Below, in pieces: positions 1-64,000 of a stretch of 64,000 bases of DNA. The notes under the pieces are model-generated. The model saw nothing but the letters and a program-made list of their open reading frames with translations, was not told where the DNA came from and ran no database searches. The stretch covers positions 1-64,000 of the forward strand of contig QBVY01000002.1 of the NCBI GenBank assembly GCA_003283765.1, in the 5' to 3' direction. Position numbers and translations under genes: made by a program. Position 1 is the stretch's first letter. Each line of letters begins with the position of its first letter. This DNA is from SAR86 cluster bacterium AG-313-N18 (GTDB lineage: Bacteria > Pseudomonadota > Gammaproteobacteria > Magnimaribacterales > D2472).

Positions 1-393
1 ATGAGGGTTGGTGGCAGGCCCCCGGAAGACTTATCAAGACGATCTTTAGCTGAAATAATTGAACCAAGATACGTTGAGCTTTTTGATTTAGTTAAAGCGG
101 AAATTAAACGCAATGGTTTTGAAAATAAAATCCCCGCAGGGATTGTTTTAACAGGCGGAACTTCAAAAATGGAAGGAGCCGTTGCCCTAGCTGAGTCTAT
201 TTTTCAAACTAGTGTAAGACTTGGCATTCCAGAAAAATTTAATGGAATGGAATCAGTCCTTAAAAATCCAATATATGCAACTGGTTTAGGCTTGGTAGGT
301 TTTGGTTTTGACCAAATTAAGCAAGGTTATACCTTAGAAAATAATAAAAGCTTTTTTGATAAAGCCTTTGGCTTCTTAAAAAATAATTATTGA
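1..393 (+). CDS. ftsA: Cell division protein FtsA, C-terminal part (5' end outside window)
   Basis: RRSLAEIIEPRYVELFDLV...AGIVLTGGTSKMEG...ATGLGLVGFG plus a C-terminal amphipathic helix (FFDKAFGFLKNNY) typical of FtsA. Confidence 0.88.
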   Translation: MRVGGRPPEDLSRRSLAEIIEPRYVELFDLVKAEIKRNGFENKIPAGIVLTGGTSKMEGAVALAESIFQTSVRLGIPEKFNGMESVLKNPIYATGLGLVGFGFDQIKQGYTLENNKSFFDKAFGFLKNNY

Positions 394-418
394 TTGCTAG
401 ATGTATTTGGCATAGAAT
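390..418 (+). promoter_or_regulatory. Putative sigma70 promoter for rpsF operon (TTGATT - 17 bp - TAGAAT), overlapping ftsA stop
   Basis: TTGATT at 390-395 and TAGAAT at 413-418 with 17 bp spacer. Confidence 0.45.
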
Positions 419-429
419 TCACGCTCCTT

Positions 430-452
430 GATTTTTTGATGTTCAAAAAATC
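430..452 (+). repeat. Perfect 10-bp inverted repeat GATTTTTTGA-TGT-TCAAAAAATC in rpsF leader
   Basis: Read directly; arms 430-439 and 443-452. Confidence 0.8.
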
Positions 453-473
453 TATTAACCCATAAGGAAAAAT

Positions 474-908
474 ATGAACAATTACGAATTAACTTTAATA
501 CTCAACCCTGATTTGTCTACAAAGTTTGATGATTTTCAGGCTAAGTTTGAAAAGACTCTTACCGATATAAATTATAAAATTAATAAGCTTGAGAACATTG
601 GTCGCAGGCAACTTGCTTACAGCATTTTAAATCACAATAAAGGACACTATGCTATTTTACAGATAGAGGGCCCAGCCGAGGCTGCTTTGGAGCTTGAGTC
701 TAAACTAAAATACGATACATCTGTAATACGCCACCTTTTAATTAAAGTTGATTCACCTTCTCTTGAGGACTCATTGCTGCTTATAGAATCAAGAGAGGCA
801 AAAAAAGCTCCTCAAGAAGAAAGCCAAGAAAAGCCAAAAACTTCTCCAACAGAATCAAATACTGCTTCTGAGTCTACTGCTAAAGAAGAATCAAAGGAAG
901 GTGAATAA
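474..908 (+). CDS. rpsF: 30S ribosomal protein S6 with long acidic/low-complexity C-terminal tail
   Basis: [14 protein letters not shown]...[13 protein letters not shown]...[11 protein letters not shown]6 signature, upstream of rpsR. Confidence 0.93.
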
Positions 909-1099
909 TGACTCAATCTAATAACAAAAATTTTAATTATAAGAATGTTGATCTTTTGAAAAGGTATATTACTGAGACAGGAAAAATCATACCTGCTAGA
1001 GTTTCAAATATTAGTGCTTCGGAGCAAAGAAAATTAACAAAAGCAATAAAGATTGCTCGATTTTTAGCTCTTCTCCCCTATACAGACTCCCATAGATAA
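908..1099 (+). CDS. rpsR: 30S ribosomal protein S18 (short N-terminus)
   Basis: [44 protein letters not shown]. Confidence 0.92.
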
Positions 1100-1102
1100 A
1101 TT

Positions 1103-1549
1103 ATGAAAATTATACTTTTAGATAAAATCCAAAAATTAGGTGAAATTGGAGACGTTGTTGAGGTTAGCTCAGGATATGCCAGAAATTTTCTTATTCCAAA
1201 GAAGAAAGCCATGTTTGCTTCTGAAGAAAACCTTAAGTATGTCGAAAGCAAAAAAGCAGAACTAGCTGCAGCTTCAGCAGACGAAATGGCAAATGCTCAA
1301 GGTAAAGCTGAAGCAATTTCTGGGGCCAAGGTTGAGATTAAAGTTCAAGTTACAGAGGAAGGTGCTTTGTACGGTTCAGTAGGGACTAGAGAAATCTCTG
1401 ATGCATTTACTGAAATTGACCATATTGTAGATAAAAGTGTTATTCAATTACCTGATGGTCCTTTAAAAGAGCTCGGAGATTATTCAATTACTTTATTGTT
1501 CCACCCTGAAGTTTCATGTGTTGTTGAGGTATCTGTTCAGCCAGAGTAG
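1103..1549 (+). CDS. rplI: 50S ribosomal protein L9
   Basis: MKIILLDKIQKLGEIGDVVEVSSGYARNFLIPKKKA. Confidence 0.95.
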   Translation: MKIILLDKIQKLGEIGDVVEVSSGYARNFLIPKKKAMFASEENLKYVESKKAELAAASADEMANAQGKAEAISGAKVEIKVQVTEEGALYGSVGTREISDAFTEIDHIVDKSVIQLPDGPLKELGDYSITLLFHPEVSCVVEVSVQPE

Positions 1550-1562
1550 TTGTTATCTTAAT

Positions 1563-1584
1563 AATATGATGTAAGAATCATATT
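1563..1584 (+). repeat. Perfect 8-bp inverted repeat AATATGAT-GTAAGA-ATCATATT one base upstream of the dnaB ATG
   Basis: Arms 1563-1570 and 1577-1584; ATG at 1586. Confidence 0.8.
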
Positions 1585-1585
1585 T

Positions 1586-2957
1586 ATGTCCAGCAAATCC
1601 ATAGAAAATACAGAGCAAGTAAGAGAGCTTGAAAGAGCTATCTTAGGCGGCCTAATGCTTGAAACTGAAAGATATGATGCTGTAAGCGAAATTATTGAAT
1701 TCACTGATTTTGAGGGTCAAGATCATCAAAATATTTTTCAGTCAATGGGTGAGCTTGTTAATTCTAATAAACCCCTAGACCCCCTAACGGTTTCAGATCG
1801 TTTGGACAGTAAAAATCTCTTAACAAGAGCAGGTGGTAAGAATTATTTAATTGATTTAGCTTCTACTAGTCCTTCTGCAGCGAATTTAGAAGCTTATGCT
1901 GGCATGGTCAGGCAAAAGTCTATTTCAAGAAGGTTGATGAAAATCAACTCTGAAATTTCTGAGCTTATTGTCAACCCTCAAGGCAAAGATGCAGCTGAAC
2001 TACTTGATGAGGCTGAAACAAAAATTTTCTCACTAAATGACGAAGCTAGCAGAACATCGACCAATATCCAGAAATTAGATGAGCTCATTCCTCAATCAAT
2101 TGAGAGGATGAATGAAATTGCAAAAAATGGATCATCTCTGCTTGGAGCTTCTACAGGGTACAAGGACCTAGATACTAAGTTACAGGGGTTGCAAGACGGA
2201 GACTTAATAATTGTTGCTGCTAGACCAAGCATGGGTAAGACTGCATTGAGTATGAATATTGTTGAGAACTTTGTTCTGAACAAAGATATTCCTGGTGGCG
2301 TCCTTGTTTTTAGCCTTGAAATGCCAGCTGAATCATTAACTACGAGATTATTAGCAAGTAACGCTAAAATTGATCAACAAAAAGTTAGATCAGCATCGAT
2401 GAATCAAGCCGATCTCAAAAAAGTTTATGGAGTCATCTTCAAAATTAAAAGATTTACCTCTTTACATCGACGATAGTTCAATGCTCTCACCGATGGAGTT
2501 ACGAGCAAGAGCCCGTCGCATTGCTAGACAGGAATCTAATGGGCTATCTTTGATTGTTGTGGATTATCTTCAGTTAATGCAACTGCCTGCTTCTCAAGAA
2601 AATAGAGTAAATCAAATTTCTGAAATTTCTAGATCTTTAAAAATGCTTGCAAAAGAACTTAACGTTCCTGTAGTTGCATTATCACAGTTAAATCGAGCTG
2701 TAGAACAAAGACCTAACAAACGACCAATTATGGCCGATTTAAGAGATTCAGGCGCGATTGAACAGGACGCAGATGTAATCTTATTTATCTACAGAGACGA
2801 GGTCTATAATGAAGATTCTGAAGAAGGAAACAAGGCAGAAATTATTATTGGCAAACAAAGAAATGGACCGATCGGCAAAGTGAACCTCACTTTTCTTAAA
2901 GAATATACAAGGTTTGAAGATTTCGCTGTTGATAGCTATTACGACTCTATCCAATGA
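1586..2957 (+). CDS. dnaB: Replicative DNA helicase DnaB, reading frame interrupted near the A6 run at 2417-2422 (ORFs 1586..2476 and 2427..2957)
   Basis: Walker A ARPSMGKTALSMNI in first ORF; LYIDDSSMLSPMELRARARRIAR...VVDYLQLM...ALSQLNRAVEQR in second ORF; +1 shift at the A6 run gives continuous ADLKKFMESSSKLKDLPLYIDDSS. Confidence 0.9.
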
Positions 2958-4003
2958 TTGAACCAAATTCCGAGCTTGTAATCGATTATGAGCTTGTTAG
3001 AAATAATATCCACGTAATTAAAAGCAACCTACCTTCTAATTGCAAAATTATGGGCATTATAAAAAGTAATGCATATGGACATGATCTTGATAAGGCTGCT
3101 CAGGCATTAGATGATGCAATAGACGGATATGGCGTAGTCAGACTGGAAGAGGCGCTTAGGATAAGAGAAAAATCCGTTAAACCAATTTTAGCTATGCAAG
3201 GCGTATATTCATCAGATGCTTATGATGCCTTAAAGCAAAATAACATTTGGTCTGTTGTGCATTCAATCTCACAATTACCCTTGGCAAAGAAATACCAAGA
3301 TGATTTGCTGTTTTGGATCAAATTAAATACTGGAATGAATAGACTTGGCATTGTGTTAAATGAGCTCGATCAATTTCAGTCACTTTTAAAGGATTCAAAT
3401 GTTTTAATGACGCATTTAGCTTGCGCTGATAACCCAGAGGATGAGTTGAATGATGCTCAATTAAAAAATTTTGATCATGCGTGGAATAAAGTTGCAAATA
3501 AAATGCAGAGAAGCGTCTTGAATTCTGCTGGAGTATTTAATTTTCCAGATCAAGCTTATGACTGGGTTAGACCAGGTATTGCCATGTATGGAGGAATTGC
3601 CTTTCCTGGTTTAAAAACCTCTATGACATTTAGAAGTCAAATCATCTCAATTCAATCCTTAAATAAAAATGAAAGAATTGGATATGGCGGAAGGGTAAAG
3701 ACAGACAAACCATCTAAGATTGCTATTGTTTATTGCGGTTATGCAGATGGCTTCCCCCAAACAGTAATAGATGGAACCTCTGTAATGGTGAACAGCCATA
3801 AATCTAAAATTATTGGAAGAGTAAGCATGGATCTCATATCAATTGATGTAACGGAAATCCCCGATTGTAAAATTGGAGACTGGTGCGAATTATGGTCTCC
3901 TGAATTGTCTATCTTGGAAAATACGAAAAAGAATGGTTTGCTTTCTTATGAACTTATGACCAAAATGAATCAACGAGTAAAACGACACTATTTAAACATA
4001 TGA
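2954..4003 (+). CDS. alr: Alanine racemase
   Basis: IMGIIKSNAYGHDL PLP-lysine motif, GRVSMDLISIDVT; follows dnaB as in E. coli. Confidence 0.92.
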   Translation: MIEPNSELVIDYELVRNNIHVIKSNLPSNCKIMGIIKSNAYGHDLDKAAQALDDAIDGYGVVRLEEALRIREKSVKPILAMQGVYSSDAYDALKQNNIWSVVHSISQLPLAKKYQDDLLFWIKLNTGMNRLGIVLNELDQFQSLLKDSNVLMTHLACADNPEDELNDAQLKNFDHAWNKVANKMQRSVLNSAGVFNFPDQAYDWVRPGIAMYGGIAFPGLKTSMTFRSQIISIQSLNKNERIGYGGRVKTDKPSKIAIVYCGYADGFPQTVIDGTSVMVNSHKSKIIGRVSMDLISIDVTEIPDCKIGDWCELWSPELSILENTKKNGLLSYELMTKMNQRVKRHYLNI

Positions 4004-5079
4004 AAATTGATTATTTAAAAAACAACCCTAGAGAAATTCAATTGGAGGAAGATCTCCCTCCATACATGACTGAAGGTGTTGCTGACGACATTGCAGAAAT
4101 TTTCAATACTCCTTTATCAGGAGCATATAACTGGGATTACACTGTTCAAGATAATAGAATCAAAAAACTTTACGAATTAGGAAAAGAGCTTAATTGGAAT
4201 GTTGAGGTTGATGTTGACTGGTCAAGACCCTTTGAGCCAATGATTGAGCCAACTCCAATATTTTGGGATGATTATGCGCCCTATCAAAAATTTTCTGATG
4301 ACAAAAAAGTAGAATTTTTAAACCATCGAATTGCTTGGAGTCAGAGTCAATTTCTTCATGGAGAGCAAGGGGCTCTCTTGGTTGCTTCTCAACTTACATC
4401 TTGTGCCCCAACTTATAATGCAAAACTCTATGCAGCTTCTCAGACCTTTGATGAAGCCAGGCATGTGGAAGCTTTTAATAAGTATATTCAAACAAGAACA
4501 AAGCTCATGTACCCAATCGGCAATGCTTTAAAATCAATTCTAGATAAAATTCTCACTGATCCAAGATGGGATCTTAAGTTCATTGGCATGCAGATTATTA
4601 TTGAGGGATTAGCTCTAGCTGCTTTTCAAACCTCTAGGGAGCTTACCAAGGATCCAGTTTTACGAGATATGCTTGGCTTGATAATTCGAGATGAGGCTAG
4701 GCACGTTACCTTTGGGATAAATTATTTAGAGGAGTTTGTTGAAACTCTATCTGAAGATGAAAAAGAAGATCGTGCACAATTTGCCTATGAGGCATGTTGG
4801 CTAAGCAGAGAGAGACTTGTTTCAATGGATGTGTTTGAACATTTTGGCTGGGATGCTGAGGATGCAAGACAATTTCAATTAAGCTCTGATATTACTAAGC
4901 ATTTTCAAAAACTGCTTTTCCAAAGAGTCATGCCAAACTTAAGAAGAATTGGCCTCTTAAGAGATTCTGTTAAAGGTAAATTTGAAGATCTAGGTATTCT
5001 AGAATACGCTGAAGCCAAAAGTGATGCTGAAATTGATTGGGCTGATTTATCAAGACCTTTATTTGAAGAATCTGCTTAA
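4000..5079 (+). CDS. Ferritin-like/carboxylate-bridged di-iron protein, function unknown
   Basis: Two ExxH motifs (FDEARHVEAF and RDEARHVTFG), each preceded by a helix with a Glu (HGEQGALL, IIEGLALAAF). Confidence 0.7.
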   Translation: MKIDYLKNNPREIQLEEDLPPYMTEGVADDIAEIFNTPLSGAYNWDYTVQDNRIKKLYELGKELNWNVEVDVDWSRPFEPMIEPTPIFWDDYAPYQKFSDDKKVEFLNHRIAWSQSQFLHGEQGALLVASQLTSCAPTYNAKLYAASQTFDEARHVEAFNKYIQTRTKLMYPIGNALKSILDKILTDPRWDLKFIGMQIIIEGLALAAFQTSRELTKDPVLRDMLGLIIRDEARHVTFGINYLEEFVETLSEDEKEDRAQFAYEACWLSRERLVSMDVFEHFGWDAEDARQFQLSSDITKHFQKLLFQRVMPNLRRIGLLRDSVKGKFEDLGILEYAEAKSDAEIDWADLSRPLFEESA

Positions 5080-5133
5080 CTTAGTTTTTATTAGGACTAG
5101 AATCTGATATTCTGTATTCCCATCATAACTTAA

Positions 5134-7603
<2,470 letters not shown>

Positions 7604-7604
<1 letters not shown>

Positions 7605-8893
7605 TGTCAATCATTAATTCTATTCAGGCAATTCAAATAATAGATTCTCGAGGAACTCCAACAGTTTCCTGTAAGGTAATTCTAAATAATGGTATTTATG
7701 CGACATCAATGGTTCCTAGTGGAGCTTCCACTGGGTCTAGAGAGGCTTTAGAGTTAAGAGATGGTGATTCAACTTATATGGGAAAAGGAGTCAGTAAAGC
7801 TATAGCAAATATTCATGAAATTATAGCCCCCGCATTGGTTGGTATGGATGTTACCAATCAGCAAGATATTGATGAAAAAATGCTTGCTTTAGATGGCACT
7901 TCATCTAAAGAAAAACTTGGTGCTAATGCTATATTAGGTGTGTCATTAGCAGTCTTGGATGCTGGGTCACAAACATCGGGGTTACCGCTATATCAATACA
8001 TAAATCAAGTTTTTTCTGATATCAACGGCAAAAAACCAATGATGCAAATGCCGATTCCAATGTTAAATATTATCAATGGCGGCGAGCATGCTGATAATAA
8101 TATTGATATTCAGGAGTTTATGATAATGCCAGTTGGAGCTAATAATTTCTCTCAGGCAATGCAATGGGCAACAGAAATTTACTCTGATCTTAAGAATATT
8201 TTAAATGTTAAGGGTTTAAGCACTAGTGTGGGAGATGAGGGAGGTTTTGCCCCGAACCTTCAATCAAATCAAGAGGCGATTGAACTTATTATTCAGGCTA
8301 TTAGAAATAATAATCTTGCTGAGGGCAAAGATGTTGGAATTGCTTTGGATTGTGCTGCTTCGGAATTTTATAACAACGGTATGTACAACCTTCGAGGAGA
8401 GTCCACAAAGTTAAACTCCAGTGAATTCACCAACTATCTTGCCGACCTGACAAGTCAATACCCTATATTTTCTATTGAAGATGGAATGGATGAAAGTGAT
8501 TTTGAAGGGTGGAGAAACCTCACCAAAGCTTTAGGGAGTAACTGTCAATTAGTTGGAGATGACCTTTTTGTTACCAATGAAGTTGAACTGCAAAGAGGGA
8601 TCAATGATTCTTTAGCAAACTCTATCCTGATCAAATTTAATCAAATTGGAACTATCACAGAAACTATGAAAACTATCAATTTAGCTAACAAGCATGGATT
8701 TAAATCCATTATTTCTCACAGATCAGGTGAAACAGAGGATAGTACAATAGCGGATCTTTGTGTGGGCTTGGGCACAGGTCAAATTAAAACAGGAGCACCT
8801 TGCAGATCTGACAGGGTGGCAAAATATAATAGATTGCTTTGGATTGAAGCTGAGCAATCTGATCTACCTTTTGCCAAACATGTTATTGGTTAA
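7604..8893 (+). CDS. eno: Enolase
   Basis: [13 protein letters not shown]...[11 protein letters not shown]...[15 protein letters not shown]. Confidence 0.97.
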
Positions 8894-9182
8894 ATTATTA
8901 AATTTACTAGTCTTTTCTTTGATAATCGGTGGTTTATATAATCTTTTTTTTGGCATTGATAGTACAAGAACTTTTTTAGAGCTTCAGAATGAAAATCAAG
9001 AGCTTCAATTAAAAAATAAAACTCTCGCAAAAGAAAATAATTTGTTAGAGACAGGTATTAAGAGTAAACAAAAAAATGATGCTCATGCAGAAAAGTTTGC
9101 ACGAGAAGAATTAAATTTAATTTATGAAGATGAGCATTTTCTTAAATTCAAGGAGAATAAACCCAATGAACCCCAGCGGTAA
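8880..9182 (+). CDS. ftsB: Cell division protein FtsB (likely ATG start at 8880, inside the 8760 ORF)
   Basis: Short N-terminal TM followed by coiled coil; between eno and ispD as in gammaproteobacteria. Confidence 0.75.
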
Positions 9183-10317
9183 TATTGCAGTTATTATTCC
9201 GGCTGCAGGCGATAGCAGTCGTTTTGGAGGTTCAATGCCTAAGCAATTTTCTAATCTGGGTGATGAAACAGTGCTCGAAAAATCTGTTAATTTATTTTTA
9301 GGTATATCAAGCATTAAAGAAATTGTAATTGCTGTTAATCCAAATGAAGATTTAGTTAAATCTCAATCTTTCTATCAAGACCCAAGAATAAAGATTATTG
9401 GAGGGGGGAACACAAGAAGTGAATCAGTATTTAATGCAATGGCAGTGGTTGATGAAAGTATAGAGATTGTGGCAATTCATGATGCTGCTAGGCCTTGGTT
9501 AAAAAAAATGCATTTTGAGGATTTATTATCTTATCTTGCCAGTGATCAATCTATTGAAGGAGTATTTCCTGTTATATCAGCAACTGATTCACTGCGAATG
9601 AAGCAGGGCGAGGATATTATTCCTGTCGATCGAGAAAATTTTTTGCATGTGCAAACACCTCAAATTTTTTATTATGACTCTCTAAAATTAGCTCTTGATA
9701 AGTTGCAGCAGGAAGGACTTCACATGAGTGATGAGTCTCAAGCGATGGAACGTGCAGGATTTAAGGTTTTAGCAGCACCTGGAGACAAGTCTAATATCAA
9801 AATTACATATGCCAATGATTTAACTCATCATATTAGAAGAGATATTCGAATTGGAAGGGGGATAGATTTTCATCAATTTCAGCCAGGCAATGGCCTAACT
9901 TTAGGTAACGTTTTTATAGACTGCAAACTTTCCATTGTGGCCCATTCAGATGGAGACATAATATTGCATGCCATATCCGATGCTTTGCTTGGTGCGGCAG
10001 GTTTAAGAGATATCGGTTACTACTTTCCTGATACTGATCCAAACAATAAAAACTTGAGCAGTTTAAAAATTATTGAAAAGACTTTAGATTTATTGAAAGA
10101 TAATAGTTTGCTTCCAAATAATATTGATTTTGTTGTTGTTTGTGAACAGCCAAAAATTGCACCTTATGCAAATCATTTAAAGCAGTCTCTTTCAGCAATT
10201 TTAGATATTGAGGAAAGTTTCATTGGAGTGAAGGCAACTACTTCAGAAAAGATGGGAGTGATTGGTAATGGCAATGGAATTGCAGTCTACGCTATAGCTT
10301 CCTTAAGGGATCTCTAA
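9166..10317 (+). CDS. ispDF: Bifunctional IspD-IspF fusion (likely start 9166)
   Basis: N-term IspD (VIIPAAGDSSRFGGSMPKQF...IHDAARPW) and C-term IspF (RIGRGIDFHQFQPGN...AHSDGDIILHAISDALLGAAGLRDIGYYFPDTDP) in one uninterrupted ORF. Confidence 0.93.
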   Translation: MNPSGNIAVIIPAAGDSSRFGGSMPKQFSNLGDETVLEKSVNLFLGISSIKEIVIAVNPNEDLVKSQSFYQDPRIKIIGGGNTRSESVFNAMAVVDESIEIVAIHDAARPWLKKMHFEDLLSYLASDQSIEGVFPVISATDSLRMKQGEDIIPVDRENFLHVQTPQIFYYDSLKLALDKLQQEGLHMSDESQAMERAGFKVLAAPGDKSNIKITYANDLTHHIRRDIRIGRGIDFHQFQPGNGLTLGNVFIDCKLSIVAHSDGDIILHAISDALLGAAGLRDIGYYFPDTDPNNKNLSSLKIIEKTLDLLKDNSLLPNNIDFVVVCEQPKIAPYANHLKQSLSAILDIEESFIGVKATTSEKMGVIGNGNGIAVYAIASLRDL

Positions 10318-11066
10318 TGAATATTTTATTAACGAATGATGATGGCTATAAGGCATCTGGCATCAATCAATTATTTAAATCTTTAAGCACCGAACACAAA
10401 GTTTTTTTAATTGCGCCTAGAGAAAATTGTAGTGGGATGAGCGCAGCAATAAGTTTGCGTAAAGAAATCAAAGTTGAAGAAATTTCAAAAAATATTTTTT
10501 CAGTTTCTGGCACTCCTGCAGATTGTTCATATCTTGGTTTATTGTCCGTGATTCCTGAGCCAATCGAAATGATTGTTTCTGGAATTAATCTAGGAGCAAA
10601 TTTAGGAGAAGATATTTTTTACTCGGGCACTGTTGGCGCAGCAATTGCAGGTCGAAGGTTAGATTATGTTCCTGTTGCTTTTTCTGTAGCAGCTTATAAC
10701 CCACAAAATTTATCATATATTGCAGAGCAATCACTCTTGATTACCAATCAAGTTTCAAAACTTCCATCGGATCAAAATTTACTCGTAAATGTAAACTTTC
10801 CTGATCTACCGTCCTCAAAAGTTAAAGGAGTTCGAATAACCATTCTAGGAAAAAGGGGCGTACCAGATATTCCAGATCTAATTAGTGATGAGGGTTCTGT
10901 TAAATTCTATAGTTTTGGACCTTCAGGCAGGCTCTTGCCTAATCAAGTGGAGACTGATATTCAGGCCGTTGAACAAAATTATATTTCTATTTCAATACTT
11001 GATTACAATTTAAGCGCTGATTTAGTTCATTGGGATCTTTATAAAGAGGTATTTAACTGTGAGTAG
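10317..11066 (+). CDS. surE: 5'-nucleotidase SurE
   Basis: MNILLTNDDGYKASGI...VSGINLGANLGEDIFYSGTVGAA. Confidence 0.95.
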   Translation: MNILLTNDDGYKASGINQLFKSLSTEHKVFLIAPRENCSGMSAAISLRKEIKVEEISKNIFSVSGTPADCSYLGLLSVIPEPIEMIVSGINLGANLGEDIFYSGTVGAAIAGRRLDYVPVAFSVAAYNPQNLSYIAEQSLLITNQVSKLPSDQNLLVNVNFPDLPSSKVKGVRITILGKRGVPDIPDLISDEGSVKFYSFGPSGRLLPNQVETDIQAVEQNYISISILDYNLSADLVHWDLYKEVFNCE

Positions 11067-11736
11067 CTCTGGGTTCACATTTACAAGGGTTAAGGATCAA
11101 ATGATTCGGCAATTACTTGATATGGGAATAAAAGATTTTCGAATTCTTGATGCTTTAAGCCAAGTCCCAAGACACATTTTTTTAGATCAAGCGCTGTGGA
11201 GCAGAGCATATGAAAACAGAGCATTAACTATTGGATATAAGCAAACAATTTCTCAACCCTATATCGTTGCACGAATGACGGAGCATTTACTTTCTAATAC
11301 GTCAAAAAGAGGAAAAGTCCTTAATCAGGTTCTTGAGATAGGATCTGGTTGTGGTTATCAATCAGCAGTATTATCTCACTTTGCAAATGACGTATGTGCA
11401 GTAGAAAGGATCAAACCTTTGGTTTCAAAATCACGCGAAAATTTACGCGAGTTAAAAATCAGAAATGTTATTGTTAAACATGCAGATGGATTTAATGGTT
11501 GGGAAGAAGACTTAAAATTTGATGGAATAATTTGTGCAGCGGCTCCAAGACAATACCCAGAAGAGTTGCTTGATTTATTGGAGATTGGAGGAAAACTTGT
11601 GATCCCTGTTGGCCTTGAAGGAAAACAGAAACTTTACGTTATAACTAAAAAGAGCGAGACTGAAAATGAAGAAATAATCCATGAAGAGGTTGCATTTGTA
11701 CCAATGCTGCCAGGCATTTCTAACGGAGAAGTTTAA
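11059..11736 (+). CDS. pcm: Protein-L-isoaspartate O-methyltransferase
   Basis: VPRHIFLD...QTISQPYIVARMTE...LEIGSGCGYQSAVLSH. Confidence 0.94.
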   Translation: MSSSGFTFTRVKDQMIRQLLDMGIKDFRILDALSQVPRHIFLDQALWSRAYENRALTIGYKQTISQPYIVARMTEHLLSNTSKRGKVLNQVLEIGSGCGYQSAVLSHFANDVCAVERIKPLVSKSRENLRELKIRNVIVKHADGFNGWEEDLKFDGIICAAAPRQYPEELLDLLEIGGKLVIPVGLEGKQKLYVITKKSETENEEIIHEEVAFVPMLPGISNGEV

Positions 11737-11738
11737 GG

Positions 11739-12461
11739 ATGAAAAATCAAATTAAATACTCATTGGCTGGGTTTTGCATGGGAGTTGCTGAACTGATTCC
11801 AGGTATTTCCGGTTCTACTGTTGCAGTAATTTTTAAGATTTATCCAAACTTAATGACAATATTAAGCCAGTTACGATTAAAAAATATAACTTTAGGCTTT
11901 CGATCTCTTTCAGAAACATTTCAACTCAACCTTTCCATGCCTTTGATATTGTCCATGACGATTGCTGTTATTTTCTGCTCTAGAGGAATTAACCACTTAT
12001 TGACTAATTATGAGGAAACATTTTTTTTATCTATGGGTTTATTAATGATTGCATTATCTATTTATGTAATTAATTTTTTCAAACATCTTGCGGAGGATAA
12101 GAAACTACTAATCTTTTTATCTTTGGGGATTATTATCGGATTCATGTTGCAAGAATTAAATATAGGCTCAGGAAATATATCTATTCCTTATTTACTCTTA
12201 AGTGGAATATTGGCTTTTTCATTTTTCTTAATACCCGGAATTTCTGGAAGTGCTATGTTGGTAGTTTTGGGAGTTTATAGCCCAATCATTCAAGCAATTT
12301 CAACCTTTGATTTTGCTTTATTGGCACCGTTTGCGTTAGGCTGTCTAATATCTCTTTTACTTTTGCCTAAATTAGTTTTATCAATATATTCTTCTCATGA
12401 GCTAATATTAATACATATTTTTTCAGGTCTTATACTGTCATCAGGCATATTTTTACTATGA
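11739..12461 (+). CDS. DUF368 membrane protein (undecaprenyl-phosphate translocase PopT-type family)
   Basis: Two PGISGS repeats (GVAELIPGISGSTVAVIFKIYP; FFLIPGISGSAMLVVLGVY) in a polytopic membrane protein. Confidence 0.8.
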   Translation: MKNQIKYSLAGFCMGVAELIPGISGSTVAVIFKIYPNLMTILSQLRLKNITLGFRSLSETFQLNLSMPLILSMTIAVIFCSRGINHLLTNYEETFFLSMGLLMIALSIYVINFFKHLAEDKKLLIFLSLGIIIGFMLQELNIGSGNISIPYLLLSGILAFSFFLIPGISGSAMLVVLGVYSPIIQAISTFDFALLAPFALGCLISLLLLPKLVLSIYSSHELILIHIFSGLILSSGIFLL

Positions 12462-13108
12462 TCAAATTTGATAGAAAATTATTAATAATTTTAACTTTAT
12501 TAATTTCAAGCTGTTCTAGTTTGGAGGTTTTAAAACAATCTTATAAAAATTTTTCAGCTCCACCTATGGATGAATCTTATGTCGTTCAACCAGGCGATTC
12601 CATTTGGTCTATTTCAATAAATTTAAATTTAGATGCAGAAGAGTTGATTAAAAATAATAATTTAAAAAAGCCATACACCATCTATCCAAAGCAAAAATTA
12701 ACTCTTTCAGGAAATTTTTTAAAAATTCATTCTATTCAAAAGTCTCAGGCCATCAAATGGCATCACCCCTTGGGAAAAGGATCAAAAGTAGCTATAAAGG
12801 AAGATTCCTGGTTAATTTTTAAAGAGCCTAAGGGGCAGCCTATTCACTCTATTCATGTTGGCAAGGTAGTAGTTTCTGGGCCTGATATTCCAGGCTATGG
12901 AAATTTAGTTATGATTTCTCATCCAGATGGTTATTTAAGCCTTTACGCTCATTGCGACAAAATATTTGTTAAGCAAGGTGATGATGTTACAAAGGGTGCA
13001 ATGATTGCGCATATTGGAAATTCAGAAGCAGCATACCCAATGTTAAGATTTCAGCTTAGAAAAAATGGAAAGCCTGTTAGAGCTGAGAAATTGAATTCTC
13101 TCTTTTAA
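12458..13108 (+). CDS. nlpD: LysM/LytM (degenerate M23) lipoprotein NlpD
   Basis: Lipobox LISSC; LysM SYVVQPGDSIWSISINLNL; LytM-like GYGNLVMISHPDGYLSLYAHCDKI; final catalytic His replaced (MLRFQLRKNGKPV). Confidence 0.85.
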   Translation: MIKFDRKLLIILTLLISSCSSLEVLKQSYKNFSAPPMDESYVVQPGDSIWSISINLNLDAEELIKNNNLKKPYTIYPKQKLTLSGNFLKIHSIQKSQAIKWHHPLGKGSKVAIKEDSWLIFKEPKGQPIHSIHVGKVVVSGPDIPGYGNLVMISHPDGYLSLYAHCDKIFVKQGDDVTKGAMIAHIGNSEAAYPMLRFQLRKNGKPVRAEKLNSLF

Positions 13109-13120
13109 ACAATTTAATAT

Positions 13121-13447
13121 TCACTGTCTTTCCAGAAGATGTTTCTTTTCTTTGATCTCGGAAAATTCCTTGGCCTCAGGGAGCTCATCTTTTTCTTCAG
13201 TGATGTTGGGCCACACTTCACTCAGTTCAGCATTAATTTCAATAAAGTCTATTTGATCTTCTGGAAGCTCATCTTCAGAAAAAATTGCATCAACAGGACA
13301 TTCTGGTTCACATAAGGCACAGTCAATACATTCTTCTGGGTGAATTACCAGAAAGTTTGGACCTTCATAGAAACAATCAACAGGGCACACCTCAACACAG
13401 TCAGTATGCTTACATTTTATACATGATTCAGTAACTATGAATGCCAT
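13121..13447 (-). CDS. fdxA: 7Fe ferredoxin FdxA
   Basis: [47 protein letters not shown]. Confidence 0.93.
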
Positions 13448-13544
13448 TGCTTGTTGTGAAAAGTTAGGTTTAAAAAGATTTTAACAATGAGTTATGAACA
13501 AGTCAGCATGAATTTGATAATATTTAATTTACTTTTATCAAATT

Positions 13545-13550
13545 TATAAT
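13545..13550 (+). promoter_or_regulatory. Putative recA -10 element TATAAT
   Basis: Exact TATAAT immediately upstream of LexA box. Confidence 0.5.
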
Positions 13551-13551
13551 A

Positions 13552-13571
13552 TACTGTACAAACATACAGTA
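13552..13571 (+). promoter_or_regulatory. LexA/SOS box TACTGTACAAACATACAGTA upstream of recA
   Basis: CTG-N10-CAG with extended TACTGT...ACAGTA symmetry, 12 bp before recA start. Confidence 0.9.
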
Positions 13572-13583
13572 AAGGAGTTAATT

Positions 13584-14591
13584 ATGTCAGATAAAGAAAA
13601 AAACTTAAATGAGACTTTATCCCAAATTGAAAAGCAGTTTGGTAAAGGAACTGTCATGAAAATGGGGGATAGGGAAATTGTGGATATGCCATCAGTTTCT
13701 ACTGGTTCACTAGGCTTAGATATAGCGCTAGGTATTGGCGGCCTCCCAAAAGGAAGAGTTGTAGAAATTTTTGGGCCAGAATCATCTGGAAAAACAACTT
13801 TAACGCTTCAAGCCATTGCTGAATGCCAAAAAGCTGGAGGTACTGCAGCTTTTATAGATGCTGAGCATGCACTTGATCCAAATTATGCTGAAAAATTAGG
13901 TGTGAATGTAGATGAACTTTTACTTTCGCAACCTGATACAGGAGAACAAGCCCTGGAAGTAACAGATATGCTTGTAAAGTCTGGAAGCGTAGATTTGATT
14001 GTTGTAGACTCTGTAGCCGCTCTCACTCCGAGAGCAGAGATTGAAGGTGATATGGGTGATCATCATATGGGTCTTCAGGCTCGCTTGATGTCACAAGCAC
14101 TAAGAAAAATTACAGGAAACATACAGCGTTCTAATGCCATGGTTATATTTATTAATCAAATTAGAATGAAGATTGGAGTTATGTTTGGTAATCCTGAGAC
14201 GACTACTGGGGGCAACGCCTTAAAATTTTACTCCTCAGTTCGACTAGATATTAGACGTATAGGGGCTGTTAAAGAAGGTGAAGAAGTTGTCGGAAATGAA
14301 ACCAGAGTTAAAGTAGTAAAGAATAAAGTTTCTCCACCTTTTAAGCAGGCCGAGTTTCAAATTATGTATGGTGAGGGAATTAACACAGAAGGCGAGATTT
14401 TAGAACTAGGTCAAAAGCTTGAGTTGGTTGAAAAATCTGGATCTTGGTATAGCCATAATGGCGAAAAAATTGGACAAGGCAAAGTAAACGCAAGTAAATT
14501 TTTAAAAGAAAATACCAAGATTAGAGACAGTCTAGTAAAGGAAATTAGAAAAGCTTACATTCCGTCAGTGAATAAAACAGCTAAGAAATAA
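13584..14591 (+). CDS. recA: Recombinase RecA
   Basis: [36 protein letters not shown]. Confidence 0.98.
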
Positions 14592-14630
14592 TTATCCTTT
14601 AACTTGTTATGACGCATAGAAATTGATTAA

Positions 14631-14655
14631 GATACTCTCAATATAGGAGAGTATC
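14631..14655 (+). repeat. Perfect 9-bp inverted repeat GATACTCTC-AATATAG-GAGAGTATC abutting the thiolase ATG; the SD-like GGAG begins at the loop edge and runs into the 3' arm
   Basis: Arms 14631-14639 and 14647-14655; ATG at 14656. Confidence 0.85.
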
Positions 14656-15834
14656 ATGTCAAATAGTGCGTATATAGTTTCAGCAGTTAGAACAGCTGGA
14701 GGAAAGAAAAACGGAAGTTTAAGTCAGTGGCATCCAGCCGATCTTGGTGCAAAAGTATTAGATGAGCTAGTTCATCAGTCAGGCATTGATCCCGCATTAA
14801 TTGACGACGTCATATTTGGATGCGTTGACCAAGTTGGTGCTCAATCAGGTAATGTCGCGAGAAATGCTATCCTTTCATCAAGTTTGCCCGAGTCTGTCCC
14901 TGGAACTTCAGTTGATCGACAATGCGGCTCGTCTCAACAAGCTATTCATTTTGCAATTCAAGCGGTAATGTCTGGAACACAAGATGTTGTAATTGGTGGG
15001 GGAGTAGAGGTTATGTCTATGGTACCTATAGGTGCAAGCATTAAAGATGGGTATGAAGCTGGTCATGGGTTACCATTTGACTCAGATGGTATGAAAGAAA
15101 GATATCCAGGCATTTTCTTTTCTCAATTTACTGGTGCAGAGCTGATGGCAGAAAAATGGAATTTGTCTAGAGAAGATCTTGATAAGTTTGCTTTAAGTAG
15201 CCATCAAAAAGCTGCAGCAGCAGTTGAGGGTAAGTATTTTGATAGAGAGATCCTCCCTATTCAAGCTAAAAATGCCGAAGGAAAAAATGATATGGTTTTT
15301 AATGATGAGGGCATAAGATATGACGCAAGTCTGGAAGCTCTATCAGGTTTGAATTCAGTTACTGAGGGTGGTGTCATTACCGCGGGTAATGCAAGTCAGA
15401 TTACAGACGGTGCTGCTGCACTTATGATTTGCAATGATGAAGGGCTTAAAAAAGTAAAAGCTGATCCAAGAGCAAGGATTGTTGGTATTAGTGTTGTTGG
15501 TGATGACCCAATAATGATGCTGGGAGGACCAATACCTGCCTCTCATAAAGTTTTAAAAGCTACTAATCTAAACATTAATGATATTGATCTTTATGAGGTT
15601 AACGAGGCTTTCGCTCCTGTTCCGTTATCTTGGGCTATTGAGTTAAAAGCGGATATGTCAAAATTAAATGTAAATGGTGGAGCAATGGCTTTAGGTCATC
15701 CTTTAGGTGCGACCGGAGCTAAGCTGATGACAACATTACTGCATGAACTTGAAAGAACGCATGGAAGGTATGGTTTGCAAGCAATCTGTGAGGGTGGCGG
15801 AACTGCTAATGCAACGATTATTGAAAGGATCTAA
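14656..15834 (+). CDS. Acetyl-CoA C-acyltransferase (thiolase family)
   Basis: VDRQCGSSQQAIHFA active Cys; NGGAMALGHPLGATGAKL; CEGGGTANATIIERI C-term. Confidence 0.92.
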   Translation: MSNSAYIVSAVRTAGGKKNGSLSQWHPADLGAKVLDELVHQSGIDPALIDDVIFGCVDQVGAQSGNVARNAILSSSLPESVPGTSVDRQCGSSQQAIHFAIQAVMSGTQDVVIGGGVEVMSMVPIGASIKDGYEAGHGLPFDSDGMKERYPGIFFSQFTGAELMAEKWNLSREDLDKFALSSHQKAAAAVEGKYFDREILPIQAKNAEGKNDMVFNDEGIRYDASLEALSGLNSVTEGGVITAGNASQITDGAAALMICNDEGLKKVKADPRARIVGISVVGDDPIMMLGGPIPASHKVLKATNLNINDIDLYEVNEAFAPVPLSWAIELKADMSKLNVNGGAMALGHPLGATGAKLMTTLLHELERTHGRYGLQAICEGGGTANATIIERI

Positions 15835-17115
15835 TTAGCTACTTTTGAAGTGCTCAAAAATAGTTGAAATATCCTCAACTTTTCCAATAGAGCTTTGACC
15901 ATCTCTGTGTTTTAGCTCTATTTCATTATTTTGAAGATAATTTTTACCAATTATAATATTCATTGGAATACCAATTAATTCAGCATCCTTCATTTTAGTT
16001 CCATAACCATCTTTTCGGTCATCAAGCATCACCTCATATCCCATGGATGATAATTCGTTATATAAATCTGTTGCGGCTTTTGCTATTTTTTCATCCTTAT
16101 CAAAACCTATAGCAATAATATTTACCTCGAATGGAGTCATGGCCTCTGGCCATATGATTCCCTTTTCATCATTGTTTTGTTCTATTGCAGCAGCCACAAG
16201 CCTTGATACACCTATCCCATAGCAACCCATAAAAAGGTTCTTTGCTTTACCCTCATGATCAAGAACATTTGCTTTCATGGCATCTGTATATACTTTTCCA
16301 AGTTGAAAAATATGACCTACTTCAATTCCTTTTTTGATTTGAATGATGCCTTCTCCATCAGGAGAAGGTTTTCCTTGAAGAGATTCTAAATCCTCTCCTT
16401 CTTCTAATAAAAGTTCAGTGTTAATAGCAAAATCCGAAGAGTCACTGACCGCAATTGTATCTTCACCATTTTCAGCCAGGACATGGAATTCTTCTGAAGC
16501 ATCGCCACCAATTGCTCCTGAATCTGCTTTCACGATTTTAAATTTTAAGCCCAATCTATCAAGAATTTTTTTATAGGTTTCTTTCATTAAAAGATATGAT
16601 TCGTTCAATGACTCTTCATTTATGTTAAAGCTATAGGAATCCTTCATCAGAAATTCTCTTCCTCTCATAACTCCATATCTTGGTCTGACTTCATCTCTAA
16701 ATTTAGTTTGAATTTGATAAAGGTTTAGAGGTAATTCCTTATAGCTTTTCATGTTATTTCTAATTAAATCAGTTATTACTTCTTCATGAGTTGGTCCGAG
16801 GCAAAAATCTCTTTCATGCCTATCTTGAATTCGTAACAGTTCAGGACCCATCTTTTCCCACCTTTGAGTTTCTTCCCATAATTCTTTTGGTTGAACCATC
16901 GGCATAAGAACCTCTTGAGCTCCAGACGCATCCATTTCCTCTCGAACAATATTTTCAACTTTCCTTAATACCTTTAATCCAATTGGGAGCCATGTGTATA
17001 TCCCCGATGTAACTCTTCGTATCATCCCCGATCTAAGCATCAGTTGATGACTGATAACTTCTGCATCTTGAGGGGTATCTTTTAAAGTTGGTAAAAAAAC
17101 CTTAGACCAAAACAT
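15835..17115 (-). CDS. proS: Prolyl-tRNA synthetase, short form lacking the INS editing domain
   Basis: [25 protein letters not shown]...[15 protein letters not shown]...[25 protein letters not shown]...[10 protein letters not shown]; only a short linker between DFAINTELL and [11 protein letters not shown]. Confidence 0.95.
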
Positions 17116-17171
17116 TTTTTATATTTGATTTTTCATTTAGTTTATAATTTTATATTTTTTTTTAGAGACTT

Positions 17172-17462
17172 ATGCCGATTTATGAATATAAATGCTCGAA
17201 ATGTGAGCATCAATTTGAAGTTATTCAAAGATTTTCAGACAATCCTATTAAAAGTTGTCCTGAATGTAATAAAAAATCAGTAAAAAAATTAGTTTCCGCA
17301 CCTTCTTTTAGATTGAAGGGTGGAGGCTGGTATGAAACTGATTTTAAAACTGGCTCTAAAAAGAATATAGTAGATACTAAGGATGAAAAACAAAAACAGC
17401 CCAAAGACCAAACCAAAACCACTGAAAAATCTAAAAGCAAAAGTTCAGATAACAAAACTTAA
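17172..17462 (+). CDS. FmdB-family zinc-ribbon protein
   Basis: [59 protein letters not shown]. Confidence 0.9.
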
Positions 17463-17476
17463 ATAAGAGGATAAAA

Positions 17477-19243
17477 ATGCGTTCACATTATTGCGGAGAT
17501 ATTAATAGTTCAGACATTGATAGCAATATTGAGATTTCTGGATGGGTTCATAAACGAAGAGATCATGGTGGCGTAATTTTTTTAGATATTCGTGATTTAC
17601 ATGGAATAGTCCAAGTTGTTTTTAATCCTGATTTAAGAGAAATATTTGATACTGCAGATTCATGCAGAAGTGAGTATGTCGTAAATATTAAGGGATTAGT
17701 GAGAAAGAGAATTGAGGGAGCTATTAATTTGAAAATGGCTACAGGAGAGATAGAAATTGAAGCAAGCAGTTTAAAAATTTTTAGTTCAGCTGTTACCCCT
17801 CAATTTCCTCTTGATGACTATCAAGATGTTAATGAGGATGTAAGGCTTAAACATAGATTTTTAGATTTAAGACGTCCCGATGTTAATCAAAGGTTGGTCA
17901 AGAGATCTCAGATTACTTCAAAGATCAGATCTATTTTAGAAAATAATAATTTTCATGAAATCGAGACTCCAATATTGACAAGAGCTACCCCTGAAGGAGC
18001 AAGAGATTATTTAGTACCTAGTAGAGTGCATCCTGGTGAGTTTTTTGCATTGCCCCAATCTCCTCAGCTATTCAAGCAGTTGCTAATGATTGGCGGAATG
18101 GATAAATACTATCAGATAGCTAAATGTTTCAGGGATGAGGATTTGCGTGCAGACAGACAGCCTGAATTTACCCAGGTTGATATTGAAGCTTCATTTATTT
18201 CTACTGAAGAAATAATAGAGCTTGGAGAGGACCTAGTTATATCATTGCTTTCTGAATTTACGGACTATCAAAAAGCAGAAGTACCAAGAATTACATACAA
18301 AGAATCTGTTGAAAAATACGGGTGTGATAAGCCTGATTTAAGAATCCCACTCGAGCTTAAGGATATATCCGAGCTTGTAAGGGATGAGGAATTTAAAGTA
18401 TTTTCTGGTCCTGCAAATGATCCTTCTTCAAGGGTTGTAGCCTTGAAAGTTCCAGAGGCAGCGTCTATGACAAGAAAACAAATTGATGAGTACACTGATT
18501 ATGTCGGTAAGTTAGGTGCAAAAGGTCTTGCATACATAAAAGTTGTAGATCTAGATCAAGAAAATGGACTTCAATCACCAATACTTAAATTCTTTCAACA
18601 AGACACAATTGATTCAATTCTTGCCTTCCTAAAAGTGCAAAATAATGACATTATTTTTTTTGGGGCTGGAAAGGCAGATATTGTAAATCTCTCAATGAGC
18701 TCATTAATCAAAAGACTTGGTGAAGATTTAAGTTTAATTAACTCCTCATGGGCACCATGTTGGATAGTAGATTTTCCAATGTTTGAGAGAAATAAAGAAA
18801 ATAATCTTACGTCTTTGCATCACCCATTTACTTTGCCTGCGGTAACTATAGATGAATTAAAAAAAGATCCAGATAATTCATTGGCTTGCGCATATGACTT
18901 TGTTTTAAATGGTTATGAGCTTGGGGGCGGCTCTTTAAGAGTGTATGAGCCTTCAATGCAAAAGGAAATATTCTCTATATTGGGCATTTCTTCTGACGAG
19001 GCCAAGAAAAAATTTGGTTTCCTTTTGTCTGCTTTATCATCTGGATGCCCACCTCATGGAGGTATTGCATTTGGCCTAGATAGAATTGTTATGTTGCTTT
19101 CAGATACGACTAACATCCGAGATGTTATTGCTTTTCCTAAAACACAAAGTGCATCATGTTTGCTTACTGACGCTCCTGGCATAGTCTCTGCTGATCAGCT
19201 TGATGAGCTGAGCGTCAAGTCAACTTTTGAATCGGAGCAATAG
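17477..19243 (+). CDS. aspS: Aspartyl-tRNA synthetase
   Basis: [19 protein letters not shown]...[33 protein letters not shown]...[16 protein letters not shown]. Confidence 0.97.
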
Positions 19244-19981
19244 ATGGCTGGACATTCCAAATGGGCAAATATTAAGCATCGAAAAGCAAGGCAGGATGCA
19301 TCCCGAGGAAAAGTCTGGACCAAGGTGATTAGGGAGATCACAGTTGCTGCAAAAGGGGGCCCAGATCCAAATGACAATCCCAGACTCCGACTAGCTTTGG
19401 ATAAAGCCAATGCTGCAAATATGCCCAAAGATACAATCAAGCGAGCAATTCAAAAGGGCTCTGGAACAGGCGAAACGGGTGCAATTGAAGAACTAACTTT
19501 TGAGGGCTATGGCCCTAATGGTGTTGCTATTCTGGTTGAGACGATGACGGATAACAGAAACAGAACAGTCGCAGATGTTCGCCATGCCTTTTCTAAATTT
19601 GGAGGTAATATGGGTACAGATGGTTCCGTTGCTTACCTTTTTAACAAGCTAGGAGTTGTGCAAGTGGATCTATCTCAAGACGAAGACCAAATCATGGAGA
19701 TTGCATTAGACGCTGGTGCAGATGATTTTACTGTGACAGATGATTATTTTGAAATCATTTCTACTCCAGCAAATCTATCTGCTGTTACCGAGGCTTTCAA
19801 GAAAAAAAATATTGAAACATTATTAGCTGAAAATACAATGAGAGCCGATACTCTAGTTAATCTAGATCAAGAAGCATCTGAGAAAGTTCTTAAAATTATG
19901 AATTTCATGGATGACCTTGATGATGTGCAAGAGGTTCATACAAATGCTGAATTTCCCGAAGACTTTACTGAAGAGGGGTAA
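19244..19981 (+). CDS. yebC: YebC/PmpR family protein
   Basis: MAGHSKWANIKHRKARQDASRGKVWTKVIREI. Confidence 0.96.
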   Translation: MAGHSKWANIKHRKARQDASRGKVWTKVIREITVAAKGGPDPNDNPRLRLALDKANAANMPKDTIKRAIQKGSGTGETGAIEELTFEGYGPNGVAILVETMTDNRNRTVADVRHAFSKFGGNMGTDGSVAYLFNKLGVVQVDLSQDEDQIMEIALDAGADDFTVTDDYFEIISTPANLSAVTEAFKKKNIETLLAENTMRADTLVNLDQEASEKVLKIMNFMDDLDDVQEVHTNAEFPEDFTEEG

Positions 19982-19983
19982 TA

Positions 19984-20406
19984 ATGGCGATCAACTCAAG
20001 AACTAAAGGAGCAAATTTTGAAAGAGAAATTGGCAATCTTCTTGTCGAGCAGTTGGATTTAAACCAACCAGTGAAAAGGATTCTTGAACAAACGCGAACA
20101 AAAGAATTGCCTGATTTAAAATTAGGTAGATGGTGTTTAGAATGTAAAAGATATGGAGATGGGTCTGAGCCATCTCAAGATTGGTGGGATCAAGTTTTAG
20201 CAGCTACAGGAGAGGGGGAGTTTCCGGCTTTAATTTATAAGTTTAATCGCCGGCCAATTAAAGTGAGGATACTTGCGGGAACTCTAATTCCAGAGCTAGA
20301 TTTTTCTCCAATGACGATTGATTTAATGTGGGAAGATTTCGTAGAAATTCTTCGGTACCTCTTTCAAGTAGATATTGAGCAACATGAATCCTCATTTCAG
20401 GTCTAA
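19984..20406 (+). CDS. Putative PD-(D/E)xK endonuclease / phage-type Holliday-junction-resolvase-like protein at the ruvC position
   Basis: NSRTKGANFEREI (Glu helix) ... LEQTRTKELPDLKLGRWCLECKRYG (PD...ECK) ... WWDQ; resembles phage putative PDDEXK resolvases from memory. Confidence 0.72.
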   Translation: MAINSRTKGANFEREIGNLLVEQLDLNQPVKRILEQTRTKELPDLKLGRWCLECKRYGDGSEPSQDWWDQVLAATGEGEFPALIYKFNRRPIKVRILAGTLIPELDFSPMTIDLMWEDFVEILRYLFQVDIEQHESSFQV

Positions 20407-20800
20407 AGATTTTTATTGCAGGGTTTACGTAGAAGATACAGATTTTCAGGGCGTTGTTTACCATGCAAATTATCTTAAATATTTAGAAAGAGCACGATCT
20501 CAGTTTTTAATTGAGAATAACCTATCTCAAACAGACGCAATGTCACGAGGGAATGAATCTTATGTTGTTAAATCTATCAATCTTTCTTTTTACCATCCAG
20601 CAATATTAGAAGATGAATTGACCGTGAAAACTGAAATAGAATTGGTTAGTAAAGCTAGAACTATATTTTTTCAATCTGTTTTGAATTCAAAAAATGATAC
20701 ACTCATTTGCAAGGGTGAAGTGGAGGTCTGTTTTATTAATAATGATTCTGGCAAACCAAAAGCTTTTCCTTTGGGCTTATTAAATTTATTTAAGAACTAA
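20384..20800 (+). CDS. ybgC: Tol-Pal associated acyl-CoA thioesterase YbgC (ORF can extend to TTG at 20375)
   Basis: CRVYVEDTDFQGVVYHANYLKYLERARSQFL hot-dog thioesterase motif; precedes tolQ. Confidence 0.93.
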   Translation: MNPHFRSKDFYCRVYVEDTDFQGVVYHANYLKYLERARSQFLIENNLSQTDAMSRGNESYVVKSINLSFYHPAILEDELTVKTEIELVSKARTIFFQSVLNSKNDTLICKGEVEVCFINNDSGKPKAFPLGLLNLFKN

Positions 20801-20801
20801 T

Positions 20802-21482
20802 ATGGATGACTTTTCAGTTATAGATTTATTTCTCCAGGCTAGTCTGATTGTTCAATTAGTCATGATTTTATTGTTAATAGTTTCAATCATTTCATGGATT
20901 GTTATTTTTGAAAGGCATTTTAATTTAAGCAGAATTAAACAAGCTAACAAAGAATTTGAAAAAGAATTTTGGTCTGGGAAGGATCTTAATGAGCTTTATA
21001 ATGATATCGATGAAACTTCTAATGATGTATTAGTAGGCTCTTTACGAGTTTTTAAACATGGATTTGGAGAATTCTTAAGACTAAGTGAGGGTCAGCAAAT
21101 TTCCATTGAAGACTTAGAAAGTGTTAATAGAGCGATAAGAGTATCGCTGGCAAGAGAAGAAGAATCATTAATGCATCATCTTCCTTTTTTAGCTAACGTT
21201 GGCTCGGTGAGCCCATATGTTGGACTTTTTGGAACAGTTTGGGGAATCATTAATTCATTTCAAGGCCTTTCTGATGCTACCCAAGCAACCATCAATGCTG
21301 TTGCTCCTGGAATTTCAGAAGCGCTAGTTGCAACAGCATTAGGTCTTTTTGCCGCAATACCAGCAGTAGTTGCATACAATAGGTTTGTATCAGATTCTGA
21401 CACCCAATTGCAACAATCATCTGTATTCGGGGAAGAGTTAGCTAGTATTCTTTATAGACAGACGGTGAAAACAAAGCTTTGA
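20802..21482 (+). CDS. tolQ: TolQ
   Basis: ANVGSVSPYVGLFGTVWGIINSFQGL...VAPGISEALVATALGLFAAIPAVVAYN. Confidence 0.95.
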   Translation: MDDFSVIDLFLQASLIVQLVMILLLIVSIISWIVIFERHFNLSRIKQANKEFEKEFWSGKDLNELYNDIDETSNDVLVGSLRVFKHGFGEFLRLSEGQQISIEDLESVNRAIRVSLAREEESLMHHLPFLANVGSVSPYVGLFGTVWGIINSFQGLSDATQATINAVAPGISEALVATALGLFAAIPAVVAYNRFVSDSDTQLQQSSVFGEELASILYRQTVKTKL

Positions 21483-21901
21483 TTTACAGAATTGGTAAAA
21501 GAAAAAAGTTAAACGCAGATATTAATGTTGTCCCATACATTGATGTAATGTTAGTCCTTCTAATTATTTTTATGGTTCTTTCACCTTTGCTTATTCAGGG
21601 CATTGAGGTAAATCTTCCCAAAACTGATACTACTAAAATGTCAGTTTCAAGTGAACCCTTGGTTATTTCTATAGATAGCAAAGGCGAGTATTTTATTAAT
21701 TTGGGCGAAGAACAATTACCAATATCTCTGATGGAGTTAAAAAATAAGGCTAAAATTATTTATCAAGCAAACCCAGATATTGAAATCGTTTTTAAAAGTG
21801 ATGCAAGAGTGCCTTTTGATTATGTGGCCAAAGGAATGGCAAGCATCCAGAGTTTAGGAATACAAAAGATAGGAATTATTACCTCAGGCTATGATAGCTA
21901 A
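21479..21901 (+). CDS. tolR: TolR (ExbD/TolR family)
   Basis: LNADINVVPYIDVMLVLLIIFMV. Confidence 0.94.
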   Translation: MIYRIGKRKKLNADINVVPYIDVMLVLLIIFMVLSPLLIQGIEVNLPKTDTTKMSVSSEPLVISIDSKGEYFINLGEEQLPISLMELKNKAKIIYQANPDIEIVFKSDARVPFDYVAKGMASIQSLGIQKIGIITSGYDS

Positions 21902-22526
21902 TCATAGATATTTACAAGCATCGTTATTTTCTTTTTGTATCCATGCCGTATTGTTTTTATACATTTATGGAACTTTTGATTCTAATACCTCTCAGACACT
22001 TTTAATATCAAAGCCTCTTCAAATAGAGCTGAGGTTTGATTTACCCTCTCAAGACTCAAAAGAGCAAATCCCAACTGCCTCTGAGACAATAGCAACTCCA
22101 GTGGACCAAGCCTCTCAAGATATTGTCTATTCCAAAGCCACTGATTTCATTCAAGATAAACAAAATAATGCGTTCATAGAATCTAGTATAGCTAACCTCT
22201 TATCAGAGGAGAGTGAGATTGAGTTGGATAGAGATAAACAAGAAATTTCAATGTATGCTCAAAAAATTATTGCCACCATAGAGAGCGCTTGGATGAAACC
22301 TAGAAATATTCCTAAGGATTTAGTTGTAAATTTAAGGCTTAAAATTCGTTCTTCAGGAAGGATTATAGGTGTGGACCTTCTTAAGAGTAGTGGTAATATC
22401 AGATTTGATAATTCAGCTCTTCAAGCTGTAAGGAGAGTAGAGACTTTTAGTTTTTTTAATTCAATCCCAAAAAATTTATATGAGAGTGAGTTTCAAATAA
22501 TTTCCATAAGCTTCAATCCGTCATGA
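21891..22526 (+). CDS. tolA: Short TolA-like protein (TonB/TolA C-terminal domain)
   Basis: N-term TM, MYAQKIIATIESAWMKPRNIPKDLVVNLRLKIRSSGRIIGVDLLKSSGNIRFDNSALQAV; position between tolR and tolB. Confidence 0.85.
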   Translation: MIANHRYLQASLFSFCIHAVLFLYIYGTFDSNTSQTLLISKPLQIELRFDLPSQDSKEQIPTASETIATPVDQASQDIVYSKATDFIQDKQNNAFIESSIANLLSEESEIELDRDKQEISMYAQKIIATIESAWMKPRNIPKDLVVNLRLKIRSSGRIIGVDLLKSSGNIRFDNSALQAVRRVETFSFFNSIPKNLYESEFQIISISFNPS

Positions 22527-23809
22527 AAAAAAATTTAGTATTAGCTGCCATATTACTTTTTCCAACTGTGAGTTACGCAGAGCTTTTTTTAGAAATTACA
22601 AAGGGCTCTGAGGACCCATTTAAAGTAGCAATGATTCCATTTGAAGGCAATAGTAGAGTTTCAAAGCAACTTAATAACATCATGCGAAATGACTTAATTC
22701 GCACAGGAGAATTTGCAATTCTTGATGAAGAATTATTATTGCCTGTAAAAATGATTGAGGATGAGTTAGTTTTTAATGATTGGAAATTACTCGGCATGGA
22801 TTATTTGGTTACTGGAACAATTGTAAATTTAAATAATTCCTTAGATATTAATTATGAAATCTATGATATTCACAAAAAGAGAAAAGTTCGAAGTTCAAAA
22901 GTTTTTGGTATCCCTAATCAAATTAGACAGCTTGCTCACTACACTAGCGATGGAATCTATGAGTCAATAACAGGGATTAAAGGTATTGCTGCAACTAGGT
23001 TGTTGTATGTCAATGAAATAAAAGATCCTAAACAAACTTCTATATACAAACTTATGTTGGCTGATTCAGACGGGGCTAATGAAAAAATTCTTTTATCAAG
23101 TTCTGAACCTATTATATCTCCGTCATGGTCACCAGATGGAAAAAGAGTTGCATACGTATCCTTTGAAACAGGTATCGCAAAAGTTTTTATACAAGAAATA
23201 TCTTCTGGAAAAAGAGAGGCTGTACTATCAAAAGATACTCAGATTAGCTCTCCCTCATGGTCACCTGATGGAAAATATCTATCTTTGACTCTTTATCAAG
23301 ACGGAAATGCAGAAATTTATATTTTAAGGTTGCGCGATCGAACTTTAACCAGGATGACTAACCAATATGCAATTGATACAGAGTCATCATGGTCACCCAA
23401 AGGCAATAAAATTTTGTTTACAAGCGGTCGCTCTGGTTCGCCTCAAATTTATGAGTTAGATCTAAGAAAATTAAATCCAAAAGCTAAGCGTATTTCATTC
23501 GATGGGACATATAATGCAAAAGCTTCATATCTTCCAAAGGAGGAGGGAATTATCTTTGTTCATCGATCTACTGATGGTTTATTTCACATCGCTTTAAAAT
23601 ATAAAAAAGAAAATTTTATAAGAGTTTTAACTGAAGCAAAGATGGATGAATCACCTAGTGTTGCTCCTAACGGTAATATGGTAATCTATGGGATTAAAGA
23701 AGAAAATCTGAGTATGCTAGCTGGTTTTAGTCTGAGCGGTGCAAAGTTTAAATTACCCGCATCAAATGGTGAGGTCAGAGAACCTGCTTGGTCAAATTTT
23801 TTAAGATAA
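22523..23809 (+). CDS. tolB: TolB
   Basis: Signal peptide, repeated SPSWSPDGKR beta-propeller motifs. Confidence 0.95.
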   Translation: MKKNLVLAAILLFPTVSYAELFLEITKGSEDPFKVAMIPFEGNSRVSKQLNNIMRNDLIRTGEFAILDEELLLPVKMIEDELVFNDWKLLGMDYLVTGTIVNLNNSLDINYEIYDIHKKRKVRSSKVFGIPNQIRQLAHYTSDGIYESITGIKGIAATRLLYVNEIKDPKQTSIYKLMLADSDGANEKILLSSSEPIISPSWSPDGKRVAYVSFETGIAKVFIQEISSGKREAVLSKDTQISSPSWSPDGKYLSLTLYQDGNAEIYILRLRDRTLTRMTNQYAIDTESSWSPKGNKILFTSGRSGSPQIYELDLRKLNPKAKRISFDGTYNAKASYLPKEEGIIFVHRSTDGLFHIALKYKKENFIRVLTEAKMDESPSVAPNGNMVIYGIKEENLSMLAGFSLSGAKFKLPASNGEVREPAWSNFLR

Positions 23810-23831
23810 TATTTATAATGGAGCAATTATT

Positions 23832-24305
23832 ATGAGCAAATCAATTAATTCACTTTTTACTTTATTAACATTAATAATTTTTACTGCTTGTAGCTCTGTT
23901 CAGGTAACAGAAGAGGCAGTTGCAGACCAAAGTGTTGCTGGAGTCTCCATCACATCAAAATCTTCAGCTACCCAGGCAGTACTTGCAAATGCTGTAGTTT
24001 ACTTTGAGTATGATCAATTCAATCTTACTTCTAAATCAATACAAGCATTAAAAGGTGTCACTGAGCTTATGAAAAGAAATGCAAAGATTACAATTTCAAT
24101 TGAGGGTCATGCTGATGAAAGGGGCACCAGGGAATATAATTTAGCCTTAGGTCAAAGGAGATCTGAATCTGTTACTAATTATTTGGTCGCAAATGGAATT
24201 AATAGAAATAGACTAATCACAAAAAGCTATGGAGAGGAAAGACCATTATCTTTGGGCTCGAATGATACAGCCTGGTCAAAAAACAGAAGAGTTGAGATCA
24301 AGTAG
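23832..24305 (+). CDS. pal: Peptidoglycan-associated lipoprotein Pal
   Basis: Lipobox TACSS; OmpA-like ISIEGHADERGTREYNLALGQRRSESV. Confidence 0.95.
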   Translation: MSKSINSLFTLLTLIIFTACSSVQVTEEAVADQSVAGVSITSKSSATQAVLANAVVYFEYDQFNLTSKSIQALKGVTELMKRNAKITISIEGHADERGTREYNLALGQRRSESVTNYLVANGINRNRLITKSYGEERPLSLGSNDTAWSKNRRVEIK

Positions 24306-24317
24306 TTTTCTTTTTGA

Positions 24318-24953
24318 ATGAAAAGGTTTTTTGCTGCACTTCTTTTGGTGCCTCTTCACATCTATTCTCAAGAAGTCGACGCTCCCGATATTCTCTTCCT
24401 AAAGATACAAGAGCTTGAAGGTGAGCTTGCCAGCTTGAGAAGTGAGCTTGAATCTCAAGCCTACTTAATCGAAAAATTATTAAATGAAGACTTTAATCAA
24501 ACAGAGAACGATATTCTTTCAGATACAAAAATTGTCTCCGAAGTAAGTACATTTAGATTTGAAGGAATTAATGATGGTAAAAGTATTGATGAGGTTTATG
24601 ATCAAGCAATCTTTGAGTTAAATGAAAAAGATTTCCAGGCTGCTAAACAATCTTTTAATTATTTAGCCAATAAATTTAACGATGAGAAGAAAATTCCACT
24701 CAGTTTATTTTGGCTTGGAGAGATTTCATTATTAGAATCTAATCTTGAAGAAAGCGAAAAGTTTTTTCAAAGACTGGCCTCGGACTTTCCCGATCATTGG
24801 AGAACTCCACTTGCTCATAAAAAAATTGGTGATATTTTAATGATGTCAGGCGAGCTTAGCGCCGCAAAAATTAAATACCAGTTTGTTGTTCAAACATTTC
24901 CTGAGAATGCTGCCTCTTCATTAGCCTTGCAGTTATTAGAAAATATGGAATAA
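24318..24953 (+). CDS. cpoB: Cell division coordinator CpoB (YbgF)
   Basis: Coiled coil then TPR region; follows pal. Confidence 0.85.
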   Translation: MKRFFAALLLVPLHIYSQEVDAPDILFLKIQELEGELASLRSELESQAYLIEKLLNEDFNQTENDILSDTKIVSEVSTFRFEGINDGKSIDEVYDQAIFELNEKDFQAAKQSFNYLANKFNDEKKIPLSLFWLGEISLLESNLEESEKFFQRLASDFPDHWRTPLAHKKIGDILMMSGELSAAKIKYQFVVQTFPENAASSLALQLLENME

Positions 24954-24980
24954 TCACACTTTTTTATGGAATCCTATTTT

Positions 24981-25056
24981 GGGTCGCTAGCTCAGCTGGT
25001 AGAGCAGTTCGCTTTTAACGAATTGGTCACAGGTTCGAATCCTGTGCGACCCACCA
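24981..25056 (+). tRNA. tRNA-Lys (anticodon TTT), CCA encoded
   Basis: GGGTCGCTAGCTCAGCTGGTAGAGCAGTTCGCTTTTAACGAATTGGTCACAGGTTCGAATCCTGTGCGACCCACCA, cloverleaf readable by eye. Confidence 0.96.
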
Positions 25057-25079
25057 ACCCTTCAGTTAACTAATGATAA

Positions 25080-26342
25080 ATGTCGATATTAACTAGCTTT
25101 ATAAAAAACTCTTTCAAGAGACTTTCTTTATCATTTACTACAGAATCTGCGCTTGCAAGTTTTTTCTTTTTTTTGGTTTTGTGCTCTTGGTATATCTTGC
25201 GACCTGTTAGAAATGAAATGGCCGTTCAGAACTCAGAAATACTGCCATACCTTTTGGCTGTTGGAGCTTTTGTAATGTTACTCTTGAATCCAATTTATTC
25301 ATGGCTTGCTTCAAGAAGAAATTTAAAAGGAGTATTGGTTGGATGCTACTCATTTTTTATTCTTAATTTGTTGATATTTATCCTTTTGTGGGAATTTTTT
25401 AACCTATCTTCTGCAATCTGGCTAAGTCAAATCTTTTATATTTGGTGCAACGTATATTCTTTTTTTGTAGTTTCTATTTTTTGGGTCGTGATAATTAACT
25501 TATTTCGTGGAGATGGAGCTGCAAATGTTTTTGGGGTGATTGCCGCGGGCGGATCATTAGGTGCATTTCTTGGTTCAGAGATTTCTAAGCAATTAGCATC
25601 AACATTCAATGAATCAGGCATTATTTTCTTTACATCAATTTCAATTATTTTCTTAATGCTGGCATTGGTAACAGGTTTAATTCTACTGAAGAGATTTGTA
25701 TCTGTAGAAGGCATAGATGAGGCTGCTGGTGGAACAAGTTTCGATGCTCTAAAAAATCTTATTTCCTTATCTCAAATTAGATCTATAGGCTTGTATATGT
25801 ATCTTTGGACTGCAATGATGACCATCCACTGGGTTACTTCAATTGATATAGTAAATGCATGGTCTTCAGATGGTGGAAATAGAATTGTTTTCTTTAGCAA
25901 TATAGAACAATCAGTCACAATACTTACTTTGCTTACCCAATTTTTCCTAACCTCAACAATCATAAGATTTGCTGGACCCAAAAATATTTTAATGTTCTAT
26001 GGGTTTTTATTTATGGGAGCATTTATTGGTTATTACCTAAACCCTTCGATTGGTTATGTTTTCTTTATCACTATTATTTTAAGACTATTTGAGTATGGTG
26101 TTAATAAACCAACCAGAGAGGTTGTTTTTAGTTATTTAAAAAGGACAGATAGGTATAAGTCTACTGTTATGGTTGATACATTCTTGGTAAGAATGGGAGA
26201 TTTTTCGGGCAGTGGATTTATTCTTATTTCAAAATCCTTTGGAATGATTTTTTCGCAAGTACCATTGCTAGCAATTCCATTTGCTGGATGTTTGGCAGCA
26301 CTTGGATATAAGATTCCGCCAAATGAAAAAATGAGCTCCTAG
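25080..26342 (+). CDS. NTP/NDP exchange transporter-like (ATP/ADP translocase/MFS-type) membrane protein
   Basis: CSWYILRPVRNEMAVQNSEILPYLLAVGAF...FGVIAAGGSLGAFLGS, about 12 TM segments. Confidence 0.6.
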   Translation: MSILTSFIKNSFKRLSLSFTTESALASFFFFLVLCSWYILRPVRNEMAVQNSEILPYLLAVGAFVMLLLNPIYSWLASRRNLKGVLVGCYSFFILNLLIFILLWEFFNLSSAIWLSQIFYIWCNVYSFFVVSIFWVVIINLFRGDGAANVFGVIAAGGSLGAFLGSEISKQLASTFNESGIIFFTSISIIFLMLALVTGLILLKRFVSVEGIDEAAGGTSFDALKNLISLSQIRSIGLYMYLWTAMMTIHWVTSIDIVNAWSSDGGNRIVFFSNIEQSVTILTLLTQFFLTSTIIRFAGPKNILMFYGFLFMGAFIGYYLNPSIGYVFFITIILRLFEYGVNKPTREVVFSYLKRTDRYKSTVMVDTFLVRMGDFSGSGFILISKSFGMIFSQVPLLAIPFAGCLAALGYKIPPNEKMSS

Positions 26343-27769
26343 AAGCTCCTTCTTTTACCTAGTCTTTCTTTGGCAAATTTTATCTTGGTCATAATGGTTT
26401 CTGAAGTTTGAAAGGAATTGCCTGAAAGACTCAATGCAAATTGAAACTGATTTAGAGCATTATCAAAGTCTCCAATCAATGTGTAATATTCACCTCGACT
26501 GAGATGATATCCAACAATGTTTTTCCCAGCCCGCTGGACTTCAGATAATTGCTTCCATAAACCTGGATTACGATTTTTGCTGATTAAAAGATCTCTTAAA
26601 ATCTCTTCAGCTTTAATAAATTCTTTTTTAGACGTTAAAATTTTGGCTTTAACAATTGATGCGGGGTAGTTTCCTGGAGAAATATTAAGCACTTGTTCGA
26701 TGTTCTTTTGAGCCTCGCTGAACCTTTGACCAGATAATAAAATTTCAGATTTTGTGATGTTTAAAATTAAATTTTTTGAAAATTTGACTAATATCTTATT
26801 CATTACTTCCAATGCTTTATCAGTTTGCCCATTAGATTGAAGTGCGGTTATGTATGCATATTTGTTTTCATTGGTTGGAATATCATTATACAATTTTTCA
26901 AAGTATCTGACCGCAGCCTGAGGGGATAATGAGTTATATCTTGCTTTTAATCTCCCTTTTATGAATTCAAAGTTGATTGTATTTTTTTTACCACCAGTAA
27001 ATTCGATTTGATCCGCAGCATTAAAAGCGTCACTTACCCTGGAGGATGTAATAGGGTGGGTTAATAAAAATTCTGGAGGGTTGTCTCCAGCTAATTTTCT
27101 TACTTTAGCCATATTTTCAAACATTTGACCCATACCTGCTGGATCATAACCTGCAGCTATAAGATTATTAAAGCCATATCTATCTGCCTCTCTTTCAAAA
27201 ATTCGGCTATACCTTAATTGCTGTTGCTGTAATGCTGCAGGCCCAGTGATGAAAGCTGTTGGATTGTTCGAGATAATAGCTAATGCTATTGCTGATACCA
27301 TAACGAGTGATGAAGCAAGATTAGTATCTCTTCCTCGCAAAACATTTCTTGCAAAATGTCTTTGACTTAAATGAGCGAGTTCATGACCCAAAACAGATGC
27401 TAGCTGTGCTTCATTTCCTGCATTCAAAAATAAACCACCATTTACTCCAATAACTCCTCCAGGAGCAGCAAATGCATTAAGTGACTTTTCGTCTATTAAT
27501 ACGATAGTAAACTGCCTATCTTTAACTTGAGACGTTTCAGAAAGTTTATATATAAGTAACTCGGTGTATTCTTGAATGATTGGATCGTCAATTAAAGGAG
27601 CTTGAGCATATACTTGCTCCAAAAAACCCTGACCCAATATCCTTTCCTGTTCTAAGGAAATAACACCGGATACTCGATCACCTAAATTTGGTAAATTCAG
27701 ATCTTTTTCTTGTGAAAAGACAAATTGGGATATAAGCAAGAAAATAAAGAAAGGGCGTTGGACTAACAT
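26339..27769 (-). CDS. bepA: Periplasmic M48-family metalloprotease with TPRs, BepA-like
   Basis: VLGHELAHLSQRHFARN (HExxH); FEREADRYGFNNLIAAGYDPAGM. Confidence 0.88.
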   Translation of the reverse strand: MLVQRPFFIFLLISQFVFSQEKDLNLPNLGDRVSGVISLEQERILGQGFLEQVYAQAPLIDDPIIQEYTELLIYKLSETSQVKDRQFTIVLIDEKSLNAFAAPGGVIGVNGGLFLNAGNEAQLASVLGHELAHLSQRHFARNVLRGRDTNLASSLVMVSAIALAIISNNPTAFITGPAALQQQQLRYSRIFEREADRYGFNNLIAAGYDPAGMGQMFENMAKVRKLAGDNPPEFLLTHPITSSRVSDAFNAADQIEFTGGKKNTINFEFIKGRLKARYNSLSPQAAVRYFEKLYNDIPTNENKYAYITALQSNGQTDKALEVMNKILVKFSKNLILNITKSEILLSGQRFSEAQKNIEQVLNISPGNYPASIVKAKILTSKKEFIKAEEILRDLLISKNRNPGLWKQLSEVQRAGKNIVGYHLSRGEYYTLIGDFDNALNQFQFALSLSGNSFQTSETIMTKIKFAKERLGKRRSF

Positions 27770-27857
27770 ATGTTTATTATTTCAATTGCTATGAAGCTTA
27801 CACTATTGATTGTTTTCAATTAACATATCATTTCTAAGACAAAATTAAATATAAAAA

Positions 27858-28913
27858 GTGCTAGAAGATATAAATAATTTATTTAAAAAAATTTTTTCTA
27901 ATGAGGAGACCTTGGTATTTGCATTGTTGCTTACCATTGGTTTTTTAATTATATTTTTTTTAGGCAACATTTTAACTCCTTTTTTAATGAGTTTAATTTT
28001 TGCATATTTGCTCATAGGGATGCAGAAGCGTCTTGAACAATATGGATTAAACAGCACAATTGCGCTAATACTTACGTATAGTTTTTTCTTATTAATTGGT
28101 ATTGCATTGATGGTCTGGTTGGGTCCCTTGGTTTATCAGCAGCTCCAGTCATTGATATTAGAAATTCCTAAATGGGTTAATTCATTTATGGTATTTGTGC
28201 AAAATGTTCCCGAAAACTATCCTGAATTGGTCTCTTCAGATCAAATTACAGCATTTTTGCAAAGCCTATCCGGCCAAATTACATCAATTTCCCAGGATTT
28301 TCTAAAAGCTTCAATTGCCGGTATTCAAAATACTGTAACAATCGCTATTAATTTAATTTTACTCCCAATTCTTGTTTTCTTTTTTTTATTTGACAGAGAT
28401 TCAATAATTAGTGGTTTTTTAAGTATTTTGCCTAAAGAGAGAGCAATGCTTCAAAACGTTTGGGTTGAGATGGATGACCAGTTGAGCAATTATGCAAGAG
28501 GAAAGGCGATTGAAATTATAATTGTTGGCCTAGCAGCAGCTATTCTTTTTATGTATTTTGATTTGCAATACATAGCTCTTTTATCTGTGCTGGTTGGATT
28601 TTCAGTTTTGATACCTTTCTTAGGGGCCTTTATTGTGACTTTACCAGTTGCTGCATTAGGCTTACTTCAGTTTGGTTTGAGTTTTGATTTTTGGGTTTTA
28701 ATGGGAGCTTATGTGGTCTTGCAAATCCTTGATGGGTATTTATTAGTGCCTTTGCTTTTTTCTGATGCAGTTAAACTTCATCCAGTTATAATAATGTTGG
28801 CAGTTTTTGTATTCGGTGCAATTTTTGGTTTTTGGGGCATATTTTTTGCCATACCAATAGCTACTTTGATCAAGGCGATATGGAATTCATGGCCAGAAAA
28901 CTTACCTAACTAA
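27858..28913 (+). CDS. AI-2E family transporter / PerM-like permease
   Basis: Polytopic protein with FLGAFIVTLPVAALGLLQFG...LVPLLFSDAVKLHPVIIMLAVFVFGAIFGFWG. Confidence 0.88.
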   Translation: MLEDINNLFKKIFSNEETLVFALLLTIGFLIIFFLGNILTPFLMSLIFAYLLIGMQKRLEQYGLNSTIALILTYSFFLLIGIALMVWLGPLVYQQLQSLILEIPKWVNSFMVFVQNVPENYPELVSSDQITAFLQSLSGQITSISQDFLKASIAGIQNTVTIAINLILLPILVFFFLFDRDSIISGFLSILPKERAMLQNVWVEMDDQLSNYARGKAIEIIIVGLAAAILFMYFDLQYIALLSVLVGFSVLIPFLGAFIVTLPVAALGLLQFGLSFDFWVLMGAYVVLQILDGYLLVPLLFSDAVKLHPVIIMLAVFVFGAIFGFWGIFFAIPIATLIKAIWNSWPENLPN

Positions 28914-28914
28914 A

Positions 28915-29391
28915 CTAACCAATCAACTCCTTAGCAGTATCAAGCACCTCTTGAACATGTCCTTTGACTTTTACTGTCCTCCATTCCTTCAAGACCTTTC
29001 CTTTAGCACTTATAAGAAATGTACTCCGATCTACACCCATGTATTCTCTTCCATACATTGATTTCAATTTCATAACATCAAAAGCTTTACATACCTTTTC
29101 GTCAGGATCAGATAAAAGCTCAAACGGAAAGTTTTGTTTAGACTTAAAATTTTCATGAGATTTAATTGATTCTCTTGAGACACCCAATATCTCAGTATTT
29201 AATTTCTTAAATTTTTTGTAGCAATCTCTAAATTCTTGTCCTTCAGTAGTGCATCCAGGAGTGGAGTCTTTTGGATAAAAATAAATTACAACATTTTTAT
29301 TTTTATAGGTCTCATTGGATACAATTTGATCGCTGGTTGCATCAGCTTTAAACTTTGGGCAGTTCTTTCCTTCTAAATTTTTAGCCATCAT
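28915..29391 (-). CDS. bcp: Peroxiredoxin Bcp/PrxQ
   Basis: VVIYFYPKDSTPGCTTEGQEFRD. Confidence 0.94.
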   Translation of the reverse strand: MMAKNLEGKNCPKFKADATSDQIVSNETYKNKNVVIYFYPKDSTPGCTTEGQEFRDCYKKFKKLNTEILGVSRESIKSHENFKSKQNFPFELLSDPDEKVCKAFDVMKLKSMYGREYMGVDRSTFLISAKGKVLKEWRTVKVKGHVQEVLDTAKELIG

Positions 29392-29437
29392 TTCCTTAAA
29401 AAAAAGTGTATAGTTTCATTTTTTACTGAAAACATTC

Positions 29438-30337
29438 ATGATGCAACCCCTTCAAGGCAGTTTCGTAGCTCTAGTTACTCCGATGTCAACAAATGGAAGC
29501 TTGGATCTTAATGCTCTAGAAGGATTGATAGAATGGCATATTGAATCAGGAACCGATGGCATAGTCTCTGTTGGAACAACTGGCGAATCAGCAACAGTTA
29601 GCGTTCCAGAACATCTTGAGATTATGGAAAAAACTATTGAATTTGTTGATCGAAGAGTTCCTGTGATTGCTGGTACTGGGGGCAATTCAACACAGGAGGC
29701 AGTTGAGCTTACACAAAAAGCCTCAGAACTTGGAGCTGACTATGTTCTTATAGTCACTCCTTACTATAATAAGCCTAATCAAGAGGGCCTTTATCAGCAT
29801 TTTATTAAAATTGCAGATTCAGTTGATATTCCACAGATACTTTACAATGTTCCATCTCGTACAGCATGTGATCTTAGGCCTGAAACTGTAATGAGACTGG
29901 CCAACCATCAGAATATTATTGGAATCAAAGAGGCGCTAGATAGCTCTGAACGATTTTCAGAGCTCATAAGAATATCTCGGACTATTGCTGATCAAAAAAA
30001 CTTTTCAGTTTTTTCTGGTGATGATCCTTCATTTAATTCCTTTATGGCAAATGGAGGCGATGGAGTGATTTCTGTAGCTGCAAACGTTGTTCCAAAGCAT
30101 ATCTCTCAAATTTGTTCTCTAAATTTAGCTGATCAATTTAATGATGCAGAGGAGCTAAATTCATTATTAAAAAATTTATATGAACTTTTGTTTATTGAAT
30201 CTAATCCAATACCTGTTAAGTGGATGTTAAATAAAATGGGAAGAATCCAGCCTGGCATCAGACTTCCTTTGATACCTTTTAATCAAGTTTTTCATGAGAA
30301 AACTGTAAATGAGATGATAAAATTAAAGTTAATATGA
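29438..30337 (+). CDS. dapA: 4-hydroxy-tetrahydrodipicolinate synthase
   Basis: GSFVALVTPM...GTTGESATVS...YYNKPNQEGLYQHF...YNVPSRTACDL. Confidence 0.96.
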   Translation: MMQPLQGSFVALVTPMSTNGSLDLNALEGLIEWHIESGTDGIVSVGTTGESATVSVPEHLEIMEKTIEFVDRRVPVIAGTGGNSTQEAVELTQKASELGADYVLIVTPYYNKPNQEGLYQHFIKIADSVDIPQILYNVPSRTACDLRPETVMRLANHQNIIGIKEALDSSERFSELIRISRTIADQKNFSVFSGDDPSFNSFMANGGDGVISVAANVVPKHISQICSLNLADQFNDAEELNSLLKNLYELLFIESNPIPVKWMLNKMGRIQPGIRLPLIPFNQVFHEKTVNEMIKLKLI

Positions 30338-31332
30338 AAGATTTAAAAAGCTCTTGTCTTTTAGCTATGCTAATTGGTGTCTCTTCTTGCTCATATATTT
30401 CTGGGCCAGAGGGGCTGTTTCCTGAAACAAAAGATAAATTTTTTGAAGAGAAGCTCTCTCCTGATCTTAAATTGCCATCTTCAGATGTCGCAATTAATAA
30501 AGATGATCATTATCCACCAATTAGTGATGGTATCCCTGCTGCAGAAATTCAAGATATCCCCGCGCCAAGACAAATATTCTCTTCAGGAGAATCAAATGAG
30601 GTGCAATTGAGGCGGCTTGGTGAGTTGATGTGGGTTTATGTTGAAACTCTTCCTTCTACCTCATGGCCAATCACTAAAAATTATTTTGAAGCCTCCTCAA
30701 TGTCCATAATAGAAGCAGATCCTGATGCCGGCACTATGCTTGTTAAATACTCTGATGCTCTAAACTTTAAAGTCACTATTGAACATGGAATTAAAGAGGC
30801 CTCAACAGAGGTTTTCCTATCCCTATACAATGAAGAGGAAGGTATTTCAGTTAAACAAGACCCTGAGTTTATCCAGCAAGAATTGGAAAAAATAGTACAA
30901 TTTTTTGCAAGTTCCGCATCCTCATTCTCTGGAACATCGTTAGCAGCTCAAAACTTAAATGATAGAAAGAAAGCAAAAATCTTTAATGTTAATGATCAAA
31001 CTATTATTGAGCTGAACCTTGGGTTTGATAGAGCTTGGTCAGCTGTTAGCAGAGCATTAGAGGCTGGAAATATTACTTCTAATGATATTGATAGAGATAA
31101 TGGAGTGTTCTTGGTCAGTTATTCTGTAGAGTCTGAAAACAACAGCTGGTTTTCTTTTTTAAATTTTAACAATGAAGAAAATAATGATTCGCTATTGCTT
31201 GGAGAATCGGCTGAATTTAGAATATTACTTGAATCAAAAAACGATAAAACTAATATTGTTGTTGAGTCGCTTGAAGGAGCCAAAGAAGAGGCTGAAGCTC
31301 TTTTATCCAAGATCAATGAACTACTGAGCTAA
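30334..31332 (+). CDS. bamC: Outer-membrane assembly lipoprotein BamC
   Basis: Lipobox VSSC; position dapA-bamC-purC; two BamC-like domains. Confidence 0.85.
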   Translation: MKDLKSSCLLAMLIGVSSCSYISGPEGLFPETKDKFFEEKLSPDLKLPSSDVAINKDDHYPPISDGIPAAEIQDIPAPRQIFSSGESNEVQLRRLGELMWVYVETLPSTSWPITKNYFEASSMSIIEADPDAGTMLVKYSDALNFKVTIEHGIKEASTEVFLSLYNEEEGISVKQDPEFIQQELEKIVQFFASSASSFSGTSLAAQNLNDRKKAKIFNVNDQTIIELNLGFDRAWSAVSRALEAGNITSNDIDRDNGVFLVSYSVESENNSWFSFLNFNNEENNDSLLLGESAEFRILLESKNDKTNIVVESLEGAKEEAEALLSKINELLS

Positions 31333-31338
31333 GGAATT

Positions 31339-32058
31339 ATGGAAAAAATATCTCAAATAACAACTGGCAAAGCTAAATCTTTATATACCACCAACGAGAC
31401 TGATCAATTAATTATGGAGTTCAGAGATGATACTTCTGCTTTTGATGGAAAAAAAATGGAAGCTCTTGATAATAAAGGCAAAGTTAATAATCAATTTAAT
31501 GCTTTTGTCATGGAGTTTTTAGCATCAAAAGGCATAGAAACACACTTTATTAAACTACTTTCCAATCATGAATCTTTAGTTTATAAACTTGAGATGTTTC
31601 CAATTGAGTGTGTTGTTAGAAATCGAGCTACAGGATCGCTTTGCAAAAGATTGGGAATTGAAGATGGATTGATACTTGATCCTCCATTATTTGAGTTCTT
31701 TTTAAAAGATGATGATTTAGGGGATCCGTTGATTAATGATCATCATATAGAGTCATTCGGCTGGGCAACTCAAGAAGATGCTGATGCTATGAGAGATTTA
31801 ACTCTTAAAATTAATGAGATTTTGGTTGAATTTTTTATGGAAGCCAATCTTATTTTAGTGGATTATAAATTGGAGTTTGGAAAATTTAAGGACAAGATGC
31901 TTCTTGCTGATGAATTTACTCCGGATGGCTGTCGTTTGTGGGATAAAGATACATTAACCAAAATGGATAAAGATAGATTTCGTCAAGACCTTGGAGATGT
32001 TATTGAAACATATGGAGAGGTGGGAGAACGTCTTGGAATGAAGATAAAACTTGACTAA
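31339..32058 (+). CDS. purC: SAICAR synthetase
   Basis: [30 protein letters not shown]...[17 protein letters not shown]. Confidence 0.96.
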
Positions 32059-32071
32059 ATAACTCAGGTAT
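32047..32071 (+). promoter_or_regulatory. Putative type-1 IscR binding site AAACTTGACTAAATAACTCAGGTAT upstream of iscR
   Basis: Close to recalled IscR consensus (ATACTTGACTAAATTAGTCAGGTAT-like); contains TTGACT -35 (32051-32056), 16 bp spacer, GATAAT (32073-32078). Confidence 0.75.
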
Positions 32072-32084
32072 TGATAATACCTGC

Positions 32085-32525
32085 ATGAATTTCACAACTA
32101 AAAGTCGATATGCAGTTAATGCATTGGCAGACTTAGAATATCTTTCTAATTATGAAAGCCCAGTTTCTTTAAAAGATATAGCTATTAGGCAGAACATAGA
32201 TCTAACTTATCTTGAGCAGCTGTTTAGAAAACTAAGAATTGCAGGCATTGTTAAAAGCGTTCGTGGAAGAAATGGTGGATATGTATATGCCTCCCGTCCT
32301 CAGGAGATAAGTATTAAAGATATCATGGATGCTGTGGAAGAAAACTTAGATGCAACAAATTGCGCAGGCACTTCTTCTTGTCACGCTGGTCAGCAGTGTA
32401 ATTCTCATAAATTATGGGATGATTTAAACAGTGTTGTTGATGAATTTTTAAGCGATATTTCTATAACTGATCTTGCAGAAAAGCCAAGAGACCCCCATAT
32501 ACCTCTTATGGAAATTAAATCATGA
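32085..32525 (+). CDS. iscR: Rrf2-family Fe-S cluster regulator IscR
   Basis: [16 protein letters not shown]...[11 protein letters not shown]...C-x5-C-x5-C-xx-H ([17 protein letters not shown]). Confidence 0.95.
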
Positions 32526-33748
32526 CCAGCGAAATCAATTTACCAATCTATATGGACTATGCATCTACAACACCTGTAGATCCTCGCGTTGCAAAAAAAA
32601 TATCTGATCATCTTACTCTGGACGGAAATTTTGGAAATCCCGCTTCACGTTCTCACAAGTTTGGCTGGAAGGCTGAAGAGGCAGTTGAGGAAGCTAGATC
32701 TCATGTAGCTAATTTAGTGAATTGTGATCCAAGAGAAATAGTTTGGACTTCAGGAGCCACTGAAGCGGATAATTTAGCAATTAAAGGTGTTGCTAATTTT
32801 TACCAAAAGAATGGTAAGCATATTATTACCTCTAAAATTGAACATAAAGCTGTGCTAGATCCATGCAGACAGCTTGAAAGAGACGGTTTTGAAGTTACCT
32901 ATTTAGAACCAAATGAGGGTGGTTTGATCACACCTGAAGCTGTTTTAAATGCAATTAGAGAGGATACAGTGTTGATCTCAATTATGCATATTAACAATGA
33001 ATTAGGCACAATTAATGATCTCAGTGGAATTGGGAAGATTGCTCGTGAAAAAGGTATTTTTTTTCATGTGGATGCCGCTCAAAGTACTGGCAAAATTGTT
33101 ATTGATTTAAGCTCTCTTCCAGTTGATTTAATGTCATTCTCAGCCCATAAAACCTACGGGCCTAAGGGCATAGGAGCTTTGTTTGTTCGAAGGAAGCCTC
33201 GAGTAAGAATTGAAGCTCAAATCCATGGAGGTGGGCACGAAAGAGGTATGAGATCCGGAACACTGCCTACACATCAAATAGTGGGAATGGGCGAAGCTTT
33301 TAGAATTGCTAAAGAAGAAATGGATGATGACAAGATAAGAATTCAGTACCTGCACGATAAGTTTTATGACTCTATTTCAAAAATTGAAGAGATATATGTA
33401 AATGGAGACATTGATAATAAAGTTTGCAATATTCTAAACATCAGCTTTGCTTATGTTGAAGGAGAGTCATTAATTATGGCTCTAAAAGATATTGCTGTTT
33501 CCTCAGGATCAGCTTGTACTTCTGCTAGTTTAGAGCCATCCTATGTTTTAAGAGCGCTTGGAAGAAAAGATGAGCTTGCATCAAGCTCCATACGCTTTTC
33601 CTTTGGAAGATTTACCACTGAGGAAGATGTGGATTACACATTAACCTTAATTAACCATGCTGTTGATAGACTTAGAGAGCTATCTCCATTATGGGAAATG
33701 TATTTAGATGGAATTGATCTTGATACAGTAGACTGGCAAACCCACTAA
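32522..33748 (+). CDS. iscS: Cysteine desulfurase IscS
   Basis: [17 protein letters not shown]...[20 protein letters not shown]...[21 protein letters not shown]. Confidence 0.97.
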
Positions 33749-33764
33749 ATATTGGGAGGTATTT

Positions 33765-34169
33765 ATGGCATATAGCAAAAAAGTTGTAGATAAATTTGAA
33801 AACACTATCAACGAACCTACAAAATATAATGTTGGAAGATTTGATCCAAAAGAGATGAATGTAGGTACTGGAATGGTTGGAGCTCCTGCATGTGGTGACG
33901 TAATGAAACTTCAGATCAAATGTGAAAGCAAAGGGAATACTCATGTTATCAAGGATGTTAAGTTCAAGACTTATGGATGCGGTTCTGCAATCGCTTCATC
34001 GAGTGAGTTGGTTGAGATGTTAATTGGAAAAACTTTAGAGGAAGCTAAGGAAATTAAAAATATCGATATTGTTGAAGCTCTTGAGTTGCCTCCCATTAAA
34101 ATCCATTGCTCAGTTCTAGCAGAAGATTCAATCAAACAAGCAATCGAAGACTACGAGCAGAAACAATAA
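33765..34169 (+). CDS. iscU: Fe-S scaffold IscU
   Basis: GTGMVGAPACGDVMKLQIK...TYGCGSAIASSS...LPPIKIHCSVLAEDSIKQAI. Confidence 0.97.
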   Translation: MAYSKKVVDKFENTINEPTKYNVGRFDPKEMNVGTGMVGAPACGDVMKLQIKCESKGNTHVIKDVKFKTYGCGSAIASSSELVEMLIGKTLEEAKEIKNIDIVEALELPPIKIHCSVLAEDSIKQAIEDYEQKQ

Positions 34170-34175
34170 ATAATC

Positions 34176-34523
34176 ATGGATACATTTTCGCCACTAGAAC
34201 TTCGATTTTCTGAAAAAGCAATATTGCACTTTGCTACAAGCCTCAAGAATAACGGAAAAAGTGATGGCGTCAGAATTGGGGTAAGAAAAGCTGGATGCTC
34301 TGGCTTTGAGTACTTTTTTGAGTTTGTTGAGACTGAGCAAGCTAGTGTTAACGACTTCATTTTTAATGAAGGCGAGTGCAAGATCTATGTTGATAAAGAA
34401 AGTTTGAATTACCTGAAAGGTAGTTTGGTTGATTATTCTGAAGATGGCCTTAATCAAGGAATTAAATTTCACAACCCCAATGCTAAAGCCGTATGTGGGT
34501 GCGGTGAAAGCTTCACTATCTAA
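34176..34523 (+). CDS. iscA: Fe-S assembly protein IscA
   Basis: GVRIGVRKAGCSGFEYFFEF...NPNAKAVCGCGESFTI. Confidence 0.94.
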   Translation: MDTFSPLELRFSEKAILHFATSLKNNGKSDGVRIGVRKAGCSGFEYFFEFVETEQASVNDFIFNEGECKIYVDKESLNYLKGSLVDYSEDGLNQGIKFHNPNAKAVCGCGESFTI

Positions 34524-34862
34524 ATGGCCCTTATAAAGTTATTACCTCATTATGAGTTATGTCCTGATGGTGCTGAATTTGAAACCCTGAAAGATGAATC
34601 TATCTGCGAAGCGGCCTTAAGATCAGGTATTAAAATTGAACATGCATGTGAAATGTCATGTGCATGTACCACTTGCCATATAATAGTGCGAGATGGATTT
34701 GATGATCTAAATGAGGCATCTGAAGATGAGGAAGACCTGCTTGATAAAGCTTGGGGACTTGAACCAAACTCTCGTTTAAGTTGCCAAACTATTCCAGAAA
34801 GTGGCAATTTTACAGTTGAATTACCAAAATATACTATCAATCAGGTATCAGAGGATCATTGA
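34524..34862 (+). CDS. fdx: ISC-type 2Fe-2S ferredoxin
   Basis: KIEHACEMSCACTTCHIIVRDGFDDLNEASEDEEDLLDKAWGLEPNSRLSCQ. Confidence 0.95.
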   Translation: MALIKLLPHYELCPDGAEFETLKDESICEAALRSGIKIEHACEMSCACTTCHIIVRDGFDDLNEASEDEEDLLDKAWGLEPNSRLSCQTIPESGNFTVELPKYTINQVSEDH

Positions 34863-35062
34863 TGAAGATTGCATGGTCAGATATTTTAGAAATTGCAATA
34901 AATCTCAGTGAAGCTCATCCCGAAATTGACCCTCAGTGGATCAGTTTTCCAGATTTACATCACAAGATTTGTAGCTTAGAGAATTTTGAAGATGATCCGC
35001 AAAATTCTAATGAAAAAATTCTTGAAGCAATCCAAATGGCATGGATGGATGAATTAGACTAA
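34859..35062 (+). CDS. iscX: IscX (YfhJ)
   Basis: MKIAWSDILEIAINLSEAHPEIDPQWISFPDLHHKI...QMAWMDE. Confidence 0.92.
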   Translation: MMKIAWSDILEIAINLSEAHPEIDPQWISFPDLHHKICSLENFEDDPQNSNEKILEAIQMAWMDELD

Positions 35063-35097
35063 CTCACCTATAATGTCGCAAATTTAGGAGTAACTTT

Positions 35098-35517
35098 ATG
35101 ACAATACAACGAACACTTTCAATCATTAAGCCTGATGCAACATCAAAAAACATTATTGGAAAAATAATAGATCGATTTGAAGGGAATGGCCTCAAAGTGG
35201 TTGCGGGTAAATTAATACATATGGACCAAACTAAAGCTGCAGGTTTTTATGCTGAGCATGAGGGAAGGCCTTTTTTCCCAAACCTTGTTGAGTACATGAC
35301 ATCAGCTCCTGTATTTGTTCAGGTTCTTGAGGGAGATAACGCTGTTTTAAAAAATAGAGAGTTAATGGGTGCTACAAATCCAAGTGAAGCAGATCCTGGA
35401 ACAATTAGAGCAGACTTTGCAGAGACAATTGACGCAAACGCTGTTCATGGATCCGATTCAACTGATAGCGCGGCAAGAGAAATCTCCTATTTTTTTGATG
35501 ATAGTGAAATCTTTTAA
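35098..35517 (+). CDS. ndk: Nucleoside diphosphate kinase
   Basis: [22 protein letters not shown]...[20 protein letters not shown]. Confidence 0.97.
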
Positions 35518-35521
35518 TTGA

Positions 35522-36616
35522 GTGCATAAGGAAAAGGTAAATTTGCTAGGATTCTCGCATGAATCACTAGTAGATTTTTTTCAATCAATAGAACAACCAA
35601 GTTTTAGAGCTCTCCAATTGATGAAATGGGTTCATCAAAGGGGTGTGATTGACTTTATGCATATGACTGATTTTAGTCTTGCATTAAGAACTAAGCTTTC
35701 TGAAGTTGCTGAAGTTAGTCCGCCTAAAGTAGAAGAATGTTTAATATCTCCAGAGGGAACAAAGAAATATTTAATAAAGCTAGATTCAGGTTCAATGATC
35801 GAAATGGTCAAGATTCCTGAAAAGAAAAGGCTAACTCTTTGTATATCTTCACAAGCAGGATGCGCATTGCAATGCACTTTTTGCGCTACAGGTGCACAGG
35901 GTTTTGAAAGAAATTTATCTAATGCGGAAATTATTGGTCAGCTATGGCTGGCTAATTTTCATGATAAATCCAGTCAACCTATTTCAAATGTTGTATTTAT
36001 GGGAATGGGCGAGCCTCTGCTTAATATTAAACCAGTGATGACTTCTATTGGCTTAATGCAACACCAAAATGCATATGGACTTTCAAAGAGAAGGATCACT
36101 CTCAGCACCTCAGGGATAGTCCCAGAGATCAATAAGCTAGCTGAGAAGACTGATGTCTCATTAGCAATATCTTTACATGCTGCAAACAATATACTTAGAG
36201 ATGAAATAGTTCCAATTAATAAAAAATATCCTTTAGAAGAACTATTAGATTCCTGCAAAAATTATTTAAAGACTCAAAGTAAACGTAAAACAATAACCAT
36301 TGAATATATTTTAATAGATGGTGTAAATGATTCATTGGATCATGCGCAAGATTTAGCCAAGATTCTCAATGGCTTATCGTGCAAAATCAATCTAATACCT
36401 TTTAATCCATTTGATGGATGTCATTACCTTCGATCTCAAGAAAGTGCCATTCAAAAATTTAAGGATTTTCTGATAAAAAAGGGGCTAATAACTACACTAA
36501 GAATAACGAGAGGAGATGCAATTGATGGAGCTTGCGGCCAACTTGTTGGTAAACTCACTCAAAGCCTGAAAGGTAAAAACAAAAAAAATTCTATCAACCT
36601 TATCAATACTTCATGA
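35522..36616 (+). CDS. rlmN: 23S rRNA (A2503-C2)/tRNA methyltransferase RlmN
   Basis: SSQAGCALQCTFCATGAQGFERNLSNAEIIGQ radical-SAM CxxxCxxC. Confidence 0.96.
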   Translation: MHKEKVNLLGFSHESLVDFFQSIEQPSFRALQLMKWVHQRGVIDFMHMTDFSLALRTKLSEVAEVSPPKVEECLISPEGTKKYLIKLDSGSMIEMVKIPEKKRLTLCISSQAGCALQCTFCATGAQGFERNLSNAEIIGQLWLANFHDKSSQPISNVVFMGMGEPLLNIKPVMTSIGLMQHQNAYGLSKRRITLSTSGIVPEINKLAEKTDVSLAISLHAANNILRDEIVPINKKYPLEELLDSCKNYLKTQSKRKTITIEYILIDGVNDSLDHAQDLAKILNGLSCKINLIPFNPFDGCHYLRSQESAIQKFKDFLIKKGLITTLRITRGDAIDGACGQLVGKLTQSLKGKNKKNSINLINTS

Positions 36617-37179
36617 GCTTGAAATCTGCACATACTGGAAAGATCGGAAAGGCTTTTGCCAACGCCCGCATCCTTCGCTCAATGACTTGTGAAGAGGTTG
36701 CTGGTGCAACCTTCATCAATGTTGAGTACATAAAGGCTATTGAGTCAGGCAATTATGAAATATTTCCAGCAAGAATATTTGCTTTTCAATATTTTGAAAA
36801 ATATGCAAATTTTCTGAACTTAGAGATTGATTTCTTTGATATTTATAATGCTGAATTAGTTGCCGCAGCTGGGAAAGAGCTTAACTCTAATTTGCCCGAA
36901 AGATCATTTTTAAAAAAAAATATTATTAGTTTAATATGCTTGGTTATCCTAGCTTCACTAATTTTTATTTTTCAACGGAGTTATAATAATAATGAAGCTT
37001 CAGATATTAGCCCTCAAAACTCCTTCAGCAACGAAGATGCCCTGAGAGTAGATGTTAAATCAAACTTTGATAATGACATTGGTGAATTGCATTACAAAAT
37101 CAATAATTTTTTTATACAAGATAAGCTTGATTCAATTCAGCCTGATGTTACTGTAAATTTATTGGAACCAGAAGCATGA
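36613..37179 (+). CDS. rodZ: RodZ-like HTH + single-TM protein, short periplasmic part
   Basis: HTH ([47 protein letters not shown]) then TM; between rlmN and ispG. Confidence 0.75.
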
Positions 37180-38273
37180 ATAATTCCTGGATAGAAAGAA
37201 AAAAAACTAATCCTATATTTGTGGGGAATGTTGGAGTAGGTGGCGATCACCCTATATCTATTCAATCTATGACAAATACCAATACGGCTGATATTAAAGC
37301 TACTGTTAGTCAAATTGAGGAATTAGAAGCAGCTGGAGCTGATATTGTCAGAGTCTCCGTTCCAGACAATGATTGCGCAAATGCATTTAAAGCAATTAAA
37401 AACCTAGTATCAGTTCCCCTTGTTGCAGACATTCATTTTGATTATAAGATTGCTTTATTAGTCGCAGATTCAGCTGATTGTCTCAGGATTAATCCAGGTA
37501 ATATTGGAAAAGAAAATAAAGTTCAAGAAATTATCCAAGCAGCCAAAGATAATGAAATACCAATAAGGATCGGCGTGAATGCTGGCTCACTGGAGAAAGA
37601 TCTACAAAAAAAATATGGAGAGCCCAATTCAGACGCATTAGTTGAATCAGCCCTTAGGCACGTTGATATTTTAGATAGATATAACTTCTCTAATTTTAAA
37701 TTAAGCTTAAAAGCCTCAAATATTCAAATGACTGTTGATAGTTATAGAAAATTTTCAAAATTGCTTGATCAACCATTGCATTTAGGCATTACAGAGTCTG
37801 GAAGTTATAGAGCTGGATCGGTTAAGTCTTCTATTGGTCTGGGTATGCTCTTATCTGAAGGTATTGGCGATACAATTAGAGTTTCACTAGCTTCAGATCC
37901 TGTAGACGAAGTGAAGATTGGTTGGGATATTTTAAAAAGTCTAAATCTTAGAAGTAGGGGCATTAGAATAGTTGCATGCCCAAGTTGCTCCAGACAAAAT
38001 TTCAATGTCATAGAGGTGGTTAATGAACTTGAAACAAGATTTGAGGGGATATCTGAGGATTTGGAGGTTGCAATCATTGGTTGCTATGTCAATGGCCCAG
38101 GAGAGTCCAAGGCAGCTGATGTTGGATTAACCGGAGGTCCAAGTAACTTACTTTATGTCAATGGCGCTCCTTCAAAAAAAATCTCTAATGAGAAACTTGT
38201 TGATACAATAGAAGAGCAAGTAAAAGAACAGCTCGAAAAGAAAAATTCTTTAGACATAATTGCAAAAGGTTAA
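37176..38273 (+). CDS. ispG: 4-hydroxy-3-methylbut-2-enyl diphosphate synthase
   Basis: [24 protein letters not shown]...[12 protein letters not shown]...[20 protein letters not shown]. Confidence 0.97.
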
Positions 38274-39522
38274 AAAATTGAAGATTCAATCATTAAGAGG
38301 TATGCCCGATCTATTTCCTGAAGATTTAGAGAGATGGCACATATTTGAATCAAAGCTATCTAAAGTTTTTCATTCCTATGATACCCATGAAATTCGAACA
38401 GCATTGCTTGAGTCTACAGAGCTGTTTTCAAGATCAGTTGGAAATTCATCTGATATTGTAAACAAAGAGCTCTATTCATTTTTAGATCGTAATGAAGAAA
38501 GCATTAGCCTTAGGCCTGAGGGATCTGCAAGTGTTATCAGAGCGATTATTCAAAAAAAACAAGAACATGAAAAACATAAATTATGGTATCAAGGGCCAAT
38601 GTTTAGATATGAGAGACCACAAAAAGGAAGATTTAGACAATTCCACCAAGTAGGAGTCGAATACCTTGGCTTTAGAGAAGGAATATCAGAATATGAGTTG
38701 ATTAGTATGGTTTTGCAGATCAATAAATTAATCGGCATTACAAACTATACAATTAAAATTAACCATCTTGGCGATCAGCTTGCCAAGGAAAGCTTTTGTG
38801 ATTCGCTTATTAATTTTCTTCAGCCGCATATCACTGAATTGCATGAAAAAGATCAAGCAAGATTAAAATCTAATCCTTTGAGAGTTTTAGACTCTAAAGA
38901 GAAATCTACTCAGGCATTACTGAAAGAAGGGCCTAAATTTCAAGATTTTATTTCTGATGCCTCTAAAAAATTTTTGCACAATCTTGTAAATGCCTTTAGT
39001 GATCATTGTGATATTCAAATTGATCAGTCATTGGTGAGAGGATTAGATTATTACACGGGGATAGTATTTGAAACTGTTTCACAAGAGCTTGGAGCGCAAG
39101 ACGCATTCCTTGGAGGAGGTCGATACGACAATCTCTCAAATCAACTAGGTGGAAAAGACATGCATGCTATAGGTTTTGCCATAGGAATTGAAAGAATAAT
39201 AGAGCTTCTAAGTATTGAAAATATAAAACAACCATTAAAAGTTGGTTTTATTACTACCGGAGAGCAGACTGATAAAAAAACATATAAAATAGCCGATGAT
39301 TTAAGAAGTGCTAATAGCAGTATTATCCTTGATACATTTTTAAGTGAAGGAAGTCTAAAATCCCAGCTCAGAAGAGCTAATAAGAATAATTGTAGATATG
39401 TAATTATTATTGGGGAAGAAGAGCTTCAAAATGATCAAGTAATATGGAAAAACCTTAGCGAAGGTGGCGAGCAAGAACTTCTTACTTCGAAAGAGGTCAT
39501 AGAAAAATATACTAATCTTTAG
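38260..39522 (+). CDS. hisS: Histidyl-tRNA synthetase
   Basis: [16 protein letters not shown]...[12 protein letters not shown]...[15 protein letters not shown]...[14 protein letters not shown]. Confidence 0.96.
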
Positions 39523-39530
39523 GAGAGATC

Positions 39531-40175
39531 ATGGCAGAGTACAGTTCGGATGAAGAAAGATTTTCAGCTTTTGTTAATTTTTTTAAAGATCATAAAAATA
39601 CCCTTTTAATTGGTTTTTTAGCTCTTGCATCAATTCTTATTTCTTCAATAGGTTATAAGTCGTATAACACTTCTCAGAATTTAGCAGCAGCTCAGATATA
39701 TGATGCGTGGTTTATAAATCTTTCTGCTGAGTCAGCAAGCGCAGCAGATGACAAAGAAAATTTTAATAAGCTTCAAGCAAAATATCCCAATACTGGATAT
39801 GCTCAGCTTGCAAGAATGATAAGGGGCTCATCTCTTGCTAGAGAGGGCGATCTTGATGCGGCATTGGCCGACTTCAAAGAACTTTTAGATGTGTCTTCAG
39901 GTTTTTTTGGAAATGACATGCTGAACTCAATCGCAAAAATAAATATCGCTAGAATTGAATTAAGCAAAGAGAATTATTCTAATGCTTTAGAGGTCTTAGA
40001 ATCATTCAATTCAGAATCTGAGCATCCACTTGTATATGAGGTCAAAGGTGATGCTTTGGCTGGGCTCAAAAAGAATGACTTAGCTTTAGATCAGTATTCA
40101 TTGGCTCTTGAGAATTCACAGAATGAATCGCAACAGTCTCTTTTAAAGATGAAGATAAATCAAATTAATAATTAG
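39531..40175 (+). CDS. yfgM: YfgM-like TPR membrane protein
   Basis: N-term TM and TPR-like region between hisS and bamB. Confidence 0.87.
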   Translation: MAEYSSDEERFSAFVNFFKDHKNTLLIGFLALASILISSIGYKSYNTSQNLAAAQIYDAWFINLSAESASAADDKENFNKLQAKYPNTGYAQLARMIRGSSLAREGDLDAALADFKELLDVSSGFFGNDMLNSIAKINIARIELSKENYSNALEVLESFNSESEHPLVYEVKGDALAGLKKNDLALDQYSLALENSQNESQQSLLKMKINQINN

Positions 40176-40180
40176 TACTC

Positions 40181-41326
40181 ATGAAAAATAATATATTCCT
40201 AAGTATTATTTTAATACTTATTTCTTCATGCTCTACATTAGCTTTCTGGGAAGATGACTCAGATGGAGAGGTGATTGAACCTGTTGCCCTTCAGTCTTTT
40301 AAAAATGAATATCCACTTTCTATAGAATGGAAAAAATCTTTTAAAGGAGAAAATACCTTAGGCTCTTTTAGACCCTCTTTTTATTCAGGAAATATGCTGA
40401 TTGCTGATCCTGAAGGAAATATTTCATCACTAAATCCTCAATCTGGAAAAGAGAGCTGGAAAATCAATCTAGATCGCGAGTTAGCAGCTGGTGTTGCTTC
40501 TGGTTTTGGTAAATTAATCGTATCAGATCTTAATGGTTTTGTTATTGCAATTGACTCAGAAACTCAAGAGATTATTTGGGAAAAAAATATTGGTGGTGAA
40601 GTTCTCTCTAAAGCTGTTGTGAGTGCCTCACTAATTCTTGTTAAAAATTCTGTAGGCGAATTAGTTGCCTTGAGTGCCTTGTCAGGAGAAAAAAAATGGT
40701 CTTTTAGATCGCAATTGCCAGCATTGACCGTTCGAGGAACCGGTGAATCTATTATTGAAAATGGCATTGTTTTTTCTACCTTTGATAATGGACGACTTGG
40801 AGCCTTTCAGCTAGAAACAGGTTTCTTTCTTTGGGATGCACCTATTTCTTTTGTAGAGGGGTCATCAGAGCTTGAGAATTTAATAGATGGTGATTCAGCC
40901 CCAGTTATAGCCAAGCAACTAATTTTTGCTACTAATTATCAAGGGAACTTAACTGCATTTGACATAGCCCAAAAGAGGCCAGTTTGGAATGCAAATGCCT
41001 CGTCTTTTTATTCTCCAATTGTTGCTAATAACATGATTATGGTCATTCAAGATGATGGGTCAATTCTTTCATTCTCTCTAGCTAATTTATCTCCTTCATG
41101 GACTTCTGAGGAATATTTAAGAAGAGAGCTATCTAGTGGAGCAGCATATAAAAATTTGTTATTGATTGGAGATTTAGATGGTTATGTTCATGTTATTAAT
41201 CCAATGACAGGAATTACTGTTGGAAGAAAAAAAATATCTGGTAACCCCATCATGAATATTGTTACTTTTAGAGATTTTGCATACGCTATTGATCAGGATT
41301 CTAATGTAGTTGCAATCAAGCTCTAA
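40181..41326 (+). CDS. bamB: Outer-membrane assembly lipoprotein BamB
   Basis: Lipobox ISSC; PQQ-like beta-propeller repeats (SLNPQSGKESWKINL, ALSALSGEKKWSF). Confidence 0.92.
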   Translation: MKNNIFLSIILILISSCSTLAFWEDDSDGEVIEPVALQSFKNEYPLSIEWKKSFKGENTLGSFRPSFYSGNMLIADPEGNISSLNPQSGKESWKINLDRELAAGVASGFGKLIVSDLNGFVIAIDSETQEIIWEKNIGGEVLSKAVVSASLILVKNSVGELVALSALSGEKKWSFRSQLPALTVRGTGESIIENGIVFSTFDNGRLGAFQLETGFFLWDAPISFVEGSSELENLIDGDSAPVIAKQLIFATNYQGNLTAFDIAQKRPVWNANASSFYSPIVANNMIMVIQDDGSILSFSLANLSPSWTSEEYLRRELSSGAAYKNLLLIGDLDGYVHVINPMTGITVGRKKISGNPIMNIVTFRDFAYAIDQDSNVVAIKL

Positions 41327-41340
41327 AATGCCTTTTCAAA

Positions 41341-42735
41341 ATGTTAAATTCAATTGCAATTCTCGGTCGACCAAATGTAGGGAAGTCTTCTCTATTTAAT
41401 AAGCTCACTAAAACTAGAAATGCAATTGTTTCTGATTTTTCGGGCCTGACTAAAGATAGAAATTTTGGTTATGCCTCAATCAAAGATCAGCAGTATTTAG
41501 TAATTGATACAGGTGGAGTTGGTTCTGAGATTACCGAATTTAGTGCAGCAATAACTGAGCAGGCACTGATAGCTGCAGAGGATTCAAATCTAATTTTATT
41601 TTTAATTGATGCCTCAGAAGAGCTAACAGTAGACGATATAGATCTGTTTCAGTCAATACGCAAAATGAATAAAAGTTTTTTTGTTGTTTTAAATAAAATT
41701 GACATTAAAAAAAGATCAAACGCAAAAGAAGATCTTTTAAAACTTGGATGTGGAGATATTCTTGAAATCAGTGCTGAGCACTCTAAGGGCATCAATGAAT
41801 TACAAACTTATATTTCAAAACAATTTATTGAACCTAATAATGCAGGCGATAGTGAAGACCCTCAAGGAACAAAAATAGCTGTGATCGGTAGACCAAATGC
41901 AGGCAAATCTACTTTCATTAATCAATTTACTAAACAGGATCGTTTAATTGTTTCTGATGTGCCTGGGACAACTATAGATTCTATCCATGTACCTTTTGTA
42001 TTTGATGATGAAGATTTTATTTTTATTGATACCGCTGGTATTAGAAAGAAATATAAGCAAAGTCATGCAGTTGAATATTTTTCATATGTTAGGGCCATGC
42101 ATGCTGTCGATGAGTCAGATATTGTTTTAATGCTGATTGATGCCTCAGATGGAATAGTGGATCAAGATCTTCGGATCTTGAATTTGATAAGAGGGTATGG
42201 AAAGCCAGTTGTTGTTGCTTTGAATAAAATTGATGAGCTTTTAGAAGATCACTTATCTGATCTTAAAGAAACTAAAAAATTTCAAAACTCTGTTTTGAAT
42301 AATTTAATTCTGGTTGAAATTTCAGCACTACAAAAGAGCGGATTTAAAAAACTTTTTAACACCCTTGCTAAGGTTAATAAATTAGCCAAAACTAAGTTTT
42401 CGACTGGTAAATTAAATAAGTTACTTTTAAAGTTCACAAACTCAACTAACACACCAAGTATTTCGGGCAGACAAGTTAAAATGAGATATGTTCATTTTGG
42501 AGGCATTCACCCTACAAAATTTATTATCCATTCTAATATTTCAAGCAAAATTCCTTCAAATTATAAACGCTACTTAATTAATTCTTTTAGAGAGGAGCTT
42601 AATTTAAAAAGTGTTGAATTAAACATAATTTTTAAAAAGGGCGATAATCCGTTTGAAGGCAAGGTCAACAAGTTGTCTCCAAGGCAGATAAAAAAGAAAC
42701 AACGCTTAGTAAAATATACAAAAAAGAATAAGTAA
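41341..42735 (+). CDS. der: Ribosome biogenesis GTPase Der (EngA), two G domains
   Basis: GRPNVGKSSLFNKLT and GRPNAGKSTFINQF. Confidence 0.97.
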   Translation: MLNSIAILGRPNVGKSSLFNKLTKTRNAIVSDFSGLTKDRNFGYASIKDQQYLVIDTGGVGSEITEFSAAITEQALIAAEDSNLILFLIDASEELTVDDIDLFQSIRKMNKSFFVVLNKIDIKKRSNAKEDLLKLGCGDILEISAEHSKGINELQTYISKQFIEPNNAGDSEDPQGTKIAVIGRPNAGKSTFINQFTKQDRLIVSDVPGTTIDSIHVPFVFDDEDFIFIDTAGIRKKYKQSHAVEYFSYVRAMHAVDESDIVLMLIDASDGIVDQDLRILNLIRGYGKPVVVALNKIDELLEDHLSDLKETKKFQNSVLNNLILVEISALQKSGFKKLFNTLAKVNKLAKTKFSTGKLNKLLLKFTNSTNTPSISGRQVKMRYVHFGGIHPTKFIIHSNISSKIPSNYKRYLINSFREELNLKSVELNIIFKKGDNPFEGKVNKLSPRQIKKKQRLVKYTKKNK

Positions 42736-42847
42736 TTTATTTATTTGGAGTATAACTACATATTTTTTATCTTTAAAATACTATAAATTCAGCATAAAGT
42801 GAGATATTGACATTTCATCGCACATAAAATCAAATGGCACTACATAT

Positions 42848-42877
42848 AAATGATTGTGCATTTAATAAAATGATTGT
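42848..42877 (+). repeat. Direct repeat AAATGATTGT x2, 20-bp period, in the sdh promoter region
   Basis: AAATGATTGT at 42848-42857 and 42868-42877. Confidence 0.7.
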
Positions 42878-42883
42878 TACAAT
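42854..42883 (+). promoter_or_regulatory. Putative sdh promoter TTGTGC - 18 bp - TACAAT
   Basis: TTGTGC 42854-42859 and TACAAT 42878-42883. Confidence 0.4.
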
Positions 42884-42913
42884 CTATAAAATTTAGATGT
42901 ACGAAGGGAACAT

Positions 42914-43309
42914 ATGTCTACTAACCACAACAAAATAAGGCCAGTCTATATCAATCTTTTTCAGATAAGGCTGCCTGTATCTGCTATTTCATCTATTACC
43001 CACCGCTTAGCAGGAATATACATTTTTTTTATCACCCTTCCTCTTTCACTGTATCTTCTATATTTTTCTACAAAAAGTTATAATGATTTTATGGTTTTGA
43101 AGGATTATTTAAATAACACAACATTTTTATCAACATTTGTTGCTTTTAGCTTTTTAGTTTTTGCTTATCATATTTTAACTGGCGTTCGTCATTTACTTCA
43201 GGATCTTCATATTGGAGAGTCGCTTAGCGCTTCTCGTCTATCTTCTTATCTTGTTTTTTGTGTGTGGTTTTTATTGTCAGTATTTGTTTTTACGAGACTG
43301 TTCACATGA
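42914..43309 (+). CDS. sdhC: Succinate dehydrogenase cytochrome b556 subunit
   Basis: RPVYINLFQIRLPVSAISSITHRLAGIYIF; HILTGVRHLLQD. Confidence 0.93.
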   Translation: MSTNHNKIRPVYINLFQIRLPVSAISSITHRLAGIYIFFITLPLSLYLLYFSTKSYNDFMVLKDYLNNTTFLSTFVAFSFLVFAYHILTGVRHLLQDLHIGESLSASRLSSYLVFCVWFLLSVFVFTRLFT

Positions 43310-43665
43310 TTGGTTCTACTTTATTTTATGTTCAGCGTTATTCTGCTACTTATTTATTAGCATATACAATTTGGATAGCCTCATTCCTTATTGTAAATAA
43401 TCCACTTGAATATAATTCTTGGACTGCTTTCACCAATCAAATAGATTTTCTTGTTTTAACTTCTCTGGCAGCTGCTGTATCCATCATTCATGCTTTTATT
43501 GGTTTATGGACTATTGGAACTGATTATTTTACTTCCAGAACTCTTGGTTTTCTTAGCGTGAGTTTTTCAAAATATGCAGACACTATTAGAGGCGCATATA
43601 CAATTTTATTTTCTGTTCTCGGCCTTTCAATTTTTGCAATAATCTTACTTACAATCTGGAGTTAA
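43306..43665 (+). CDS. sdhD: Succinate dehydrogenase membrane anchor subunit (start at ATG 43306 preferred over 43258)
   Basis: Three-TM protein with HAFIGLWTIGTDYF; between sdhC and sdhA; ATGA overlap with sdhC stop. Confidence 0.85.
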   Translation: MIGSTLFYVQRYSATYLLAYTIWIASFLIVNNPLEYNSWTAFTNQIDFLVLTSLAAAVSIIHAFIGLWTIGTDYFTSRTLGFLSVSFSKYADTIRGAYTILFSVLGLSIFAIILLTIWS

Positions 43666-43668
43666 ACT

Positions 43669-45453
43669 TTGAGCACCCTAAATTCATCTAATATTAAAAC
43701 ACTTGAATTTGATGTCCTTGTTATCGGTGGAGGTGGCTCTGGGATGAGAACTTCTTTGGAACTTGCTAAGTCTGGGTTAAAGACTGCGGTAGTTTCAAAA
43801 GTTTTCCCAACTCGCTCACATACTGTGTCTGCTCAGGGAGGAATAACCTGTGCAATTGCAAGTGCTGATCCACAAGATGACTGGCGCTGGCATATGTATG
43901 ACACTGTAAAAGGCTCCGATTATATAGGTGACCAAGACGCAATTGAGTATATGTGCTCGCAGGGTCCAAAAGCTGTCTTTGAGCTTGAGCATATGGGGTT
44001 GCCCTTTTCTAGAACTGAAAATGGGAGAATTTATCAAAGACCATTTGGAGGTCAATCTAAAGATTTTGGAAAAGGCGGCCAAGCTGCAAGAACATGCGCA
44101 GCTGCTGATAGAACTGGACATGCCTTGCTTCATACACTTTATCAAAACAATGTGAAAGAAGGCTCTAATTTCTTAAACGAATGGTTCGCTGTAGATTTAG
44201 TGCTAAATAAATTCAAAGAAGTTACGGGAGTAGTTGCATTTTCAATTGAATCAGGTGAAGTAGCTTACCTTAAAGCTCAAGCAACAGTTTTGGCAACTGG
44301 AGGCGCAGGAAGAATCTATGCTTCAACTACAAATGCTCTTATTAATACTGGAGACGGTCTTGGGATGTCTTTGAGGGCTGGAATTCCTGCACAAGACATG
44401 GAGATGTGGCAGTTCCATCCTACGGGTATATATGGAGCAGGCTCTCTAGTGACCGAGGGATGCAGAGGAGAAGGCGGCTATCTTATTAATAAAGATGGTG
44501 AAAGATTTATGGAAAGGTATGCACCTAATGCTAAGGATCTTGCTGGAAGGGACGTAGTTGCTCGTTCAATGGTTTTAGAAATACTTGAAGGAAGAGGGTG
44601 CGGTGAGGATAAAGACCATGTGTTTTTAAAGCTTGATCATTTAGGTGCGGACGTCTTGAATGCAAAACTTCCTGGAATTTGTGAACTATCCAGGACTTTT
44701 GCTGCAGTGGACCCAGTTTACGAACCAATTCCAGTAGTCCCAACATGTCATTATATGATGGGAGGTACACCAACAAATATTCATGGTCAAGCGTTCAAAC
44801 TTAGTAGTTCAGATGATGATTATATTCCAGGTTTATTTTCAGTTGGTGAAGCTGCATGTGTCTCAGTGCATGGTGCAAATAGACTCGGAGGCAATTCATT
44901 ACTAGATTTAGTTGTATTTGGCAGAGCGGCAGGACTGCACATTAATGAAGCCTTAAAATCAGGCGGTGGTGTTGCAGATTCTGATAAAGATGATATTGAA
45001 TTAGCGCTTCATAATCTAAATAAACTCAATGAGTCTTCAGCAGGATATGAGGTTTCAGCAGTAAAAAAAGAACTTCAGGAAGTCATGCAGAATTATTTTG
45101 GTGTTTTTAGACGAGGAGACTACATGGACAAAGGTGTCTCAGCATTAGAAGAAATTAGAGAAAAAATAGAGAATCTTCACTTAAAAGATAAAAGTGCTGC
45201 TTTTAATACCAATAGAGTTGAAGCTATAGAATTACAAAACTTATTTGAGGTTGCTGAGGCTACAGCCATTTCATCTCTTCAAAGAACTGAAAGCAGAGGA
45301 GCTCATGCCAGAGAAGATTATCCTGACAGAGATGATGAGAACTGGTTATGTCACTCACTATATGATCCAACCACAAAAGTTTTAGGCAAAAGACATGTAA
45401 ATTTTGAGCCATCTCAAGTCGAGGCTTTTCCTCCAAAAGTAAGAACCTACTAA
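43669..45453 (+). CDS. sdhA: Succinate dehydrogenase flavoprotein subunit
   Basis: [23 protein letters not shown]...[21 protein letters not shown]...[11 protein letters not shown]. Confidence 0.98.
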
Positions 45454-45462
45454 TAATTAATC

Positions 45463-46200
45463 ATGATTAGCGTCAACATTTATAGATATAACCCAGAAAA
45501 AGATAGCTTCCCCTATATGCAGACTTTTAAGTTTGAAAAACCTAAAAGAGATATTATGGTATTGGAGCTCCTCAACCAACTTAAGGAAAAGGACCCTACT
45601 ATTTCCTATAGAAGATCCTGCAGAGAGGGAGTTTGTGGCTCCGATGGCATGAATATTAATGGAAAAAATGGCTTGGCATGCATTACTCCCTTATCTACAG
45701 TAATTAAAAAAAATAAGTTAGATCTTCGCCCATTACCTGGTCTTCCAGTTGTAAGAGACTTAGTTGTTGATATGACTGAATTCTATGCTCAATATGAAAA
45801 AATTAAGCCGTTTCTTCAAAATGATACTCCTGTAGATATTGGAGAAAGACTTCAGTCACCAGAAGATAGAGATAAATTAGATGGTCTATACGAATGTATT
45901 TTGTGTGCATGTTGTTCAACAAGCTGCCCATCCTTTTGGTGGAATCCAGATAAATTTGTTGGACCTGCAGCGTTACTTCAAGCTTACCGATTTATTGCTG
46001 ACTCAAGAGATACTAAAACTGCAGAGAGGCTTCAAGATTTATCTGATCCTTTCAGTGTTTACAGATGTCATGGCATTATGAATTGTGTCAGTGTCTGCCC
46101 AAAAGGACTCAACCCAAATGAAGCAATAGGTGAAATCAAGTCAATGTTACTTTCAGGAAAGAATAAACAAAATATTATTGCCTCTGATGCAGTTAGCTGA
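45463..46200 (+). CDS. sdhB: Succinate dehydrogenase iron-sulfur subunit
   Basis: SCREGVCGSDGMNINGKNGLACI...CILCACCSTSCPSFWWN...CHGIMNCVSVCPKGLNP. Confidence 0.97.
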   Translation: MISVNIYRYNPEKDSFPYMQTFKFEKPKRDIMVLELLNQLKEKDPTISYRRSCREGVCGSDGMNINGKNGLACITPLSTVIKKNKLDLRPLPGLPVVRDLVVDMTEFYAQYEKIKPFLQNDTPVDIGERLQSPEDRDKLDGLYECILCACCSTSCPSFWWNPDKFVGPAALLQAYRFIADSRDTKTAERLQDLSDPFSVYRCHGIMNCVSVCPKGLNPNEAIGEIKSMLLSGKNKQNIIASDAVS

Positions 46201-46208
46201 ATTCGAAA

Positions 46209-49022
46209 ATGAATAATATGGAGACATTTTGGTCAACTTCACACGCTGCGGGTGCCCAAAGCTCATACCTAGAATCTTTATATGAATTGTATTTAAAGGA
46301 TCCTTCAACAGTTCCTGATGATTGGAAAATATATTTTGACTCATTGCCTAGTGTCAGCGATGAGCAGCATGAAGTATCCCACCAAGAGATTGTTGAGAGG
46401 CTAAAAGAAGAAGAGATCAATCCTCCTATCAATGCACAACCTTCAGACAATATTTCTAATTCTAAGCAAGTTAAAGTTATTCAATTGATTCAAGCCTATA
46501 GAAATAGGGGTCATTATAAGGCTATGTTAGATCCACTTGGCTTGAAACCAACTCGCCATTGCGATGATTTGGAGCTGAGTTATCATGATCTTAACAGCTC
46601 TGATCTTTCAGAGGTTTTCAATACAGACACACTAAAAATAGAAAAAAAATCAACGTCTTTATCTGAAATCATACAAGCCCTGGAAGCAATATATTGTGGA
46701 ACTCTTGGGATTGAGTACAACTACATTTCATCATTATCTGAAAGAGAATGGTTTCAAAAGAGGTTAGAACCAAATTTAGGAAAATTAAATTTTAATCCTG
46801 ATGAGCAAAAATATATTTTAAAACGCTTAAGCTCAGCTGAGGGTCTTGCTAAATTCTTAGCTTCTAGATATCCAGGCATGAAGAGGTTCGGTATTGATGG
46901 AGCTGAGTCTCTTATTCCACTAGTCGATAGCTTGATACAGAATTGTGGCATTTTTGGTGCAGAGCAAATTTGTTTTGGAATGGCGCATAGAGGCAGACTT
47001 AATTTATTAGTTAATGTTTTAGGGAAATCTCCCAAAGAATTATTTACTGAATTTGAAGAAGATTATGAGCTAGAGGGCGCAAGTACTGGAGATGTGAAAT
47101 ATCATCTAGGCTCTTCAACAAATATTTTAACTCCAAATGGAGAGGTGCATGTTTCACTAGCGAACAATCCATCTCACTTAGAAATAGTAGATCCTGTAGT
47201 CCTTGGATCAGTTAGAGGCAGGCAAGACAGACTGAAGGACCAGCAAAAAAAATTAGTTGTCCCTATTTTAATTCATGGAGATGCTTCCTTTTCTGGGCAA
47301 GGAGTTGTAATGGAAACACTTCAAATGTCCCAAACCAGAGGGTATGGAGTCGGAGGAACCATTCATGTGATAGTTAATAATCAAATTGGTTTTACAACCT
47401 CTAATTCGGAAGATTCACGATCTACACCATACGCAACCGATGTAGCAAAAATGATTGAGGCTCCAATTCTGCATGTAAATGGAGATGATCCAGAGATGGT
47501 TGTATTTGCAGCTAAACTAGCTTGCGAGTATAGACATAATTTTAAAAAAGATATTGTTATTGATATGTTTTGCTATAGAAGAAGAGGGCATAACGAAGCT
47601 GATGAACCATCTTCAACACAACCAATAATGTATAAGACCATTGCTAATCAAGTCTCAGTAAAAAGCTCATATCAAGAAAAGCTTATTTCTGCAGGAGTAA
47701 TATCTAAGACTGAATGTGATGAATCTGAAAAAAATTATAGGCTTGCAATCGAAAAAGGAAATTCTGTTGTTCACAATCTTGCAACAAAGCCTAATGAAGC
47801 TATGTGGTTTGATTGGACTCCATATATGAATCAGAAAGGAGATGTAAAAATTGAGTCTAAGTTTGATAAGGACAGATTTCATATTCTTGCTCATGAGGCA
47901 TTTACCCCGCCCTCAAATTATGTTCTTCAGCGGCAAGTCGAAAAAATTTATACTGATAGACGAGAGATGGCTGATGGAAACATACCGGTGAACTGGGGCT
48001 TTGCTGAAAATATGGCATACGCAACACTTTTAGATCAAGGATATCCTATTAGATTTTCTGGTCAGGATATTAGAAGAGGGACATTTTCTCATCGTCATGC
48101 TGTTGTTTTAAATCAGGAAGATGGAAAAGGACATATGCCTTTGGTAAAAATTGCAGAAAACTCGAACACAACGCTTGATATATATGATTCTCTTTTATCT
48201 GAAGAGGCGGTTCTTGGATTTGAGTATGGATATTCTGCTACAAGGCCATCAGGGTTAGTTATTTGGGAGGCTCAATTTGGAGATTTTGTAAATGGTGCCC
48301 AAGTAGTCATAGATCAATTTATTGTTTCTGCTGAGCATAAATGGGAACGTCTATCTGGATTAGTTATGTTACTTCCACATGGTTATGAAGGACAGGGTCC
48401 AGAGCATTCTAGTGCAAGGCTTGAGAGATTTTTGCAGTTGTGTGCAAATGAAAATATCCAGGTTTGTGTGCCCAGTACACCCTCGCAGATTTATCATTTA
48501 CTAAGATTTCAAACAATACGAAAAATGAGACGACCTTTGGTTGTGATTTCTCCAAAAAGCTTACTGAGAAACCCTGCAGCTGTCTCTTCTATTGAGAGCT
48601 TAACAGATGGATCTTTTCAGTATGTTATTGACGACACTATAAAAAATTCAAGCAAGGTAGAGAAAATTATAATGTGTTCCGGGAAGGTATATTTTGATCT
48701 TTTAGCTAAAAGAGAGGAGCTTGGGATTAAAAATATTGCCTTAATTAGAATTGAGCAACTCTACCCATTTCCCTATGACACCCTTGAAAAGATTATCAAG
48801 CCATACAAGAACGCAGTAAAATTTATCTGGTGTCAGGAAGAACCTAGTAATCAAGGAGCATGGTTTAGTCATCGTCATAGATTGCAAATAGTTTTAGACA
48901 GAATTAATTCTGCTCAAATAGAATTAATTAGCAGAAAGGCATCAGCAGCACCAGCAGTTGGTTTAAACAAATTACACATTCAACAACAAGAAGCTTTGGT
49001 TATTGAAGCTTTAAAATCCTAG
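46209..49022 (+). CDS. sucA: 2-oxoglutarate dehydrogenase E1
   Basis: [27 protein letters not shown]...[18 protein letters not shown]...[18 protein letters not shown]. Confidence 0.98.
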
Positions 49023-49032
49023 AGAAATAATT

Positions 49033-50277
49033 ATGTCAATAGAAATAAAGTCCCCAACATTCCCAGAGTCTGTAGCAGACGGAACCATTGCAAACTGGGT
49101 TAAGCAAGAAGGTGAATCTGTTAAGCAAGATGAAGTTATAGCAGAAATTGAAACAGATAAAGTTGTATTAGAAGTCGTTGCCCCATTTGATGGCGTCATT
49201 TCCAAAGTTTTGAAACCAGCAGGTGAGGTAGTTTTAAGCGCTGAGTTAATAGCAGAATTTGAAAAAGGAAAACAGCTTGATAGTAAAGAAATATCAGCTC
49301 CAGAAAAAAATTCTAGCTCAAGCGAGCAACAAAAATCTGATAAAAATAATTTGGAGGACTCTGAATCAAAAGAGAATGGACCTGCGGTTAAAAAATTATT
49401 GAAAGAGCATGACCTTGATGTTAATGCTATTGATGGATCAGGAAAAGATGGGAGAATTACTAAAGCAGATGTGGTTAATTACCTTGAGGAATCTTCACCT
49501 AAGAATGAAGAAATAGCATCGGACAGCAACACCCAGAGTTCTGCTAAAACTTCAACTCCTGCATTAACCTCAATGGATAGATTTGAAGAAAGGGTGCCAA
49601 TGTCACGGTTACGCTCAACTATAGCCAATAGATTGTTAACCGTTAAGCAAGAAACCGCTATGCTGACAACATTCAATGAGGTAGATTTAAAGCCAATTAA
49701 AGATCTAAGAGTAAAATATGGCGAAGATTTTTTTGCAGAGCATGGGGTAAAGCTTGGATTCATGGGATTTTTTGTCTTAGCAGCAGTTCAGGCTCTAAAA
49801 AAGTTTCCAGTGGTGAATGCTTCTATTGATGGAAGCGATATTGTTTATCATGGCTATCAGGATGTAGGTGTAGCGGTCTCAACTGAAAGAGGATTGGTTG
49901 TTCCAGTAATTAGAGATGCTGATAATTTGAGATTAGCAGATGTTGAAAAATCAATTTTAGATTATTCAGATAAAGCCAAGAATGGAAAGCTTTCAATTGC
50001 TGAAATGCAGGGCGGTACTTTTACTATCTCAAATGGAGGTGTTTTTGGATCCTTGTTATCTACCCCAATTTTAAATGCTCCGCAGACTGCTATTCTAGGA
50101 ATGCACACCATTCAAGATAGACCAGTTGTTATAGATGGTGAAATAGTTATAAGGCCTATGATGTATCTTGCTCTTAGTTATGATCATCGCCTTCTAGATG
50201 GAAAGGAGGCTGTAGCATTTTTGATTGCTATAAAAGATCAATTAGAGTCTCCAGAAAAACTCCTTTTAAACTTATGA
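49033..50277 (+). CDS. sucB: 2-oxoglutarate dehydrogenase E2 (dihydrolipoyl succinyltransferase)
   Basis: Lipoyl motif [18 protein letters not shown]-term [17 protein letters not shown]. Confidence 0.97.
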
Positions 50278-52861
<2,584 letters not shown>

Positions 52862-52865
<4 letters not shown>

Positions 52866-53731
52866 GCATATTGGTAGATAAAAATACACGTCTTTTAGTT
52901 CAAGGTTTCACTGGCTCTCAAGCTACTTTACATTCAGAGCAGTCTATTGAATATGGAACAAATATTGTTGGTGGAGTCACCCCAGGCAAAGGAGGGCAAA
53001 CCCATCTTAGTGTGCCTGTTTTTAATTCAGTACATGAAGCTGTTGAAGCAGTTCAGCCAAATGCTTCAATCATTTTTGTTCCAGCTAAATTTTGTAAAGA
53101 TTCTATTTTAGAGGCTGCTGATGCTGGAATTAAATTGATAATATGCATTACAGAGGGAGTGCCTACTTTAGACATGCTGATTGTAAAAAAGAGGGTTGAT
53201 GAGCTGGGCATTACTTTGATCGGTCCTAACTGTCCTGGAATAATCACTCCGGGTGAGGCCAAGTTAGGAATAATGCCAGGCAGCATTCACTTGGAGGGTT
53301 CAGTAGGTATCATTTCAAGATCTGGCACGTTGACTTACGAGGCCGTGAAGCAAACTAGTGATCTTGGTCTTGGCCAGAGCACATGCGTTGGTATTGGGGG
53401 AGATCCAATTCCCGGAACATCATTTATTGATGTTTTGAAGATGATGGAATCTGATGATCAAACTAAAGCCATAGTTATGGTTGGTGAAATTGGAGGAACA
53501 GCTGAAGAGGAAGCTGCTGAGTTCATCAAAAATAATATTTCTAAGCCTGTAATTTCATATATTGCGGGACAAACTGCACCCGCGGGCAAGAGAATGGGGC
53601 ATGCAGGAGCAATCATTGCTGGTGGGAAAGGGACAGCTGCGGATAAAATTAAGAAGCTTGAGGAGTGCGGTGTTCATATAGCAGAAAACCTGCTTCAAAT
53701 TGGCAAAAAGGCTAAGGAAGTTCTGGATTAG
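52862..53731 (+). CDS. sucD: Succinyl-CoA synthetase alpha subunit
   Basis: [35 protein letters not shown]; GRTAPxGK-like [17 protein letters not shown]. Confidence 0.97.
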
Positions 53732-55115
53732 TTTTGGTAATAAATTTATTCGCAATATAATTTAGTCTAGGAATAATTAGACATGCAAAGGCTGCTAGAC
53801 CAGTAATCATTCCAATCCAAATCCCCGCTGGACCCAGAGAATTACTCGATATCCCATGGTAAGTAAGATAATATCCGCCCGGCAAAGCAATAAACCAGTA
53901 AGTTAAAATTAGCATCAGCATTGGGGCAAATGTGTCTTTGTAACCCCTAAGACTTCCCAAGGCCCCCATTTGCATCCCATCAGGAATTTGAAAGATTGCA
54001 GCAAAGAGCAGGAGATTTATTGCGATAGCCATAACTGCAACATCGGCAGTATACAAAGAAACAAGAGCCTCCCTAAAGGCAAGAATTATTATTGTATTTA
54101 CTATTGCACCAATTAAGCATATTAAAACTGCTACATGAGAGGCGTACTTTGCTTGTAGAAGATTTTTTTCTCCTACAAGATTGCCTATTCTTGTTGCTGC
54201 GGCTAGCCCGAAAGACAAAGGCAAAATAAAGAAAACACTAGCAATATTTATTGCTACTGTATGAGCGCTTATTACTGTTGCGCCAAGCGAGCCTAGTATC
54301 AAAGCTGCGCCTGAAAACATACTTAATTCTACAAATACCCCAAATCCAATTGGCACCCCAAGTTTTAAAGCTTCCCTAGTAGTTTCAGTGTTGGGACCAG
54401 AAAATTTTGAGAATAATTTAGTGGGCCCATATTCTTTCTTTTTTAGAATCACTAGCATCAAAACAAGCAAACCAATAATGATATTAATCGATGTTGCAAT
54501 TCCACATCCAACCCCACCCATAGGAGGTATTCCAAAATATCCATATACAAAAATGATATCAAGCGGAATATTTAATAACATGCCAATAAAAGCAACCCAA
54601 AAAACTGGAAGAGTGAGGCCCATGCCCTCGCTATAGCAACGCAGACAAGTGAAAAGCATATTAGCAATAAAGCCGAATGACATTGCTTTTAAGTATCCAT
54701 CTGAAATTTGAGCAATATTTTCTTCAATATCAAAAAAAGGAATAAAAATACTTAAATTTCTATAAAGAATGAAACCGATGAAACCCAAGACTAATGCAAC
54801 CCAAAGAATTTCCCTTACTTTTTGTCCAATTTCCTCATATTTCTTTGCTCCAAATAATTGTGCAACTATTGGAGTTACTGCGAACAAACAACCCCCCAGA
54901 AGAAAATAAAAGGGCATAGAAAGAGCATTCCCGATAGCTAATCCAGATAGATCTAGCGCACTTGCTCGACCTGCAACAATAGTGTCTGTTACTCCCATAC
55001 CCATATATGAGATTTGAGATCCATATATTGGAATTCCAATTTTGAGTAATTGCTTTAATTCTTTAATTAAGTTTTTCAAAAAAATAAGCCCAGAAATTTC
55101 TCGGTACTTTATCAT
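53712..55115 (-). CDS. MATE-family multidrug efflux transporter (NorM-like)
   Basis: [22 protein letters not shown]; polytopic membrane protein. Confidence 0.9.
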
Positions 55116-55193
55116 ACAAGGACTGAAATAAAATGGAGAGAAGAAATTAGGAAAGACAGTCGCCCATATTGGCTTAAAAAGGTAACCTCAAAG

Positions 55194-55865
55194 TTGACCA
55201 TTAGATATGTCAACAGATTTATTCGTCCCCAATTTAAATCTCTAGGGAAAGGACCAGTATTTTTTAAACCGAGGTATGTAAAATTATTTGGTTCTAATAT
55301 TTCAGTTGGAAATTTTCCAACATTTATCTCTGCACCAGATGATTATATTCAAATTACTAGCTGGGATACCGGAGACTGGAATGGAAAAGTTGATATAGGA
55401 AATTATGTTTTAATTTCACCAGGGGTCAGAATTATGGCCGCTGAGAGTATTTCTATTGGAGATTCATGCATGTTTGGTCATGGCGCATGTATCACAGATG
55501 CAGATTGGCATGGTATTTACGATAGAACAAAGGTGGTTGGAGATCCTAGGCCAGTAGTATTGGAAGAAAATGTTTGGATAGGTGAGGATGCGATGATTTG
55601 CAAAGGAGTAAAAATTGGAGCAAATAGTATTATTGGAGCAAGGTCAGTTGTAACAAAAGATATTCCTAAAAATACTATTTACGCTGGAAACCCTGCTGTA
55701 TTTATAAGAGATATAAATGAAAATGAATTTATAACCCGTGAAGATTTTTTTCACAACCCAGCTAAGCTTGCAAAAGACTTTGACTTGCTTGACCGATATA
55801 CCCTTGGTCAGAATTCTTTCTTAGGCTGGATAAAAAGCATGATCTTTAGAGATAAATCCCATTGA
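55194..55865 (+). CDS. Left-handed beta-helix (hexapeptide-repeat) acyltransferase
   Basis: ENVWIGEDAMICKGVKIGANSIIGARSVVTKDIPKNTIYAGNPA. Confidence 0.88.
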   Translation: MTIRYVNRFIRPQFKSLGKGPVFFKPRYVKLFGSNISVGNFPTFISAPDDYIQITSWDTGDWNGKVDIGNYVLISPGVRIMAAESISIGDSCMFGHGACITDADWHGIYDRTKVVGDPRPVVLEENVWIGEDAMICKGVKIGANSIIGARSVVTKDIPKNTIYAGNPAVFIRDINENEFITREDFFHNPAKLAKDFDLLDRYTLGQNSFLGWIKSMIFRDKSH

Positions 55866-56992
55866 TCAACATAGCTGCAGATTCGCAGATTCCTGAAATT
55901 GAAAACAAATTGGCTGAGTTTTTTGATGATGATTATTCATTTAAGTCATTTGATTCAAGTATTGTTTCCTCTAGTGATTTTATAAATATTGATGCCTTGT
56001 TAGTACGCTCAACTCTTTTTATTGATGAGGGAATATGTGCGGATACAAGGATTCGCTATGTTGGTTCTGCAACTGCAGGAATTAATCACTTAGATATAAA
56101 TTATTTAGATGCTCAAAATATTTCTTGGTCTCATGCACCTGGATGCAATGCTTTTAGTGTCATTCATTATGTAATGGCTGCAATTGGAGAGTTGATAAAA
56201 GATGGTCTTTTCAATACTAGCCAAAGCATTGGAATAGTGGGTTATGGCAATATTGGAAGAGGGTTATATAAAATTCTTAAGGCTTTAAACTTTGAAGTTT
56301 ATGCATGCGACCCATTTCTATCACATTCTGAATTAGTAAATTTAGATAGCATTCTTGAATGCGATTTAATAACTATTCATGCCCCCCTGACAGAGGCAGA
56401 TAAACATCCAACATTTAATTTAATTAACGAATCTCATATTCAGAAATTTTCAAATAAAATTCTCATTAACACCTCAAGAGGAGAGATCATATCCGAAGCT
56501 TTTCTGTTTAAAGCAAATGACCTAATTTATATTTCTGATGTTTGGGTTAATGAACCTAACCCAAGTCTAGAAATAATAAAAAAATCCTATATTGCAACAC
56601 CTCATATCGCAGGATACAGCATAGATGGAAAGCTAAATGGAGCAAAAATTATTGCTGAGGAATGTGCAAAAGCCTTTAATTGCCTAAAACTAAAATCGAT
56701 CAAACCTTTGATGTCACCAGACTGGCCATATGAGCTTCAAAATATAATTACAGATATTAGTAGAATGTCATTCCCAGCTACACTTTTTCATAAAGAGCTT
56801 GACTTAAAATTAATTTCAGATACGTTCAAAGCGTTATCAAGCAAAGATTTAGAAAAGGGTTTTAGATCCCTAAGGACAAATCATCCACCGCGACATGATT
56901 TTAATTGCTATTCATTTAGGGGCATGAGCAAATTAGACAAAGATATAGATCTTAAGTTTTTTGATGAATTAAGAAGAGCAGGAAATCTCTAA
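55862..56992 (+). CDS. pdxB: Erythronate-4-phosphate dehydrogenase
   Basis: RYVGSATAGINHLDINYL...SWSHAPGCNAFSVIHYVM...GIVGYGNIGRGLYKIL. Confidence 0.93.
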   Translation: MINIAADSQIPEIENKLAEFFDDDYSFKSFDSSIVSSSDFINIDALLVRSTLFIDEGICADTRIRYVGSATAGINHLDINYLDAQNISWSHAPGCNAFSVIHYVMAAIGELIKDGLFNTSQSIGIVGYGNIGRGLYKILKALNFEVYACDPFLSHSELVNLDSILECDLITIHAPLTEADKHPTFNLINESHIQKFSNKILINTSRGEIISEAFLFKANDLIYISDVWVNEPNPSLEIIKKSYIATPHIAGYSIDGKLNGAKIIAEECAKAFNCLKLKSIKPLMSPDWPYELQNIITDISRMSFPATLFHKELDLKLISDTFKALSSKDLEKGFRSLRTNHPPRHDFNCYSFRGMSKLDKDIDLKFFDELRRAGNL

Positions 56993-58393
56993 ATTTTTTG
57001 CCCAATTCGGCGATCTATTAGCAAAATGTTCATATTGCTCTAACTCATCATAAGGAGAAGTGATAACCTCAATCAATGTTTCAAGCGCAGAGAAATCTGA
57101 ACTTTCAGCCGCTTCTATAACTTCTTGGGCCATATAATTTCTTAGAATATATTTCGGATTATTTGCATTCATGAGCAATATTTTTTTAGCAATAGGTATA
57201 GATTCTTTGTTATGACGTTCTTGATAGGATTTTATCCAAGACATACTAACATTTGAATTTAATTCATTTGTTTTAACTGATGTTACAGCCTGAGAAAGAT
57301 TTCTAAATGTGTTTGTATAATCTAGTTTTTCAGATTCCATGATATCTAATAAACCTTGAATTAATTGAGCATCCTCATTATGTGATTTGGTAAACCCAAG
57401 TTTTTTTCTGTACAACTCAGCTAGCTTATTTTTAAAAATTAATTCATATGTTTTCAAAATCTCATCTTGGGTTTCCTCAGAAATTAGTGAAGATAATGCA
57501 TGGCCAAGAGCAGAACAGTTCCATAATCCTATATATGGTTGGTTCTTAAATGCATATCTTCCCTGATGATCAGAGTGATTGCAGACATAACTTGGAAGGT
57601 AGTCTTCCATAAAACCATATGGACCATAATCAAATGTCTCTCCTAAAATACTCATATTGTCAGTATTCATAACACCATGGCTAAAGCCATTAGCTTGCCA
57701 TAGAGCTATCATGCATGCTGTTTGCTCAACAACTGACCTAAAAAATTCCTCGTATTTATTTTGAGATTTTGAAAAGTAAGCAGGATAGTTATCAATACAA
57801 AAGTCAGTTAGAACTTTAACGTACTCTGGCTTATTGTTGTAATGAAAATATTCAAAATTGCCAAATCTGATATGTGTTTTGGCTGTTCTAGCTAGCATTG
57901 CTGCTGTTTCGCTTTTTTCCCTGATGACTATTTCATCACTGCCAATAATCATTAATGCTCTTGAGGTTGGAATTGATAAAGCATGCATTACCTCCCCACA
58001 TAAATACTCTCTAATTACAGATCTTAAAACAGCTCGACCATCTCCAAATCTAGAGTAGGGAGTTTTGCCAGCACCTTTAAGATGAATATCAACCAAGCCT
58101 TCTGATGAATCTATCTGCCCAAACAATAATCCTCTACCATCACCTAATTGTTCTACATATTGCCCAAACTGATGGCCAGAATATGCCATCGATAGGGGTT
58201 TTAGATTTCCAATTGATAATGAACCATTAAAAATATCTAACAGTTTTTGCGTGTTAATATTTTCGAGACCTAAATCTTTTTTCAATTCAGCATTTTCAAT
58301 AACGAGCAGGGGATTAATAAAGCCCTGCCAATTTTGTAGATTATAAAAGTCCTGAGGAAGCTCAGCATACGCATGAGGTTTTATAGGAATCAT
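56969..58393 (-). CDS. selO: SelO/YdiU-family pseudokinase (protein adenylyltransferase)
   Basis: AYSGHQFGQYVEQLGDGRGLLFGQI...KGAGKTPYSRFGDGRAVLRSVIREYL...HGVMNTDNMSILGETFDYGPYGFM. Confidence 0.95.
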   Translation of the reverse strand: MIPIKPHAYAELPQDFYNLQNWQGFINPLLVIENAELKKDLGLENINTQKLLDIFNGSLSIGNLKPLSMAYSGHQFGQYVEQLGDGRGLLFGQIDSSEGLVDIHLKGAGKTPYSRFGDGRAVLRSVIREYLCGEVMHALSIPTSRALMIIGSDEIVIREKSETAAMLARTAKTHIRFGNFEYFHYNNKPEYVKVLTDFCIDNYPAYFSKSQNKYEEFFRSVVEQTACMIALWQANGFSHGVMNTDNMSILGETFDYGPYGFMEDYLPSYVCNHSDHQGRYAFKNQPYIGLWNCSALGHALSSLISEETQDEILKTYELIFKNKLAELYRKKLGFTKSHNEDAQLIQGLLDIMESEKLDYTNTFRNLSQAVTSVKTNELNSNVSMSWIKSYQERHNKESIPIAKKILLMNANNPKYILRNYMAQEVIEAAESSDFSALETLIEVITSPYDELEQYEHFANRSPNWAKNLEISCSS

Positions 58394-59416
58394 TTATCCT
58401 TTTGCAATTTGAATTAAATGACTAACATGTTCATCCTTTGAATGATCAGCGCCTAAATGCTCGACTTCATTCCACATTGCTGCACTGCAAATAGGACCAA
58501 GATCATCTTTTAAGCTGTTAGCCACTTCTTCACCAGTACCACAGAACCCTAAAGTTTCAACCATCTCATCCGTGACTAAAGCAAACATTTCTTCCCATTT
58601 TCCTTCCACAGATAATTTATGCAAAGCTTCATTGATATCTCCCCAGCCATGAAAATCAAGAGCTGGCCTATAGGTTCTGGTTGAAGCATAAAAACTGATC
58701 CTTGCAGCGACATTTCTTTTAGCTGTTTTAAGATCCTCCTCTGTTTCTCCGGTTGCAATGAATCCACCCCAAAGTAATTCACATTCTTTGGGATCTCTAT
58801 TTGACTTTTTTGCGCCCTCAATTACAGCTGGCAAAATAATATCATTAATATATTTTGGAGAGCACATTGGATGAAGTAATAATCCGTCAGCTACTTCACC
58901 AGCAATTCTTGCCATTCCAGGTCCAAGACCGGAAACATAAATTGGAGGTACATCGCAATCCATGGGTGGAGGAGTGAACATTGGAGTCATAAGGGTATGA
59001 GTATAGTGCTCGCCTTGAAAGTCCAATTTTTCTCCAGTTTTCCATGTATTCCAAATGGCTTTGACGGCAAGAATATATTCGCGCATTCTTGGTGCTGGTG
59101 GTGACCAAGGTACACTGAACCTTCTTTCATTATGTCCTTTAACTTGCGTTCCTAAGCCAAGTTGAAAACGACCATCACTGAATGATTGCAAGTCCCAACC
59201 CATGTTTGCAACTGTCATAGGGCTCCTTGGAAAAGCTATAGCTAATCCAGTCCTAACAATCATTTTTTTGGAATGCTCTAATCCAAGTAGAACAGGAAGG
59301 AAAGGTTCATTATTTAGCTCTCCGGAAACGAGCGCATCATACCCAAGAGATTCTGCATGTTTGACTATCTCGATAGTATTTTTTGACAAACCAGGTATGT
59401 AAGTTTCTATTCTCAT
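58394..59416 (-). CDS. LLM-class (luciferase-like) flavin/F420-dependent oxidoreductase
   Basis: MRIETYIPGL...GTQVKGHNERRFSVPWSPPAPRMREYILAVKAIWNTWKTG...PPIYVSGLGPGMARIAGEVADGLLLHP; start set at MRIET. Confidence 0.88.
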   Translation of the reverse strand: MRIETYIPGLSKNTIEIVKHAESLGYDALVSGELNNEPFLPVLLGLEHSKKMIVRTGLAIAFPRSPMTVANMGWDLQSFSDGRFQLGLGTQVKGHNERRFSVPWSPPAPRMREYILAVKAIWNTWKTGEKLDFQGEHYTHTLMTPMFTPPPMDCDVPPIYVSGLGPGMARIAGEVADGLLLHPMCSPKYINDIILPAVIEGAKKSNRDPKECELLWGGFIATGETEEDLKTAKRNVAARISFYASTRTYRPALDFHGWGDINEALHKLSVEGKWEEMFALVTDEMVETLGFCGTGEEVANSLKDDLGPICSAAMWNEVEHLGADHSKDEHVSHLIQIAKG

Positions 59417-59418
59417 AT

Positions 59419-61053
59419 TTATTCTATCTTTAGTTTTGAGTTTGCAAGGTTTTGAGCCCATTGATAATTTGGTTTACCTGATGGAGCTCTTTCGATTAAA
59501 TCAGAAAACACTATTTCTTTCGGCATCTTGTAACTGGCTATATATTTTGAGGCGCTTTCTTTTATTTCCTCAATAGACAGATCGACCATTTCTCTTCTTT
59601 GAATCACAGCTACTACTTTTTGCCCCCATGTTTTATCCTTCACGCCAACAACAAGACAATCAAAGATATTTGGATGAGCCTTAAGAGCCATTTCAACTTC
59701 CTCTGGAAATATTTTCTCTCCACCAGAATTAATTGAAACACTCCCCCTACCTAGCAAAGTCATTTGACCATCTTCCTCATATTTAGCCATATCTCCTGGT
59801 ATCGAATACCTTTCTCCATTTACTTCAATAAATGTTTTTTCAGATTTTTCTATATCTTTGTAATAAGCAACAGGCACATGACCTTTTCTTGCTAAATATC
59901 CAATTGTTTCTGTATCACTAGGCTGAATAACTTCTAAAGTATCAAGGTTTAAAATTTCACTAAAATTAGGTTTTGTAAATTTTGGGCCCCCGCCAGAGTC
60001 TTTTAATTTTCCATCTTTTGTATGTATATTCACGCCGGTTGCTCCAGTTTCAGAGGACCCAACAGCATCTATTAGGAAAAGATTAGGTAAATATTCTAGG
60101 ATAGTATCTTTGATAGAGGCACTGAAAACAGACGCGGTGCTTGCTAAAACAAATAATGAGGATAGGTCTAAACCTTTCTCCAGTGCAGAGGGGAGCGCAT
60201 CACAAAGAGGCCTTCCCATGGCATCACCTGTGATAGTTAGGTTCATTACTTTTTCTTTAGCAATAATTTCCCAAATATAATCCGCATCAAATGAAATTTG
60301 ATCATTAATTATAAATTTCCATCCTGAAAAGAAAGCATTAAATGATTGCCATTGAGCGGCACCATGCATTAATGGAGCTAATGCGAGAGCAGTTGTTTGG
60401 TCTTGCAAGCATTTATCTGCAAAAGCTTCGGGTGTAGGATATTTTTCTCCCGTTACCGCATCTATGCCTCCACCGAGTGTCATTAAGACATCTTCCATGC
60501 GCCACACCACTCCCTTTGGCATCCCAGTAGTACCGCCTGTATATAGTATATATTTGTCATCCCCTGATCTTTCAACACTTAGTCTAGAATCGTCTTCATC
60601 TAAAATAAGAGCTTCAAAATCATAACTGCCTTCAATGACATCATCAGCGTCTGAACTATCATTAATACAAATAAAATCCTTTAATACAGGAAGATCATTT
60701 TTAATATTATTGAGCTTTGCACCAAACTGTTTGTGATAAAACACAGCTTCCATATCAGCATTATCAATCAGATACTTCAGCTCCTCTTCGACATATCTGT
60801 AGTTTATATTTATCGGAATAGCGCATAATTTATATGCCCCAAGCATCACCTCTAACCACTCTATACAGTTAAAAGCATAAATTCCTATATGACTACCCTT
60901 TTTTATCCCAAGTTTTTTTAAGGCATTTGCTGCTTTATTTGTTCTTGCGTCTAATTCCTGATAAGTTAAACGAGTAGATCCTAGAACAACTGCTTCTCTA
61001 TCTGGAATCCTATCTACAACCCCCTCAAATATGTCAGCAGCATTAAATTCCAT
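59419..61053 (-). CDS. Acyl-CoA synthetase (AMP-forming), FadD19/steroid-ligase-like
   Basis: ILYTGGTTGMPKGVVWRMEDVLMTL; C-term LGRGSVSINSGGEKIFPEEVE. Confidence 0.87.
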   Translation of the reverse strand: MEFNAADIFEGVVDRIPDREAVVLGSTRLTYQELDARTNKAANALKKLGIKKGSHIGIYAFNCIEWLEVMLGAYKLCAIPININYRYVEEELKYLIDNADMEAVFYHKQFGAKLNNIKNDLPVLKDFICINDSSDADDVIEGSYDFEALILDEDDSRLSVERSGDDKYILYTGGTTGMPKGVVWRMEDVLMTLGGGIDAVTGEKYPTPEAFADKCLQDQTTALALAPLMHGAAQWQSFNAFFSGWKFIINDQISFDADYIWEIIAKEKVMNLTITGDAMGRPLCDALPSALEKGLDLSSLFVLASTASVFSASIKDTILEYLPNLFLIDAVGSSETGATGVNIHTKDGKLKDSGGGPKFTKPNFSEILNLDTLEVIQPSDTETIGYLARKGHVPVAYYKDIEKSEKTFIEVNGERYSIPGDMAKYEEDGQMTLLGRGSVSINSGGEKIFPEEVEMALKAHPNIFDCLVVGVKDKTWGQKVVAVIQRREMVDLSIEEIKESASKYIASYKMPKEIVFSDLIERAPSGKPNYQWAQNLANSKLKIE

Positions 61054-62627
61054 TAGACTTTAGCAGAATGATTTTCCCAATAGGGATCCCTCAACCTTCT
61101 TTTATATAACTTGCCATTTTCATCTCTAGGCAGTTTTTCAATAAAATCTATGCTTCTGGGTAATTTCATTTTTGCAAGATTTTCCTGAGCAAACTTCATT
61201 AATTCAGCAAGCAATTCATCAGAGGAATGATAATTTTTATTCAGTTCTATCACTGCTTTAACTTCTTCTCCCCATTCTTCATTGGGAATTCCAAATACAG
61301 CAACATCTGCAATGGCAGGGTGCATTAGAAATGCACTCTCAATCTCAGCTGGGTATATGTTGGCTCCACCTGAGATAATCATATCTATCTTCCTGTCACA
61401 TAAAAATAAATACCCTTCATCATTTAAATACCCTATGTCCCCAACAGTAAAATAAACCTGATCATCAAAAACCAGCCTTTCTTTTTTTGTTTTAGCTTGA
61501 TCGCCTTTGTACTCAAATTTTGTTGCTTCACCAAGCTTCATAAAGACTGTGCCTTGATTATCAGGTTTAGCCTCAGTCTCATCATCGTTAATGATTTTTA
61601 TTTCAGCGCCTGGCCATGCCTTACCAACCGTTCCTGGAAACTTAGACCATGAGCTAGCATCGACAACTGTTCCGCCTCCTTCTGTAGCAGCATAATATTC
61701 CCATATGGAATTTCCCCACCATTCAATCATTGCTTGCTTGGTATGAATTGGGCAGGGTGCTGCAGCATGTATCATGGCCCGAGTTGATGAGCAATCATAT
61801 TTTGCTTTGATTTCATCGGGAAGCTGCAACAATCTATGAAATTGAGTGGGAACCATATGACTTGTTGTAACTTTGTATTTATCAATTAGGTAAAGCATCT
61901 GCTCCGCATCAAATTTTTCCATCAACACGACAGAATGCCCATAATGTAATGCTGCTGAAGAGTGAACTAAGACTGCAGTGTGATACAAAGGTGACCCAAC
62001 GATGTGAACATTATTTTCTTGCGGTTGAATTTCAAAGAAGCTAAGTATCATTGCAAACATACTTAAAACGTCATCAGGATCTCCAGGAATTAATGCACGT
62101 TTTACGCCTTTAGGCTTTCCAGTTGTTCCAGATGTATAGTTCATAACTTGACCCGCAGTTCTTCCTTCTGGGTTGGCAATTGGTTGAGAGCTTATAAATT
62201 CATCTAAATGAGTAAAGCCACTCATTGGAGTTGTACTTATGCACCCTTTCTCTGGAAAATTAATAGCTGAAACTGCTTTTTGACAAGCCTCTTCCATGGC
62301 AGGCACTTCACCAGAGGCTATGAATGCTTTAGCTCCTGAATCTTCAAGAATATATGCAATCTCTGGTCCAGCTAGATGCCAATTAATAGGAACCATATAA
62401 AAACCGGATTGCGCACAAGCCAAATAAGCTATGTAGTATTCAACTGAGTTAGGTAATACAGTTGCCACCACGTCACCACTCTTAACCCCAAACTCTCTCA
62501 ATGCGTGAGTTAATTGATTAGTTTTTGCAAGCAGCTCACCTCTCGTCCAAATCTTTTCTGACGGTTCGACTATAGCAATTTCATCTGGGTGTGAATTCGC
62601 AAATCTATAAAAACCCAATTCACTCAT
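61053..62627 (-). CDS. Acyl-CoA synthetase (AMP-forming)
   Basis: MNYTSGTTGKPKGVKRAL; CDRKIDMIISGGANIYPAEIESAF. Confidence 0.9.
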   Translation of the reverse strand: MSELGFYRFANSHPDEIAIVEPSEKIWTRGELLAKTNQLTHALREFGVKSGDVVATVLPNSVEYYIAYLACAQSGFYMVPINWHLAGPEIAYILEDSGAKAFIASGEVPAMEEACQKAVSAINFPEKGCISTTPMSGFTHLDEFISSQPIANPEGRTAGQVMNYTSGTTGKPKGVKRALIPGDPDDVLSMFAMILSFFEIQPQENNVHIVGSPLYHTAVLVHSSAALHYGHSVVLMEKFDAEQMLYLIDKYKVTTSHMVPTQFHRLLQLPDEIKAKYDCSSTRAMIHAAAPCPIHTKQAMIEWWGNSIWEYYAATEGGGTVVDASSWSKFPGTVGKAWPGAEIKIINDDETEAKPDNQGTVFMKLGEATKFEYKGDQAKTKKERLVFDDQVYFTVGDIGYLNDEGYLFLCDRKIDMIISGGANIYPAEIESAFLMHPAIADVAVFGIPNEEWGEEVKAVIELNKNYHSSDELLAELMKFAQENLAKMKLPRSIDFIEKLPRDENGKLYKRRLRDPYWENHSAKV

Positions 62628-62726
62628 ATGTCTCTCTTTATATATTTATTGAACTCATAATTCTAACTTTCGTAATCCATTAATGTAACCTAATAATATA
62701 AATTTCTATGTAATAATGATTCCCAA

Positions 62727-63449
62727 ATGGACAGCCTACTTACCAATTTAAATCAAGAAACTTTATGGTTATTGGTTGTTTTTTACGATTTATCACTTGC
62801 TATTTTTCTATTTAGGTTCTTTGGTAAGTATGGTTTGTATTGCGCTGTAATCCTTGGAATAGTCCTAGGAAACCTGCAAGGGGGAAAAGTAAGTGAATTA
62901 ACCCTATTTGGAATGCAGTTCAATGTCAGTATGGGCGCAATTCTATACTCAGGTATTTACTTTGCCACAGATCTTTTAAATGAGAAATTTGGGAAAGATG
63001 AAGCTAATAGAGCAGTCATGCTTGGATTTGTTGCAAACATAGCAGTCATGCTGACCTTAGTGCTGAGTACCAAGTTTCTACCTTCTGACTTAACTGGATC
63101 GGCCGCAGAGGTCCATGAGGCAATTTCTGTTCTTGCGTTTTATTCGCCTATTTTTATTATTGGCTCTCTTACGGCATATCTTGTGAGTCAAAGATTTGAT
63201 GTATGGTTTTTTCATTACCTAAAGAACCTAACGAATGGAAAAAAACTATGGCTTAGAAATAATCTTTCTACCATGGCATCCCAACTAATAGATACCCTTA
63301 TATATCAATTTACCTGGGTTCTTGCTACAGATTTAACATTTACCCAAGCTTTTGCCATCTCAATAGCAAAATACGTCATCAAGGTTTTGATAGCCCTTAT
63401 AGATACGATATTTATATATTGGGTAAGAAATTGGGAAATTAAATCATAG
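62727..63449 (+). CDS. Queuosine precursor transporter family (YhhQ/VUT) membrane protein
   Basis: SGIYFATDLLNEKFGKDEANRAVMLGF...NNLSTMASQLIDTLIYQF. Confidence 0.85.
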   Translation: MDSLLTNLNQETLWLLVVFYDLSLAIFLFRFFGKYGLYCAVILGIVLGNLQGGKVSELTLFGMQFNVSMGAILYSGIYFATDLLNEKFGKDEANRAVMLGFVANIAVMLTLVLSTKFLPSDLTGSAAEVHEAISVLAFYSPIFIIGSLTAYLVSQRFDVWFFHYLKNLTNGKKLWLRNNLSTMASQLIDTLIYQFTWVLATDLTFTQAFAISIAKYVIKVLIALIDTIFIYWVRNWEIKS

Positions 63450-63505
63450 TTTAGAAAACTCTTGTATGGATTATACTTATAGTAAAAGAAATACTACTCA
63501 AACAT

Positions 63506-63904
63506 ATGTCTAAGAAATCGAAAGAGCAACTGCGAAATGAACTTTCACCTGAGTCTTATTATGTAACTCAGGAAAGTGGGACAGAGCGACCTTTCACAGG
63601 TCAGTATTGGGATCACGTTGATGATGGGGTTTACACTTGTATTTGCTGTGGCGAAACACTTTTTAAATCTGAAACAAAATTTGATGCAGGCTGTGGCTGG
63701 CCTAGTTTTTATGAAGCTGCAAATAACAAAAAAATTAATGAATTAGAGGATCATTCCCTTTCAAGAGTTAGAACAGAGATTAGATGTTCAAAGTGTGATG
63801 CGCATCTTGGCCATGTTTTTACAGATGGCCCGCAGCCTACTGGTTTGAGGTATTGCGTCAATTCTGCTGCTATAGATTTTGAAAAAGACACATCTTCAAA
63901 TTAA
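63506..63904 (+). CDS. msrB: Peptide-methionine (R)-S-oxide reductase MsrB
   Basis: TERPFTGQYWDHVDDGVYTCICCGETLFKSETKFDAGCGWPSFYEA...TGLRYCVNSAAIDF. Confidence 0.96.
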   Translation: MSKKSKEQLRNELSPESYYVTQESGTERPFTGQYWDHVDDGVYTCICCGETLFKSETKFDAGCGWPSFYEAANNKKINELEDHSLSRVRTEIRCSKCDAHLGHVFTDGPQPTGLRYCVNSAAIDFEKDTSSN

Positions 63905-64000
63905 GTGACCGACAAAACTGCTTCTCATCTAAATTTTTTCTCGACCATTAAGGTAGGTGGTTGGACCTTTATTTCAAGAGTGGCTGGTTTAATAAGGGAT
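63905..64000 (+). CDS. murJ: Probable lipid II flippase MurJ, N-terminus (truncated by window end; GTG start)
   Basis: VTDKTASHLNFFSTIKVGGWTFISRVAGLIRD, MurJ-like N-terminal SRVxGxxRD. Confidence 0.6.
   Translation, partial: MTDKTASHLNFFSTIKVGGWTFISRVAGLIRD

Follow-up and report, generated by a model that had tools for sequence, protein, structure and literature searches.

The window analysed here is the whole 64,000-nt stretch at the start of contig QBVY01000002.1 from SAR86 cluster bacterium AG-313-N18. Between yebC and ybgC it carries a single open reading frame, opening with ATG and encoding a protein of 140 amino acids, which we refer to as nuclease X, or simply X (Table 1; L, G, f and g numbers denote loci, genomes, families and genera). 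The yebC stop codon ends at 19981, leaving a gap of 2 nt before the X ORF, whilst the most likely start of ybgC, whose product is a 4HBT thioesterase according to Pfam, is the ATG at 20384, giving an overlap of 23 nt with the 3′ end of X. On the 5′ side lie fmdB, aspS and yebC, and on the 3′ side ybgC, tolQ, tolR, tolA, tolB and pal. The first-pass annotation of this DNA had remarked on the lone ORF, and had noted that many gammaproteobacteria carry the order yebC-ruvC-ruvA-ruvB-ybgC-tolQ at this place; both observations stand, the measured gap and overlap being as given above and the latter order having been read directly in L339, L340, L343, L347, L038 and G487, among others. In the sampled RuvC loci ruvA adjoins ruvC in 20 of 20 and yebC lies beside them in 18, mostly followed by ruvB-ybgC-tol. 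The GC content of X (0.385) falls between that of yebC (0.41) and that of ybgC (0.31), and by composition it is thus not a recent foreign insert.

Table 1. Location of the genes discussed in the text; positions are those of the window except for the f38 loci.
Feature	Position	Strand	Evidence
Nuclease X, 140-aa PD-(D/E)xK, Hjc-like, predicted Holliday junction resolvase, ruvCAB slot	19984..20406	+	Pfam, PHROGs, AF2, Foldseek, residues
yebC, 5′ flank of slot	19244..19981	+	Pfam PF01709 and PF20772
ybgC, 3′ flank of slot	20384..20800	+	Pfam PF13279/PF03061; start position
aspS, first gene of conserved row	17477..19243	+	ORF; identical order in SAR86 loci
tolQ, heads conserved tolQ-tolR-tolA-tolB-pal row	20802..21482	+	Pfam MotA_ExbB 2.2e-37; synteny
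recA	13584..14591	+	ORF translation reads as RecA
f38 X′, PF24608/Hjc-like nuclease	L235:1137-1451; L236:2269-2583; L239-L247	- (L235); + (L236)	

Nuclease X is a PD-(D/E)xK nuclease of the phage family PF24608/phrog_244. The cut-off of PF24608 (PDDEXK_15, 'Phage putative PDDEXK endonuclease') is narrowly passed, with 28.0 bits against 27, and phrog_244 is matched at 9.9e-11; all 24 of the 24 SAR86 X proteins compared match both families, the best E value for PF24608 being 5.5e-12. No Pfam match to the Hjc model PF01870 was obtained for X at E<=1, nor was there any to RuvC (PF02075), the fold being PD-(D/E)xK and not RNase H, or to RusA (PF05866); the 'RusA-like' of the PHROG label is a name only. 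RecU (PF03838) gave no match for X (E<=1) or for the 24 members (E<=0.1), and a search of PDB sequences with X or its profile found nothing. AF2 models built from two different alignments reached pLDDT values of 87 and 89 and pTM values of 0.83 and 0.86. For both models the top 16 Foldseek matches in the PDB were all archaeal Hjc/Hje resolvases (best E 9.8e-4 and 1.2e-3, probability 1.00; TM scores to Hjc modest, at 0.4-0.6), with a restriction enzyme ranking below them, and a profile-profile comparison of X with Hjc returned a probability of 95.8%. The initial suggestion of a PD-(D/E)xK nuclease with a phage likeness, which was to be checked by structure prediction, is therefore borne out by the predicted fold and its nearest structures, by the two family assignments and by many relatives on phage contigs at 35-55% identity.

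The motif of X reads E13 ... P-D44 ... E53-C-K55 ... WW-x-Q70, and its residues are placed as in a PD-(D/E)xK core, which has an acidic residue in helix 1, (P)D on strand 2 and (D/E)xK on strand 3, with E13 in H5-24, D44 before E45-47, E53 and K55 in E50-57 and Q70 in H65-74. Residues E13, R14, R32, D44, E53, K55 and K86 align to E9, R10, R25, D33, E46, K48 and K81 of Pyrococcus furiosus Hjc, which are essential in that enzyme. In a 40-row alignment of X that takes in phage relatives, no variation is seen at R6, K8, G9, A10, F12, E13, R14, R32, Q36, D44, E53, K55, Y57, W67, W68 or Q70, and conservation of K86 is 90% or more. The E-D-E-K set is the catalytic set of the Hjc fold, and a phage enzyme with this fold, Hjc_15-6, cleaves Holliday junctions (PMC8805305). 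With Hjc_15-6 and the archaeal Hjc/Hje enzymes (PF01870; PDB 1gef, 2wcw, 1ob8) X shares an alpha-beta PD-(D/E)xK core, and with Hjc/Hje, its best structural matches, also the KGxxxER(E) start, the D, the ExK and the aligned arginines and lysine. It differs from Hjc in possessing a WWxQ motif and a further alpha/beta segment at the C-terminus, in carrying an EQTR loop where Hjc has G(F/Y), and in having a mesophilic bacterium as its host; as it does not reach the PF01870 cut-off, it is named Hjc-like and not Hjc.

PD-(D/E)xK folds serve many functions, the phage relatives are mostly annotated by similarity alone, and the alignment with Hjc does not extend into the C-terminal third of X (residues 98-140). 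These points would allow X to be a nuclease with another job, such as branched-DNA or flap cleavage, DNA-end processing or anti-phage activity, which merely sits where ruvCAB was lost whilst junctions are resolved otherwise. We regard this as unlikely, since the structural neighbours are specifically Hjc/Hje rather than restriction enzymes or exonucleases, the counterparts of Hjc R10, R25 and K81, which go beyond a minimal nuclease motif, are matched too, and two captures into the same slot (see below) point to the lost function.

A survey of the yebC-ybgC interval in relatives showed that the replacement of ruvCAB, which had been put forward from one genome, is order-wide and ancient. Of 200 relatives from the SAR86 order, 179 carry X, and each of the four families and 22 genera is represented among them; for the 40 order genomes that are at least 90% complete the figure is 38, and the listed order genomes that lack X are on average 78% complete. 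The row proS-fmdB-aspS-yebC-X-ybgC-tolQ-tolR-tolA-tolB-pal is identical in the larger SAR86 loci of families f1, f2 and f3, with the aspS-to-tol portion visible in the shorter ones, and a scan of named genomes found yebC-X-ybgC kept in 79 of 80 SAR86 loci, the remaining one (L148) reading yebC-X-tolQ. Family f4 retains yebC-X but ybgC is no longer next: tolQ follows X in one locus (L062, G110), and in another (L252, G113) X is followed by unrelated genes, with no tol gene within 7 kb. The median within-genus dN/dS is 0.036 for X, against 0.051 for yebC, 0.063 for aspS and 0.116 for ybgC, and the X protein distances track those of yebC, aspS and tolQ (Mantel r 0.78-0.82, with 0.78 for yebC; permutation p 0.001). 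The low dN/dS, together with distances which follow those of its neighbours, identifies X as a vertically inherited core gene; likewise its retention in so many relatives and the strong purifying selection upon it argue that the ORF is not there by chance. A prophage remnant was also considered, and is ruled out by the vertical inheritance and the order-wide synteny.

The RuvABC genes are used by almost all bacteria to undo the crossed DNA strands left after recombination. As the source assembly (1.198 Mb in 45 contigs) is only 73% complete, the whole order was taken as the basis for judging their absence. RuvC (PF02075 profile) was found in 0 of 200 SAR86-order genomes, and the ruvB model exceeded its cut-off in 0 of 200, leaving only AAA+ paralogues, the best of which scores 37 bits where the cut-off is 299; the RuvB_N matches in the source genome are likewise weak AAA+ paralogues and not RuvB. 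The ruvA model gave 0 of 56 order members over the cut-off, whilst two outgroup genomes score 216 bits, and the weak RuvA matches within the order were rejected as they cover just ~30-65 residues, mostly in the HhH region. RuvABC is absent too from the closed SAR86 chromosome CP097973.1 (isolate D2474-A1-1), and RuvC from single-contig SAR86 genomes (G033, G109, G111 and G113, among others). The loss of ruvA and ruvB, at first claimed for the locus alone, thus extends to the genome level across the order, and the proposed search for ruvC, ruvA or ruvB at other sites in the genome, extended to the order, brought up nothing over the cut-off. The incompleteness of the source genome might suggest that a SAR86 RuvABC exists but was missed, through gaps in the assemblies or divergence of the proteins. 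This is already contradicted by the profile searches, by the negative single-contig genomes and by a canonical slot that is intact and occupied by X, and we give it practically no weight. For comparison, RuvC was present in 262 of 276 sampled gammaproteobacterial genomes, of which four were SAR86 and all negative, leaving 262 of 272 outside SAR86; G202, G203, G220, G249 and G279 lack a YebC match too. In G261 (L234/L249) yebC is present and RuvC was not matched, and the stretch 3′ of yebC reads as N.

Homologous recombination is nevertheless kept in SAR86 while RuvABC is not: recA is present 5 kb 5′ of X, its product being 69% identical over a 328-aa stretch to that of another gammaproteobacterium. 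RecG was detected in the source genome (687 bits) and in families f2, f3 and f4, but was not found in genera g2, g4, g5, g6 and g7 of family f1, where the matches are Mfd-sized only. The RecG-negative SAR86 genomes (G027, G029-G032, G037-G039, G044-G046, G049, G050, G054 and G059) are without RuvAB as well. RusA (PF05866) was found in 0 of 45 order genomes. YqgF (RuvX) occurs throughout the order and in every tested member with a completeness of 90% or more. In principle it might itself resolve junctions, which would make it the true SAR86 resolvase and X an accessory; a resolvase role has been proposed for genomes without RuvC and RecU (PMC1193525), and at least one study treats YqgF of Deinococcus radiodurans as a putative resolvase (PMC9601230). 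However, most bacteria have YqgF alongside RuvC, so that it is no simple analogue (PMC1193525), and its presence would not account for an X that is near-universal, under strong constraint and placed in the ruvCAB slot; we consider this reading very improbable.

With regard to its origin, X belongs to the same sequence family as the PF24608/phrog_244 phage nucleases ('RusA-like Holliday junction resolvase'), its phage relatives being at most 55% identical, but it differs from those genes in being a fixed chromosomal core gene of a bacterial order and not part of a phage or prophage. In a phylogenetic tree, SAR86 X groups with the nearest viral copies in a single clade (100/95), inside which viral copies are nested at two points. 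The simplest reading is a single capture by a SAR86 ancestor, followed by passage from SAR86 to its phages; we infer that the first transfer ran from phage to SAR86. The SAR86-type copies nested in the SAR86 clade were observed on the IMG/VR contigs L150 and L151-L160, which are candidates for SAR86 phages that took up the host gene. Outside SAR86, members of the family were few among the 276 gammaproteobacterial genomes and apparently lie in prophages. The rare PF24608-type genes of L063-L066 (G390, G206, G285) stand beside replication, single-strand-binding, helicase or terminase-like genes, and these too appear to be prophage-borne.

A second lineage, new in this analysis, is found in family f38, gammaproteobacteria with genomes of 0.7-1.1 Mb, in which a different protein of 104 amino acids, X′, stands between yebC and ybgC. 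It occupies this slot at 9 of 9 f38 loci where it was found, one of which (L240) ends at the contig edge before ybgC, and RuvC is absent from both f38 genomes tested (97% and 98% complete). X′ scores 37 bits with PF24608, matches phrog_244 and falls just short of PF01870 (19.9 against 21.1 bits). It is related to a different branch of phage nucleases, and a single clade uniting SAR86 X with f38 X′, as expected of one inherited gene, is rejected (p-AU 7.7e-9). Trees of concatenated AspS, YebC and Tol proteins place f38 next to SAR86 (100/96, or 84/99 with G487 added), a position to be considered with caution as amino-acid composition was flagged as biased. There could have been one shared loss of ruvCAB followed by the acquisition of two different nucleases, or two full replacements, one in SAR86 and one in f38; both are possible. 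In either case enzymes of one kind have entered the slot on two occasions, and no other contextual evidence argues as strongly that they supply the lost function.

Taken together, a slot that holds X and the order-wide absence of RuvABC support the replacement proposed in the first-pass annotation. We put at roughly three in four the probability that X is a stand-alone, phage-derived Hjc-type resolvase kept in place of RuvC, with RuvAB lost; junction cleavage is its predicted activity. An ancestor of SAR86 would have captured the gene from a tailed phage and kept the nuclease instead of RuvC, with RuvA and RuvB being lost. By analogy with Hjc, X would act as a dimer in which E13, D44 and E53 hold Mg2+, K55 completes the active site, and R14, R32 and K86 contact DNA, so as to nick two opposed strands of the four-way junction; Q70 is a further conserved candidate for the active site. 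The gene is probably carried on one transcript with yebC and coupled in translation to ybgC-tol, in the way of ruvCAB in other genomes. Branch migration might be supplied by RecG or by another motor, or might not be needed. The wider proposal, towards which we lean with less assurance, is that in SAR86 a single phage-derived Hjc-type nuclease took over the site of the whole RuvABC set, and that a second gammaproteobacterial lineage with small genomes made the same exchange with a nuclease of separate ancestry; recombination would then be finished without the RuvAB motor and, in five SAR86 genera, also without RecG.

RuvAB is lacking in fewer than 2% of sequenced bacteria, which are for the most part parasites (PMC3403352), and both RuvC and RecU in only 10 of 117 genomes (PMC1193525). 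X shares with RuvC its locus and, putatively, its role, but RuvC has an RNase H fold and the order has no RuvC match. A parallel in kind is RecU of the Firmicutes and Mollicutes, a PD-(D/E)xK resolvase that substitutes for RuvC. However, RuvAB is kept in those groups, and nearly all genomes carry recU at a distance from ruvAB (PMC3403352, PMC1193525), whereas SAR86 is without all of RuvABC and its new nuclease occupies the ruvCAB slot itself. A literature search returned no paper linking SAR86 with ruvC, ruv genes or Holliday junctions. SAR86 is among the most abundant free-living marine lineages, and here it has dropped RuvABC and carries a phage-type nuclease of ~140 amino acids in the same operon slot, a solution that a second lineage has reached with a different phage nuclease. 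A core step of recombination may thus be supplied by a domesticated phage gene, and it becomes testable whether a simple resolvase suffices without RuvAB branch migration.

A minor observation concerns the proS-like gene of the window (15835-17115, minus strand), which codes for only 426 amino acids and which, judging by its size, we take to be of the short prolyl-tRNA synthetase type without the usual editing insertion.
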